In this document: piece by piece, positions 1 through 64,000 of the stretch | How positions within the stretch are numbered: the first letter of the stretch is position 1 | Layout: every line of letters starts with the position of its first letter | Origin: Siderastrea radians | Lineage: Eukaryota > Cnidaria > Anthozoa > Scleractinia > Rhizangiidae | Direction: 5' to 3' | Assembly (NCBI GenBank): GCA_964017195.1 | Contig: OZ024890.1 | Span: forward strand, 48,140,093-48,204,092 | Length of the DNA stretch: 64,000 nt | Made by a program: the position numbers and the translations under genes | The notes under the pieces: model-generated | Databases searched by the model: none | What the model was told of the DNA's origin: nothing | What the model saw: the letters and a program-made list of their open reading frames with translations, nothing else

Positions 1-57
1 CTACTGGTAAGCAAAACAACCAAAAGCAAGCAAAATAACACCTAAAATTTAGCTCAC

Positions 58-151
58 CACAAGACAGACTGTGCTTTAACAGATCCAACTCCTTCCACAG
101 TCTTAAGCTCCCAAATAAACTCAATACCTTCCAAACTGGAAAACACATTAC
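58..151 (-). CDS. NUP210: NUP210 later exon at left edge
   Basis: Acceptor TTTTTCACAG, codons for NVFSSLEGIEFIWELKTVEG, donor TTGTG/GTGAGC. It matches GNTFSTLAGLVFEW of gp210. Length is 94 bp, phase 1 in and phase 2 out. A short exon of about 30 bp between this and the 935-1035 exon is predicted by the homology but was not found. Confidence 0.72.
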
Positions 152-3100
152 CTGTGAAAAACAACAAAAACAGTAACAATGACCAACACTTAGTAGGATT
201 AAATACGCAACTGGCAATTTACACTGTCTCACGGCTATAGCATCTTCATAGGTCAAGCAATTTTTCTCTGCGAAGGCACTGTTAAAAGCCCTTTTTCTGC
301 CATTTTTTCAGCTGTCTGTTCTCACAGCTACAGCAGCTTCATAGGTCAAGCAATTTTTCCCTGCCAAGGCATTCTTAAATGCCCTTTTTCTGTCATTCTT
401 TCAGCTGTCTGTTGAAGGGTAGCTCCAGGAATGTGTTTCACCTTACACTAGGGACACAGTAATTAACCGTTTAAGCCCTGATATGAAAATTCGTATTCTC
501 TTTATGCTGTTCTCTATACATTTGTATGGAACCTGTAAGGAGAATTTGTCTAAATATCAAGACATCTTATCCTGAGTGATTGTTTCCTTTGTTCTCATCA
601 CTTGAATGTAAGGAAAAAATTCATTTTCTTCACTGTTAGGCTCAAAGGGTTAAAGACATTATACCTTACAATGTAAAACACTCTAGCACCTTCACTGATT
701 TACTGTAGTCTTTGTATAACAAGATTGATGGTTTTTAAAAGTTTTCATTAAGGGCTATACTGTAACCCAAAACATTTGTTGTGCCTGAGCACGCTTGATA
801 GGGCCTCGATGTTACTACAGGTAAACTTGGCCTCTTGTTAATTTATTTGCAAAGCAACAAGTTGGTTACTGTGTGAAGATCAAGGCAACCCATGACTCAA
901 AACATAATGAGAGCCCTGTTAAATAGAATGTAACTTCTGGAGGTTCCCCAAGCAACAACTCTCGGGTGGTAGTCAAGATTTCAATTGTACTGATGCTGTC
1001 CACAAAGACATCACTTCGTAATATCATGCCAGTTACTAAACAAGACAATATCCATAAAAGAGTTACTTATTACGTACATGCACTATATAATTAAAAAAGT
1101 TCATGATTGACAAATTCATAATTAAAAGGCAGAGAACATCCTGGTTAGAGGTATTAAAGCACTGTTAGGGGTTTTAGATAAAGGATTTAACTCATGGAAT
1201 AATTTGAAATACATGGATTTACGGGAAATGATATAATTTTAGCACCTTCTAATCATTTTGTGTCTCAATAAATCAGTTAATTATATAGACTGGCAACACT
1301 TTTATTTTCTGGTTCACCTGCAGAGAAAATTAATTTTTATAAGATGTGATCATGATGCTGAGCTTTTTTGATGACTATGCACTACTACAGAGGCAAGATT
1401 ACTTTCAAAAGAAGAAACATTTTTGGTGTAATAGTCTTCGCTGTTAATTATAGAGATTAAGAACAAATGAATGACCATTCTAACGAGTTATAGAGATAGG
1501 AATACTTTTTTAACCAAATCTCCCCAGTATAGCCTTGTTATGGCAATTTGATGCATGCCCATACTTATGAGACTAATGTATGTGCAAGCTCCAAGTGTAT
1601 GATCTTTACTTGTAGCATTTTGTATTGCTTGAGGCAAATCATTCTCTGGCAGATTTTACTTGTCTGCTAAGATTTCTGTCATTTGTCTTTCTGGGAGTCT
1701 TGCCTGTGCTGTTACCAATGCTTCCTTTGAGCATTTCCTGTCATGCTGTTTTACTATAATAAAAAGCCCAATGATAAAGTTTGCTACAAGGCAATTTGCT
1801 GTTGAATTTATGCTGCATGTTTGACAGAGCATCTTACATTATTTACATCTGTATCTACACGTACATGTATGATATGCATCTCCAGGGAAGGCGGGGGGGC
1901 TACTCTAGAAATTGTTTGGTGAGGGTGTGCCACTGCATGGAACTCTGAAATCCTTACCCTACATGAAAATCCGTGACACAGGTTGTTAGAACACCCTCCC
2001 CGTCTATCCCTGTTCAATGGGAGTGTTGTGAGAACTTGTCTTCATCCAGTTGGTTAAAACCTTTTTACAACATTGCCTAGTGGGAGAGGAAGGGAGACGC
2101 TTTTGTACCAACAGTGATCCATCCAACATAGTGACCCTGACTGTAGATCAAGCTCAGCTGCAGAGCAGTCGACCACAGTTTTCCTCCAGCGATGGCGGTC
2201 TTGGGCCATTTCCAACATCTGATTATCATTTAGCAGGCTATCAGGATCCCCCAGAAGACAGTGAATATAATTGGTGAACAAAGTTCGCTGTCTTCCGGGT
2301 TTCCTCCTCCCATGAGTAGAAACATACATTGCAAATTCTCTGACAGGTTCATTTTCAGGCAAGCCGAGCACGTGACCGAGGAACCTCAATTGCCGGAGCC
2401 TGACTGTTTCAATAAGCGGAGCTGTTTCTGTGAGGCTGTAGATGGTAGCATTTGGTACCCTGTCGATTCGCCCGATATCCAACATGATTCGATAGCAGGA
2501 CGTGCCAAAAGAATTGATTATGTTCTCCATCAATTACTATTCTAGACTACGTTCTCCATACCACTGAGTGGTTCTCCATACCACTAATCAAATTCCCAAT
2601 AAATGACACACTACTATAGACCAGACTTCCTGATTTGTATGCTCCAACCCAGACTATTTGCTGTTTAAAAACGATACCCTCTACAGCAGCGCATACACAT
2701 ATAGGTTAAATGTGGGAGTACCCCCTCTCCCAAAGCAATGGTTTCCCATCTTGCCATGAATGTTAGTGCAGGTGCCTCATGTAAAAAGAAAAGTTCTCAC
2801 TTCACAGTAGTGTAAGTGGTGCCCTTACATGTTGAAAAGAAAACAACACACAAAAAAGATAATTTCAAATTAAAAAGTGTGCTCTGAGAGCACTGAAAAT
2901 ATTTCACTGACTCACATGTTGAATAATTTTACCCCTTCTGCACACAGAAAACTGCAGAACAGTACAGTGTGTTGCCCAGTTTTCGTACACTTTAGTTTTT
3001 GATCGCTATATCTTTTCATTTGTGAGACGAAAATTTCTGAAATTTCTTTTAAAGATACCCCATTTACTTACCTTCAATATGTAAAACGATTGGCTGCTTG

Positions 3101-4806
3101 ATCGACGTATGTTCAAAATTATGCCATTTTCCCAAAACTCGTAAGTTGCCCAGTCTTCGTACACCTGGCTCAGTTTTCGTACATCGACAAAACAACATTT
3201 CTCCACGAAAACGCTGGACGCAAACTGATGTGTCAGCCACCCTGCTGAGTGCTTATCGTGTTTTCTCTTCGATTTGTGAATAAATATCGGCTTAGCGACC
3301 AATGTTTGGTGTACAAAGCAAATGGTTATTCGGGGGTGGATGTTTAATCGATCCTGCAGTGTTGATTTTTTTGTCCCTCACTTTTGGGCGGCTAATCTTA
3401 CGCTCAATCCACTGTCTCTTACGTCATTTACTGCCTTGGTAAAGGTAGCTGACAGGTTACTATTCTGCGTATTACAACTGTTAAGAAAAGGCCTTTAGAA
3501 TAGCAAACGCTTTACTCCCGTTTCCGCTTACGCTTGCTTTTCTTACCTACTTTTGTAAATGTTTATTAGAATCGCAACGGAGTGAAATAAATCGGTAAAA
3601 CCGGTAAACTAACGATATTTCAAGGTGTATGTCAACATTCTATGTATAGACATCTACCTTAGTTAATTATTTGACAATTTAGATTGTTTGCGTGGAATTA
3701 AGTTTATTAAATATTCGTGAACTTTGCATGACCTGGATATAAAGCGTCGCTGTTATACCACAACAAATACATGTAGTGTATCGTACTTTCCAAGGATTGT
3801 TGTGTAATCTTTGCTGCACTTGCGACTTATTAGTTTTCGAACAGTAAAGTTTAAAATTCAGTTCTTTATCTTATTTAAAAATAGGTTTTGAGAAAGGCGC
3901 AGCTAAGTGTACGAAAACTGGCACAGTAGGTTGAAATGTATGCGAAGATTCTCACCGCTAAAATTCAGGAGCAGTTAAATTTAAGCTGGCGTTGAAAGTT
4001 TTTCCATTCATTTTCATCTTTTATCTATCATCTGTCCAAAAATCATGAAGCTCCTTGCAAAATTACCAACAAAACGGGCTATTTGTTCATCTACAATGCC
4101 TTTACTGTGCAGTGAAAAGTGCAAATATTAGCCGCTAAACTTTTACTCACCTCGAAAGAAATTGTCCGCACTGACCTGCTTCTTCGTCAAAAAACCTGGC
4201 AAAACCGGCAATTTATAGCTGAAATGTTCCTTTTACTTTTGGAATTCTTCGGTTGACGAAGATTTAAATGACCGACGAAAACAATCAAATAAAGTTCTTT
4301 TTGTACGAAAACTGGGAAACATACTGTACGGCCAATTGAACGATTTCATCTGTGCGAAGATAATGTACAATCAGCGTACTTTATAGTGAATCCTGAGAGC
4401 GAATCAAATAAGAACAAATCGAGCCAGAGATCGCATGCTTTTATAAATAATTTCCTACCAGGTTCCTCCTCGCTACTGTACAAAGGCTGAACAGTAGCCA
4501 CCTCGGGTCTGTTGGATACCCTGAGATGACACACAGAAAATTTAAGCACACCTCAAATTTTTTCCATGCTTAATTAAGCTTATGTCAAAATGGAAAATGG
4601 CGCCAACCGCGCCGTTTCCCGTACTGAATTTCGGCCTACGATAAGAAGCACCCTTGCAAAGCTTTCAAAGTGAAATTGGTGTGCACAGATCCTTTAGGTG
4701 CGTAAGGCAGCAGCACTTGTGGTACGTTGAGTGTGTTTTGCTGATGGTCTCCGAGTACAAATCCTTGCAAAAGGGAAATGACAAGAAAGCGACCAAGCGA
4801 CGCCAT
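58..4806 (-). CDS. NUP210: Nuclear pore membrane glycoprotein 210 (gp210), 5' part, gene runs off the left edge
   Basis: Five exons are recognised (4806-4640, 4520-4459, 1753-1660, 1035-935, 151-58). The first encodes a signal peptide (MASLGRFLVISLL) and then the NVPQVLLPYAP / HTNFTLKALQGC segment that matches the start of the lumenal part of vertebrate gp210. Later exons give NRPEVATVQPL, KCSKEALVTAQARL, LTTTRELLLGEPPEVTF and NVFSSLEGIEFIW, each in the order known from gp210. The family is a single-pass pore-membrane protein whose large lumenal domain sits in the perinuclear space and anchors the nuclear pore. Phases agree for exon 1-2 and exon 2-3. Exon 3-4 does not join in frame with a canonical GT-AG pair, and a short exon between 935 and 151 is missing from my model. 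An in-frame ATG at 4824 is an alternative start. Introns hold a LINE fragment and a pogo-like element. Most of the protein, including the transmembrane segment, lies outside the window. Confidence 0.82.
229..412. repeat. Two-copy tandem duplication, period about 92 bp
   Basis: The words CATAGGTCAAGCAATTTTT and GCCCTTTTTCTG recur 92 bp apart. It lies in a NUP210 intron and is not coding. Confidence 0.7.
935..1035 (-). CDS. NUP210: NUP210 exon 4 (3' limit tentative)
   Basis: Acceptor TTGTTTAG, then TGMILRSDVFVD and LTTTRELLLGEPPE, corresponding to GQVLRCDAIVD and STTRELYL of gp210. The donor AGAA/GTTACA is weak, so the 3' end could be a little different. Confidence 0.68.
1660..1753 (-). CDS. 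NUP210: NUP210 exon 3
   Basis: The acceptor TATTATAG precedes codons for KQHDRKCSKEALVTAQARL, matching the CSQKAVVQARL region of gp210. The nearest donor is AA/GTAAAA, which leaves two bases, whereas exon 4 needs one, so this junction is unresolved. Confidence 0.7.
2054..2533 (-). pseudogene. Non-LTR retrotransposon (LINE) reverse transcriptase C-terminal fragment
   Basis: An open frame of about 159 codons encodes the end of a LINE polymerase: the LRQLRFLGHVLGLPENEP motif, then HGRRKPGRQRTLFTNYI, and a tail with DRHRWRKTVVDCSAAE. This layout is typical of the region after the RT palm in RTE/CR1-like non-LTR elements of invertebrates. The catalytic palm and endonuclease are absent, so this is a 5'-truncated, dead copy. 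It lies inside the NUP210 intron between exons 2 and 3, in the same orientation as the gene. Confidence 0.75.
2965..4326. mobile_element. Pogo-like non-autonomous DNA transposon, TA target duplication
   Basis: The ends are inverted: CAGTGTGTTGCCCAGTTTTC at the left and the complement of CAGTATGTTTCCCAGTTTTC at the right, flanked by TA on both sides. The word AGTTTTCGTACA or its complement is repeated inside (near 3150, 3175, 3905 and 4302), giving subterminal repeats. CAGT-starting ends with a TA duplication fit pogo/Tigger elements. No transposase frame is convincing. It sits in the NUP210 intron between exons 2 and 3. Confidence 0.65.
4459..4520 (-). CDS. NUP210: NUP210 exon 2
   Basis: The acceptor CATCTCAG is followed by codons for VSNRPEVATVQPL, corresponding to LSTRPEVASIEPL in vertebrate gp210. 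The donor is CCTG/GTAGG. Length is 62 bp, phase 2 in and phase 1 out. Confidence 0.8.
4640..4806 (-). CDS. NUP210: NUP210 exon 1 (start codon, signal peptide)
   Basis: ATG at 4806-4804 begins a hydrophobic signal peptide. The exon ends TTATC before a GTAGG donor, leaving two bases that combine with the first base of exon 2 to give serine, which keeps the spacing seen in gp210 (GC-x-x-x-x-S-x-R-P). Confidence 0.8.
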
Positions 4807-5749
4807 CTTGAACACTTGAACCACGTGCTGTAATTCGAGTCAGCGGTTTCTTTTGCGGCGGCTAACTGCTAATTTTCCAGTGATTTCCCAGATTTCCAGT
4901 GCAGAGCTTGGTGCATAGCTGTCGCATAGCTGGGGCTCGTCACGAGCTCGTCACGCATAGCCTGTGTACACAGGCTAGTCACGCATTCTTATACGTTGGA
5001 GGACTCGGAGGCTCTTTTCAATAGCATCAATCTCTCAGGAGGTACTGCCGAAATGCACGAGCAGGAACAAATATAAATGGAAAACAAACACAAAACAAGG
5101 AACGTGACGCTATGTACGGTTATTTGGGTTGTCGCTCGGCACAGCCGCACGGGAGACTACACGGGTCCTTCGAGACAAAAGTTGACGACCAATTGTTTTG
5201 GAACTTTGTGTGATTTTTTATTTCCATTGTTGTTTCCAAATGTGCAAGAAAAAGAAGAGGTTACCTTCATCGTGGAAGGGAGATCACTGACAGTTGCAGG
5301 GCCCCTTTGAAAACCCGCCTTCATGATATGTGATGGACACATCTTCATTTCATTTGTATTGCTACATGTACAGTTTACATCATTTTCATTCTGTATCAGA
5401 ATTGTTATTTTTGTTGTTGTTGTCGCCTGTATTTACGTCTTTGATTACCGTTACCCAAGAAAATGTGCCAGAACAATTTCTTGCTAAATACAGTATAAAC
5501 TACTAGGAGCTGTCAGACGTAAAATGAGCCACTTCACAAATTAGTAACCCATGAGGCCTGCTCGTGACGCACACCACTTATGTGCCACCTCCATCCCACC
5601 CCACCCTTAGATCATTCCTTTAATACGACCACTTCGTAACCTGAGCAAAAGCTCCTACAGTTGTTCTTATTCACAAAAATTTGTCAATAGGAACACTTTT
5701 TCCTCGCCCCATTCTTCTCGCAATCTTGCGCGGCTTCACCGCGTGAGGC
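4807..5749. other. Intergenic: NUP210 upstream region
   Basis: This holds the presumed NUP210 promoter directly upstream of 4806; no clear TATA or initiator could be named. An open frame at 5077-5310 has no recognisable domain and was not accepted. Confidence 0.4.
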
Positions 5750-5785
5750 CACTCGCTAGTCCAGTTCTGGAGAGAGAGAGAGAGA

Positions 5786-5843
<58 letters not shown>

Positions 5844-5864
5844 CCACAACTGGACTAGACTGCT
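5750..5864. repeat. (AG)n microsatellite flanked by inverted arms
   Basis: About 70 bp of AG repeats (5770-5842) lie between CTAGTCCAGTTCTGG and the inverted copy CCACAACTGGACTAG, so the microsatellite sits in the loop of a possible hairpin. Confidence 0.85.
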
Positions 5865-5941
5865 CCCACGTTACGATAATACGAACACATTTTTGTAACT
5901 GCCGGGGTGGTCTCAGTTTTTAACGAGGTTTTAATTTACCC

Positions 5942-6352
5942 CAGGAGCCCATTACCCGGAGCGTCCAACCGCCACAAATTCGTGCAACAGCGTTTTTACA
6001 AGTAGGTTTATTTTAAGATAAACGTTTCCCGCGAAAATAACTGTTTCCGATGACGTCTGCATTAAATCTAAGCTACTACTTCCGTTGTAAATACTGAATT
6101 TATCGCTTGAAATACTGTCAGAACACTCCGATAAAGATTCCTCACAGGTCACTGGTATCCGTTATGTTTATTTCCAGCGTAGACGAGTTGTCGTAATTTC
6201 GTACTCAGTCTATTATTAATTACGCGATCGCTTTTTGATTGGCTATTTCAACCAATTCGCGCGAAAAGCTTATCTAAAAATAAATTTACTTGTGAAAATG
6301 CCGTTTCACAGACGCAGTATGGAAGTTGGACGCTCCGGGTAATGGGCTCCTG
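5942..6352. mobile_element. MITE, 411 bp, 28-bp perfect TIR
   Basis: CAGGAGCCCATTACCCGG and onward (28 bp) is repeated exactly in inverted form at the right end. TTTACCC flanks both sides as a 7-bp target duplication (5935-5941, 6353-6359). There is no transposase. The superfamily is uncertain; hAT-like is a guess from the duplication length. Confidence 0.8.
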
Positions 6353-6359
6353 TTTACCC

Positions 6360-8036
6360 CAACTTTGTTGTCGCGGCAAAATCTTCCCAGGCCGGTACCG
6401 CAGTTTACCTGCTACTACTAACCAACTACCTTGTGAAACCTAGTAACATTGAACTGAGGAGTAATCAAGAAGGAAGCCAACTTTGATTATACGTCATTTA
6501 ACTATAATTACATGTATAACTCGGATGTGAAGATAGCCACTATAAGGAAGCTTATTGTCTTAGCTTGCTCTCAGAGAGTTGTAGTCCGCGGATAGGTCGC
6601 GTAGCGACTCAGTAGAGTGTATTATGATAATCACTCTAAATCAGTCCTCAACTGGAATTAAATAAACTCCAGATGGTGGAATAACTTTTTTGGGGGTTAT
6701 TATAATTCCTTACTGCTGCGGTGGAGTTAAGCTAAGTAACCTACCCCATAAAAAGAGTAAGTCAGAAAAACACAATTTGATGACTGGACACAGGAGTAAT
6801 TTCAACTCCCGATTTGGAGTTAGGTTCAGTCAGGAGTTTTAAAAACCCTCACTGAAGGGATTATTTTGAACATGAAATTTAATCGCCATGTTTAATGTGA
6901 AAATAACTCTTTGAATATTACTGTGTATTAACAGAATCACGCGGTATCACAACTGCCTGTGTTGGTTTTTTTAAGCTTGTGACACACATGTATACCTTGT
7001 GATTTACATTTATTCCTAAAGAGCAAAGTTTCGTTAAAATACGTCTTGTGATTTTTCAGTGCAATTTTTTGCCTTTTTGACTGGATCAGCACAATCTTCA
7101 ATGTGGCAGGCAGGACAATTCGGCTACTTTTAAACATCTATGAAATTCAAGTTCAATTTGACGATTCAGTTCTTCTAAAGCGGAAATAAACTCCGGCGGA
7201 TTCTTCTATCAAGGCAAGCACAGCTCTACATTGGTAGCTCTAAGTCCTATAGTAGAGTAAAGCATTTTTCAGCGGCCATAGGTCGATATCCATTGGATCA
7301 CGCTGTGTTTTCTCTCAGAGAGAACATTTTGTTCTTACGTTTATTTGGCTGCAGTTTATTGGATTTGTTGCTATTTCAACCTTATAACAACAATGTCGTA
7401 ATTTTAATGTTCGTTGCAATTGGCCCGCATTGAAGTGGTTGTCAACTGTGCTTCGAGCGTTTAAAAGAAAATGACTGTAGATGAACCGGAAAAGCACCAG
7501 GTCAATGATTTAAACGGTAAATTATATTTCTCCAGAAGGTCCTCTTTCTTGAGTTGTTGTCTGAGACGTTTAATGTGTGGTTTGTCATAGGACGCGGATA
7601 AACAAACAGGACAGAGAGAGAGAGAGAGAGTGTGGGGGGGTACGCACACCAGTGTTTTTGAAAGGATTCATGTACGGAGGATTTCCCGTACGATCACCCC
7701 ACCCGTGTTGTATTTTATTTCGGGAAAAGAATATTCGCTGTGGGAATAAATTTTTTGTCTCAATATTTTGAAAAGCTGAATAAAGGTCGTTCTCGTGATG
7801 AAGTCTAATAATCTCACGAAATCACATGATTTTTTTTGTAATACTTGGATGCTGTAAATAAGAAAGCTCTCTTCATTTTACTGAGCATTTGGTACAGGCC
7901 AGGCCTATCACTTGTTGTCGCTCAAAACGACAATAGATTGCACGAATTTCAATTGAACCACCGATACTTACTTCTAGAATTCAGTTTCAACGTTGCATCG
8001 GTTGTATTAAGTGATTTAGAACACAATCTATCTATC
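6360..8036. other. Intergenic and probable 5' region of the ATP-grasp gene
   Basis: No coding exon could be supported. A short AG run occurs near 7613-7632. The frame of the ATP-grasp gene stays open upstream of 8037 to about 7845 but contains no in-frame ATG, so that stretch is taken as 5' UTR or promoter. Confidence 0.4.
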
Positions 8037-8316
8037 ATGGCAAACATTATTCTGTGTATCGGAAATGAGCTCTCCGAAGATCCGCACGTGTTTGATGTCG
8101 AGAGAAAGATCAAAGCACTGGACAGTGAGGCAAGACTAGTGAGTTTTGCACCCATGCAAGATGGCCATTTTATCGAAATCACCGCAGGAAATATTTCCGA
8201 GAATACTCCTAGCTGTATTTTTGTTGTGGATGGCGAACGCATCCCCGCTGAATCCATCACAGCTGTGTGGTGGCTCTGGAATCCTCATTTTCCATCGATG
8301 GATGGAGATCTCCAGG
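8037..8316 (+). CDS. ATP-grasp gene exon 1 (pre-ATP-grasp domain)
   Basis: Encodes residues 1-93 plus one base, from [19 protein letters not shown] to DGDLQ. The donor is CAGG/GTAGGT. The N-terminal beta strand and the DVERK segment are as expected for the substrate-contacting N-domain of this family. Confidence 0.82.
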
Positions 8317-11300
8317 GTAGGTTTTTACGCTTCATGATAAGAATTTTCTTATTTAAATTGTGCTGATATCTGGGTTGACGCTAATGGTGTTTTTGGGAAC
8401 AGACTTCCAGGATTGAGCGAGCGCCCTCATAATCTTACGAGTGTAGATCAGAATGCATGGCAGGCGCCAAAGGATGGGGGTGGGGGGTGGGGAAACAGGG
8501 AATCGCAAGAGGGAGTGCGAGAGGAAGGAGAGGTCTGCTTTTCCCTACCCTCGTGTTTCCCGCTCGCGTATCGCGCTTCCTAATTCCCCCTTCTCCCTTA
8601 GAGCAGCTAATGTAGTAAGAAAATAGTCTGGTGATTCCCCCCACTTTCAACTGAAGGTTCGCCTTTTAGTGTAGAGGCCACGTATGTTTCGTAAGCAGAA
8701 GACCGAAGTGACCAATATTTCACATGTTATATCGTGCCTTTTATTCACTTAATATGAATATTCCTGGCTTTCAATTTCTTACTTTGCGAGCTCATAGGAG
8801 GACGCTTTTCAGCAGAAACAGGGCCCCTTTTAGGGATACTGCGCTTGTTAGTGTGTAGAAATGCTTTCATAAAAAAGTGATCAAACACAAAAGCTGTAAC
8901 AAAAAATGCAAGCCCTAATAGCCCATTTTACCGTTGTGTTCTTTGAAGATCTTTTGGCCCTGGGGCCCGTTTCTCTAAAGCCCCAGTACCTTTTCGGGCC
9001 CAGAGCTATATTTTAAAATCAAAATCTATGGAATGGTGGTGAAGCTTTTAGCCCGTAAACCAGCTCGACTTGTTTCGTCAACTTAATTTTACTGGTCAGT
9101 TTTATAAACAAACAACATTTGAATCTTAAAGGTAAACCATGTGCTCATAAAATAGCTTTCCGGACCCCAGAAGTCATCGGGACTTTCGAGAAACGGTCCC
9201 CTGGCCATTGCGTGGATGTGAGGTTAGAGTTGACTAAATTTGTTTCCTCACAAACCTTGCTGCTTGTCATGTCTAAGCGATGATGACCAGAGACTTGTTA
9301 GCATGAGAACAACATGGCTTAATTGCATATGAAAAACAAAAAAGTTTGTATCGAAACAAAGAACTTTGGCCTCGCTTCCACTTAAGGGCCAGGTCACTAA
9401 GCACATGATGGTAAAAAAAATGACACTCGAGGGAAGGGAATTAGGTACATTAAGGATAGATGGGTTCAGTCAAGAGAGGATCCTTTCTTGGTTCAGTACC
9501 TGTATGCTCGCTGGTGACTATAGAGTTCGATGCTAGACGAGTAAGCACTTCTGGGTAGCAAAAGGCAGAATCTACCTGTCCCTATACTGTAAAAAACCTC
9601 CCCCCCCCCTCCCTGGCATTTATAAGCCCAACCGGTTATAGGCCTACTAGTTTGGTAACGAATTGCGAAACAAACAACGTACGCCTAAATGCTTCCTACT
9701 AGATACAAGGACACCTCATCTCCTGAAAGATAATTTTTCACACTATTCACACTAGGTAAAATAAAATAACGGTTTACCACCACAATATTTTCTGTCTAAA
9801 GAAGGGGCTATAAACTGAGATGTTAAGTTATATGAGGTCACATCTTCGGTGTCATTCTTCTTAGTTAAAAAAACTGAATATGAAAGACTTTCTGGATAAC
9901 AGCGCTTATAAACAGGACGTTCTGATTGAAGAATAAGAAGAATAATAATCTTTATTGAGGAAACTTTTTCACTTACATGTGGTTTTCGAAAAGGACCTCA
10001 AAGATTAATACTAAAAACTAAAATATCTACATTGAATATAAAAAAAAAATTTAAGAGGACTAAAAATATGAAATTTATAATACACTTAAATTAAAAAATT
10101 AAAAACCTGTCGCTTAAAAATATTTACATTGACAGAGTCTCGTATTATCTGGCTGAGAGAATTAAAATCATTTACAGCGTGATAGGCAGTTCTTTGTTTT
10201 CCCCAATTCCTTCTAATGCAGGGGAGTCTAAGATTGACTCACCTTACACAGGTTATCAAGATACACAGTTATCAGCACACAGGATCAGCACACAGGTTAT
10301 CAGCGAACAACCCTGCGAATAACCCTGCTTTTTGCCTTATAAGGAAACGGAATGCCTCGTAAAGTACAGTCACGCTTACCTAACCCGCAGACATGAAATA
10401 ATTGTTCAAGATTTCTCTTATTTCGCTTTGCACAGTTTTAAGAAGTACAATTCAAACTAATAACTTTTTATGGTTTGGTTTATCATTATTTGCACTTTCT
10501 ATTTTCCTTTCCCTTTATTTTGTGCAGCCATTATCCGTTTTTTCCTGATGGACAAGCTAGGTCAACCTCATTAGCCTATAGAACCAAAAATGCCCTAAAA
10601 TGAGCTCAACAGTGGTAACAATGGACCTGTTTGCTTGTTTAATTGTTTAAGTTGAAACCGCAAACATATTTTTAAAGGTTACATCGCCCAAGACTTTGTT
10701 ACTCAGGAGTGGGGGACGGTGATCCGTTCACTGGAATCCTATCTCTCTCATGCACGATGGGTTAACCCCTTGGATGCCATGCACATGGCGAACTGCAAAC
10801 CACATCAGTTGCGACTCGCTCAGGAAGTTGGGCTGACTGTGCCAAAGACCGCAATCACGAACAACCCAGCAACCGTGGAGAAACTCTTCGACGACGCGGA
10901 TAACGGGCGAGTGATTTTCAAGACTCTGACTCGGCTGTACATAGAGCCGGACACGATGGTTTACACCACTGAGATAAGAAACGAATTTCCATCGGCTTCC
11001 CGGGATCGCATCACTCGCTGCTCAGCTATTTATCAAGAGCTGGTGGAAAGAAAATCCGATTTACGCATCACTGTTGTCGGCAGCAAGGTGTTTACCGTCC
11101 GCATTGCTTCGCAGAAGTTCGAGGATGAGGAAGATCGCTTGGACTGGAGACGAAACCAGGACGACGCTGGGCTTCTTACTGTAGCTGAGGTAAAAATTAC
11201 TTTTCTCAAGAAATACGCGTAACATGCGCTTTTTGTTGAGTGGTGCGATAGTTTTTGGTACCTACTCAAAGTGCAAGTGGGAACGCAGTTGAGCTGTGGT

Positions 11301-13734
11301 TCGCGTGTTGCGTGTTTCGAGGCCTGGTGCGCGTTTCTGGAAAGCGACAAAAACAATTTGGCCCGGTAACGCCATCTGTAAAAGTAAAAACCACTCGTTT
11401 TACCACATGCTGTTATGTTAACACGTCTTTAAGATACAAATGTTTAACTTATTCAAAAGTTTCGCTCTTAGAAACTTCTTTGTTTTCAAGTGTGAAATAT
11501 CGTACCCAAAATCGGTCCGGAAAGTCTTGGGACTTTTGAGAAACGCACGCCTGGTCGCTCCGTCATGTTCTTTCTTTAGAACGATCTGAGAGTAAGTCCG
11601 GATCTGTCAAGTTTTGTACGATGCCAGTTTGCTACGATTAAGCACCACGAATAAGTCCGGATCTGTCAAGTTTTGTACGATGCCAGTTTGCTACGATTAA
11701 GCACCTGTGGTGGTTTTTGTTTTTTGTTTGTTGTTTGTTTTTTTTTTTCATTGTAATACTGTTGACGAGCGACTCGCTAGCACTCTGCTGAGAGGTACCA
11801 AGACTCTGCTTTAATTGCTTCTTCTCATAACTCCTACAACGTCTCAAAATCATATCTCGAATCTCTCATCTAACATCTCTCGCAAACCTTGCTATGTACT
11901 TAAATTGTAGACATGTTTGAGTTTCCCAGGCGTGGAAACCGAAAGGCTCTAATTTGACGGCAAAACAACTAGCTAACAAAACCAAATCATACCACCAGAC
12001 AAAATGAAGAAACTCAATTGAAATCAAGCAAAAGAAAAAAGCGAAGTCGACTACCCTACTCAAAACTAGCCTTCATTTTCACTTTGGTGTGGAGCCACTT
12101 TGGTGTGGGTCCACACCAAAGTAAAGCACAAACGCCCAAGCATGTCTACTGTGGGATAATTCATTCATAATAAGGTAAAACAACGAGAATCTTCAAGCAA
12201 ACTATTTAAAATGTCGCTTTCTGTCTTCTCAGATTGTTCCGAGGCCTTTTAAAAGGATATTTTTGTGTAAGCTAACACAGGCTGTTTGCATTTTTTAGCT
12301 AAAGATTTAGGCCGCACAAAGGGAATTTTACTCACCGAATTCCAGTAAATGCTAGCTGAACTTTTTTCCACAATCGAAGCGACATACATGTATACATCTA
12401 TCTCTCTGAAAACAAGAGGAACGGGCCATTTCCGAGTTGTCTTGTACCAGTTTTTCAGAGCGACTCTCGGTGCAGAGCCTTTCATATTCAGGTAGGTAAC
12501 GGTAAAGTTGCACACGAGTCAAGGAGGCCCACACGACCGGAGCTTATCACGGTTTTTGTAGCATGAAGCAACTGAGAGTATTGCTACTCGGCCCCCCTCC
12601 TCCGGATGGGATGCTAGTCCATCGCAGGGTTCCCTCCAGCGGTATGTCACCGGTACCCATTTTATACTCTTGGGTGGAGGGAGTTAAATGTGGGGTAAAG
12701 TTTCTTGTCTAAGGAGACAACACGATGGCAGGGACTTTGCTTCGAACCACCGACCTTCAGATCTGAAGTCCAACGCGCTAACCACTACACCACCGCGCCC
12801 CCACCTTTCATATTCAAATGAGTTGTAATTCTCATTCAAATAAAACTGATTTTAATATGAAAGGTTGAGCATCAGGCCTCGCTTTGAAAGAGGCACAAGA
12901 CAACTTGGAACTGGAAAATTAATCTTTTCGTGTTACTACACTTTGAGATGACATTTCGCCATTTCTCCAGTTTTTCATCACAAACTAAAATGTCACAAAT
13001 ATGCATTCCGAACTGATATTCTACCCAAATCACCCTCTTGAATTGGGTTTTTGAGCAAGGGCTGGTCGTTTTATTAAATTAGTTTATTTAATAGCCCAAT
13101 TTCGATATATTAGAATTCAACTTAAAACAATTGACAACACCACGAGGCTTAGGGGAATAATATAAGGATCTATATGGGTTTATTCCCCTAAGCCTCGAAA
13201 TGATGATGCCTAATGATTCCTACTGTTTAAGACTGAATTATAATATATCAAAATTGGGCTATTCTTTGTGAACATCTACCTTTTAAGATCTGTTTGGGTC
13301 CCGACGAAATAACAAATGGCACATGATCTTTTTATTTTTGGAGTTAAAAAATTGTGAAAGAAAAATGGCACCAAAAATCTTTTTAAAGTCGAGATGATAC
13401 TGGCCATATGTAACGTGATTTTACCACTGCAAGTTGAATCTACTCTAATTGTTTAGATAGTCAGGACACTCCTTCAGTTATACAGTTTTGATTGAATTTT
13501 GTTTTCTTGTAACAGATACCCGAGTCGCTTAAAGAGCGTTTGTTGAAATTCCATGAGAAAGCAGGTGTGGCTTTTGCCGCATACGACTTTTTAGAGCGTG
13601 GGGATGAGGTCATCTTTCTGGAATGCAATCCAGGCAGACCAGCCTGGATGAGGTTAGAGGTAGCTCTTGGTATCACTGTGTCTGAGCACCTCGCGCGATA
13701 CCTTCTGGGTAAGGAGGAAACCGAAGCTTATTGA
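8037..13734 (+). CDS. MvdC/MvdD-type ATP-grasp peptide maturase-like protein, three exons, complete
   Basis: Exons 8037-8316, 10678-11189 and 13516-13734 join in frame with GT-AG introns to give 336 residues, about the usual length of MvdC/MvdD enzymes. Residues 1-93 are a pre-ATP-grasp domain ending in AVWWLWNP (76-83), where bacterial relatives carry an AVWxRRP-like motif. The ATP-grasp part has [18 protein letters not shown] (134-151), TNNPATV, VIFKTLT (K175), [16 protein letters not shown] (213-228) and AYDFL...FLECNPG (286-304), so the candidate Mg-binding D288, E300 and N302 are kept. Bacterial relatives use ATP to activate acidic side chains of a ribosomal peptide and close ester or amide rings with Ser, Thr or Lys. 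The substrate here is unknown. The ATG at 8037 is the first in frame and has G at +4. I infer a cytosolic enzyme (no signal peptide), possibly an old bacterial acquisition given its introns. A different ATP-grasp ligase function cannot be excluded. Confidence 0.85.
8957..9203. mobile_element. MITE in intron 1 of the ATP-grasp gene
   Basis: GGGGCCCGTTTCTCTAAAG at the left is matched in inverted form by CTTTCGAGAAACGGTCCCC at the right. TGGCC flanks both ends. The same termini recur at 11322-11553, and one end recurs near 14978. Confidence 0.6.
10678..11189 (+). CDS. ATP-grasp gene exon 2 (ATP-grasp core)
   Basis: The acceptor is TTTTTAAAG; GT completes the glycine codon begun in exon 1. It encodes [11 protein letters not shown] through GLLTVAE and ends in phase 0 before GTAAAA. 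It carries K134 and K175, probable ATP-phosphate contacts, and the QELV motif. Confidence 0.85.
11322..11553. mobile_element. Related MITE in intron 2 of the ATP-grasp gene
   Basis: CCTGGTGCGCGTTTCTGGAAA and the inverted TTTTGAGAAACGCACGCCTGG bound about 230 bp, diverged from but like the 8957-9203 element. Confidence 0.5.
11593..11705. repeat. 58-bp tandem duplication
   Basis: AAGTCCGGATCTGTCAAG through CTACGATTAAGCACC occurs twice, 58 bp apart, nearly identical. It lies in intron 2. Confidence 0.85.
12590..12803 (-). mobile_element. tRNA-derived SINE
   Basis: Read on the minus strand it starts GGGCGCGGTGGTGTAGTGG, has a pol III A box (TAGTGGTTAGCGCG) and B box (GGTTCGAAGC), and then a non-tRNA body ending GATGGACTAGCATCCCATCC. 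The anticodon arm is degenerate, so this is a SINE and not a working tRNA. It lies in intron 2 of the ATP-grasp gene. Confidence 0.75.
13090..13264. mobile_element. Palindromic MITE in intron 2 of the ATP-grasp gene
   Basis: AATAGCCCAATTTCGATATAT is matched by inverted ATATATCAAAATTGGGCTATT. A second inner palindrome (CGAGGCTTAGGGGAATAA / TTATTCCCCTAAGCCTCG) lies inside. No target duplication was resolved. Confidence 0.65.
13516..13734 (+). CDS. ATP-grasp gene exon 3 (metal-binding C-terminal end, stop)
   Basis: The acceptor is CTTGTAACAG. It encodes [20 protein letters not shown], then the AYDFL and [11 protein letters not shown] motifs, then a helix with [12 protein letters not shown] and a TGA stop. 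Bacterial enzymes usually have NPNGQW where this has NPGRPAW, so the loop after the metal ligands differs. Confidence 0.83.
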
Positions 13735-13817
13735 TCCATGGACACTGAACAAATTCATTTAAAGCAATCTTCATCCTATAAAGTGGTTTTCATTTGAGTA
13801 TCCTAAAACCAAATCCA

Positions 13818-13823
13818 AATAAA
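13818..13823 (+). promoter_or_regulatory. Polyadenylation signal AATAAA of the ATP-grasp gene
   Basis: The canonical hexamer lies 84 bp after the stop codon, on the same strand. It is the first one downstream. Confidence 0.5.
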
Positions 13824-16800
13824 TTACTCTGGTCAACCACAGTGAGACGCAAAAACACTACGAACCAAGCAGAAGTCGAAGCAAATACTTGTAAATGGCC
13901 CTAAGGGAGGGAAAATGCGTGCAACAAAGACGCAATTGTTTTGGTTTTACATTTTCAAAGTTGGTTGAGAAAGTTGTGCGAGATTTCCAACTAGTAACAG
14001 AGCGAATTAAAGCGAAATCAAGGCAAACGCAAATTACGTTGGATTGGAACCGCTGTATAATCCGAAAGGTATTTAGGAAGATTCCAATTTCGAAATCAAA
14101 TTTAGCAATAACATTCAGTGATTTCTATTGTTTACTTGGACTGGCTTTTTTCTTTTTCCTCTGAAAGCTCCTCACCTTCAATTAATATTTTGTCCCATTG
14201 ACCCATTCGTTTGCCTTCAAAACAGGACGTTAGAGAGAAGGAGAGAGGGAGAGAGACTGAGAGGGGTCAATGCATTTAGCAAGGAAGTACTAATTTGGGA
14301 CATCGTAAATAAAGGAAACTACATTGTAAACTAAAAATAAACATCTATCTAGTGGTTAGGGAGAACAACTTGAAAACAGTACTTGAAATTACTTACTTTA
14401 CGTCATTGTTATTTTCATACAAGCCAGTTTTCAAAAACTCTTTCTTAACATTTAGGTTCTATTATAATTTGGAGAAACCCAATAAAGATTAAGAATGAAA
14501 AATAATACTTGAAATGCAAAATTTAAAAAAAAAATTACCAATTTTATTTTGGTTTTTGACCACTTTGTTTAAACTCGATGGTTTTACATTATTTGAAATT
14601 GTAAGTGAAAACCACGTGTGCTGTTTTCCAGAAATAAAATTAGAAAGAAAAAGCTAATGATAGGAAAAAAACTTATTTCGTTCAAAAGTTAATAACGAAT
14701 TCAAGATGAACTGTTTGCGTTATTTTCTTAAAGATTAACATAGAGTATTTATTATATAGACAAGAATGTCTCAGAAGCAAATAGACCTCTCTTAAAGTTC
14801 ATACGAAACTATATCCAGGACTCGAGTGGCGTATTTTTCCGATCCTCACTTGTGAGGATATTGGTGACGTTATTTCCCGCCTTTACACTGTTGTTTGTTG
14901 GTCTCTTTTTGTCTGAAATGATAAAACGTTCCTGTAAAACTGGGAAAACTAACATGGCGGCTTAAAGATTTCTTTCCTGGGGCCCGTTTCTCGAAACTCC
15001 CGATAACATTCCGGACCCGAAAACTATTTTAGGTGCACAATATTCTCGAATAGCTATACAGTTCTTATTGATTTTGAAAGCTAAATTTTAATTAATCTTT
15101 ATAATTTTGTGAAGTATATCGCTAAGTTTGGGCCACTACTCACTTGCTGCGCCCTTTGGTAAATATATTTTTTTTAACCACCAGAAAAAGTTCATATCTT
15201 TTGGCCACCGTGGTAAGTCTTCTTTATATAGGTGGTATCAGACTAGATGGTAAACACTGACTTAGAAGGTTAAAACATCCTTGTACAGGAGGATTCCATA
15301 CGTTTTCAAAACCATCTTTTCATAGTGCGGCCTTTTGGAATTCATTTCTTGCTTTTCTTTGATTGTGCGACTCTTTTTTGAAGACCATTCCGTTACAAAC
15401 ACGGAGATAGTCTTATTTCCTCTGCAGTGTTTCCTCTTCATTTCATTCCCACAAAGGACAAATTCAGTTTGCTCCTTCCTGGCCACTGGAACAATTACAT
15501 AGGTTTCTAAAACAGTGTATTCGTATTGTTCTGCTGAAGTGGTTGAATGAAAGTCTATCGCAATATGATCCTGTGTTTTGTTGTTCCCCTTGTCGTTTCC
15601 TCTACATCCATAGCTGTTTCGTTGCTGGATGAAAAATAGTCAATGCACAGCTCTCCGTTGCGGCATGAACAAGCCATATTCAGCATTTCCATGACTGAAT
15701 CTTGAAATCCTTTTGGTAAGGTAAATTTGTTAGTTAAAAATATTTGTTCTCTGCCGTTCGGCGGCTTGATACAGATTTATATCATTTTTAAAACGAGTTA
15801 CAGACGTAAATGAAACACTGCCGGATCTCAAATTCTTACCACGCCCATACGAGCCCTACGTTATTATAATTTAATTGAATGACATGGTGCTGGTTGTTCG
15901 TCACATTTGTGCGTGTTCTTTACGGCCGCAATTGTCCGTGGTTTGCAAAAAACCGCCAATCACATCATTCCTTTTCTGTTTCCTTATTGGTTGCCATGTC
16001 AACAATGGAAGGGGGATGTTTGGGGAAGGGGGGGGGGCGGTCAAGTTGTCATCTGTCCCAAATTCCCGTTGCCAGAATTACCCTAAGCGCATCCTATCAA
16101 ATGGTTTAAACCTTGTGTGTAGTTTGTCAAGTCCCGAAAAACTATATTTGGCAATTACCATGACACAGTCCTTTTTAGCATTTGCCTAAATTTTCAAATG
16201 ACAAGCGCTTCAAGTTAGGATGTGCGATAAAAAGAATTTGGAAACGATTAACTTCAGGAGTATGAAGTGTAACCTTAATTCTCGTGTTGAGAAAAAAAAA
16301 AGCGTCTGGACTTTTTAAGGTGTTACTTTTTAGAATACTTGAACTCAATGATGCCTATGCCTATAATTTCTATACCGCTTTTTCCAGGCCTCATGCGGTT
16401 ATGCGTTTGATGACGTCACTGGCCATGGGACGAAAGGCTTTTTCGCTTGGACCATGTGAACCTCGGCCAATGAAAGTGACCAGTTAAAACTAGGCAAAAA
16501 TACATACTTTACGCTTGAATTTTCTTGTTTTTTTTTTCTTCCTTCTTTACATTTTGGGCTATGTCGTTGTGTTCGCATCGAATTTGTGATTAACAATAAA
16601 GTTTTCGGTGAGACGATGGCATTAGTAAACTGACCAAGCAAAGAATGCTATTACTAAATAATCTCAGTTATCGAATTTTTATCTTTGTCGTTGGCCCACT
16701 GTCACAGTCTATCAGCGAATAACGCTGATTTTTGCTTTATAAAGAAATGAGGAAATTGGATGTCACGTGGGGTACCGCGGCGTTGTCAAGCGTTGTTACA

Positions 16801-19079
16801 TTGCAATGTTGCATTTACTTAAGTAAATAATTGGAACTCGCTGTTTTCATTGCAAACGTTGGTATGAATTTCTTTGTTTTTGAGTGGCCCTGGTTAAAGT
16901 TGTCGCTCTGCAACTTTGTACTTATTTTGCTGTTCATTTTTAACTTGACCATTCAGATAAATGACTTATTTATTTTGTTTTGTTTAGCACTATTGTTCCC
17001 TTTTTCTTTTTTCAAAATAAAAATGTTGGAAAACATGTTAAACTATATTTTGGGACTTTATGAGATTGAGTCAATGTTCAAGGGACGAGTGTCATTCAGA
17101 GGATCTGAATTTCTTACCCAGCCCATACGAATTGCATCCTACTATGAAAAATGCGTCAATCATAATAACAAGATCCAGCTAACAAGGCAAGACGGGACAG
17201 GATTAGGAACGAAGTCATGATCAGAGAATGGTGGGACTGGAATTAATGATACATTGACAGAGCACAACCAATCCTGGGACAACTGGTTTGGGCATGCGTC
17301 TTTTTGGTTTCAAAGTGCGTGGCAAACTTAGAAAGAGATGGGTTTCGCGTGTCAAGGACAGCTCCAGCATAAAAACATCGGCATGGCAGGGGCCACACTA
17401 ATGGCAAACATGCGTGAGGAAGGGTTTCATGTGAGACAACGGACGGCATAAACGCTATATAAAGAAGGTTGTTCGTTTTAGTTGTGTGCGATCGTCATAT
17501 GATAAAGCTATGGCCGCAAAGAGTGGTGGATATCAACATGAAAAGACAGTGTTGAGGGAACCAAACTAATGAAATCTCTATGTCAGTACGAAAGATACCA
17601 GATTATTCAGTTACTCCAGTTACGATTGTATTCTAGGGAGATACATATCGAGAAACATCCCACAATTTCCGAAAAGAAATTCGGTGTCATCCGACGAATT
17701 ATCAAGGTTGGTAAGGAAATTTTCCGAAAATACTCAACCTCATCAAGTTTTCAAACAAGCTAAATAGGCTCATTAAGATAAGGCCAAATTGGCAATAGTT
17801 TTCAGCCTTCCGGCTCTATTTGTTCAAGGGCCAGTTGGACGTCAAGCCCAGCGGCAACCGGCTGAGAGAGACAGGTGATTCTGGGTAGGAGAATGGGCCT
17901 TGTTGTAAGAGGTTTGGCCCTGAGCCTTCGTACGATAAGCGGGTTGACGCCTAGGAACAAGGTGGCAGAGTTTTGTAGTGTTTAGAAAACCAACGAAAAA
18001 CGAAGCATGGGTTTTAGATATTACTTCTGTAACGGAATACAGTTGTAAAGAATGATGTTTTTGTTCCATTGCCAGTATGCAATCAGATCAATTACCTCTT
18101 GGGTCATCCGCTTTTTTACCTAAGTGATCAACATATTAATTGTGTCCTCTGTTAAAGTTATGGAAAAGCTGCAATAACCTGCATATGAACAAACGGTTTT
18201 GTTTTCAGACGAGTTTGGGCAAGATGTAGTAGCAGGTTGCCAAGAATTCTTTGCATCTCCAAACGCCAATTCAAAGCGCAATGAACTAGGATAAGATATC
18301 AGAAATTGAAAGGAGACTAGTTAGGTAAGCTGTTCAATGGCTTTTGATAAAAGAGTGGAAGTCAAAACGTTCCATAAAGGCTCCGAGATGACTACCGACG
18401 CTAATCAAAAAATCTTCAAAGAAAAAATAATTCACTCCAACTTAAACCTTTGGCCGAGTTCTCCGTGATACCGTGCAAGAAAATCCTTCAGAACGAACAG
18501 AGGGAATGGTTACAGAAAATTGGCACTTAATCTTAAGTTCCTTTATCCAACCGGACCCTGGTTTTACCCTCTCCTTTCCCCCGTGCTGTACACGTACGGC
18601 ACATCCGAGTTCACACTGACACGCACCCCAACTCGTAAGGTTTCAGCCAAAAATAAATGATTTTCACATCCCAACAATAATTGTTATTAATGGGACGGTA
18701 GATTTTTCCACCCTGAACAAAAGGGAAATACTTACTATCGACGATGCACTTTCTGAATTTCTACAACAACTCTTGGTGGAAATTGGATCAAACGGGGTAC
18801 TCGCTTAAGGGAATGAGCCATCCCTCTCTGAAGGCACCGAAAATCAGACTACGAACTCGAGGGCAGCAATAACAAGGACAACTTGACTTTGGTTCCAACA
18901 GCAGTTTATTCTTCTCAAAAATGTAATCGACAGGCCAAGAACTGTAATCGAAAAAAGTTATCAAAGTGCTTGCTTATATACGATTTGTACAAGGGCGGAT
19001 TCAGTAAAGGCCGGAAAGTTGTTTTCCAGAATAAACTACCGTCGGCTTTTTTGAAATATTTTTGTGGACACAAAGCGAT
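13824..19079. other. Intergenic region without a confident gene
   Basis: Many open frames exist but none has a recognisable domain. One end of the ATP-grasp intron MITE family recurs near 14978. A short frame at 17569-17763 vaguely resembles a transposase helix-turn-helix but is too degenerate to call. See also the separate entry for 15262-15639. Confidence 0.4.
15262..15639 (-). CDS. Unassigned open segment, possible terminal exon
   Basis: The frame is open for 125 codons from just after a stop at 15642 to a TAA. It includes YGCRGNDKGNNKTQD, EYTVLETYVIVP and a lysine- and glutamate-rich end (TIKEKQEMNSKRPHYEKM). There is no ATG near the start, so if real it is a last exon. No family is recognised. 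The composition is less AT-driven than the neighbouring spurious frames, which is the only reason to list it. Confidence 0.18.
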   Translation of the reverse strand, partial: LFFIQQRNSYGCRGNDKGNNKTQDHIAIDFHSTTSAEQYEYTVLETYVIVPVARKEQTEFVLCGNEMKRKHCRGNKTISVFVTEWSSKKSRTIKEKQEMNSKRPHYEKMVLKTYGILLYKDVLTF

Positions 19080-19620
19080 TACAGCGAACAATAAAAGTTA
19101 TGAAAAGCTTAATATATATTGTAAATTCAACTTTTGCTGAAAGCTACATGCAAAAAACTAAGGCGAATTATTAAAAAGCTATGCAATTCTAAAAGCTTAA
19201 ATAAGCACATCTCCTCTAAACCTGAATGCTACAACATGACGAGGCCTAGTTAGGCTAATTATTAGGGCCAAACTCACATAAATGTGATAAAGGAGCAGGT
19301 AGCAAATAAAACGATTAAATTAGCTTATAAGCAATGACTTCATTCTCAACGCTAAATAAAACTAAAATACGATATCAAGATCCTCTCGGGTTTTCTGCTT
19401 AAATAAGCGAATCTTTTCTAAAACTGAATGCTAAAACACGACGAGGCTTTGTTAGGCTAAATATTAAGGTTGAACTCGCATAAATATGATAAAAGAGCAT
19501 AATAGCGAATGAAACTATAAAATTAGCTAAGCAATGACTTCATTGTCCTAACACTCCACATGACACTAAATAAAACTAAGACAAGATATCAAGATTCTGG
19601 TTTTTTTTTTGTTTTTTTCT
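19080..19620. repeat. Two diverged copies of sequence next to the receptor gene's 3' end
   Basis: Both 19080-19390 and 19391-19620 resemble 20757-21070, which lies directly downstream of the receptor stop codon. Shared words include CTGAATGCTA-AACA, GTTAGGCTAA-TATTA, ACTCGCATAAAT and AAGATATCAAGAT. Confidence 0.6.
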
Positions 19621-19924
19621 GCTGAATCGATTCGACATTTCCTTTGTCAGTTTTAACTTCAGATGGGTCTGAGCGGCGGCTCTGAAGAAGACATTATACT
19701 AAGAACGCTTTTACCCAACTTGATGTCGGGGTTTTTCTTCGATGCTGTGGATGCGAACTTAAGCTACGCTATCCAGGTAGTTTCCAATTGAACGCAACAA
19801 ACTAAGGTTGTATACAGCAGTAGAAAAACATAATATAATAAGCTTAGGAGCATTCTTATAAGTATAGTATCACTCCCATCTTCATTAACCACAGATAACT
19901 TAAACTAAAGCAATTATCCAAAAG

Positions 19925-20640
19925 TCATATTTTGTAAAACTGGACACGTTCAGGTTCAGTTACGGCAGCTAACGTCTCGTTAACAGTAATCCCGATAAAT
20001 TCGAAAACGCAACTTTTTTTTCCTCCGGTTTGGCCTTCCGTCCACAATAAAACGGCGTTTTCGGTCACCGAAAACGGAACTTTTGGAAAACGCTCTCCAG
20101 AGTGGATACATTTGAAAACTCCGCCTATAGGTGTTTCAGTGTAGACGACGTCAGTGTTTTCAAACACTGACGTCACTGCGGCCATGTTGTCCCCTTTCGA
20201 CTATTAATCGAAAATGGCGGGAAAAAATGATGTCTGTGTTGTTTCTTGATTGCTTGTTTGAAGTTGAAAGTTTTACTCTTCGATCTTTGTGCACTAGTCC
20301 GACGTAGACGTCAAAATACTTTTTGTTCGATGCTCTTGTCAACGGACCTCAGCGAGATCCACGGCGTTACTGACCGCACATGCACATGTAGAGGACGACG
20401 GTTTTGGACAAGCAGGACAACACCCGGTACAACTAATGCGCGCGTGGTGGGACAATTTCCTGAACCAAGTTCTTATTCGTGACTATCCTTAGGGGATCAA
20501 GACGCTCGGCCCTTTAGAAACTATGCAAATTTCTGCGTCCTCCGTCATCCATTAAGCGTTTCTAGCGGGGCCGAGATATCGTTTTATTGTGGACAACAAA
20601 AATGGTTTGAAAACGATAGTGTGGGCAGAAGGCCCCACAA
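19925..20640. repeat. Probable MITE-like repeat
   Basis: Contains CGGTTTTCGGTCACCGAAAACG-type palindromes, the hairpin CAGTGTTTTCAAACACTG, and GTTTTATTGTGGAC in opposite orientations. The 86-codon minus frame (19925-20185) is treated as non-coding. The ends were not resolved. Confidence 0.3.
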
Positions 20641-20756
20641 AAAGGTAAATGCCAACGAGGGCTAAGTTGTTTTTCCGTTGAGCACAAAGACTTTCGGCTT
20701 TTACAGTATTGTTGATAATAATCACGAAAATAAGCGATTACGATGAAAATAAAAGT

Positions 20757-21070
20757 CATGAAAAGCTTAATACGCTTGGAGTAATACACTTGTAAGTAAA
20801 ACTTCTGCTGAAAGCTTAATGCAAATAACTGAAGCGAATTATTAAAAAGCTACGCGAATCTAAAGCTAAAATTAGCGATCGAGTCTTTTCGAATTCTAAA
20901 CAGAATGTTAAAACACGACAAAGTTTAGTTAGGCTAAATATTACGGCTGAACTCGCATAAATTTGCGAGAGCAAACATCGAATCAAACTACAAAATTAGC
21001 TTAATGAATTTATCCTCCTAACACTAAATGAAGCTACGATAAGATATCAAGATCCTTTGTTTTTTGCTGC
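20757..21070 (-). other. Probable 3' UTR or flank of the receptor gene
   Basis: It begins 32 bp beyond the stop at 21102 on the minus strand. Diverged copies lie at 19080-19620, so it has been duplicated locally. Confidence 0.4.
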
Positions 21071-21101
21071 GTCTATTCGATTAACTCGTGTTAAATACCC
21101 T

Positions 21102-21475
21102 TTACAGCGCAATGTCATATGTCTCTCTCGGTAGCGGATGTATGCTAATCTCGGCCAGGGTGAGGACACCTTGCTCCACGCGCTTTCCCCTGTTGGCTTT
21201 CTCTTTGTCTTGATCCCCTTCCTCAGGTGAGCTTCCTTCATCATCTCCCAGATCAAAGTCAACTGCACCACTCTCCTTTAAGGCTCTGGACATCGACGGC
21301 ATGTCAATTTTACCTGTTTGTAGCTGTTGCTTTAAAACGTTTCTTCCAGTCAATCCACGAATTTCGCCCTGCAGATCATTGAGAGGCAGTAGCAAGGCCA
21401 GACAACATGAAATGGACCACTTCGGGTTTTTGCGCCACTCTTTTATGTAACGGAAGATGTAGATAACGTACTGTA
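21102..21475 (-). CDS. Receptor last exon: post-membrane segment and cytoplasmic tail
   Basis: The acceptor is TTCATTCTTGCAG; TA completes a valine codon with the G left by the donor at 27185. It encodes VQYVIYIFRYIKEWRKNPKW, LLLPLNDLQGEIRG, an acidic GDDEGSSPEEGDQ stretch and a TAA stop. Confidence 0.72.
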
Positions 21476-24400
21476 CTGCAAGAATGAAAAAAAATTCCTT
21501 TTTAGGAAACTTTCACAACAAAGGAACAATATCCTGTTTGTAAACTCTGAGCATATGACACCTTGTTGCATTGATATGAGGAAGTCCAGAGTATATCTTT
21601 TCAAAAGCTGTCCGAAGGGAGGAACTGTATAGCAAGGCTTGCGTTACACCACAGTGCAATTCTTATCTTATGAGCTAATTCCACGTTTAATTGGCTCCTT
21701 ACATCTAATATATAAAAAAATATTGCTAAAACACAATAGACGAACTTAAAAGTTAAATAGCATTTTCGAAATGGTACACAAATCACACGAGTAATTTACA
21801 CAAGTAAGAAGATAAAAGAAATGTCTGTCTCACGGCCTGTTGGCCCAACAAGTCAGATAAGCATTTACAGGTTTATTTTGTGAAAAGGGTAGGTGTAAAC
21901 GTTAGCAGTATACGAAAATGTAGATGTAAATGGTGTGTTTGTTGTGTCAACTGTTATCATCAGTATACAGCTCGCAGTGCAAAGGTGCGTTACAGTGGCG
22001 GATCCAGGGAGGGTGGATTGGGTGGCTAGCCACCCCCTCTCCGGGGTCATTTAAGCAATGAAATCAAGAAGGGGAACGAAACTGTCACTGAGGCGATTTT
22101 GTCTCCAATTGTTCCGATATTATTCTGTCAGGTCAGCCATCCCCCCTTCAAAAATCCTGGATCCGCCACTGCGTCAAAAGTAACTACTTTAACTTAAATT
22201 AGAATAATTGCTAATGACAATCTGTAACTAAATATCAGAAGAATACATGCTAACGTGAAAACTATAGGGACAGTTTTAAATTAACATGATTCTGTTGTTG
22301 ATTCAAAGGAGGCTTTTCCAAGTGGTTATGGATGGCTTCATTTATCTCAAGCAGAAAACTGGTGCTAGCATAATCTAAAAAGCTTCACGAATTTTTTTCC
22401 TTAACATTTCCCTTGCAGGAATATTTTTTCCTTATGCAGGAATTTTTTTTCTGGGCTGCTCGCTGTGCATGATTTTTTTCACCCAGTTTTCCCTTGCATG
22501 AATTGGAACCCACTATGGATAGGGACTCTGAGCGGTAAAAATATTTCCGATTTCGAAAGAAAAAAAAAGTTTTATGTCCAGGTTAATATAGCATCGATTT
22601 AGGGTGCAGGGAACTGGTCTCCATTTTTTACTTGGAAACCAAGCCCACTGAGTACGTAAAAGAGGCTTAAAATAAATTAAGGGGGGGAACCCTCCGAAAA
22701 TGCCCCCCCCTTGAGTCCTAGTGAAAAATTTTAAGAGGGTCTGGATTGGGGTACCTCGATAACAATAAACACTTAAATTTTTTCCTCTATAACATCAAAC
22801 AGTTAAAGTTTAGCCTGTTTAACATCACATCACAGTAAAAAAATTCGCTGTAACACTATAAGCACAATGTTCTTCATATGCTTGTAGATTTTACTGGGAG
22901 TTTGCGATCTTTTTTTCAGAGTTTTAGGTGGTTTCAAGCTGTCAAAAAATATTTGCGATCTGATCATTACACTAGTGTTCTTGCAACAGCTGAGGCAATT
23001 ACACAAACATAATAATTTGGAGCCAAAATTCAACAATCAACTGTGCAGAAATTTATACCCAGCCGATTTCGTAGAAACTTGCTCACAGCAAACCTTGAAG
23101 TCTTAAAACTTATTGAGCTTAATTAGAAAAAATCTATCTTTGTATAATGGGAATATTCGCGTTTCCCTGAAAAGGCTGGTCTTCGAATAGCACTTGTCTC
23201 TCTTGATCGTTGAACTGCCCTAAAAATAAACGTTCGTAAATTCGAACATTCTTTGTTTAGAATACCAAAACTCACTGAAATCGGTTAACGCTTACTTGCC
23301 GAAAGTTCGATTAATAAAATGGAGCCTCCCGCCGCGCTAATAAATAGCCGCGAGCCACCTTAAAATCATTCCATGAGATTTACCACAGTAGCAACTGATG
23401 ATGTTTACTGAAAGAATCGAAACTCGAGTCTTGCTTGAGAAATAACACAATGCATTCACGAGAAGCATCCACGAAACTTACGAACCAGCATTTCAATTGC
23501 TGCAGATTCAAGAAATGGAGGTTTTTGGAAAAACCAGACACAGGAAAGTCAAACAATAACCTCTGTCAGAATTGTTATCTGATATGTTGGATGCTAATAA
23601 CGCCATAAGACAATGGAGGTACAATGTTTAAATCCAAGAATTATATTTCTAATAATAAAATTGTAAATCGTTTGTCTCACGATGTGGTCACTTGAGTTGT
23701 AGATCGCGACGTTTCGACTGCTTACTGCTAGTCTTCATCAGGCGATGAGGTCGACTGGTTGCGCGTCACCATTTGAATCACGATGGTCGGTTGTAATTAG
23801 TGCGTTTCGATCCTCACTGTTCCGGTGTGAAGTTGTTTCCTGAGAGGTCCGATTTGAAGTTGTTCCCTCGGCGGTTCGCTAACGTACCGGTTTCCGTGTT
23901 TCTTGATCGTTGGTATCCACGCTTCGGGAAGTTCAATTCCGTTGTCCCTGTTGATGTTATTAAGGTGAAGTCTTATGTGGATAGCTTCCTTGACCCTACG
24001 AGTGTACCAGTGTGAGTCTCGATCAATAAATTTTACCTCGTCCCAAAGCGGGTTGTGGCCGGTCTTATTGGCGTGCTCAGAGACGGCGGAGGTCTGGGTA
24101 CGGGCGAGTCGTATATCCCTGTCATGCTCTTTGATCCTCTCCGGCATAGATCTTCCTGTTTCGCCAATGTAGACTTTTCCGCATTCACAGGGAATCCTGC
24201 AGACCACGCCGTCTTGTTTAGCCGGATCAACGGCGTCCTTTGGTCGCACTAAATGTGACCTAAGTTTCGTGTCGGACTTAAAGACGGCGCGAATACCTTG
24301 TTGTTGTGGGCAGCGGCGATGAGGTTCTGATACTCTTTTGATATACGGCAAAACCGCAGTGGACTTAAACTCTGCCTCTGGCTCTCTCCTGGGGGCTGCT

Positions 24401-27400
24401 TTCTTGTGCTTGTGAACTTGTGTACGAAGGTCCTCTCAAGAAACAGCGAAGATCGAAACGCACTAATCACAGCCGACCATCGTGATTCAAATGGTGACGC
24501 GCAACCAGTCGACCTCATCGCCTGATGAAGACTAGCAGTAAGCAGTCGAAACGTCGCGATCTACAACTCAAGTGACCACATCGTGCGACAAACCATTTAC
24601 ACTTTTATTATTGTATTTACCACGATGAAAAATAACCACCTTTTTTACGACAATTATATTTCTATTTCAACCACAACCACGAAAGTGGAGTTAAAACGAG
24701 AGCGCAAGAAGCCGTAGCTTCTCTATGGTCAAAGGAGACTGCAACAGCCTCAGAATAACTTGGATCCTATGGACACTTATGACATCTGTGACAAAGAAAG
24801 TTGCATGCCTCGCAGATAGCCCGGCAATCAAACACCAAATCACGCCAGTACTTAAGAAATAAACGGATCCTTTAAGAAAGCATCACTTCTTTTAGTGGCT
24901 TTTAGAGATCTTGCAATCAAACTGAGCCCAAAAACCATACTAATTGCCAAACGGCTAGAACACACGATAGCCGAAAGTTTCTGAAGGGCTCTTAGAATGT
25001 CTTACCCTCCAAACATATCACAGCTTGAGCCTGATTCCCTCTCTCGGTCGATATAGTTCAACCACACAGTTTAGTTGTGTCGCTTTTAAATCATCTTAAT
25101 CAAAGGGACAAAGCTTTTAACGATTGTACTTGGGAAAGCTCTATTTTGAAGGCTAGAATAACTCCAGCGATTAGTGGGAGTGGTGTTTGGCTTGTCTTTT
25201 TACATACTATCAAGGTACTCTACTTCGGTACCTCTCAAAGGCACTTTCTTCTCCATTTCTGTAAAAGCTAACCGCCATTTTGCATGCAGCGGTCCACTGG
25301 AAAACCGCTGGCCACAGAATTGTTGCGCATGGGTAGAAACTATGCATACTGACAAGTGCCACGCAAGCTCTTGAATTTATTTTATTTTACTTTTGCACCC
25401 CTTTGAACATATAAGCCTAATTTCAAGTACTTTTTTTTTCATTACTGCCTTTTCCGTGAAGTTTTTATTGACTTAATTACTGTACTGACACTTAACAGCA
25501 TATTCTTTTATAACACTAAACAGTTAAATTTGACATGTTTTAACACTTAACATAAAAAAAAACAGCAAATAACGCTTAACAGTAAACCTCATCCAGACCT
25601 TCTTTTAATTATTGCGCAGAAATAAACACTCCCTAGCAATATACATGAGTTTCTTATTAAATTCCGGTACTCCTACTCAAGTATTGTTGATTTGATAAGT
25701 TCTATCAAGTAGTGCCCTAGCGAGAGCGAGTCTATAAGGTTGGGATGTAAATCGTTGTTAGGGTGGCTAGAATTGATATAGTCCAAAACATTAGCATCAT
25801 TTTCGGAGTGTACCAAGCAAAAAGTATTACGAACGTTTGACGGTAAAAAAAAACAAAAAACAAAACAAAACAACAACAACAACAAAAAAGAAAACCTTAA
25901 GAAGCCTGAAAGTCTGGCAACCATAAACTTTCATGATACCCTTATGAAAAGGTCAGCGAGAACAGGAGGCAGCGGGGAGCACATGGGTACACCATCGATC
26001 TGGTAAAGATGGATCTGAGCAGTAGTTCTGGATAATAGATTCCTACTTAACTTGATGTCGGGTTTCCTTCGGTTCTGTGGATGTGCACTTAGTAAACTTT
26101 GTGGCAGGAGTGGAAAGAAGTGTGTGTGTGAGGGGGGGAGGGGGGGGAGAGAGAAATTATTTCCAATCGTGGAGCGCGAGAGGAAGGGAGAGGGCGTCCT
26201 CTCCCGTCGTCTCCCATCTTCTCGCCCTCTGCACTCGTTGCTCGCACTTTCTCCCCTTTTCCCTCCCCTTTCCGCGCCTGCCATGCAGGCTGCGCACTTA
26301 GCTGAGCCATCCACATATATTGCAGGCACCCCACTTAAATAATTATAACGAACAATTTCAAATATTTTAAATCTAATAGAGCAAACTAATGTTGCATGCT
26401 AACTCCAGCAGGGAAACCTGATATATTAAGCTTAGTAGCAATCTTATCTCCTCCAGTTTTGTGTTTTATCCGTGGTGCAGAATCAACGGGTCTTTCGAGG
26501 AGTACTTGGAACGAGGGTTTCTAACTGGGTATTGGGAACGAGGACCAACACCGCCACCAACATTATCGCCAGCTCGTTCTTATTGTTGCTCTCACTAAGA
26601 CCTTCATTCATTCGAAGGAGCCCGTTAACATCTTTAAGCCTCTTCAGTTGTGACATATTCGCAAGAGTTGTGCGCCTATCGTCTATTTTGACCCCTCTGA
26701 GGATCGCGTGAAAGATAGTTTAAAAAGCTTGTTAGCTCATTTAGAAGGCAAAACACGATAAACAAATGATAACAAACTAAATTGGACCACAGACCGGTAG
26801 TGACGATATTAACTCGAATTGAACATAGCAATAACTGTGACTGAATTCTGTCGGTACTCGGTACGAGCAGAAATTCCAATTGCATGGATTCGGCGATAAT
26901 GCCAAAAAAACAACAACAGCAGCAGCAACATCAACAAAAACGACGACGACCTCAGTTTGTCATGCGGCTGCCATTTAACCCATAAGGGAATACGTAATGT
27001 ATACCATTTTTGCATCTGCGGCCCACAATCGAAGACAACAGACAATAATCATGCTAAAAAGACAGGCCGAGCCTATAAGCTTATCACATTAACGAATTAG
27101 AATCTACTTTATGAGTAATACAAAGAATGATTATCTACTTTACTTCAGATGTTGAAGGAAATAAAAACCAACTTTATGCTTACCCGCAAGTAGACCAATG
27201 ACCAAGGAATTAGCTCCAAACACCAGTGCCTTGAACATTACGCTGTCCATGTAAGGATCGATGGAGGAAGGTATACCCTCTTTGGGTATTCTATTCACTG
27301 CTCCAATTCCAAGGTTGACAAAGGTGACGGCAAGAGATGACAGCATCAGCTTGTTCTCAAACGGATCGATTATGGGTTTCTTCGTGGCAAAGAACATTCC

Positions 27401-30400
27401 ATAGAGACCTGACATCACACACGCTAACCCAATGTAGGCCCTGCTCTCGCCTCCCACAAGAATCAAACCAGATGTTAGGATTACTTTACGAAGCGTTTCG
27501 ACAAATTCCCAATACCACGAATGAGGTTTGTAGTTCTCATAAACGAACCTCAACCCCCTTAAAACCTCGGTGCTGTGATCTTTACTGTCGCTTGTCTCGT
27601 TGTTGGATTCGTTTTCAATTTTGCTGAGCGCTTTTCGTTGTCTCCAAGTAATCACCATGGCTGCAGTAGGCAGAAGAAGTATGTAGAAAACGGAACAGTA
27701 TGCAACGATAACTGATCTGTTATACTTTTCTCCTGTGCATTGAATTGTATAGTCTGCTTTTAGGAACTTTTGGCAACTTTCTTCCTTTTCGTCATAGCAA
27801 ACTTCACGGCAAGCAGGGGAAAGAACGTTTGCTGTCTTGGAGCACGTGCTAAGGTATGTCACATAGAGGAAGAAAAAAAGGTTTCTGTAAACCAACTCTT
27901 TCATTTGAGACATTTTTCTTAGCTTCTCTTCTCTGTTTAGAGTTTTCAGTCGCATTTTGCTCAGGCTGTAAACAGCAAATGCAACGACGATGGCAGCAGC
28001 ATTTATAGCGAGCGTGGCAAACAAGCTTCCGAATGCGTCGACCTTCAAATTTGGAAAGAGGCAGTTGATTGGGGCAATCTGAAGAACGTTTAGCTGCAAC
28101 ATCTCAGAATATTTCCCGATAACTGCGAGAGAGTCCGGCCATTTGATGTACGAGAATGCTTCTAGTACTCCAAATGTTACTTGGTAGAAACCGATGACAA
28201 TTTTCAATCTTCCAAGAATGACATCAACTGAGGAGCGGCCTATAATGTTTTTTCTTTTCTTTTTGATAGTCCATACAACGACTGCAATGACTATTACCAC
28301 CACTGCTGCCATTATTGAAAGCTGCCCAGCCATCCATTCCTTTGTGGGACATTCTCTGCATTTTTTCAGTTGTTTATAGTATCCGTCTCTGCAAACTTCA
28401 CACAACGGACCTTCATAACCAGGACTACACAAAGAACTTAGACCTCCAGTACAGGTTTCATTCTGTGGACATTTGTGTGGCCGTGGAAGAGGGAAAGGGT
28501 ACTCAATGAGGGTGAGATTATCCCTGGAAGAATTGGAGCGGAGTGAAGGACGAAAAGATTCATTCTTAAGATTGTTAGTAAATTGTTCATAAAGTAATCT
28601 GTGGCTTTCATTCTCCCATTTCCACCAATAACCTTCTTTGAGTGAAGCGTAGTCATCTTCACATTTAAATCCGCCGTCTTTGTCACATGGTTCGCAGCTA
28701 TCGAAAAGGTGGGTACGGTAGAATCCATTCAAGCATTTGCAGGCGCGAAATCCCGCGAAAGCGGCAGTGTCTGTACCTGTTCATAAGAGAGAACGTGGAA
28801 GAGAGGAGGTTAGCATATATTTAAACCATATTTATTTTTCAATTACAGGAAGTCGTACTGGGGTGTGAGTTAGTTTTAGAGTGTTAGTTGCGTTCTAATG
28901 CATGCAAACTTTGACGTGACTTTAAGTTTTCTTTACATTTTTTTTAACTTGCTTGGCAGGCTAAATTTTCCCTGCTTTGCTCATAAGATAAGTTCTTTGT
29001 TTTTTTCCTAAGCCGAAGACAGTCCTTCCCAGGTGGCAGATTCGAAAAGTAAACTTCCATATCGATTTTGCGATCATGAATACGCATTTTTTAAAATTTA
29101 ATTTACCTTGCGGACAAGCAATGCAATCGCTTGCGATTTTTCCAGGTGCTTTGTCGTAGGGAACAAAAGTGCCTTTAGGGCACCTTCGGCAGCTGTCACT
29201 GACAAAAGCTTCAGTGTCCGAGTAGAAGCCGCCTGAAAGAATCAATAATAAAACATTGCTTTCATCAGCGTTTCAGCTACAGTTCGGAATTAAGTCTTGA
29301 CAAAGGACATTTCAACATTATTTACACTAATGAACATAGGCAGTGTTTAGATACCCAGGGTACGAATGTTTCGAGGCTAAAATTTCGAACAATTTTACCA
29401 TTCTGAAAGTATTAGATATTTGTTTAGAACTGCCAACCGATTCAGAAAAGTATTGTGCGTACTAGAAAACTGGAATATTTCCAACACTTAGAATTATTTG
29501 TGGCTAGTCATAAACACAGAATTTGGACGTAACTTCTCATTCAAACGTGCTGGGAGTGTTAGAAGATTGTTTACAATATCCAAGCGATTCAAAAGACCAA
29601 TTTGTTTTTGCAGTTATCGAAGTTTCAGAGCTTGAGCATGGTATAAAATGGCTTGCTTTATCCCTGTATGATCCGAGCCATAACGCCACCATCAGTGACA
29701 TGTCACGGATGCTGTAAAGTTCTTATCCTGCCAGAAATATGGCCCAAAAAACCACTAAATCACTTATCAACGCCATACAAAGTTAGGAAGCCATGGGTCT
29801 TTCGAATCTCTTGGTAATTTTTAATGAGAAATTTAGCCCAAATTCCGGGTGTTTCTGCCCCCCCCCCCCCCCCGGAGGACTCTCATATAAAAGCGACAGG
29901 AGAGATCGTCGTAAATTTTGAAAAGGACCCCTAAGAGGTACCAGAATTCTGTTTTGTGGGCGTGGCTTGCATAAATTATTACCCCTAAGAGGTAGCAACT
30001 CTAAAACAATACAATACAATAATACAATACAATTAGAAGCCGTGAATACAATACAATACAATACAATGCAATGTAATGCTCTGCAATACAGTGTGAATGT
30101 AATACAATACAATACACTAACTCGCTCTTTATTATGAGACAAGAATAATCATCAATTGACTGACAATTACTTTCTGTCATGTTTTTTGGGTCAATTCCCT
30201 AAAAGGTACTGCCATTACACTGACGGTAGTAATTTCAGATTTTAGCTCCCTAAAGGATACCAAACCACGAATTTTTACCCTAAAAAGTACGACGGTCACC
30301 ACCTCCCCTGGTTTCTGACTGGCAGGTATAGCCACAAATAATCCTAATCGCAAACATCGGAATTTATTTCTAGTATGCACAAGCTCGGAAAACTCGCCAA

Positions 30401-33400
30401 CTACAAAACCAAAATGCTTTTCTGAATCACTTGGTAATTCTAAACAAATATCGAATACTTTCAGAACGTTATGATAAGCCTTTCCGTCAAAATCGTTCGA
30501 AAATTCCGGACTGCTGGGTACTTATTTAGTCTCGAAACATCCCGTACCCTACTGCCGGGTATCTAGCCACTGCCATGAAAATAAGGGTCTTTAGCCAAAA
30601 TTGTTTTTTTTTTAAAACTTGTAACGACATATGCTACAACATGAGCGCTTTCACCCGTGAGATGTAAACATGCATTTCAAACAAATTATTGCTCAGACAA
30701 TAGTTAGCTAGTCGAGGGACTGGTTATGAAACTCGGCAGAGTTCAAAGGCGATAACAAAGAAGAAACAATTTCAATTCAGTTCAACATACCACGACCGTG
30801 CACAATTTTTTGTGTTTTCGATCACTGATTGTATGGCTGAATTATTTAGTGCAACATTTCTATTGGTCTGTTGTTCGAACAAAGTTCAAAAGATTTTCAG
30901 GTTGTGCACGATCAAGGCCAAAAACGGTAGCAAAAACCTCAAACAATGAAACTCATCAGGTTTCACAACCATTGCGCTTTATGAACTATACCCAGACTGA
31001 GGAAAAATGGAAGAAATATTTTAGCTTCCATTGGCTGCAGATTTGCCCTGTACAGAACTTTCTAAGATAAGATTGAGATAAGAATCTGTCATGCACAAAC
31101 GGTGGAGACGGCAGGTATTGCTTGTCCCTTGGCTCAATGATTGTAGTAATAATAACCCAGTAACATAACACATATGTCTGCTACGGTTTTCGTGGAAATT
31201 TCTTTCATCAATTATGTGCTCGCTACATGAGAATCACGCATCCTTAAGAGAAGGCATAAAATATCGAGAAGCAGATTTTTAACGAGATAAGCCCATGAAT
31301 TCCCTTGTAGGCTACAACAACGGAAATGTTATGAAGGCTTTGAAACAGTTTTGTAATGCGGCCCATGCTCTGGCCTTCTCTTTAATTCTCCAAACGTAGT
31401 ACCCCTACCATGTAGATTGCGAATTAAGGAAGGACTCTTGTCTGGGTTCTCTCTCTATTTTGTAACCCAAATTTCATGATTTGCTTTAGTGTGAAGATGA
31501 TTAGACGTTCAAGACTTATATGAGGTAGTGTTTCATTAATTTTAGTTATTTCTAAAACACGTTGACACTTGCGATTATTGCTTCAATATGCCAAAGCATT
31601 CGTCCACGCAAGTTAATAGGGAGCTTAAGCAACCACGAAGGCGATGGGAAGGAAACGTCACTTTAAAAGTGACTTCCAAATCTTTCTAACTTATTCGCAA
31701 TTATTATTCCGATTCTTTTAATCTGTCTGCGTCACAGTTCAGGCAGAAAAACGAAAATTCAACTTCTTGTGTTCACGTTGTACATAAAACTTTGAATTCG
31801 GTCATTTCACGTTGTACACAAAATTTTGGATTTATCAGCTGAGTTGATAAAGTAGATTGGCCACCGTTAAGAGATTGAAAGCTGACGTTTCGAACGTTAA
31901 CCATTCGTCAGAGCTAAGGACTGGAAGGGCTAACGCTCGAAACGTCAGCTTTCAATCTCTTTACAGTGGCCCATCTACGTTATCAACTCAGCCGATAAAT
32001 CCAAAATTTTGTTTTTCACGTCCCCAATGACGCAGCACCACAGTTTCTTTAGAAACTAACCCCCTTGTTCATTTCACGTTGTAGTTGTGCACAGAACGGC
32101 AAAGAAATGTGGCTGCCGATGTCCGTTTCGTGAAGGCAAGGGGCTTGCACCGCGGGCGCATAATCAAAATGGTGACCAGAGCGAATAAAAGATTTAGTAA
32201 GGGATTTTACAAGGACTTAAATGATGTGAGCAATGTAGACTTTTCTGAAGAATCGACCAGCAGCAATAGGCAAAAGGGTATTTAGTCATCAGAGAATAAA
32301 AGGAAAGGTAAAAATATTGTGATTTAATTCTTAATCGTTTTGTTGATAATTGTTCGATGTCGTCTGAATGGCAAAATATAATATTTACCTCTGCTCTGAG
32401 CCTAAGCTCCATTTGCAACTGTATTCCTTCTCAGAAAGCATACCTTATTGGATGGAAAGGCTACAGTTCACTTGCAGATTTGATTTAATTGCTGTTCTAT
32501 GAGATCAGACATTGCATGCACATATGAATTTGTTCCCCACAATTCCTTCCCGATTTTTTTCGAAATTCAGCCGGTGCCGATATTCAGCGGTTTTTTAGCA
32601 GGCAATACCGCTGACCATTCGAAACGACGCATTAGAAACAAAACGGCTGCCAAGGAACTTCCGAGTAGAAGGAAATCAAACCATTTCAGGAGCATTTTTA
32701 CCCCAGTAATGGCTCCATTTTCTCAAATGTCCTACTTGCAAAAAAGCCTGATCTTCGTCTTAAAAAGGCAGTGCCTTAGCGTGTGTTTTTTCTAGAGAAA
32801 AGCAATTTGTTTTCCGAGCTTAACATCGTATCTTTTGGATGGGAAGTTGGGGAAACATGTCGCAGCAATGATTTTCTCTCCGTGCACTAAGAAAAGCATT
32901 AAGAGGATATTGTGTCTGTTTCTAGTGATATTTCGATCAAAAAAGGCAGCGGCTAGAATAATATTTCCTTCATTTTTTGTTCAATAAAGAAGTAGTTAGG
33001 CATTGTTTTATCAATTTTAAAGTTGGGGAAAGTCGCAATTGGAGCGACAACAACAAAAATTAGGGAAGTTTAAAATTTCTCCCTCATTCCCTTGATGTTC
33101 TACCGCCATAATTAATCCGTGTTTGCTTGCTTTGCGCATGCTTGCAGCCATGTTGTCCGAAATTTCTGGCTATGTTTCCTTTAACTTAGAAAATGATTTT
33201 AAATTGATTTGTGGGAGAAGAGTTTTGTTTATATTTACATTATTAAATATATTTTCGGCAATTTGTGTTTTCGAATTTCTGCTTTCTACAGTACCCAAGA
33301 GGCTGAAAATGAAAAAAAAAAAAACACAAAACACGAAGAGATGGGGAAGACTACTAAGTCCAGCACTAATTTTGATGGGGAATTATGTCACGATGGGCCC

Positions 33401-36400
33401 ATGATGGACTCCTGGTACGTGTAGGCTCCACTCCTAACTTTTTACTGACTAATTTTGATCAAAAAGGTAACTCGTCTATATACCTAGAAGAAAAATTGAA
33501 CCCTTATATACCTCAAAATTAAGCTTAACACCGTAGAGTTTGTCTGGAAACTTGAACTAAGAATTCCTATCAATAAATAAATAAACTTTAGAAGGTAAGG
33601 CTCTTGAAGAAAGAACGTGAATGTCGCCTGGTGTTGTTTGCTGTATTTCTGTGAAGGTTTAACGCCTTTGGAGAGGTTTTTAATCTTCTGCCCTAACATT
33701 GTATAAGAGAAAGAAATGTCTTTCTCTTATACACTGCTTGGGTAGAAGATTAAGGTACTTCGATACAGTTTTTTGGGACCATACCTAACTTTTTGAATCG
33801 GCTCTTAGACAGTCTTCTCCTTGTCAGATCAACGTGAAATTTGCAATACTTGTTAGTTTTGTATTGAACTTTAGCGTGGTTTATATTTTGTAAAAATCGA
33901 TATTTCCGTGACAACGACAAACAAAAATCCTCGAAAACAGTAAAATTGAAATTTTGCACGATCCAGATTTCGCTTTGAAAAGCAAATACCAACATCTTAA
34001 ACTGTGGTGTATGGCAAACGAAATATACAAGAACAAAAAAATTCTGTATGTTTGTTTTGAAGTAAATCGCAAAAAACATTTTCAACCTTAGTTTTTGCCT
34101 AGTAATAGTAAATGCACCGAAAAATAATCAACGCTTTGATGAAATGGCCAGAAAATACTGTTAAAATGTGTCTTTTACGTACTATTTTACGCCTAGAAAG
34201 TTTTGTTGAAACTGGTGTTCGCGATCTCGAGAACGACTTGTTTTTCTAAGATCATTCGCGTAATAATTTTGTGGTAATTTTTTAATCTGAGCGCTCTTGC
34301 GAAAATCATAAGAACGGCTCGATAGATTTTTTTAAAACATTAAACACGGATGCTTGACGATGTGACCAATTTTACTTTGGAGTCTTATTAACATTGATTC
34401 ATTGGAACACTTTTAGATTTAACGTTAAAGAGGATGTATGAACCGACCGAAAGGCTTGCGTTACAATAAGCAGTTGGCAAGTAAATGTTAATATATTCAA
34501 AGTAATGCGCAATGCATTCCTCCGTGATTTTTACTTTTCGTTGTAATCTACAGTGCAACAAAGAACAAAGAAACCAGATAAAACCTCTCCAAAGGCGCTA
34601 AACTTTCACAGTTGGACAAAATATAACACCAGGTACCCTTCTTTTCACTTTATTAAGCAGCTTTACTTTTTAAAGTTTATAAGAATTTATCGAAGGGAAT
34701 TCTCAGTTCGATTTTTCTTGCAAACTCTTATATTACCGCGGGCGCATAATCAAAATGGTGACCAGAGCGAATAAAAGATTTAGTAAGGGATTTTACAAGG
34801 ACTTAAATGATGTGAGCAATGTAGACTTTTCTGAAGAATCGACCAGCAGCAATAGGCAAAAGGGTATTTAGTCATCAGAGAATAAAAGGAAAGGTAAAAA
34901 TATTGTGATTTAATTCTTAATCGTTTTGTTGATAATTGTTCGATGTCGTCTGAATGGCAAAATATAATATTTACCTCTGCTCTGAGCCTAAGCTCCATTT
35001 GCAACTATATTCCTTCTCAGAAAGCATACCTTATTGGATGGAAAGGCTACAGTTCACTTGCAGATTTGATTAAGCAGCTTTACTTTTTAAAGTTTATAAG
35101 AATTTATCGAAGGGAATTCTCAGTTCGATTTTTCTTGCAAACTCTTATATTACCTGTGATGCTCCAAGACTTTTGTATGCTACAATCACGGACAAACCTG
35201 TTGAGACACTTCGGGACGACTGAGAAGTTTGACCTTGAAAACCACTTAGCACGACAAATCTGTCCCCCCCCCCCTTCTCCCCCCTTATCAATGTTGCTTT
35301 GCCACCAAAATTCCCCTGATGAAACCTCAGTCCTTCCAAACAACATTGAATGAGGGAAGGGGGGGGGAAGCCTTTCTGCAATATTGTCGGTGTTTCCACA
35401 CAGGGAAATTGAGAAATACGCGCGCTAATTGCGTTTATCTCAACTAGTTTCGTCCAAGATTGTAGCTTATACTTTTCGCGTTTAGATTCATGAAAAAGTT
35501 TAAGACCGTTTTTAATGCTCAGATTTAGCCGTTATTCCTTTTAGGTTTAAGTGTATTTTGTCGTCCCTTAAAATACTAAGACAACAATTCCCCTATCCTT
35601 TCTTATACTGGAAGCCCATAAAAGGCGCCTCCACGTACAACTACCGACTATAGGGAGTTTCCATAAGTAGATTACAAGTAGATAATTATGAATTGGCTTC
35701 AGAGTTAATATGGGTTTTCTTGTTATAATATCAGTTTTATTTATTCGTCATTGTAAATTGCTTTGCATTAGATGTACGGCGAGCTGATTGTTTAAGGTTT
35801 TAGCACTGGGTAAAACATGTTAATTTTGAAAAATGTGTTTCTGAAATATTAAACTGTTGTTCCAGATAAAACTTGCATAGAATTTTAGGCTTTATAAAAT
35901 GGTAAGGTCGAAAACGAAGCAATCGAAACCAAAGAGCGAACCACGAAGCATGAAAAAAACTCGAAAACAAAGCATCCGAAGTCAAAAACGAAACACCCGA
36001 AGATGAAAACGAAGCACCCGAGGTCGAAAACGAAGCACTCTGAACTGAATGCATGTAGGTTACCAGAATAGGAATAGACCTTATCAGTCTTTTTTTCACA
36101 ATTTTAACGTCTCGTATTTCCTTTGCTACCAGATGTCTGCGCGCAGGGTACTGTACGTCTTAATCGCTGGAGATAGAAATGCTATTTGTATGATTCTGAC
36201 GTCTTTAAAAAATTATTAAAAATAGTTAGAATTATTCTTTTCTAAAGAAATCGTTTGAAATTAATAAATAACAAATGCTTCATACAGCAGAGTCAACTTT
36301 TCTTAAGTTTAATTAATTCTAGCACCCTTTGGATGAAACGCCACTTCACTCTGAGAATTCCTTGGGGATCATTTCGGTATCGGCGTGAAAAAAGACAAAT

Positions 36401-39400
36401 GGGAATCATTTGGAGTCGGGATCATTTCGTGAGCCGTACATGCAGTTGAGTTCCTACAAATAGTTTTGGTCCGATTTTGCCCAATTCTACTTACCTTACC
36501 CTATCAATTTCATTTGAATATGGAACACTAACGCAAAAACAACGGCGGAGTTTTTTTGCTTCGAAAACTTTTCACAACTTTGGCACCTCGTTAGAGCTGT
36601 TATCACACACGGTTATGCCGTCGATCAATACAAAGACTGAGCTGAGTTGTTTCTACCGATAGACTGTGAAACGATTTCAAGCTCATTTCCCACATCCCAC
36701 AGTGATGTCAGTGTTTGAGCGTTTGCTTGTTTGTTTGCTTTTTCTGAGTAAGGGTGACGAGTAAAATGGCCAAGTTTCAAAGTCACATCTTGCAAAATAG
36801 GGGAGTTAAAGTTTCGTAAATTCGGCAAATTTTGCAGACGTTTGTGTGAAAGCGAGCCACAAAATGCCTACCGGTACCGGCAAAAAGTTTCTCGTGGTCA
36901 CATAATTTGCCGATTTTACCAAACTATACCTTGCACCCGGCAGGGTGCTTCGTTTTCGAGTTTAGGTGCGTCGTCTTTTACTTTGACTGCTTCGGTTTTC
37001 ACTCGAAAGTGAAGACCGAAGCACGAAGCACCCTGAAACTCGAAAACGTAGCACCTGAACTCGAAAACGAAGCGCCCTAAACTCGACAACGAAGCGGCAC
37101 CCTGAACTCGAAAACGAATCACCGGAAGTCGAAAACGAAGCACTATAAACTAAATGCGTGTAGCTTTTTATCGACGCAACTGGAAACAATGGCCAAGTTT
37201 GAGAATAGGGAAGATATACTTCGGTAAAATCGGCAAATTATGCGAACAAGCTGGAGAAAGTTTTTGCCATTACCGATAGGCGGTTTATGTCCTACACTCG
37301 AAAACGAAAAAAAAAAAAAAACCTTCGTAATGAGATAACAGTGAGATGCGAAAATAAGTTTGAAGTCGTTTCACAGCCTATCGCTAAAAATAACGCAGCT
37401 CACCTCTGGGGGGTACTCAACAAAGTTTCTTACGGGGATTATCCGCCCGGTAGCTCAACCACTTATCCCTTCACATACTTATACCTAATCGTACCTTTTT
37501 GGTACGCTTCGGCGGCATATCAGGCGAGTTTGGTCGAGCCATGGTGAGACCAAACGAGCTTGATATTTATACCTAATCGTACCTTTTTGGTACGCTTCGG
37601 GAGCATATCAGGCGAGTTTGGTCGAGCCATGGTTAGTATTTTGTCGAGACGCAGTCGAGCCAAAATACCCATGACGAGACCAAACGAGCCTGATATGCTG
37701 CCGAAGCGTACCAAAAAAGGTGCGATTAGGTATTTACCGTACCCAAATTCGTCCTAAAACCCGGCGTTATTTTTTCGTACTCGCGAGCGCCCGCCAGTGT
37801 AGCCGCGTCCAATTTTGGCGCGAAATTGTATTTTTTTTCTCTGTTAGAGTTAAACAAATTACTTTTTCGTTTAACAAATGTAATAGTTTTACGTTTCGTT
37901 GTCTTTCTGTTGTAATTTTTACCTCTAAAGTCTTGAAAAAAGTGCAAGTTTTAGAAACTGTCCATGATATCGTAGGATATCAGGTCAGTGACTTGATATC
38001 GTAGAAAATCATGACAGTAAACAAGGCTTCTGATTGGCTAATTCACCATTTGGGTACGGTAAATAAAGCAAAGTGAACTGTATCGTCACATTTTTCTTCC
38101 GGTGACAACAGTAATCCCTAATTCGACGAATCCTTCTTGTGTATACGTATAACATGTACGATGGCAAACTAAACGTACTGCTGCAAAGCGAATAGATTTC
38201 TTCTAACCAAAGAGTGCAAAATCAATTTATATAGTTCCCAGTTACTCGGATACAAAGAGCTCATCAGAGATAAGACATCATTACCCATCATTCTTTATTC
38301 AACACCCACTTGCTGTTCCCATGCACACTCAGGCGATTCAAGTTCTTTCACTTTCTAGCGCCAACCGATGACGTAATGTAGACGCCCTCGATAAGAAAAA
38401 CCTCGCTTCTTTCAAATTTAATGTAACGTTAATAAAGAACACCTTACCTGCTGGACATTCCAGGCACTTGAGGTTAGCCCTATCGTTTACAGTTTGATTC
38501 ACAAACGTCCCCAACGTACATTTAAGCAATTTGTATTTGCCATGGGTTTGATTGGCAAACCCAGCTCGACCAAAAGCCTCTAACAAAAGGGCTTTTACAA
38601 AACCAACTTCCTCCGAGATGTCTATATATTCCGTGTCATCTTGCCCTAAGCCGCTAAAGACCCAGAAGAAAAGGTAAACAAAACGCAGTGAGGTGACGAA
38701 GAAAATTAAAAAAAAAAAAAAAAGAGGAGAAACAGAATCAAGGGGATAAAACAAATGAGTGCATCAAATTCTTAAAAACTGAATAGTTGTAGTCAGGAGT
38801 GGACATAGTGAAGTGAAAAGGTTTGTCTCTGACTTGCTTTGAACACTTGCTAAAGGACGTTTCGGCTAATGCTTAAGCCTTCATCAGTTTGATAAAAGAT
38901 TGTTATTACGCGTGATTAAAACTATAGCACGTGCATGGGCGTGCTAAAAAGTTGTTATCAAGTTGCGCGTAAAGTTTCAAACGTATCGCGGGACTTGAGC
39001 GCGCGCCAGAGATTCGTGGACCTCTGGAATGGCAATGTGGTAGTTCCCTGTGTTCAGATCTTTAGTTGGCAGCCAAGCTTCCAGGAAAAGTCGCTCTTGA
39101 AAATTTGCCTCATGTCCAACAACTTTGACATAACTAAAGTCCATGTGATAACTGTTTTCGTAGACGTGACACGCAACCTTGGAGTTGTAGTCAAACAAAG
39201 AGACAGCCTTTTTGTGTTCCACAATCCACGTGTTCAGTTGTCTTTCTGTTTGACCATAGTGAGGCCCTGTTAGGGGGGGTCTGAATAATCCATAATCCTG
39301 GCTAAATTTTGGAAATAATCCGTATCCCAATTTTGTAAACAAATATATCCCTAAAATAAAATTTTAAGACAATCTCTATATATACAGTAACCCGTAATTA

Positions 39401-42400
39401 CCATTTCGTGTCACATGAATAGACTTAGGCACAGTATGTCAGGTATGTCAAGGGTTGCATTTCCATACCCCTGACGAAATGTAGGGGTGGTTACTGAGGT
39501 TGTGTTGTTAGAAACAGTGACGGGCCTGCGCGACTTTTGTGCGCTTGTTTTAGCCTTTTAAAATGGCTTTAAAATTTAAGCCAGTGGTTGTAACTGCAGT
39601 ATTGATTAGTGTTATTTAAACTTGATCCACTTTTTAGTGTTAAAAAGAAATACGAGCCTGCGCGACTCCTACGCGCGTGCTTTAGCCTTTCTTGAGTTTT
39701 ACTCTCATGAGCAAAGTTCATTAAGCAATGGTTGCTGTTTTATAAAATGCCAGCTATTCATGAGTCTTGGTTTTACGTTCGGCACTGCTGGGTAGTATTG
39801 CATTACAAAGGGTTGAGTGAAGATTTTCTTGTTGTGTTTTTATTTTTGGCATAGGGCTTGATTTCTGTTTTTAAAAGTAACTTCTGAGAGGGTTGTTTGA
39901 ATGAAGTTCTCTGGGTATCCTCTCTCAATAAGACGTGTTTTGAAGTTCGTGATGCTCTCTTCAAATAATGTTTATGTTTAGTTCTGAGCAGTCTTAGAGC
40001 CCCTTTTGTGATGAAGCCTCTTTTTTACTCCGGATGGATGGCGGGTTGAAAAATGGGTGTACTGAAATGTCTAGTGGGAGTGTACATCTAACACCGACTC
40101 AGTTTTAACTCTTTCGCCTTTGTATTCAGTGGTGTCCAAGAACTTTGTTTCTGTTTCGGATACTTCAGCTGCAAACGTAATATTTTGATGGTGTTTCTTA
40201 AACTGAACTGTGTAATCTCTTCTCTGGCTGTGTCCCAGAGGGAGAAGACGTCCTGGACGTCATCAATGAATTATTTCCCAGGGCTTGTACGGGACATGGA
40301 AAACCTGGAAAGTCATGGAATTTTAGAATTTGATTTTCCAGGCCTGGAAAGTCATAGAAATTAAGCATTGGTCATGGAAAGTCATGGAAAATGAAGTTCT
40401 ACAGGCTAAGGGTCTTGTACAAAATAGATTTAGCAGTTGCTTATTCTGTGAACGAAAATCGCAAGAAGAGAAAGTTAATGAGTCATAAACTGGATCCACT
40501 TCACCTTTTTTGTAAACAAAAGGCTAAATTTAGGTCATGGAAAACGTTAAAAGGTCCTGGAAAAGGTCATGGAAAGTCTGGAATTTTAAATTGTTAAAAC
40601 GGTACGAACCCTGATTTCCAGACGAGCTGTTTTAAAGCGCTTTGATTTAGGATCTCTGTTTATACCTTAACCATGAAAATATTTGCAAAAGCAACTGCCA
40701 TTTTCAGTTGGTGCTCGTGGTAGTTCCATGTATTTGTAGGTAGTTTTCTCCATTAGATGGAGTTCTCCACTAAGATAAGTTTGAGCGCTCTTTGCAGTAG
40801 ACATTTCTTGATAGGACGTTCACTTCCGTGAAATGCTTTGTATGCATTGCACACTATGTTTATTCTTTCCTCTCGTGGTATATTTGTATATAAGCTCATA
40901 ATGTCCATTGAAACAAGGATTGTATTTTCTCGAACCTTCGTTTTCTCTAAGAAATTGATGAGGTGAGTCGTATCTTTCAGACATGACTTCTGTTGTTGTG
41001 CTGTAGGCTGATGGAGTTTATAAACAAATGATGATAGTTTCTCTGTTGCAACTGGGCCTGGCATCACAGCCTGATAAAATAGGTTTCACAACTGGCCGAT
41101 TGGAATATGGGGCAGCTATGGTGTTTGACAAAGCCATGTTTTGGTCATTTCATCTATAAGGTTTCCAAGGTAGAGTTCACTAATAAGCTGTTGAGCTCTT
41201 AGGTTTGTTTCCTCCACCATAGGATTCACAAGAGGTCTGTAGTTTTCCCTGTTATCTAGCTGGGTTTGACCTTCTTTAATTTAATCCTCAATAGTAAGAG
41301 CTACAGTTGTAGTTCCTTTGTCAGCCTTTTTAAGGCTAATGTTGGTGTCACTCTACAGGGCTTGCCTTGCGTTCAGCAGGATTAATATTATCCTTTGGCT
41401 CGGAATTTTGACCATGAGACCTCACTGGAGATAAAATATGTGTCCTTCTTTTTATAACTTTTAAGACCTCTCAATACCATTTTGCGTAAAGGTAGTCGAT
41501 GTGATAATGACTGATAATAATCCGTAATCTTAAAAGGGAACACAAATTATCCGTAATCTTTAAATTTAGTGGCCAATAATCCGTATCCTTTCTCTAAAAA
41601 CCCCTAATAATCCATGATCCTAAAACCCTAACAGGGCCTCCATAGTATGCACTGCAACTTGTGCAGTGCTTTTGTATACTATGCCCGATTTGGGCCGGTC
41701 TGCTTCCTTTTGCGCTTTTGCACGTGGAAAGAGGCTGTTGATGGTGATTTGTGGCTTGTAAGCGACTTTGACCTTTTGTTGTCTTAGGACGCGGCCAATC
41801 CTTTCCGAAATGCCCAGCAAGTGGGGTAGTACTGCGAAGCCATTAGAAGTGAACGTGGGTGTTGGTGGGTCTGATAACGCTCTCTCACAGCTCTGGTTTA
41901 TGAAAGACGATGGATAATTATTCTCACACAGTACCGCCTTTACTCGTTTTGCCTCCTCCCGCTTTCCTTCCAAAGTTGACGGAATGTTCCTTGCTCTACG
42001 TGGCAAGCTAAGGTGTTGACTAGAGATCTTTTATGACATAAAGGGTGGTGGGAATAATTGCGTGAGAACAAGTCATTCCAGAGGTCTACAAATCTTGAAA
42101 CTTGACGCGCAATTTGTTAACAACCTTTTCAGCACGCGCATGCACGTTCGATAATTTTAAATCACGCGTAATAACAATTTTTTATTAAACTAATGAAGGC
42201 TTATGCATTAGCGAAAACGTCTTTTAGCAAGCACTGAAAATAAGTCAGAGACAAACCGTTTCACTCCGCTGCATCAAATTCATTCATTTAGAAGCTACTT
42301 ACAGATGAACTGTGCAAGTGTGGTCTGCATTTGTAAATTTCAATGTGCCGACTTTCCCCTCTTTCAAGCTTCTGTACAAAACAAAAATTTGAAACATGAC

Positions 42401-42898
42401 AAACGTGTCATGGGACGAATAAAGCAACTAATAAGTCTCACACCATTTTTATGGTGATGATAATTTTTTTTCAAGAACCAGGGAGTCTATTCTTCAGCAT
42501 GATTAAAAGGAATGAAAACGACACGGAAAATGAAAGTGAAAAGGCAGACGGAATGAGGAAAGGATGAATAGGAACAAAAAACGAAATAGCTGCAACAAAA
42601 CGGCGGCGTAGAAAGGAATATGGCGCCCTTTAAATTGCACTAATTGCGTTTTGAAAGACTTATTTCCTTCCCCAAACTTGGCTCTTTCGATGTACGCTAA
42701 CGGAAATGTGGTAAGGGAAGGGGGCTTCTTTTCGCAGGTAATAAACTTCAGCGTTTGTATTGATATTGGATGCTTGGATATTTCAGCAATAATAAACCTC
42801 CTTCCATGGTAGGTGAAAACTGACCTTGCGATAAATTTCAACGGAAAAGTTGCACTCGGGGAACTGTTCCTAGATTCAGCGACGTGGCAGATGTTCAC
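21102..42898 (-). CDS. GCC2/GCC3-type cysteine-rich multipass membrane protein, 5' end not found
   Basis: Exons 42898-42825, 42371-42303, 38653-38448, 29232-29107, 28776-27185 and 21475-21102 join in compatible phases; 43839-43723 may precede them. The extracellular part carries GCC2/GCC3 (ephrin-receptor-like) modules such as CRRCPKGTFVPYDKAPG...CIACPQG and an EGF-like CSPGYEGPLCEVC. About eight or nine hydrophobic segments follow, starting at MAAVVVIVIAVVVWTI and ending NSLVIGLLA. The last exon adds YIFRYIKEWRKNPKW and an acidic cytoplasmic tail (GDDEGSSPEEGDQDKEK). N-glycosylation sequons (NQT, NET, NESF) are frequent before the first membrane segment. From memory such proteins form expanded families in corals; ligand and function are unknown, and a plasma-membrane receptor or sensor is an inference. 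The first exons, with a signal peptide, should lie above 43 kb but were not identified. Introns are full of transposons. Confidence 0.78.
21993..22171. mobile_element. hAT-like MITE, 179 bp
   Basis: CAGTGGCGGATCCAGG and its inverted copy CCTGGATCCGCCACTG form the ends. CAGTGGCGGATCC-type termini are common in hAT non-autonomous elements. The flanks TGCGTTA and TGCGTCA suggest an imperfect target duplication. Confidence 0.7.
22200..23638. other. Intronic sequence of the receptor gene, AT-rich
   Basis: No exon seen. Loosely repeated TTTTTTCC-TTGCAGGAAT units near 22390-22510. AACACTTAAC-rich sequence near 22760-22860 resembles 25490-25590. Confidence 0.35.
23710..23741 (-). ncRNA. Hammerhead ribozyme motif in PLE left repeat
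   Basis: Minus strand: CTGATGA, a GACT/AGTC stem II with loop, then GAAAC. The core nucleotides are intact. PLE terminal repeats are known to carry minimal hammerheads with a very short stem III. Confidence 0.65.
23797..24351 (-). pseudogene. PLE GIY-YIG endonuclease domain
   Basis: CRIPCECGKVYIGETGRSM, then RIKEHDRDIRL, SAVSEHANKTGHNPLW and IKEAIHIRLHLNNINRDNG-like sequence. These are the GIY-YIG core, the catalytic arginine region and the downstream helix typical of Penelope-like elements. The frame continues upstream after a frameshift near 24330. With no reverse transcriptase this copy cannot move by itself. Confidence 0.8.
24522..24552 (+). ncRNA. Hammerhead ribozyme motif in PLE right repeat
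   Basis: CTGATGA at 24522-24528, stem II GACT...AGTC, GAAAC at 24548-24552. It is the mirror of the left copy. Confidence 0.65.
25700..26045 (-). pseudogene. Decayed PLE reverse transcriptase fragment
   Basis: The minus strand gives QIDGVPMCSPLPPVLADLF, close to RT motif B (QxDGVxMGSPLGPxLA), then after a frameshift and a homopolymer run TFCLVHSENDANVLDYINS, the stretch after the YVDD motif in PLE polymerases. It is broken by frameshifts and simple repeats. It lies in the last intron of the receptor gene. Confidence 0.6.
27185..28776 (-). CDS. Receptor main exon: EGF-like module and multipass membrane domain
   Basis: The acceptor is TATGAACAG. It encodes ACKCLNGFYRTHLFDSCEPC, a charged and glycosylated linker, CSPGYEGPLCEVC, then about eight hydrophobic helices. 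A strong donor, GCGG/GTAAGC at 27185-27184, allows splicing to 21475. Reading through it gives only a 15-codon extension to a stop at 27140, possibly an intron-retained isoform. Confidence 0.8.
29107..29232 (-). CDS. Receptor exon: one GCC2/GCC3 module
   Basis: 126 bp with acceptor TTGATTCTTTCAG and donor CAAG/GTAAAT. It encodes GFYSDTEAFVSDSCRRCPKG and PGKIASDCIACPQ, the classic C-x2-C ... C-x2-C spacing of the module. It is phase 1 on both sides, the usual pattern for shuffled extracellular modules. Confidence 0.82.
29339..30574. mobile_element. Mutator-like non-autonomous element, 1236 bp
   Basis: Long inverted arms start GGCAGTG and include GATACCC-GGGTACG and GTTTCGAG, matched at the right end by CTCGAAACAT ... 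CACTGCC. The flanks ATGAACATA and ATGAAAATA are 9 bp long, differ at one base, and fit a Mutator-type duplication. Inside are repeated CCCTAA(A/G)AGGTAC words, a C17 run and an AATAC microsatellite. There is no transposase. It lies in a receptor intron. Confidence 0.65.
30006..30118. repeat. (AATAC)n microsatellite, interrupted
   Basis: Many AATACAATAC units with two degenerate interruptions. It lies inside the 29339-30574 element. Confidence 0.85.
31817..32068. mobile_element. Minimal PLE-derived element, 252 bp, two inverted terminal repeats
   Basis: A perfect 15-bp target duplication (TCATTTCACGTTGTA) lies at 31802 and 32069. About 85-bp inverted arms start ACAAAATTTTGGATTTATC and each end in a hammerhead-like CTGACGA / GAAACGTCAGC. 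The protein-coding interior is gone. The asymmetric right tail is like that of the 23652-24651 element. Confidence 0.75.
31887..31911 (-). ncRNA. Hammerhead-like motif (degenerate) in mini-PLE
   Basis: CTGACGA and GAAAC are spaced as in a hammerhead, but stem II is weak. Confidence 0.4.
32149..32485. repeat. 337-bp sequence, copy 1 of 2
   Basis: Nearly identical to part of 34652-35154 (one substitution noticed, CTGTATTCC versus CTATATTCC). Contains a 75-codon minus frame present in both copies; no domain recognised. Confidence 0.85.
33699..33738. repeat. Strong hairpin
   Basis: GTATAAGAGAAAGA, a four-base loop, then TCTTTCTCTTATAC: a 14-bp perfect stem. Outer sequences AATCTTCTGCCC and GGGTAGAAGATT extend the symmetry. 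Confidence 0.7.
33750..34300. repeat. Dispersed repeat, copy 1
   Basis: About 550 bp match 55013-55560 in the same orientation at high identity, for example GGGACCATACCT(A/C)ACTTT and CTTAGACAGTCTTCTCCTTG. Confidence 0.8.
34652..35154. repeat. Second copy of the 337-bp sequence flanked by 86-bp direct duplications
   Basis: The 86-bp segments 34652-34737 and 35069-35154 (ATTAAGCAGC ... CTTATATTACC) are direct repeats on each side of the inserted copy. Confidence 0.8.
35905..36050. repeat. Minisatellite of TCGAAAACGAAGCAC units, array 1
   Basis: Degenerate units of about 20 bp; followed by CTGAACTGAATGCATGTAG, which resembles the sequence following the second array. Confidence 0.75.
36940..37165. 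repeat. Minisatellite of CTCGAAAACGAAGCACC units, array 2, with inverted left edge
   Basis: Plus-sense units run 37015-37145; a minus-sense unit (GGGTGCTTCGTTTTCGAG) lies at 36943-36962, making the array foldable. It is followed by AAACTAAATGCGTGTAG, like array 1. Confidence 0.75.
37483..37775. mobile_element. Foldback MITE, copy 1
   Basis: Arms read ACCTAATCGTACCTTTTTGG and the inverted CCAAAAAAGGTGCGATTAGG around GCATATCAGGCGAGTTTGG. The left arm is itself repeated (37483 and 37572). It ends ACCCGGCGTT, shared with the copy at 48 kb. Confidence 0.7.
38448..38653 (-). CDS. Receptor exon: leads into the GCC2/GCC3 module
   Basis: 206 bp with acceptor TCTGGGTCTTTAG and donor CAG/GTAAGG. It encodes GLGQDDTEYIDISEEVGFVK, GKYKLLKCTLGTFVNQTVND and LKCLECPAG, and joins in frame to 29232. 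Confidence 0.75.
38855..38887 (-). ncRNA. Hammerhead ribozyme motif in PLE A
   Basis: CTGATGA, stem II GGCT...AGCC with an 8-base loop, then GAAAC. The core is intact. The opposite repeat (near 42190-42220) has CTAATGA, which should be inactive. Confidence 0.68.
38977..39260 (-). pseudogene. PLE A GIY-YIG domain, downstream half
   Basis: YGQTERQLNTWIVEHKKAV, VACHVYENSYHMDF and ANFQERLFLEAW are the part of a PLE GIY-YIG domain after the insertion point. Joining across the TIR insertion restores the YYGQT context (one earlier frameshift remains). Confidence 0.78.
39800..41340 (-). pseudogene. PLE B reverse transcriptase fragment inside the 2380-bp transposon
   Basis: Minus-strand frames give ADKGTTTVALTIED, ILVSMDIMSLYTNIPREER (RT motif A region), TTTSTKMAVAFANIFM (motif B), FIDDV with SLWDTAREEI (motif C), and LIERGYPENFIQTTLSEV (linker). 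Several stops and frameshifts are present. It is of a different PLE lineage from the element at 49.7-51.4 kb. Confidence 0.72.
40279..40613. mobile_element. hAT-like MITE, 335 bp, inside PLE B
   Basis: CAGGGCTTGTACGG and the inverted CGGTACGAACCCTG form the ends; ATTTCC is duplicated on both sides. The interior repeats GGTCATGGAAA words. It interrupts the polymerase just before the FIDDV motif. Confidence 0.8.
41620..42006 (-). pseudogene. PLE A linker and start of GIY-YIG, upstream half
   Basis: RIGRVLRQQKVKVAYKPQ, NSLFPRAKAQKEADRPKSG and IVYK are the linker that precedes GIY-YIG in PLE proteins. The true frame ends at the insertion at 41640. Confidence 0.78.
42303..42371 (-). CDS. Receptor small exon
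   Basis: 69 bp with acceptor TTTTGTACAG and donor TCT/GTAAGTAG. It encodes SLKEGKVGTLKFTNADHTC. The two leftover bases match the one-base start of the 38653 exon. The donor lies 34 bp from the right end of a large transposon nest. Confidence 0.62.
42825..42898 (-). CDS. Receptor upstream small exon
   Basis: 74 bp with acceptor TGTACGTTCAG and donor GCAAG/GTCAGT. It encodes VNICHVAESRNSSPSATFPL. It ends with two bases, as the next exon requires (AG + A gives arginine). Confidence 0.55.
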
Positions 42899-42909
42899 CT
42901 GAACGTACA

Positions 42910-43420
42910 AGGAGAGTTAGGGGTAGATGCCACCCCTATAAATTTTTCTTGAATTTTTCCAAGTTGATTTTTATTCAGCATCTGCTGTTTTCTGTATATT
43001 CCCAAGACACATTTTGGCACAAGTTCGGTGAAAATCGGTTGCTATGGTTACGAGATATGACGTCATAAGTAGCAGGTTATCAACCAATTTTTGAGTATAA
43101 AAATTAATTCGCGTTTTTTACTTTGTTTTAGGTGATAAAAACACAAAATGTTGACAGAAAGAAGAAAGATGCTTAATTATGTCATATTCTACACGTCTAG
43201 CATCAAACACTGAATTTCCGCCGTTTTACGATAACTTCTAACTTTGGGTAAAATCGAAGATGGCGGTCAAGATGGCCGCCGTCTTGGGTGACGTCACAGG
43301 CTCCCAGCAGCACCGCAACCCATAATATATACCTCATCTTGTTCAGTACATCACAGGCTTTCTACTAACGCTAAAAGCTTTTCGAAATGTTGTGATATAA
43401 GTATCAAAAATCCAAGGGGC
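42910..43420. repeat. Diverged repeat related to 49440-49680
   Basis: Shared blocks include TCAGCA(T/C)CTGC(T/C)GTTTTC, ACACGTCTAGCAT/ACGCGTCTAGCAT and CCGTTTT-CATGATAA-like sequence. No coding sense found. Confidence 0.45.
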
Positions 43421-43550
43421 GTTCCATCAACTCCCAACTCCTTGTACCACGGTGGGGGTGTGACTTTGCTTGTACGTCCAAGGGTTAATCAGTAGACAAT
43501 GAAAAAAAAAAAAACAGTTGTGCAGGAAAGAATAGATGTGTTAATGCGAT

Positions 43551-43579
43551 ATTTCGGACCGTAAGCTGTCCTTCTTCAG
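43551..43579 (-). ncRNA. Solo hammerhead-like PLE repeat
   Basis: CTGAAGA, stem II GGAC...GTCC, GAAAT. It is probably a remnant of a PLE terminal repeat with no coding part nearby. Confidence 0.4.
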
Positions 43580-43722
43580 GGAGCTACGTGAAATGCTGAA
43601 CGTTACAAAGCTTACGATTGTTTTTGTTAAATCGCTATTGACGTTTGATGCTAAGTCAAATTAAACAGAAATGACAACTGAATGTCACTGAAGTGCTTGG
43701 GTGCTTGATTTCTCAGGAAGAC

Positions 43723-43839
43723 CTGGCACAGTGAAGGAATCGACATGTACGCATTTAACGTAGTGTTTACAATTTCTTTAATCGTCTCGTCAATCATTAA
43801 AATTTTGCAAACGGCAGGTTTTGTGCGGAAGACTTTCAA
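43723..43839 (-). CDS. Possible further upstream receptor exon
   Basis: The open frame encodes LKVFRTKPAVCKILMIDETI and IVNTTLNAYMSIPSLCQ. A CAG/GTCTTC donor would leave phase 0, as the 42898 exon requires. The donor is weak and the acceptor (GTGGAG) uncertain. Confidence 0.3.
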
Positions 43840-44376
43840 CTCCACAATATCAAGACAAGTCATAAAACAAAACACATTAAAATGGAAGATAAGCATTTAG
43901 TGAAAGAAAGCTCCCAATGCATGCGTGCAAAAAAAGGTCACATTTTCTAAGTAACATAGGATTAACTGCAAAGGGTAAGATGAAAGGTTTAGATGGAAAG
44001 TAAAATAGGAATAATGAAATTAGGTCACTATTTTGTCAAAAGAATACACAACACAATATAAGACCTGCTGTAAATACCTTGGGTGCAACAAGGCCAATAA
44101 ATCAAACAGACAGTAGTTTGAATCAATGATACTTACATCTCAGTCGTTAGGTTATTATTGGCGTCGAAAGATTGACGGCTAACTTTATTCAACTTCGTTC
44201 GTATCATATATCTACGAAGAAAAAACACCCTCCAGAGTCAGTTCTTCGAATTTAAAGGTAAAGTGAGTCTGCATTTAACTACGCTTTCATTTTAAATTTG
44301 AAACGAACATCCTTGCATTGAAAACAAGCCCTTTGCATGAATTGGTCCGGTATGGTACAAAACACGATATGTTAGA

Positions 44377-44394
44377 CAGGAAATGGTGCAATGG

Positions 44395-44458
<64 letters not shown>

Positions 44459-45068
44459 TATTTAAAAAAGAGGCCGTCTCCCTAAGAGTGTTCCACTGGA
44501 TCTCGGACTCAAAGATAGATTTCCTTCAAATTTCTACCACAAGTACTACTATCTATCCCTACTACTAAAATGCAATTGAAATGATCCAAAAGTTTATTTT
44601 GCTCCGGCTTGAGGATTTCCTTGTCACTATACCAGCGATGAATGAAATTTACCTATTTTGAGCGCCGTAGTACGGGCTAAATTATCGTTAGAAAAAACTT
44701 CGCACCATGGCAACCTTCAATTTTACACCCATTTGATAGCGTATTGCTTCTTTTTACCGCTCCTGTGTCAATTGGACATTTTCCCGATCGAAATCGTATG
44801 AAATTGAAAATGATGAATGAACTAATTTAATAAGTCCCTCGAATTGGACAGCTGATTGGACGAAATAGTGCTTTTGAAACATGCCAAAATTCTCAATTGA
44901 CGCACTTAGGCCAGACGTAAAAACCCGTTCTAGGCATAGACTATGCACTGTTTCCTAGAATTATAGAATAAAACTTGCGGCAGAATGCGATTCTGAGAAA
45001 TTTGGTCGAAGCTTAGTTAGCCATTTTTGCCAATGGTGTCTTGCGTGACATAAACTTCCATTCCAGTC
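44377..45068. repeat. Inverted segmental duplication, left arm
   Basis: Reverse complement of 52391-53020, for example TCAATTGGACATTTTCCCGA and TCTGAGAAATTTGGTCGAA against the diverged right arm. Only this arm contains the CA microsatellite. Confidence 0.8.
44397..44453. repeat. (CA)n microsatellite
   Basis: About 28 uninterrupted CA units. Confidence 0.95.
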
Positions 45069-45304
45069 GGATGACTTGTTGTCTTATTATGGTTGCTTAA
45101 TTTATCAATGATTCTTCCCAAATGAAGCAAAATCTGATTACATTTCTACATACAATGGCCTGTTCTTTCTCACGCTGCTATATCAACATCTATTCTCACG
45201 CTCCTTGACCTAAGAAATCACCTCATTTGACGACTACCTTGTTATTTAAAACTCTTCCCGTCGAGCGCTTTTGCGGTTCATAAAATGGGCAACGTACAGT
45301 CTTT

Positions 45305-45520
45305 TTGTTCATCACAAGATACGAAGACGTCACAGTAGAGATTTATAAGGAAGGTACCGAGATCCATTCGCTATATTTCTGGAAAACAACGGATGAATTT
45401 AATGTTTCACGACTTGTGTTGCAAAATATAAACAGGCCAGTAAAAATTGTATTTCCGGACTGCGGACAATGGACTTCGGATTATGGAATACAAACTTGGA
45501 ACATGGGACTGAGTGTCTAG
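45305..45520 (+). CDS. Unassigned open frame, possible exon
   Basis: The frame encodes YEDVTVEIYKEGTEIHSLYF and VLQNINRPVKIVFPDCGQW and ends TWNMGLSV before a stop. A possible acceptor (CATCACAAG) lies at its start; there is no ATG. The beta-strand-like pattern loosely recalls extracellular modules of coral skeletal-matrix proteins, but this is weak. It may be a stranded exon or pseudogene. Confidence 0.2.
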   Translation: MFITRYEDVTVEIYKEGTEIHSLYFWKTTDEFNVSRLVLQNINRPVKIVFPDCGQWTSDYGIQTWNMGLSV

Positions 45521-46186
45521 CGGACCAGCGTAAATATTACTCTGTTACAATCGATTTCACTCGACGTTTTAAATCTGTGAACTTAGCAACGTCATTCCGC
45601 CAGTTTGGAATTGATATGAGAATATAATGAAAAAAGTGTGAGCTCTGGTCTTTAAAACGTTTTTGGAAAATCGAATGATTTCGCAGATCAGTGGTCTCAA
45701 GCAGTACAAACTTTGTGGTTCTCAGGATGCAAGCGTTATGCTTTTCGAGTCAATTCATCCAGCAGTATTAGTACGAATTATTTAAGCTAGCGAGAATTTT
45801 ATATCGTGGAACCGAGTGAGTATATAAAAAGTATATTCCAACTCGAAGTCCATATTGAGTGGTCTGCACGCGAAGTCTCCGTCCGCCTCGGGGAATGCAG
45901 TAAGCTGATGCAAAAAGCATAGACGCAAAACGTATCCCATATGACCGACACTGCACAAGCGAAAACAGCCCGTGATTTCTTGCGAACTGGTAGGGAGAAA
46001 CGGTCAAACTGGCAAACTGCAAACTAGGGAATAAGTTTGAAAATTAGGGATGTTTGCGTGCAAGCAAAAAGCGTTATTCGCTTGTCAGGCAACGACATTA
46101 CACGACAACATCTCGAAGAATAAAAGGAAAGCTTCGATGAACACTGACCTAAATGATTGACGCATGTGGATACATTATTAATATCA

Positions 46187-46690
46187 TTTGGATATCGCGT
46201 CGCATCTGCGTCTGTTACGATATACCCCACCCCACCCCACCCCCGCTTTCAGGGCCACTCCCTTGTAGACTTGAAAAGGAACGAGTCGCTAAATAAGTGA
46301 TTCAGCCGTTATGACCTCTGTCTTCATTCATGGGGTTCCTTTTACTGGAGCTGGTTTCAGTCAGTCAAGCAAAGTTATTTCCTTTCTACTACGTACGGGG
46401 CTTAGGGTGTCGCAGGGTAGAACAGCTCAGGTGGTTTCCGGGACCTAGTGTCTCCTCCCTGTGCGAGCTTCAGTCTACCCCACCCTTCCTAAACTAAGTA
46501 CAGTTTGCGCGTCTAAAATGTGACTTTAGACCTTTTGTCGTACTGCAACTTGAAGTGCTGTAATATTCGTTCGTGTGATCAACATGAACACTTTAGAATA
46601 TACATTCTGAAGGATGAGGGAGGGTGAAAGGAACAAAATTTAAACTATAAATTAATTTTGTATCCTGACCACAAGACCACGGCAAAGTTT
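46187..46690. repeat. Direct segmental duplication, copy 1
   Basis: Matches 51397-51905 in the same orientation (GGCCACTCCCTTGT-GACTT, TTTCCTTTCTACTACGTACG, AGTACAGTTTGCGCGTCTAA). Confidence 0.8.
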
Positions 46691-46784
46691 GACATGGGAG
46701 AAAGGCTGACCCAGATCAAGTTCAAGCAAATAGCATACGTAATGCACGAGCTGAAAGAAGCGAAAGGCTGTTTGAAAGAGAAGA

Positions 46785-46961
46785 ATGGCTCACGAAGACC
46801 CAGATTACCAGCTTATTTTAACGTTCAGCTTCACGACAGAAGTCCCGGATGGTAGCACTGCATCAACGGATGTGATAGCGCGGCCAGAAGATGAAAATCA
46901 AGATATCGAGGCCGTTAATTCTGGTATGAGACTGCTGCGCTTTGATGGACGATATAAATGA
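46785..46961 (+). CDS. Small unassigned ORF, 58 codons
   Basis: ATG to TGA, encoding MAHEDPDYQLILTFSFTTEV and an acidic stretch with ARPEDENQDIEAVNSG. The preceding frame (46658-46800) encodes RLTQIKFKQIAYVMHELKEA; the two may be one frameshifted relic. No family recognised. Confidence 0.18.
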   Translation: MAHEDPDYQLILTFSFTTEVPDGSTASTDVIARPEDENQDIEAVNSGMRLLRFDGRYK

Positions 46962-47141
46962 AGAAATCGGGCTCACAAATCCCATAGGTTTGACGCCTAT
47001 GATATTTGTGACTATTATAAGAACTAAAAAATAGGCGTATTCAGTGTCGACATGCTAAAAACAATACTTCACTATTTGGAGGTTCTTTTTCGAGCAAAAG
47101 ATCGAAATGCGGACCTAATTTGTTTGGTGAATGATGCTTAA

Positions 47142-49401
47142 GAGGCTCTGACTGTAAATATCGAGAATCGGCAGACAAGCTCAGATGATCGAAAATCCTG
47201 ATAACTTGCCCGAAGAACACTTTTGGGGAGATATCTTCGAAAATATTACTTAAACCTTCTAGAATTCTATTGTTTTCGGGAAATTCGGAAAAACGGTTTT
47301 GCTCAATTTATTACGCAATAATCAGGCTTAAAATTAAACAAATTGAAAGCGCTTGCTTTTAAACGGTTTGCAACACCAGAAAACAATTTTAATTTTAAAT
47401 GATAGCAATACTCTTCTACTTACTATCAATGGGAATTGCATGGAGGTTTGCTTTATTTATGTGGTTTGATGGTTCTTTGAAACAAAGGCATTTTGCGCAC
47501 TTCGGAAAAAGGCAAAAATTGGTAAACTACAGAGGCTTAAAATGGGTCTTGGTATGTCTAATATCGAATTGAAATAAACACTGTGATAAAGTTTGGCCCT
47601 ACTTCTATTATGATATAAAATAAAAAATCTGGGCAATTGAGGCTCGCGCTGACAAAAAGAAAAATTCGCGAACCAGCGTTGCCAAAATTTGCATAATGAA
47701 ATGAATGAAATGAAAAGTAGTAGTTTGGTGAGCTCAATTTAGAGGATTTTATTTACTGAAGACACACGAAGAATGAACTAAAACATTCCTTCAATCTATT
47801 CTTGCATTGTTTTGGGCTTATACTATTTCTACGTAAAACTAACTTCCAAGATTCAGAAAATGAAACTCCAAACAAACATAAAACAAACTCCAAACAATAA
47901 TAAAATGGAAGATGAGGAGTTGGAGAAGAGTATTGACGACCAGAAAAGTGTAAATACGTGTCGCTCTACAACGCCTGACTGATCATGGTAACTGAAAAAA
48001 AAAAAACCCAAAAAAACGCCGGGTTTCAGGACGAATTTGGGTACGGTAAATACCTAATCGCACCTTTTTTGGTACGCTTCGGCAGCATATCTAGCTCGTT
48101 TGGTCTCACCATGGGTATTTTGGCTCGACTGCGTCTCGCCAAAATACGAACCATGGCTCGATCAAACTCGCCTGATATGCCGCCGAAGCGTACCAAAAAG
48201 GTACGATTAGGTATAAATATTATTACACTTGTATAAATATGTCTAAAATTAAACGCAAACCACGAACGTTCTCGCAGCGGGATCGGTATTTATGAGTTCT
48301 TAATGCGGCTGTATATCTAAGAGATATCAATACACAGTTTGTTTAGTGTTACCTTACAAAATCACTGAGAACTCTTTCACCGTTTTGGAGGAAAAGATTT
48401 TCATTGAAGAACATTTTCACGTTTGCATGAACGTGAAGTGATCGGTTGCGTGACTGGATTAGTACGAGTAGTACTTTGTGTTCCTTAATACTTTACACAG
48501 CCATTTTAGCTCTCAATTTATACGCGTACGCCAACTTTAATGATTCATAAAAGAAACGATTTGGATTTTCGAGATCATAAAGTACTTTCCCAAAGAAACT
48601 GCAAATAACAAAGAAAGGCCACTGGTGCTCCAGAGTATAGACATCTGACAAAATATGATAACCTACTGCACTCTAGTTTCACCAACAATTTTCCAGATTT
48701 GTTCGTAATTCTTCAGAACGATAAATGAAGATATGATACCAGCGAATGCATCATCTAGTAGAAAGACCATCTGAAAATAGTTACGGTAAACGGTTTGTCA
48801 TATTTTAAGTCGTCCTTCCATTACAGTTTTTTTCCTATTATCCAAATTATGCAAATTTTGGCAACACTGGTTCGCGAATTTTTCTTTTTGTCAGCGCGAG
48901 CCTGAATTGCCCAGATTTTTTATTTCATATCATAATAGAAGTAGGACCAAACTTTATCACAGTGTTTATTTCAATTCGATATTAGACATACCAAGACCCA
49001 TTTTAAGCCTCTGTAGTTTACCAATTTTTGCCTTTTTCCGAAGTGCGCAAAATGCCTTTGTTTCAAAGAACCACCAAACCATATAAATAAAGCAAAACTC
49101 CATGCAATTCCCATTGTTAGTAAGTAGAAGAGTAGTGCTATCATTTAAAATTAAAATTGTTTTCTGGTGTTGCAAACTGTTTAAAAGCAAGCGCTTTCAA
49201 TTTGTTTAATTTTAAGCCTGATTATTGCGTAATAAATTAGGCAAAACCGTTTTTCCGAATTTCCCGAAAACAATAGAATTCCAGAAGGTTTAAGTAATAT
49301 TTTCGAAGATAGCTCCCCAAAAGTGTTCCTCTGGCAAGTTATCAGGATTTTCGATTATCTGAGCTTGTCCGCTGATTCTCGATATTTACAGTCAGAGCCT
49401 C
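47142..49401. mobile_element. Long-TIR element, 2260 bp, at TTAA
   Basis: Inverted arms of about 560 bp (47142-47697 and 48840-49401) start GAGGCTCTGACTGTAAATAT. TTAA lies directly outside both ends (47138-47141, 49402-49405), as in piggyBac-type insertion. The arms share a 75-codon minus-sense frame containing FETKAFCALRKKAKIGKLQR; no transposase is identified. The interior holds the second foldback MITE. Confidence 0.7.
48003..48225. mobile_element. Foldback MITE, copy 2
   Basis: Inverted relative to the 37483-37775 copy; begins near GCCGGGTTTCAGGACGAATT and folds on CACCTTTTTTGGTACGC. Nested in the 47142-49401 element. Confidence 0.7.
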
Positions 49402-49672
49402 TTAATTATGATCCTGGGACGTAGAAGGGGGAGGAGGCCTGCAGGCTATCAATTTCTTCAAAAGGATTTTTTGTCAGCACCTGCCGTTTTCAGTAGCTTT
49501 ACGCATGTATCCGTTAGCCACATTGTGGCAAAGTTTGATATAAAATGAATGTTTTACAACTTTTTTTGGGTGAAAAAGTGTAAGATATCGACAAACAGCA
49601 TATCTCATACTTTACGCGTCTAGCATGAAACATTTTCAATTTCGACCGTTTTTGCATGATAATTTCTATTTT

Positions 49673-51395
49673 CTACCTCATCTCGTAGAGCACATTAAGG
49701 TTACCTTCAAAAGGCGAAATTTTTTCGAAATATTGACTGTTGAGGTGGTGTAAGAAGCTGTCAACATTACCGCGATCAAGGATGGTGAAGGTGTCATCAA
49801 CGTAGCGCCTCCAGATCTTGGGCTTGTAGGGTGCGAACTCTATTACTTGTTCTTCAAACGCCTCCATGTAGAGGTTAGCAATAACCGCGGAAACCGGACT
49901 CCCCATGGCTGCGCCTTCTTGTTGTTCGTAAATCGATCCGTTGTACAGGAAGTATATAGATCTTAATACGAAATTCAAGAGGTCCGTAATCTCAGCAGGT
50001 GTTAGCGTCGTGCGGTCTGCAAGGCCGGGGTCGTTCTCCAACTTTCGTCGCGCGGCTTGTACGGCACCTTCAATTGGAACGTTGGTGAATAGTGACTCTT
50101 CGTCGAAGGACACCATGATCTCGTTGTCTTGAATCTTCTCACTGCTGATGATGGATGCGAAGTGAGTTGAGTTGGTCACCGTTAAATCTGAATTGCCTGT
50201 TAAGGGAGTTAAGATGTTAGCCAAGAAAGCAGATAAGTAATATGCAAAGGTGTTTACGCAGGACACAATAGGCGCTCAACGGTATGATGGCCTTGCGGAT
50301 CTTAGGTAAACCATAGATCCTAGGTGGTTGCTTGTGTCGCGGTCTGCTCTTGTTATAAACAGCGTCTGATATGCGCCCGTTTCTCTTAAGGGAGAGCAGC
50401 TTCTTAGACAGTTTTCGGGTCAGAAGGCCTGTCGGGTCTTTGTTGAGGGGCTGGTAGGGTCTCAATCAGCGCTGACATCTTGGCGTGGTATGTGTCAGTA
50501 TCCAGGACTACGCTAGCACGACCTTTATCCACCGGCAGGATCATGATGGTGTTGTCCTCTTTAGTTAAGGCTTTTGAGGGCGTCTCGCTCTTCCTTTGTG
50601 ATGTTGGGCTTCGGTGGTTCTGCCTGTTGAAGGATAGTGTTAACAGCTCTCCTTACAGTGTCTGCTCGTTCCGCGTCGAGTGAACTTGCTGCTAACTCAA
50701 CCTTGGCAATAATCTCAGTGGCTGGGATGTTTGTAGGAGTCACGGCAAAATTCAGCCCTTTCTTTAACAGGGACTCCTCAGCGTCGCTAAGGAACCTAGA
50801 CAGACAGGGACAGATTAATAACCCACTTAGCTTTGTCAACATAAAGTGTTCTTGTATGAGAAACAGAAGCTCGTTTACCGCGCAAAAGTTTTTCAAACTT
50901 GCGCTGTTGACGGTCTTTGGTGGTATTAAAGACTCGCTGGGTGTTCGATCTGATCTTGTCCAGTACCTCCGCTACATCCTCAGCCGAAAGAGCGGATGTT
51001 ATGATCTGAGCTGTGGACTCAGCTTCTCTCTTGCCGTCTTTTCTGGCTCTCTGGGTCAATCGGATCCTTTCTCTCAGGAATCTCATGGATGCTACTTCAG
51101 CGACTCTGCGTGCGCCTTTGGTGGGAACTGGCGGCCGAATCTGGAGATCTTTAGGAACAATGTGGTTCTTTATGCACCTTGTGAGAAAGGTGAGATGATT
51201 GACATAGCGTGCGAGCTTGCGTGAGCAACGCTCGTGTCGACGAATCAACCGTAGGGCTGTGCGCCCGTATTTCAGGTCAATGTCGTAAAAAAGGTGGTTA
51301 TTGTTCATGGTGGTAAATATAGTTAAATTATAAAGTGTATATCGTTTGTCTCACGATGTAGTCACTCGAGTTGTAGATCGTGACGTTTCGACTGT
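49673..51395 (-). mobile_element. PLE, terminal repeat plus reverse transcriptase, decayed
   Basis: The minus strand starts in a PLE terminal repeat (51345-51395) and then a frame beginning MNNNHLFYDIDLKYGR (51308). Through at least three frameshifts it gives KPNITKEERDALKSL, IMILPVDKGRASVVLDTDTY, RPRHKQPPRIYGLPKIRK, SFDEESLFTNVP (motif A), GAAMGSPVSAVIANLYME (motif B) and WRRYVDDTF (motif C). It stops at 49673 before the thumb and GIY-YIG. It is the same lineage as the 23.7-24.7 kb element, whose right end starts with the same MxNNHLFYD. Confidence 0.85.
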
Positions 51396-51396
51396 C

Positions 51397-51905
51397 ATTT
51401 GAATAGTGCGTGGCATCTGCGCCTATCAGGGCATAACTTTACTTCGCTCCCCCCCCCCTTTCATGGCCACTCCCTTGTTGACTTAGAAAGGGCAGAGCCG
51501 CTGGATGAGTAATTCAGCCGTTATGACCACTGTCTTCTCCAGGGTTTCCTTATTTAGTGCCGGTTTCAGTTAGCTAAGCAAAGTTATTTCCTTTCTACTA
51601 CGTACGGGGCTTAGAGTGTCGCAGGGTAGACCAGCAGAGATGGTTTCCGGGTCCTAATGGCTCCTCCCTCTTCGAGCTTCAGTCTACCTCACCCTTCCTA
51701 AAATAAGTACAGTTTGCGCGTCTAAAGCTGTGTCTTACGGCCTTTTGTTGTTTTGTTGTACTATAACTTGAACTATTGTAACCTTTGTTCGTGCAATCAG
51801 CATAAATCATTTAGAAAATACATTCTTAGGGTGGAGAGGGTGGAAAAGGACAAAATTAAAAACATAAATTAATTTTGTTTCCTGACCGCGAGAAATGACA
51901 ACCGT
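51397..51905. repeat. Direct segmental duplication, copy 2
   Basis: See 46187-46690. This copy starts exactly where the PLE terminal repeat ends. Confidence 0.8.
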
Positions 51906-52390
51906 CGGTGATGTTACCCTCTCCTTAGACAGTGATTTTATATATAGATCCTAAAGCTCTTGCCGAAGAAGCTGCTTGCGGTCATTGTCATTTTTAAGTT
52001 AAAAACAATATGTTGTTGACGAACAATTGTTGATCGAGGTTGGAATCGTTTTCCTTCCTCGTTCGTTTCCCGTAAAGACTCACGGCGACTGGAACTGGTG
52101 AATTTAAAGTATAGCTGAAAAGCACTATAGAGATCATAGCTTCCTCGTGTTATGTCATGACCAAGAGAAAAAGACTTTTTTATCGCCTTTATAATGAAAC
52201 CGCCGAATCCTTTGCCGAAGGGGAGAGTTATTTATCGAACAAGGTGAGTGGCAAATAAAGTAACTGCAGTGTGTATTCGAGGTTTTGGACCTCCAGAATC
52301 GGTTTCGTAGCAAAAACAGGGAAAGTACTTTGTATAATTTTTTGAACCACGATCGACATCTCTTTAATTAGGCAGATATATATAACAACA

Positions 52391-53020
52391 CTGGAATGGA
52401 AATTGATGTCACGCAAGACACCATTGGCGAAAATGGCTTACTAAAGTTCGAAACAATTTCTCAGAATCGCATTCTGCCGTACGTTTTATTGTATAATTCT
52501 AGGAAACAGTGCTTACGGGTTTTTACGTCTGGCCTTAGTGCCTCAATTGAGAATTTTGGCATGTTTCAAAAGCACTATTTCGTCCAGTTCGAGGGACTTA
52601 TTAAATTAGTTTATTTATCATTTTCAGTTTCACACGATTTCGATCGGGAAAATGTCCAAATGACACAGGAGCGGTAAAAAGAAGTAATGAGCTATCGAAT
52701 GGGTGTAAAATTGAAGGTTGTGATAGTGCAAAGTCCTTTTAAACGATAATTGAAAAACTCGTACTACGGCGCCCAAAATAGGCAAATTTTAGTCGCTTAC
52801 GGTATACTGACAATCAACATGATCAAATCCTTAAAACGGGAGCAAAATAACTTTTGGATCATTTCAAGTGCATTTTAGTAGTAGGGATAGATAGTAGTAC
52901 TTGAGGTAGAAATTTGAAGCCAATCTATTTTTGAGTCCTAGATCCAGTGGAACACTCTTAGGGAGAAGGCCTCTTAATGATCTGAGTGGCTGACATATCT
53001 TTATTCTTTTTATGTCTCAT
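52391..53020. repeat. Inverted segmental duplication, right arm
   Basis: Reverse complement of 44377-45068. Carries a frame at 52396-52677 (SASIENFGMFQKHYFVQFEG) whose mirrored form is also present in the left arm; no domain recognised. Confidence 0.8.
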
Positions 53021-53409
53021 TGCACCATTGCCATTCAGCGTATCAAGCCTTGTGCCATGTGACCAGGTCGTGGAAAGGGTCCATAACGACCCCATAACTT
53101 AAACAATTGCAACTGATGAGACCATTAGAGATCTAAACCATTAATCCTTCGTCATTAGGATAAATGCAGATAAAATCATTTCACACGTCACCAACTTTAT
53201 TTGCAAAACGACTGCACTCGTGCTCAATATTAATTTTATAGTAGATCAAAGAGGTAACGCCCTTAGCAACGTGGCCATGGTGTTTATTTGTGGCTACAGG
53301 TTACCAAAGCACGCATATGCCGTGCTTGTCACTTTCTAGCGGAGCACGCGCGCGCGAAGCACCATGGCTAAGGGAAATTGGTAACCTATCGATGCGAGAA
53401 AATATATAA

Positions 53410-53690
53410 GTTAATTAAGAAACTATAAGCGAAGCAGTTGTTGGCTTAAACCTATTTTATCCGTAAAGCTTCCAAAAACCGTTCTCTGCATTTCTAAAAG
53501 CGCTCGAATTTCAAACAATTCGCAACCGCAAAACTCATGCCATAGAGTTAAGCATGTTTGGTGTTTGTTTGTTTTCAATCTCGATGGTCTCAAGTTAGAG
53601 AACGAAATATAAGGGTTACGTAAGTAACTATAAGCGAAGCAGTTTTGGGTTTAAAGCTATTTTATCCGGTAAGTAATGTGTGTTCCTCAA
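53410..53690. repeat. Two-copy repeat, period about 210 bp
   Basis: AACTATAAGCGAAGCAGTT and CTATTTTATCCG recur at about 53423 and 53631. Confidence 0.6.
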
Positions 53691-53699
53691 AGTACTCGA

Positions 53700-55012
53700 A
53701 TTTCTTCGCGGCTGCTAAAACCTACGCGACATTTCTTCGGTAATATTATTACAGGTGCTTCAAAGCTCCCCCAAATCCTTTCTTTCCGGTAATCCCAGTA
53801 AAATGCTGGTGAAATGCCAGTATAAATTTTTGACCAGACTAATAGTGGCAATTCATGTTATTTGTTAACATGCGTTGAAGATAACCCATTTACTTCAGAA
53901 TAAGTTTTATTTTGTTGTTGTAAATGAGTGCCGTACGCGTTTCAAGTTCATTCAAGCGAACAGCCAATAATCCAAGGAGATTTGACAAGCCTTGAGAGTT
54001 AATGACAGGATATGGAAACATTGCAAAAACCGAGGAGGACGGCTCGTGTGTAAAATATGTGTTCAGTTTGACGCCCGGAAAAAAAAAATAATTAAGCTGT
54101 GCTCAGCCTCTAGAATGACCTTTCGAGCTTAGTTTTACAGAACAGATCCCCAAAATATTGGAGGACAATTCGGAACACTTTCGGGCTTTTTGAGAAACAC
54201 TTTTCGAAAGCGAACGAGCCAAATAAAGCATCGAAATGTATTTCAGACCGAAACGTCTCGGGCTATTTTTGAGAAAAGAACACCAGTTTATTCCTTGGCG
54301 GGTCCGCTTTTAGGCTTGGCTAAATCTATATATATTAGCTATAAATGAGAAGAAAAAGTTCAAACGAATACTCAGGTTTTTTTTTTTGGTGGAAGGGGAA
54401 AAGTTCAAGTTACTAAAATTGCCTTTGAGGACTTAACCTTTGTTTTCGTCACGGCGAAGAGCTAGTCCTGTTCTCAAATGGCAACCGATTAAGTGAAGCT
54501 TTTAACGTTTTTAACGTACATAATTTTTTGCATTGCTGTCAAAGCTAAGAAATTGCGTTTTGTCATGGGAATTTAATTTAAGTCATTTACTTTCCATTTA
54601 TGTTGAAGTTGGAAAAACTATTAGAAAAAGCGCTCCGATTTGAGACAGATGTAGTGTTGAAAAATTTGCCATGTGCTCAGGCGATTTCACTTGCGTGGAC
54701 GGACCCACGACGCAAGAAGTGTAATGCGAATTTCATTTAAGTGTAAACTTATTGGTTTTCGAATAAACTTTTTCAAAAATGATTTCAGTGTCCATTATTT
54801 TGTGTTTGCGTTCATTCAATAACAATACGTCAAAGCACAGTCGTAAGACAACAGCATCTATTTTGCACAAGCATCACTTCAGTGAGCGGAGTTTCGGAGA
54901 ATAGTTGTTTTGAATTTTGACTGTTGGGTCTAGCTCTTTAGGCATTTGTCGATTTTGTTGTCCTAGACGTTTCAATAGTAATAACCTTTTAAGCAAAGCA
55001 ATTGTCGGTTTA
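53700..55012. other. No gene seen
   Basis: AT-rich sequence with short open frames only; a fragment like the GAGAAAC-ended MITE family occurs near 54190-54290. Confidence 0.35.
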
Positions 55013-55560
55013 AGGTGTTTCGATACAGTTTTTTTGGGACCATACCTCACTTTTTGAATAGGCTCTTAGACAGTCTTCTCCTTGTCACATCAGCGTGAAA
55101 TTTGTCCTACTTGTTGGTTTGGGATTGAACTTTAGCGTGGTTTACATTTTTTGAAAATCGATATTTCCATGACAACGATAAACAAAAATCCTCGAAAACA
55201 GTTAAATTGAAATATTGCCCGATCCAGATTTCACTTTGAAAAGCAAATACCAACATCTTAAACTGTAATGTATGGCAAACAAAATATACAAGAACAAAAA
55301 AATTCTGTATTTTTGTTTTGAAGTAAATCGCAAAAACACTTTCAACCTTAGTTTTTGCATAGTAATAGTAAATGCACCGAAAAGTAATCAATGTTTTGAT
55401 GAAATGGCTAGAAAATAGTGTTAAAATGTGTCTTTCACTTAGCATTTTATGCCTAGAAAGTTTTGTGGAAGCTGGTGTTCGCGATCTCTAGAACGAATTG
55501 TTTTTCTAAGATCATTCACGTAATCATTTTGTGGTAATTATGGAATCTGAGCGCCTTTGC
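55013..55560. repeat. Dispersed repeat, copy 2
   Basis: Matches 33750-34300 in the same orientation; directly adjoins the satellite array. Confidence 0.8.
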
Positions 55561-55579
55561 GAAAATCTTAACACTGGAC

Positions 55580-56640
55580 GAAAAAATAGATTTACATGGG
55601 TGACAAAACAGCAGCAAATATGAAGTAAAGACCGGATTTGCGTTACTTTGGTCATATTTGCTTCAAATAAAATTTTGTATTTACACCATATTTGCACATC
55701 AAGTAAAGACGGTAATGGCCGCATTTGCTTTATATTTGCTCCACCCGGCAAATGTGGTGTTCAAAAACAGATTTGTCACACATTTTCACGCGTACTAAAG
55801 ATGCTGCAAAGATGAATATTTGCCCTCACAAAAACGGATTTGCACGAGTAGCAAATTCGTTTCAAATACCAAGTAAATAGAAAATTTGCTCGACTTTGGT
55901 CGTTTTGCTCCTAAAGTGTATTTCATATTTGTACTTTAATTGCAACCAAAGCAAAGACGGTAAGGGCCGTTTTTGCTCTACCTTTGCTTATCCTCGCAAA
56001 TGTGTGCACAGAACCATCTTTGTCCAACTTTTCACCTGTAGTAAACATTGTGCAATAACGTGTATTTGCCCCTCAAATCTGTATTTTCTTGAGTTGCAAA
56101 TATGAAGTAAATAGTACGTTTGTTCGACTTTGGTCATCTTTGCGCTAAAGCATAATTCACTTTCACACTTTATTTGCAACCAAAGCAAAGACGGTAATGA
56201 CGGTTTTTGCTCTACCTTTGCTTATCCCCGCAAATGTGTGCATAGAACCATCTTTGTCAAACTTTTCACCTGTAGTAAACATTGTGCAATAACGTGTATT
56301 TGCCCCTCAAAACTATATTTTCTTGGGTTGCAAATATGAAGCAAATAGTACATTTGTTCGACTTTGGTCATTTTTGCGCTAAAGCATAATTCACTTTCAC
56401 ACTTTATTTGCAACCAAAGCATAGACGGTAATGACGGTTTTTACTCTACCTTTGTTTATCGTCGCAAATACGACGCATAGAACCATCTTCCTCAAACTTT
56501 TTATGCGCAGTAAACATTGTGCAATAACGTGTAATTGCCCACAAAAATCCATTTTCTTCGCACCAATATATATGAACAGTACGTTTGTCTGATAGAAGAA
56601 AGGAATCGTTAAGTCCTACTTTACCCCATGTTTGCTGAAG
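55580..56640. repeat. Satellite array, 234-bp unit, about 4.4 copies
   Basis: TGCAACCAAAGCA occurs at 55941, 56175 and 56409, exactly 234 bp apart; a more diverged first unit lies upstream (spacing about 247). Each unit repeats the words GCAAAT, AAGACGGTAA and TTTGCTC several times. The 60-70-codon frames inside are repeat artefacts. Confidence 0.88.
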
Positions 56641-56946
56641 CTAAGATAGATAAAGATAGATAAAAAGATACCCGTTTGTCATTCCTTTTCTGTGTTGTGT
56701 AAATATGTTGTAACAACTGTATACATTATTTTGATCAACAAAACTACCCTTTTTCAGCAGATGTGGCGTAAAGAAAAACATAGACACATTATTATACATT
56801 TCAGTGACATTCAAGTATTTATTTCATCCCTAGCAGTCTTACGGGTGAATGCACGATCATGTCTTACAACAATACAAATTTTTTCGTCAATGCACTATTT
56901 TAAATTATGGCATGTACACACAAGTTACAATAAACTTAAACAGTAA

Positions 56947-57264
56947 CTACAAAAAAAAAGCAATCAACCGTTTTAACAATGTTGGAACATGAAACGAGTT
57001 TATCTGAACGGACACTATCGCCAAAGTAACACAAAGGCCTGGTGGATATTTATACACAAAAACAAAAAAGGTGGCCAAGAAAGCTAGAGTTCCCTCAACA
57101 ATGGATGTCTCTGAGGTGCACAAAATTATCTTCCCAGCGGCTAAGTGCACCTTACTGGCCGAAAAATCCAGGTCACCCGGGAAGATTAGAAATGGATAAT
57201 CATATGGTATTGTTTTCCTCTCTGCCACTTCTTTGGGACTGGTTTCTTCCTGTTGAAGAAACAA
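56947..57264 (-). CDS. Unassigned open frame, possibly a stranded or transposon-related exon
   Basis: Encodes PFLIFPGDLDFSASKVHL, then IVEGTLAFLATFFVFVYKYP. A GDL block followed by VEG-LA-FA-FFVF-YP resembles the end of a family of transposon-associated proteins I have seen in animal genomes; I cannot name it. It has no clear start, and the tail after about 57030 looks random. Confidence 0.25.
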   Translation of the reverse strand: MFLQQEETSPKEVAERKTIPYDYPFLIFPGDLDFSASKVHLAAGKIILCTSETSIVEGTLAFLATFFVFVYKYPPGLCVTLAIVSVQINSFHVPTLLKRLIAFFL

Positions 57265-57335
57265 TCAAGAATGTAAGAATAAAAACAACAACAAAAATAA
57301 AGTAAAAATAAACAAATTATCTAACTTAAATAAGA

Positions 57336-58094
57336 TCTCATGGCCTCGGATGCTTATGTAAAGATGGTCACTTGTGAATGTGGATACTTTCAGGGAGATG
57401 AAACCTTTTATGTTCATGCAGCATCATCACTACAAGAGTTTAGCGAAAAAAACATGAAGTACTACAGTGTACATCATGACATTAAAAGCAATGACGACAA
57501 CAACAACAACAACAACAAAAAAAACTAGTACATCTGGGGACTAGAATACATTGTAGAAGCTGCATGAAAAGGTGTATTCGATTGGACTGTTTGTATCCTC
57601 ATTTCTACAATTTGCATTGTATTCAGTCAAAACTCTGACCAAATATTTAACAAGTGACAATCTTCATTAAATGACTACTATCAAAATTAGTAAGAACTGT
57701 CCCCTTCCAGGAAAGATCTCATGGCCTTGGATGCTTATCTAAAGATGGTCACTTGTGAATGTGGATACTTTCAGGGAGATGAAACATTTGATGTTCCTGC
57801 AACATCTACACTACAAGAGTTTAGCAAAAAAAAAAAACATGAAGTACTACAGTGTACATCCTCACCTTAAAAACAATGACAACAACTACAACAACAACAA
57901 CAAAAAACTAGCACATCAGGGGACTAGAATAGAAGCTGCATGAAACTGTGTATTCGATTGGACTGTTTGCATCCTCATTTCTGTAGTCTGCATTGTATTC
58001 AGTCGAAACTCTGACCAAATATTTAACAAGTAACAATCTTCATTAAATGACCACTATAAAAATTAGTAAGAACTGTCCCCGTCAAGAAAAAAAA
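57336..58094. repeat. Tandem duplication, period 379 bp
   Basis: GATCTCATGGCCT(C/T)GGATGCTTA starts both copies. The frame MASDAYVKMVTCECGYFQGD is intact in copy 1 and keeps its first half (MALDAYLKMVTCECGYFQGD) in copy 2. An A-rich run then differs in length. Confidence 0.85.
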
Positions 58095-58180
58095 TTATTT
58101 ACAAACCATAAGTTTGGTTTATCTCTGAATTTGACTGGAATGCTAATAGTTGACCTTCACATTTATGTACTTACTGTTAC

Positions 58181-58507
58181 ATGAGCATTAATGCATCAGT
58201 CAATTTCAGCTGCACCCATCCCCCATTACAGGGCAACTGTGGGGCAATTGCGCACTTTGTCAGTTGCGCGAGTGGGGCATTAGCAAATTTGGCATGGCCC
58301 AGGGGTCGGGCATTTGACTACGCTGGGTACTACCCCTGGGCTGTTGGCACGTGGTTTCCGACTCCAAATCCAAACATGGAAGATCCAGCAGTTTGTCTCA
58401 GACTGGCTCGATGCAGATTGGCTCGTCCGTCAAAGTTGAGGACTGGACAAACTTGTGGAGGTTTTCTTGATCTTATGCATTTATTTCTTACTATCGGGAA
58501 AGATTAA
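58181..58507 (+). CDS. Open frame in a probable cnidarian repeat
   Basis: Encodes GNCGAIAHFVSCASGALANL and AWPRGRAFDYAGYYPWAVG with a Pro- and Gly-rich pattern that I associate with a common repeat in coral gene models. It is unlikely to be a standalone gene. Confidence 0.2.
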   Translation: MSINASVNFSCTHPPLQGNCGAIAHFVSCASGALANLAWPRGRAFDYAGYYPWAVGTWFPTPNPNMEDPAVCLRLARCRLARPSKLRTGQTCGGFLDLMHLFLTIGKD

Positions 58508-59784
58508 CCTGATTTTATAATTAGAATTTTGTCACAATGACTCTAAAACTATCATGATCGTTTGTTTCAATTCTAAACATAATTATAGGGATCGTCGTTT
58601 ACTTTTGTATTTTATTAAAATATTCACAACAGATAATTTTACAACAGACTATTTTATAATGTCAAGATACTTTTACTAGTGAACTGTTTAAAAACAAAAT
58701 AAATAACAATAAAATGAGAATCAACTATCATGTAGTGTTGTCTGCATTATTAACCAATTACAAGACGAAGAGGCAGACCTACAGAAACAAAAAATCACAC
58801 ATTTAAACACTGAAAGGGGCACTATTGTGCAATGAATGAAAACTGCTGCAGTGTTGCTTGCAGACGTAAGATCCTGGAGGCAGGGCATTTGTCCTCTTCC
58901 TTTGTCTCCATTCCTGGAAATTTGCCATCCAAGAAAGGGGGGGGGGGAGGGCGAAGGCGCAGCTGGAATTGACCAATGCATAACCAATACACCATAAACA
59001 CCGGCGTATAAGCCATCCCCGCTGATACAGTTTACACATACAAGGTACACTTACAAAGATAAACTCCACAAATTCCTTGTGTTTGCATGTTCCAGCATTT
59101 ACCATATAGCAGTGGCAATATTGTTATTGACACCTCAGTCTTTTCTCCTGAAACAGAGAACAGTGTAGTATTTAGTGGTGTCAAGTGTCTATTAGATTTG
59201 TTTTGTCCATTTTTCCTATCTTCGTATTCTTTTGTCTCGCCAGTCATTGATTATAAAGTTACTTGTACCATATAAAACAAAGAAGGGTTAACAACTGGAA
59301 TGGAGACAAATTTGCAGTTCAGTTTGCAACCACTAGGCAGTCTTAAGGAAAAAACATGGCAACAATGGCACGCAGCAGTACGAGCCATTACTTAATACCT
59401 CATCTTGTGAAAGTAAATGTGTAAACACAATAATGCAAAACAAAGCCAAAACACATTATTTAATTAACTGGTTAAACAACTTGCAATGGTATAGCGCTTG
59501 AAGATCTGACGAAAATGCCATCGCTTGCAAACTGTACTAAGCATAAAGATCTCACATTATGAAATTTAGTACATAAACATGATAATTCAACTTGATAAAG
59601 ATTCCGTGACGGAGTCAAAAGCCTGTGGCTTACATAAATTTTGGATCCTGTGAAAGAAACCTAATTTGTTTTGATTCAATATGTCAGGATCGAGCACCAT
59701 TTTTTTTCACTAATGATAATTCAAACTGTACCAAGCATAACAGATAGACAGACAGACAGCCTTTTTTTCACCACGATTACACAT

Positions 59785-60870
59785 GTAGTGTGTTATTCAC
59801 ACAAGTATCTTGGCGGCGGAAGTCGGCGAGAAGAATGGGGCGAGGAAAAGTGAGTCTGCTCAAAAACCATTGAATTTTGAATTCTCCTTGTTAATCCACG
59901 AACGCAGCGTTCTGATTGGTTTGAAATGACACGCAATGACAGACTTTATTATTGTGACAAATAACAAGCAAGGTGGTGTTATTATTTGTCGCCTTAAGAC
60001 TGTGAGCAGTCTCTTTCTTCTCCTAGTTTTAGCAAGAAGGAAAATAGGAGGAGTGCTCGGAGTCCACTGGTTTTTCAATCAATTTAATCTCTTAATGTGA
60101 TTCGGCTGGTTGCGTCTGGCTAGCGATTGCAGCTTTGTGTCATTTTTTAGAATATCAGCCATGTTTATTTCGGCTATTGCAGCCTCGTTTTAGTGCATGG
60201 TAGTTTTCAAGCTTGTCTTCTTGGGATCTCCGAAATGACAGGATCTGTACCATTTTGTTTGACCATGCAATGGACATTATCTTGCAGTCTTTGTTACGCC
60301 GAGTTTGGATACTTGTTATTGTGGGAAGATGGTATCGCTTGTTCCTGTTTACAGATGTTTGCAACGCATAATGTAAGGATGAAGTCTTCTGCGGTAGCGG
60401 CTCGATACTCGTTGTAACTGCTAGTTTCATGTCCCTGGAGTTCGATATTTTTAACCTCTTATAGGTTCTTGCTCATCGATTCCGAGTCATATCACAGATG
60501 CCTTTGCGATTTGATTTCTCGAGGATTCCTAGTTCCACACCGATTTTGAGTAGAACAAATTTAAATGCCGCAAAAAATGTCAACTGTGTTTATAATTTTC
60601 TTTTGCGCTATTCCGGCACATTCATAAAGAACTCAATCCTCTCGAGTGTGAAAATTTGCTGTCGTGTTTGTTTACATTTTGCTTCGCTAGTATTGGTTAG
60701 ATATTTGATACCTTGACAGTTGAGACTTGTCATCTCACAGGGGCGGAATTCAAAATTCAGCGTCTTTTGTGCAGGCTCACTTTTCCTCGCCCCATTCCTC
60801 TTGCCGGCTCGCTTCGCTTGCCGACTTCCGGCGCCAAAATACTTGCACGAATAACACACTTAGTGAGCCT
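59785..60870. mobile_element. Possible element bounded by about 100-bp inverted arms
   Basis: The left arm GTCGGCGAGAAGAATGGGGC / GAGGAAAAGTGAGTCTGCTC is inverted at 60745-60870 (GCAGGCTCACTTTTCCTCGC and CCCCATTCCTCTTGCCGGC). A related half-copy (TTTTTCCTCGCCCCATTCTT) lies near 5699. Interior frames are not convincing. Confidence 0.5.
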
Positions 60871-61434
60871 GCTCGCAGGCTAAGTAAAATCGGCTCATAC
60901 AAAATGCTTAAAAAAAACCCTCAAAACTAAGAACTAATTTCTTAAGGCAGTTCTTAAGGTATAAAGATCTCACATTGTGAAATTAAAATAATGTGTAAAC
61001 ATGATAATTCAAAACATCTAATATTGTGCCTGGTAAACAGTAACTGAGTAGTAGTCTCAGTAATATTCAGTCTAAATGAAAAGCTTAACAACGCTCAAAC
61101 GCGACTTTTCTTTTAAAGCAAGTCTTAATACTCTCTGTTAGCCTGGTGCTGCCAATGGAAGGGGTCTCATACAAATGCTCGCATAAAAACTGTACATGTA
61201 TGCACGTACGCCATACGCTCATACCGTAATTCATACGTCCTGTAGTTGCACCAAACCATCGCTTGTTTAAAACGTAATTAGCGAGCTGTACAATTTGTTG
61301 AGTATTAATGACTTACTCTGGTTTTTAAAGAAACCGTTTGAGGTTAGGGGAATTCGAAATGATGGAACACAATTCACACTAACCTTGAAAGTCTACATTG
61401 GTTGTTCCATGTTCCAGTGTCAACCATGGAGCCG

Positions 61435-61539
61435 CTAGAACATTGTGAAACACTTTCTTGCAGCCCTGCCGGCTTCTGGCTCTTGATTCGGACCTCTCTG
61501 AACTGCTTTCGCAAGGTGAACCTCGCTATTTTCTACCAT
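61435..61539 (-). CDS. Possible first exon or upstream ORF, 34 codons
   Basis: ATG MVENSEVHLAKAVQRGPNQE ... stop. A good donor (CTTTCAAG/GTTAGTG) lies just downstream at about 61386, so the stretch may be a 5' exon of a minus-strand gene whose other exons I did not find. Confidence 0.2.
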   Translation of the reverse strand: MVENSEVHLAKAVQRGPNQEPEAGRAARKCFTMF

Positions 61540-62342
61540 TTTCTTACGAAATAAAACGAAGTCCTTCCATTTCAACCTTGAAATAACCGCCTACCAATTC
61601 GGGCTGCGCGCGCATAGTATAATTCAACGACAGCTTTCAAAGAATAAATTAACTTGGAAAGAGAGGGTTGGGGAGGGGAGGGACGATAGGCACAAGCTCA
61701 GTTTGCTTAGAAATTTCATGTGTCACTCCAATCAAAGAGTAGCAAATTGAACAAAGTTCCCTATCCTTTTTTCAAGAAGGAAGAATCAAGTTAAACATAT
61801 TCTGTAAATACTAACAAATTCATGCCACCGATTCCTTCGATCTGCCCCGGGGGTCCTGGGGGTACCGTCTCCGGAAATTTCACACTCCTATGACACTACA
61901 ACTGTCCAAAAGTATCGCGGGCGAACATAGCGCGGGACGATGAATTGGCGCGGATTTGCATTGTTGTTGTGAAAGCAAGGGCTATGGCTATAGGTTATAT
62001 TTTATAGTTTATAGTTTTGTACGTTCCTTGTTCCTCGTAAAATGAAGACAGCGCTGGTTCTTACTTTCGGATGTATCAGGGTTCACCCAGCGTACGAAAA
62101 TAGCCTTTCCCACAGAGCAGTTTTAGCAAAATGGGAGCTACAATGTATACGGTAGCCCTCGTTTCGACTTGGATCACCAGCCCGGTCTTCAGCAAATGTC
62201 CACATGTCTTCTCCGAAAAAAAAAAGGAATTCATCAGTCATGTACCAATGCATCGCTGTTGAAACTGGTAAGTTGACAAACTACTTTATTTTGTATTTGA
62301 CTGTTGATCCTATTAGTATCATCTTGAGCTTTTCTAATATAA

Positions 62343-62819
62343 TGTACCAGCCAAATTGAAGCTTCAACATCCTCCCCCCTGGCATTTAAACTTTTGACGA
62401 TTGGCTTGTTCAAATTCCTCCCCTCGGGGCAAAAAAAGCCGTTCAAACGCCCCACCAATTAGTACTGAAATACCTCTCCTTAAAGTCAAATTTCGTCTTG
62501 AAGCAAACACTGTTCACGCTTTTCAGAGAGAGATATGCCGTAACGACACCTTCAAACTTCTTTTAAAGACCCTTTTGAGAGAGTTTTTTTAAATATTCAC
62601 TAACAAAGGCGAATTTCTATCCTAGAAATCCATCAAACCCTGTAAAAACCGAAAAAACTTACGGGCGTATTAGGCTAGAACAAGAGATAAATTTGGTTCA
62701 AATTCCCCACCCTTCCAAGGCAATGTTCAAATTCCCCCCTCCCCGGCATGATGCACAGCCAAATGCCTGGGGTTTGCCCAGGGGGGGGGGGATGTTGAAG
62801 CTTCAATTTGACCGGTACA
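62343..62819. mobile_element. Harbinger-like MITE, 477 bp, TAA duplication
   Basis: TGTACCAGCCAAATTGAAGC and the inverted GCTTCAATTTGACCGGTACA form the ends; TAA flanks both sides. The inner CCCCTCCCC/CCAGGGG runs are also inverted. Confidence 0.75.
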
Positions 62820-62875
62820 TAAGGGAATGTTATTGACTGTGGACAATCGATAAGCTCCAGCAAACACGGGGAATA

Positions 62876-63338
62876 CTATCAAAATCACTAGAGTGGTAAA
62901 ACGGCCGTTGGGAATTTGATTTGGCGGCGGCTAAATTCTTATCACGTGGCTTTAAAAAAATTTGGTCGCATGGTCTAAAAAATTGTCATGTGATTCGCGT
63001 TGTGAGACCCGCCGATCGGAAACCTCTTTTGGAAAGTCAGTCATTAACTTTGCTTTTGTAAGAAAACTTCGGTCAAGAAAACGTTTTTGTACGTCTGAAC
63101 TCCACCAGCATTGAAATGCACTTTCAGTTGGAAATCCGGATCCGTGTTTTAGTCGTTTTTCATTAGAAACGATGGAAGCGACTCCGAAGGAATGGAAGCA
63201 GATGGTGCAGAGCTTTACCTCACGTGGTGTTTCTCATTGCGATCACGAGACATTTTCTTTTAAACCACGTGATAAGAATTTAGCCGCCACCAGTTCAAAT
63301 TCCCAACGGCATTTTTACCACTCTAGTGATTTTGATAG
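62876..63338. mobile_element. Tc1/mariner-like MITE, 463 bp, TA duplication
   Basis: CTATCAAAATCACTAGAGTGG is inverted at the right end (CCACTCTAGTGATTTTGATAG) with an arm of about 75 bp that includes ATTCTTATCACGTGG. TA flanks both ends. A frame starting MEATPKEWKQMVQSFTSRG (63172) runs through its right half. Confidence 0.78.
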
Positions 63339-63608
63339 TAAGTCTTCTTGTAAGTTTGCATTTATGTTTGTGTAAGAAGCTACAATAAAATTGAATGCAA
63401 ATGGTGTAAAACAATTTGAGAACCACAAATGTTTTTAGGAATATCGCCAATCTTATCTCAAATTGCACAAGAAGCCATGTCACTACTTTTCACGGATATA
63501 ATCTACTGTGAATATTACAGGTTTCAGTACAGTCAAAGCTCTCATAAGCGACCACCTCGAGAATTCAGTAAAGTGGTTGCAACCAGAGCTGGTCGCTTAC
63601 CAGAAGTA

Positions 63609-63871
63609 GACTACGAGCAGTCTCTCTTTCCACTCAGGGATAGTCATGCGAAACGAACAAGCAAGCAAGCACGAATTGTTATGTGACATGCGAAAAATTG
63701 CCTGCGGCGTTGATACGTGAGAGTAGTGAGCCAGGTGTATCAATGCAGCAGGCGATTTGCAGCTCGCTACACTCAGCTTGTCACGTAACAATGCAGCAGG
63801 CTATTTTCGCCCACTCTCGCTCGCTTGTTTCAGTCAGCTACCATGAGCGGAAAGAGAGACTGCTCATAGTC
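63609..63871. repeat. Inverted repeat with AGTCTCTCTTTCC arms
   Basis: GACTACGAGCAGTCTCTCTT (63609) and the inverted AAGAGAGACTGCTCATAGTC (63871), 23-bp arms with one mismatch. AATGCAGCAGGC occurs twice inside. Probably a MITE. Confidence 0.65.
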
Positions 63872-64000
63872 TAATGAGAAGGGGCTCTTGTAAAAAAACC
63901 ATGTGGTGAAACAATGGAGGGTGGACGCTTGTGAGAGCTTTTGATGGTCACCAGTAGTACTGTAGATATTGTATGTAAATATTAAATAATTTTTTGTAGA
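63872..64000. other. Window end, nothing seen
   Basis: AT-rich, no supported feature. Confidence 0.3.

Follow-up and report, generated by a model that had tools for sequence, protein, structure and literature searches.

An intron-containing family of graspetide-ligase-related ATP-grasp genes in the coral Siderastrea radians and other anthozoans

Background

Graspetides are characterized in one account as peptides of bacterial and archaeal derivation (PMC13418204). In the ligase MdnC, residues E191, D192 and N195 are reported to contact Arg17 of the precursor (PMC7823629), and the leader peptides are given the signature Phhx(1,2)h (PMC8939145). Among the open-licence papers searched, no description of a graspetide-type ligase in a cnidarian was found. 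Here we analyze such a candidate from Siderastrea radians, together with its paralogues in the same genome and its anthozoan and bacterial relatives.

Structure of the gene

The window, i.e. the whole stretch of 64,000 nucleotides under analysis, corresponds to C4:48140093-48204092 in a genome of 805 Mb and 439 contigs. On its plus strand, splicing of 8037..8316, 10678..11189 and 13516..13734 is in frame and yields 1011 nt encoding 336 aa with a single terminal stop. An earlier note on this DNA had proposed a three-exon animal gene of 336 residues with host-style introns; exon coordinates and junctions reproduced that structure, and every protein motif it had named was found in the translation. 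The first exon (8037..8316) encodes residues 1-93 and the first base of codon 94, includes the start of the pre-ATP-grasp domain and has a matching exon in the paralogues. Intron 1 (8317..10677, 2361 bases, phase 1) is flanked by the junctions CAGG|GTAGGT and TTTAAAG|GTTAC. The second exon (10678..11189) completes residue 94, extends through residue 264 and carries the ATP-binding core; it is followed by intron 2 (11190..13515, 2326 bases, phase 0), with the junctions GCTGAG|GTAAAA and TAACAG|ATACCC. The third exon (13516..13734) encodes residues 265-336, the metal-binding end of the ATP-grasp domain, and the stop codon TGA. Both introns are of the GT-AG type. The opening strand of the N-terminal domain stands at the very beginning of the protein, and no signal peptide was apparent by eye in the sequence or in the proxy model.

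Approximately 180 bp 5' of the ATG lies a block at 7781..7857 (plus strand) that is about 75-77% alike in the paralogues L012 and L015, with no match at E <= 1e-3 in seven of the eleven copies compared. It is a possible regulatory element of the subgroup of the window copy, perhaps part of the promoter or the 5' UTR.

Repeats occupy parts of intron 2. A 57-nt unit occurs twice at 11590-11705, its copies being 98% alike and spaced by 59 nt, and portions of a short repeat at 12580-12805 recur in the stretches around L009 and L016; the end of the latter presumably resembles a tRNA-derived B-box region. An inverted repeat at 13090-13263, with 40-nt arms that are 85% complementary and separated by 94 nt, looks like a small hairpin transposon. 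Elsewhere in the window, the minus strand at 27140-29272 probably includes exons of a receptor-like, multi-exon gene (weak, sub-threshold Pfam matches to DUF7630, 7TM and Ephrin_rec_like). A segment at 38338-38763 resembles these exons by eye and has no Pfam match, and a reverse transcriptase fragment lies at 49673-50275 on the minus strand (RVT_1, E 2.8e-7).

Paralogues in the Siderastrea radians genome

Searching the genome itself produced 59 matches that were grouped as 20 loci, a lower bound, on contigs 2, 3 and 4, each of 71-75 Mb. Nineteen of these loci were inspected, C3:58496541 being left out. Intact three-exon models with shared junctions were obtained for eleven of the nineteen (the window copy, L009, L012, L015, L016, L017, L021, L022, L023, L025 and L028), at least four are broken by frameshifts or stops (L013, L014, L020 and the L010/L011 pair), and four were scored as neither intact nor broken (L018, L024, L026 and L027). 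All copies amenable to modelling have their exons divided at residues 93/94 and 264/265. Intron 1 seems to be absent from some anthozoan copies: in P0018 and P0020, on contigs of 568 and 914 kb, exons 1 and 2 form one open frame that continues into intron 2.

Spliced models of three paralogues match uninterrupted ORFs on short contigs: L022 at 332 of 335 residues (1.9-kb contig), L023 at 338 of 338 (2.1 kb) and L028 at 332 of 334 (1.4 kb). Both splice junctions are thereby supported in the paralogues. We read these 1.4-2.1-kb contigs as transcripts, although their source records make no such statement and a retrocopy would be a remote alternative source. No transcript-like contig was found among the protein relatives for the window copy or for its closest copy, L009, which is identical to it at 322 of 336 residues; P0032 matches L009 at 156 of 158 residues, but it represents an unspliced exon on a 743-kb contig.

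The family is under purifying selection. By a simple counting method, dN/dS ranges from 0.145 to 0.428 over the 36 pairs formed by nine intact copies (excluding L026 and L027, which have open models with an off-family acceptor, and the later-modelled L022 and L023). The evidence is weakest for the recent pair of the window copy and L009, with a dN/dS of 0.396 at a dS of 0.048.

Relationship to graspetide ligases

The earlier note had assigned the protein to the MvdC/MvdD type. Its kinship to these ATP-grasp ligases was borne out in profile and structure searches, with E-values of 3.7e-44 against the MvdC model and 3.9e-33 against PDB entry 5ig8. The ATP and metal residues that mark MvdC/MvdD ligases are invariant in 25 of 25 anthozoan rows, and the overall fold, judged from the structure of a proxy that is 55% identical to the window protein, agrees with those of MdnB, MdnC and PsnB. 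Canonical membership did not hold: the curated NCBIfam cut-offs for MvdC, MvdD and GRASP_SAV_5884 were all missed (TIGR04185, 151.1 vs 425 bits; TIGR04184, 109.3 vs 475; TIGR04187, 145.3 vs 350). The MvdD-like pre-ATP-grasp domain PF21068 was not listed for the window protein at E <= 1 in Pfam; it is present in many bacterial relatives among the best 120 of 332 matches.

In both sequence and structure comparison, graspetide ligases outscore RimK, for which the window protein gained 22.2 against a Pfam gathering score of 21 and 39.2 against a cut-off of 143.4 for NCBIfam TIGR00768. The protein had 51 protein relatives at E <= 1e-3, the closest named ones being anthozoan, which together with its two introns agrees with the animal host gene proposed in the earlier note. 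A mycosporine-type ATP-grasp enzyme, the subject of many of the coral ATP-grasp papers listed, was considered as a possible identity. A known eukaryotic ligase is unsupported, as the graspetide models were not outscored by any such family in searches of Pfam, NCBIfam and PDB.

Phylogeny and bacterial origin

Three trees, all without RimK rows, were compared. In the 42-row tree, 24 anthozoan rows form one clade (100/100) that is joined to the bacterial proteins P0069, P0074 and P0082 at 99/96. In the 43-row tree, to which Pedobacter and Herpetosiphon were added and from which PruB (9bou) was left out, the anthozoans, these three proteins and the Pedobacter enzyme split from MdnB/MdnC at 100/99, with low support inside this set (83/40 and 80/31). 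Both trees gave long-branch warnings, and the Pedobacter row was flagged in the second. The 169-row tree, rooted on MdnB and assessed by SH-aLRT likelihood-test support only, has the anthozoan clade at the end of a long stem (1.09) and nested in a sizeable group of bacterial proteins (96 and 99); the forks nearest to it have support of 68 and 38.

Of the 51 protein relatives, the trees included fifteen as anthozoan rows and P0051 as a bacterial one, most fragmentary matches having been dropped. Loci that are incomplete or broken (L010, L011, L013, L014, L018, L019, L020 and L024), L026 and L027 with their off-family acceptor, and the later-modelled L022 and L023 were left out. For the 169-row tree, six near-copy anthozoan rows were dropped and every fourth of the bacterial proteins P0052-P0120 was taken.

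Such a pattern would be expected if the gene had passed once, long ago, from bacteria and had then been duplicated. An ancient acquisition, as suggested in the earlier note, is probable on these trees, but we are unsure of the exact bacterial sister of the clade. The bacterial set is taxonomically mixed: names among the best 120 of 299 matches include Pedobacter, an alphaproteobacterium and MAGs of Bacteroidetes and Thermoanaerobaculia, so that the donor phylum cannot be told.

Conservation of catalytic and substrate-side residues

Residues were counted in 25 anthozoan rows, 122 nearer bacterial rows and 29 other bacterial rows, P0013 being omitted for a gap in its gene model. In the numbering of the window protein, Lys175, Gln213, Arg223, Asp288 and Glu300 show no variation in any of the three sets. 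Lys175 (codon 10920..10922, plus strand) aligns with MdnC Lys166, Arg223 (11064..11066, plus) with R217 and Asp288 (13585..13587, plus) with D281. A Lys and an Asp are described as essential in AMdnC (PMC5934393), and these were equated with the window residues by motif only.

The clearest anthozoan change lies in the loop encoded at 13615..13647 (plus strand). The residue after the loop Gly is Ala in 25 of 25 anthozoan rows (Ala307 in the window protein), whereas Gln or Glu takes this place in all 151 bacterial rows (Gln in 122 of 122 nearer ones; 25 Gln and 4 Glu among the 29 others). Glu300 and Asn302, which we take to be metal ligands, are retained. The earlier note had remarked on an altered NPGRPAW loop in this copy. 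The loop is indeed altered, but the change is broader than that remark implied and is not copy-specific: NPGGAW is the usual anthozoan sequence, lengthened by one residue in the window copy and its relatives. Such a uniform substitution, opposed to an equally uniform bacterial state, poses a sharp structure-function question; loss of Gln/Glu at an otherwise constant site could mean another reaction.

A second group of changes concerns the leader-contact region (10956..11000, plus strand), where M187, E196, F197 and S201 stand in the alignment opposite V182, E191, D192 and N195 of MdnC, the contacts being those reported for that enzyme (PMC7823629). The E191 position remains acidic in 22 of 25 anthozoan rows, while the D192 position holds Phe in 22 and a gap in the other three. 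The D192 position also varies among the 122 nearer bacterial rows (Asp 34, Gln 29, Glu 13, Leu 10), so that, taken by itself, loss of this Asp carries less weight than the change in the loop. At MdnC position 212, Lys in 122 of 122 nearer bacterial rows contrasts with Arg in 25 of 25 anthozoan rows.

Genomic neighbourhoods

In animals, the genes of a pathway need not cluster. A partner gene was sought in 20 stretches of 8-10 kb and the first 30 kb of the window, by comparing ORFs of at least 25 aa between clusters only at E <= 1e-4, and 69 ORF groups recurred. No partner or precursor ORF was seen among 45 of these 69 groups, up to three ORFs of each, a search that could miss a precursor that is small, evolves rapidly or is split into several exons. 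As far as visible, the 45 groups consist of repeats or derive from the enzyme gene, as alternative frames or flanking sequence.

Among the bacterial relatives, P0074 and P0069 are identical to the window protein at 112 of 323 and 115 of 320 residues, respectively, and the enzyme of a Pedobacter plasmid at 30%. On that plasmid the ligase is preceded by a short ORF with a Thr/Ser/Tyr/Lys/Asp-rich tail and a P-F-A-S-E-L stretch, which fits the leader signature provided that Ala is counted as hydrophobic. This one neighbourhood suggests that the nearer bacterial set works on ribosomal precursors. At L030 (4794-4979 with 6247-9096), the Pedobacter plasmid has the ligase and its precursor-like ORF immediately before annotated lasso-peptide biosynthesis genes. 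A scan of contigs with two peptide patterns confirmed one bacterial relative, L029, which groups with MdnC in the 43-row tree (97/86) and adjoins YPSD-type repeats. In L029, L042 and L046, from uncultured bacteria of the phylum of G001, ATP-grasp genes stand beside ORFs with repeated cores of the YPSDSD or APSDNED type, and we read these clusters as multicore microviridin-like.

Functional interpretation

We regard it as moderately probable that the anthozoan genes encode an ATP-grasp ligase family that descends from bacterial graspetide ligases and acts on carboxylates of peptides or proteins with changed recognition. A single bacterial graspetide-type ligase gene would most likely have been acquired before the represented coral and sea anemone lines split, and would then have been duplicated to the roughly 20 loci of Siderastrea radians. 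ATP would phosphorylate a carboxylate, either on a side chain or at the C-terminus of a peptide or protein, as in MdnC, and a nearby amine or hydroxyl would attack the acyl phosphate to give an amide or ester. Given the invariant residues and the fold, the half-reaction leading to the acyl phosphate is very likely, and kinship makes a peptide or protein substrate likely. Without an apparent signal peptide, the enzyme should act in the cytosol or nucleus, which argues against secreted, venom-type substrates unless modification precedes secretion. Considered together with the loss of the leader-contacting Asp and the loop Gln/Glu, this makes it probable that the enzyme acts on a peptide or protein of the host cytosol that lacks a microviridin-type leader.

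A more far-reaching proposal, which we put forward only tentatively, is that anthozoans run their own side-chain cross-linking of ribosomal peptides or proteins through expanded, bacterially derived graspetide-type ligases that have dropped the leader code and gained new substrate choice. The graspetide-like modification enzyme of the earlier note keeps its kinship, but ring closure by the anthozoan enzyme is possible only, considering the failed cut-offs, the lost Gln/Glu and leader Asp and the absence of a precursor from the flanks examined.

An unlikely alternative is a neofunctionalised ligase that forms no rings, either coupling an amine or free amino acid to a small molecule or, like RimK, extending the tail of a protein by further residues; both sequence and structure scores favour graspetide ligases over RimK, with the TIGR00768 score far below its cut-off. 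We consider it quite improbable that a complete graspetide-like pathway exists, with a dedicated anthozoan precursor encoded elsewhere and ester or amide rings from Thr/Ser/Lys to Asp/Glu. The closest solved structures are graspetide ligases, the Pedobacter relative adjoins a precursor-like ORF with a P-h-h-x-x-h stretch (cf. the signature in PMC8939145) and a Thr/Ser/Lys/Asp-rich tail, and a sponge is reported to contain side-chain ester-linked peptides, with no grasp enzyme noted in its transcriptome in that account (PMC13418204). Such a pathway is, however, at odds with the missing leader-contacting Asp and loop Gln/Glu and with the lack of a recurring partner ORF among the 45 of 69 shared groups in the 8-10-kb stretches; secreted precursors would also miss a cytosolic enzyme.

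The four broken loci among the 19 inspected would suit a decayed or non-catalytic domesticated protein whose copies are becoming pseudogenes, but this is very improbable against invariant catalytic residues, dN/dS well under 1 and three paralogues on uninterrupted contigs. Bacterial contamination or an assembly artefact, despite the bacterial type of the enzyme family, is rejected with near certainty: the gene has two introns of host style, its family occupies about 20 loci on three chromosome-scale contigs, and relatives occur in Porites, Acropora and Actinostola.

Returning to the ligase family of changed recognition, this is a real animal gene family that is under selection, is kin to graspetide ligases, has paralogue contigs as expression evidence and is altered in substrate recognition, its function being what we infer throughout. 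A selected animal family of some 20 loci of the graspetide kind would open animal ribosomal-peptide chemistry to testing.

Comparison with known systems

Proteins of Porites lutea, Acropora millepora, A. cervicornis, A. muricata and Actinostola sp. are members of the same family, at 53-61% identity and 99-100% query coverage; they fall into several paralogous groups and are named as uncharacterised or hypothetical. The nearest bacterial relatives in the trees are P0074, P0069, P0082 and the Pedobacter enzyme. The first three share the ECNP and DWR motifs with the window protein, but all four differ from it in the loop Gln and in the Lys at MdnC position 212. Compared with RimK-type alpha-L-glutamate ligases, the window protein is under the RimK subfamily cut-off and scores nearer to graspetide ligases. 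Relative to MdnC/MvdD and MdnB/MvdC, it lies far under the equivalog cut-offs, and the anthozoan genes have introns, many paralogues and no adjacent precursor found. With respect to MdnC in particular, the position of the leader-contacting Asp192 is Phe or missing in anthozoans, and that of Glu300 in MdnC is Ala.
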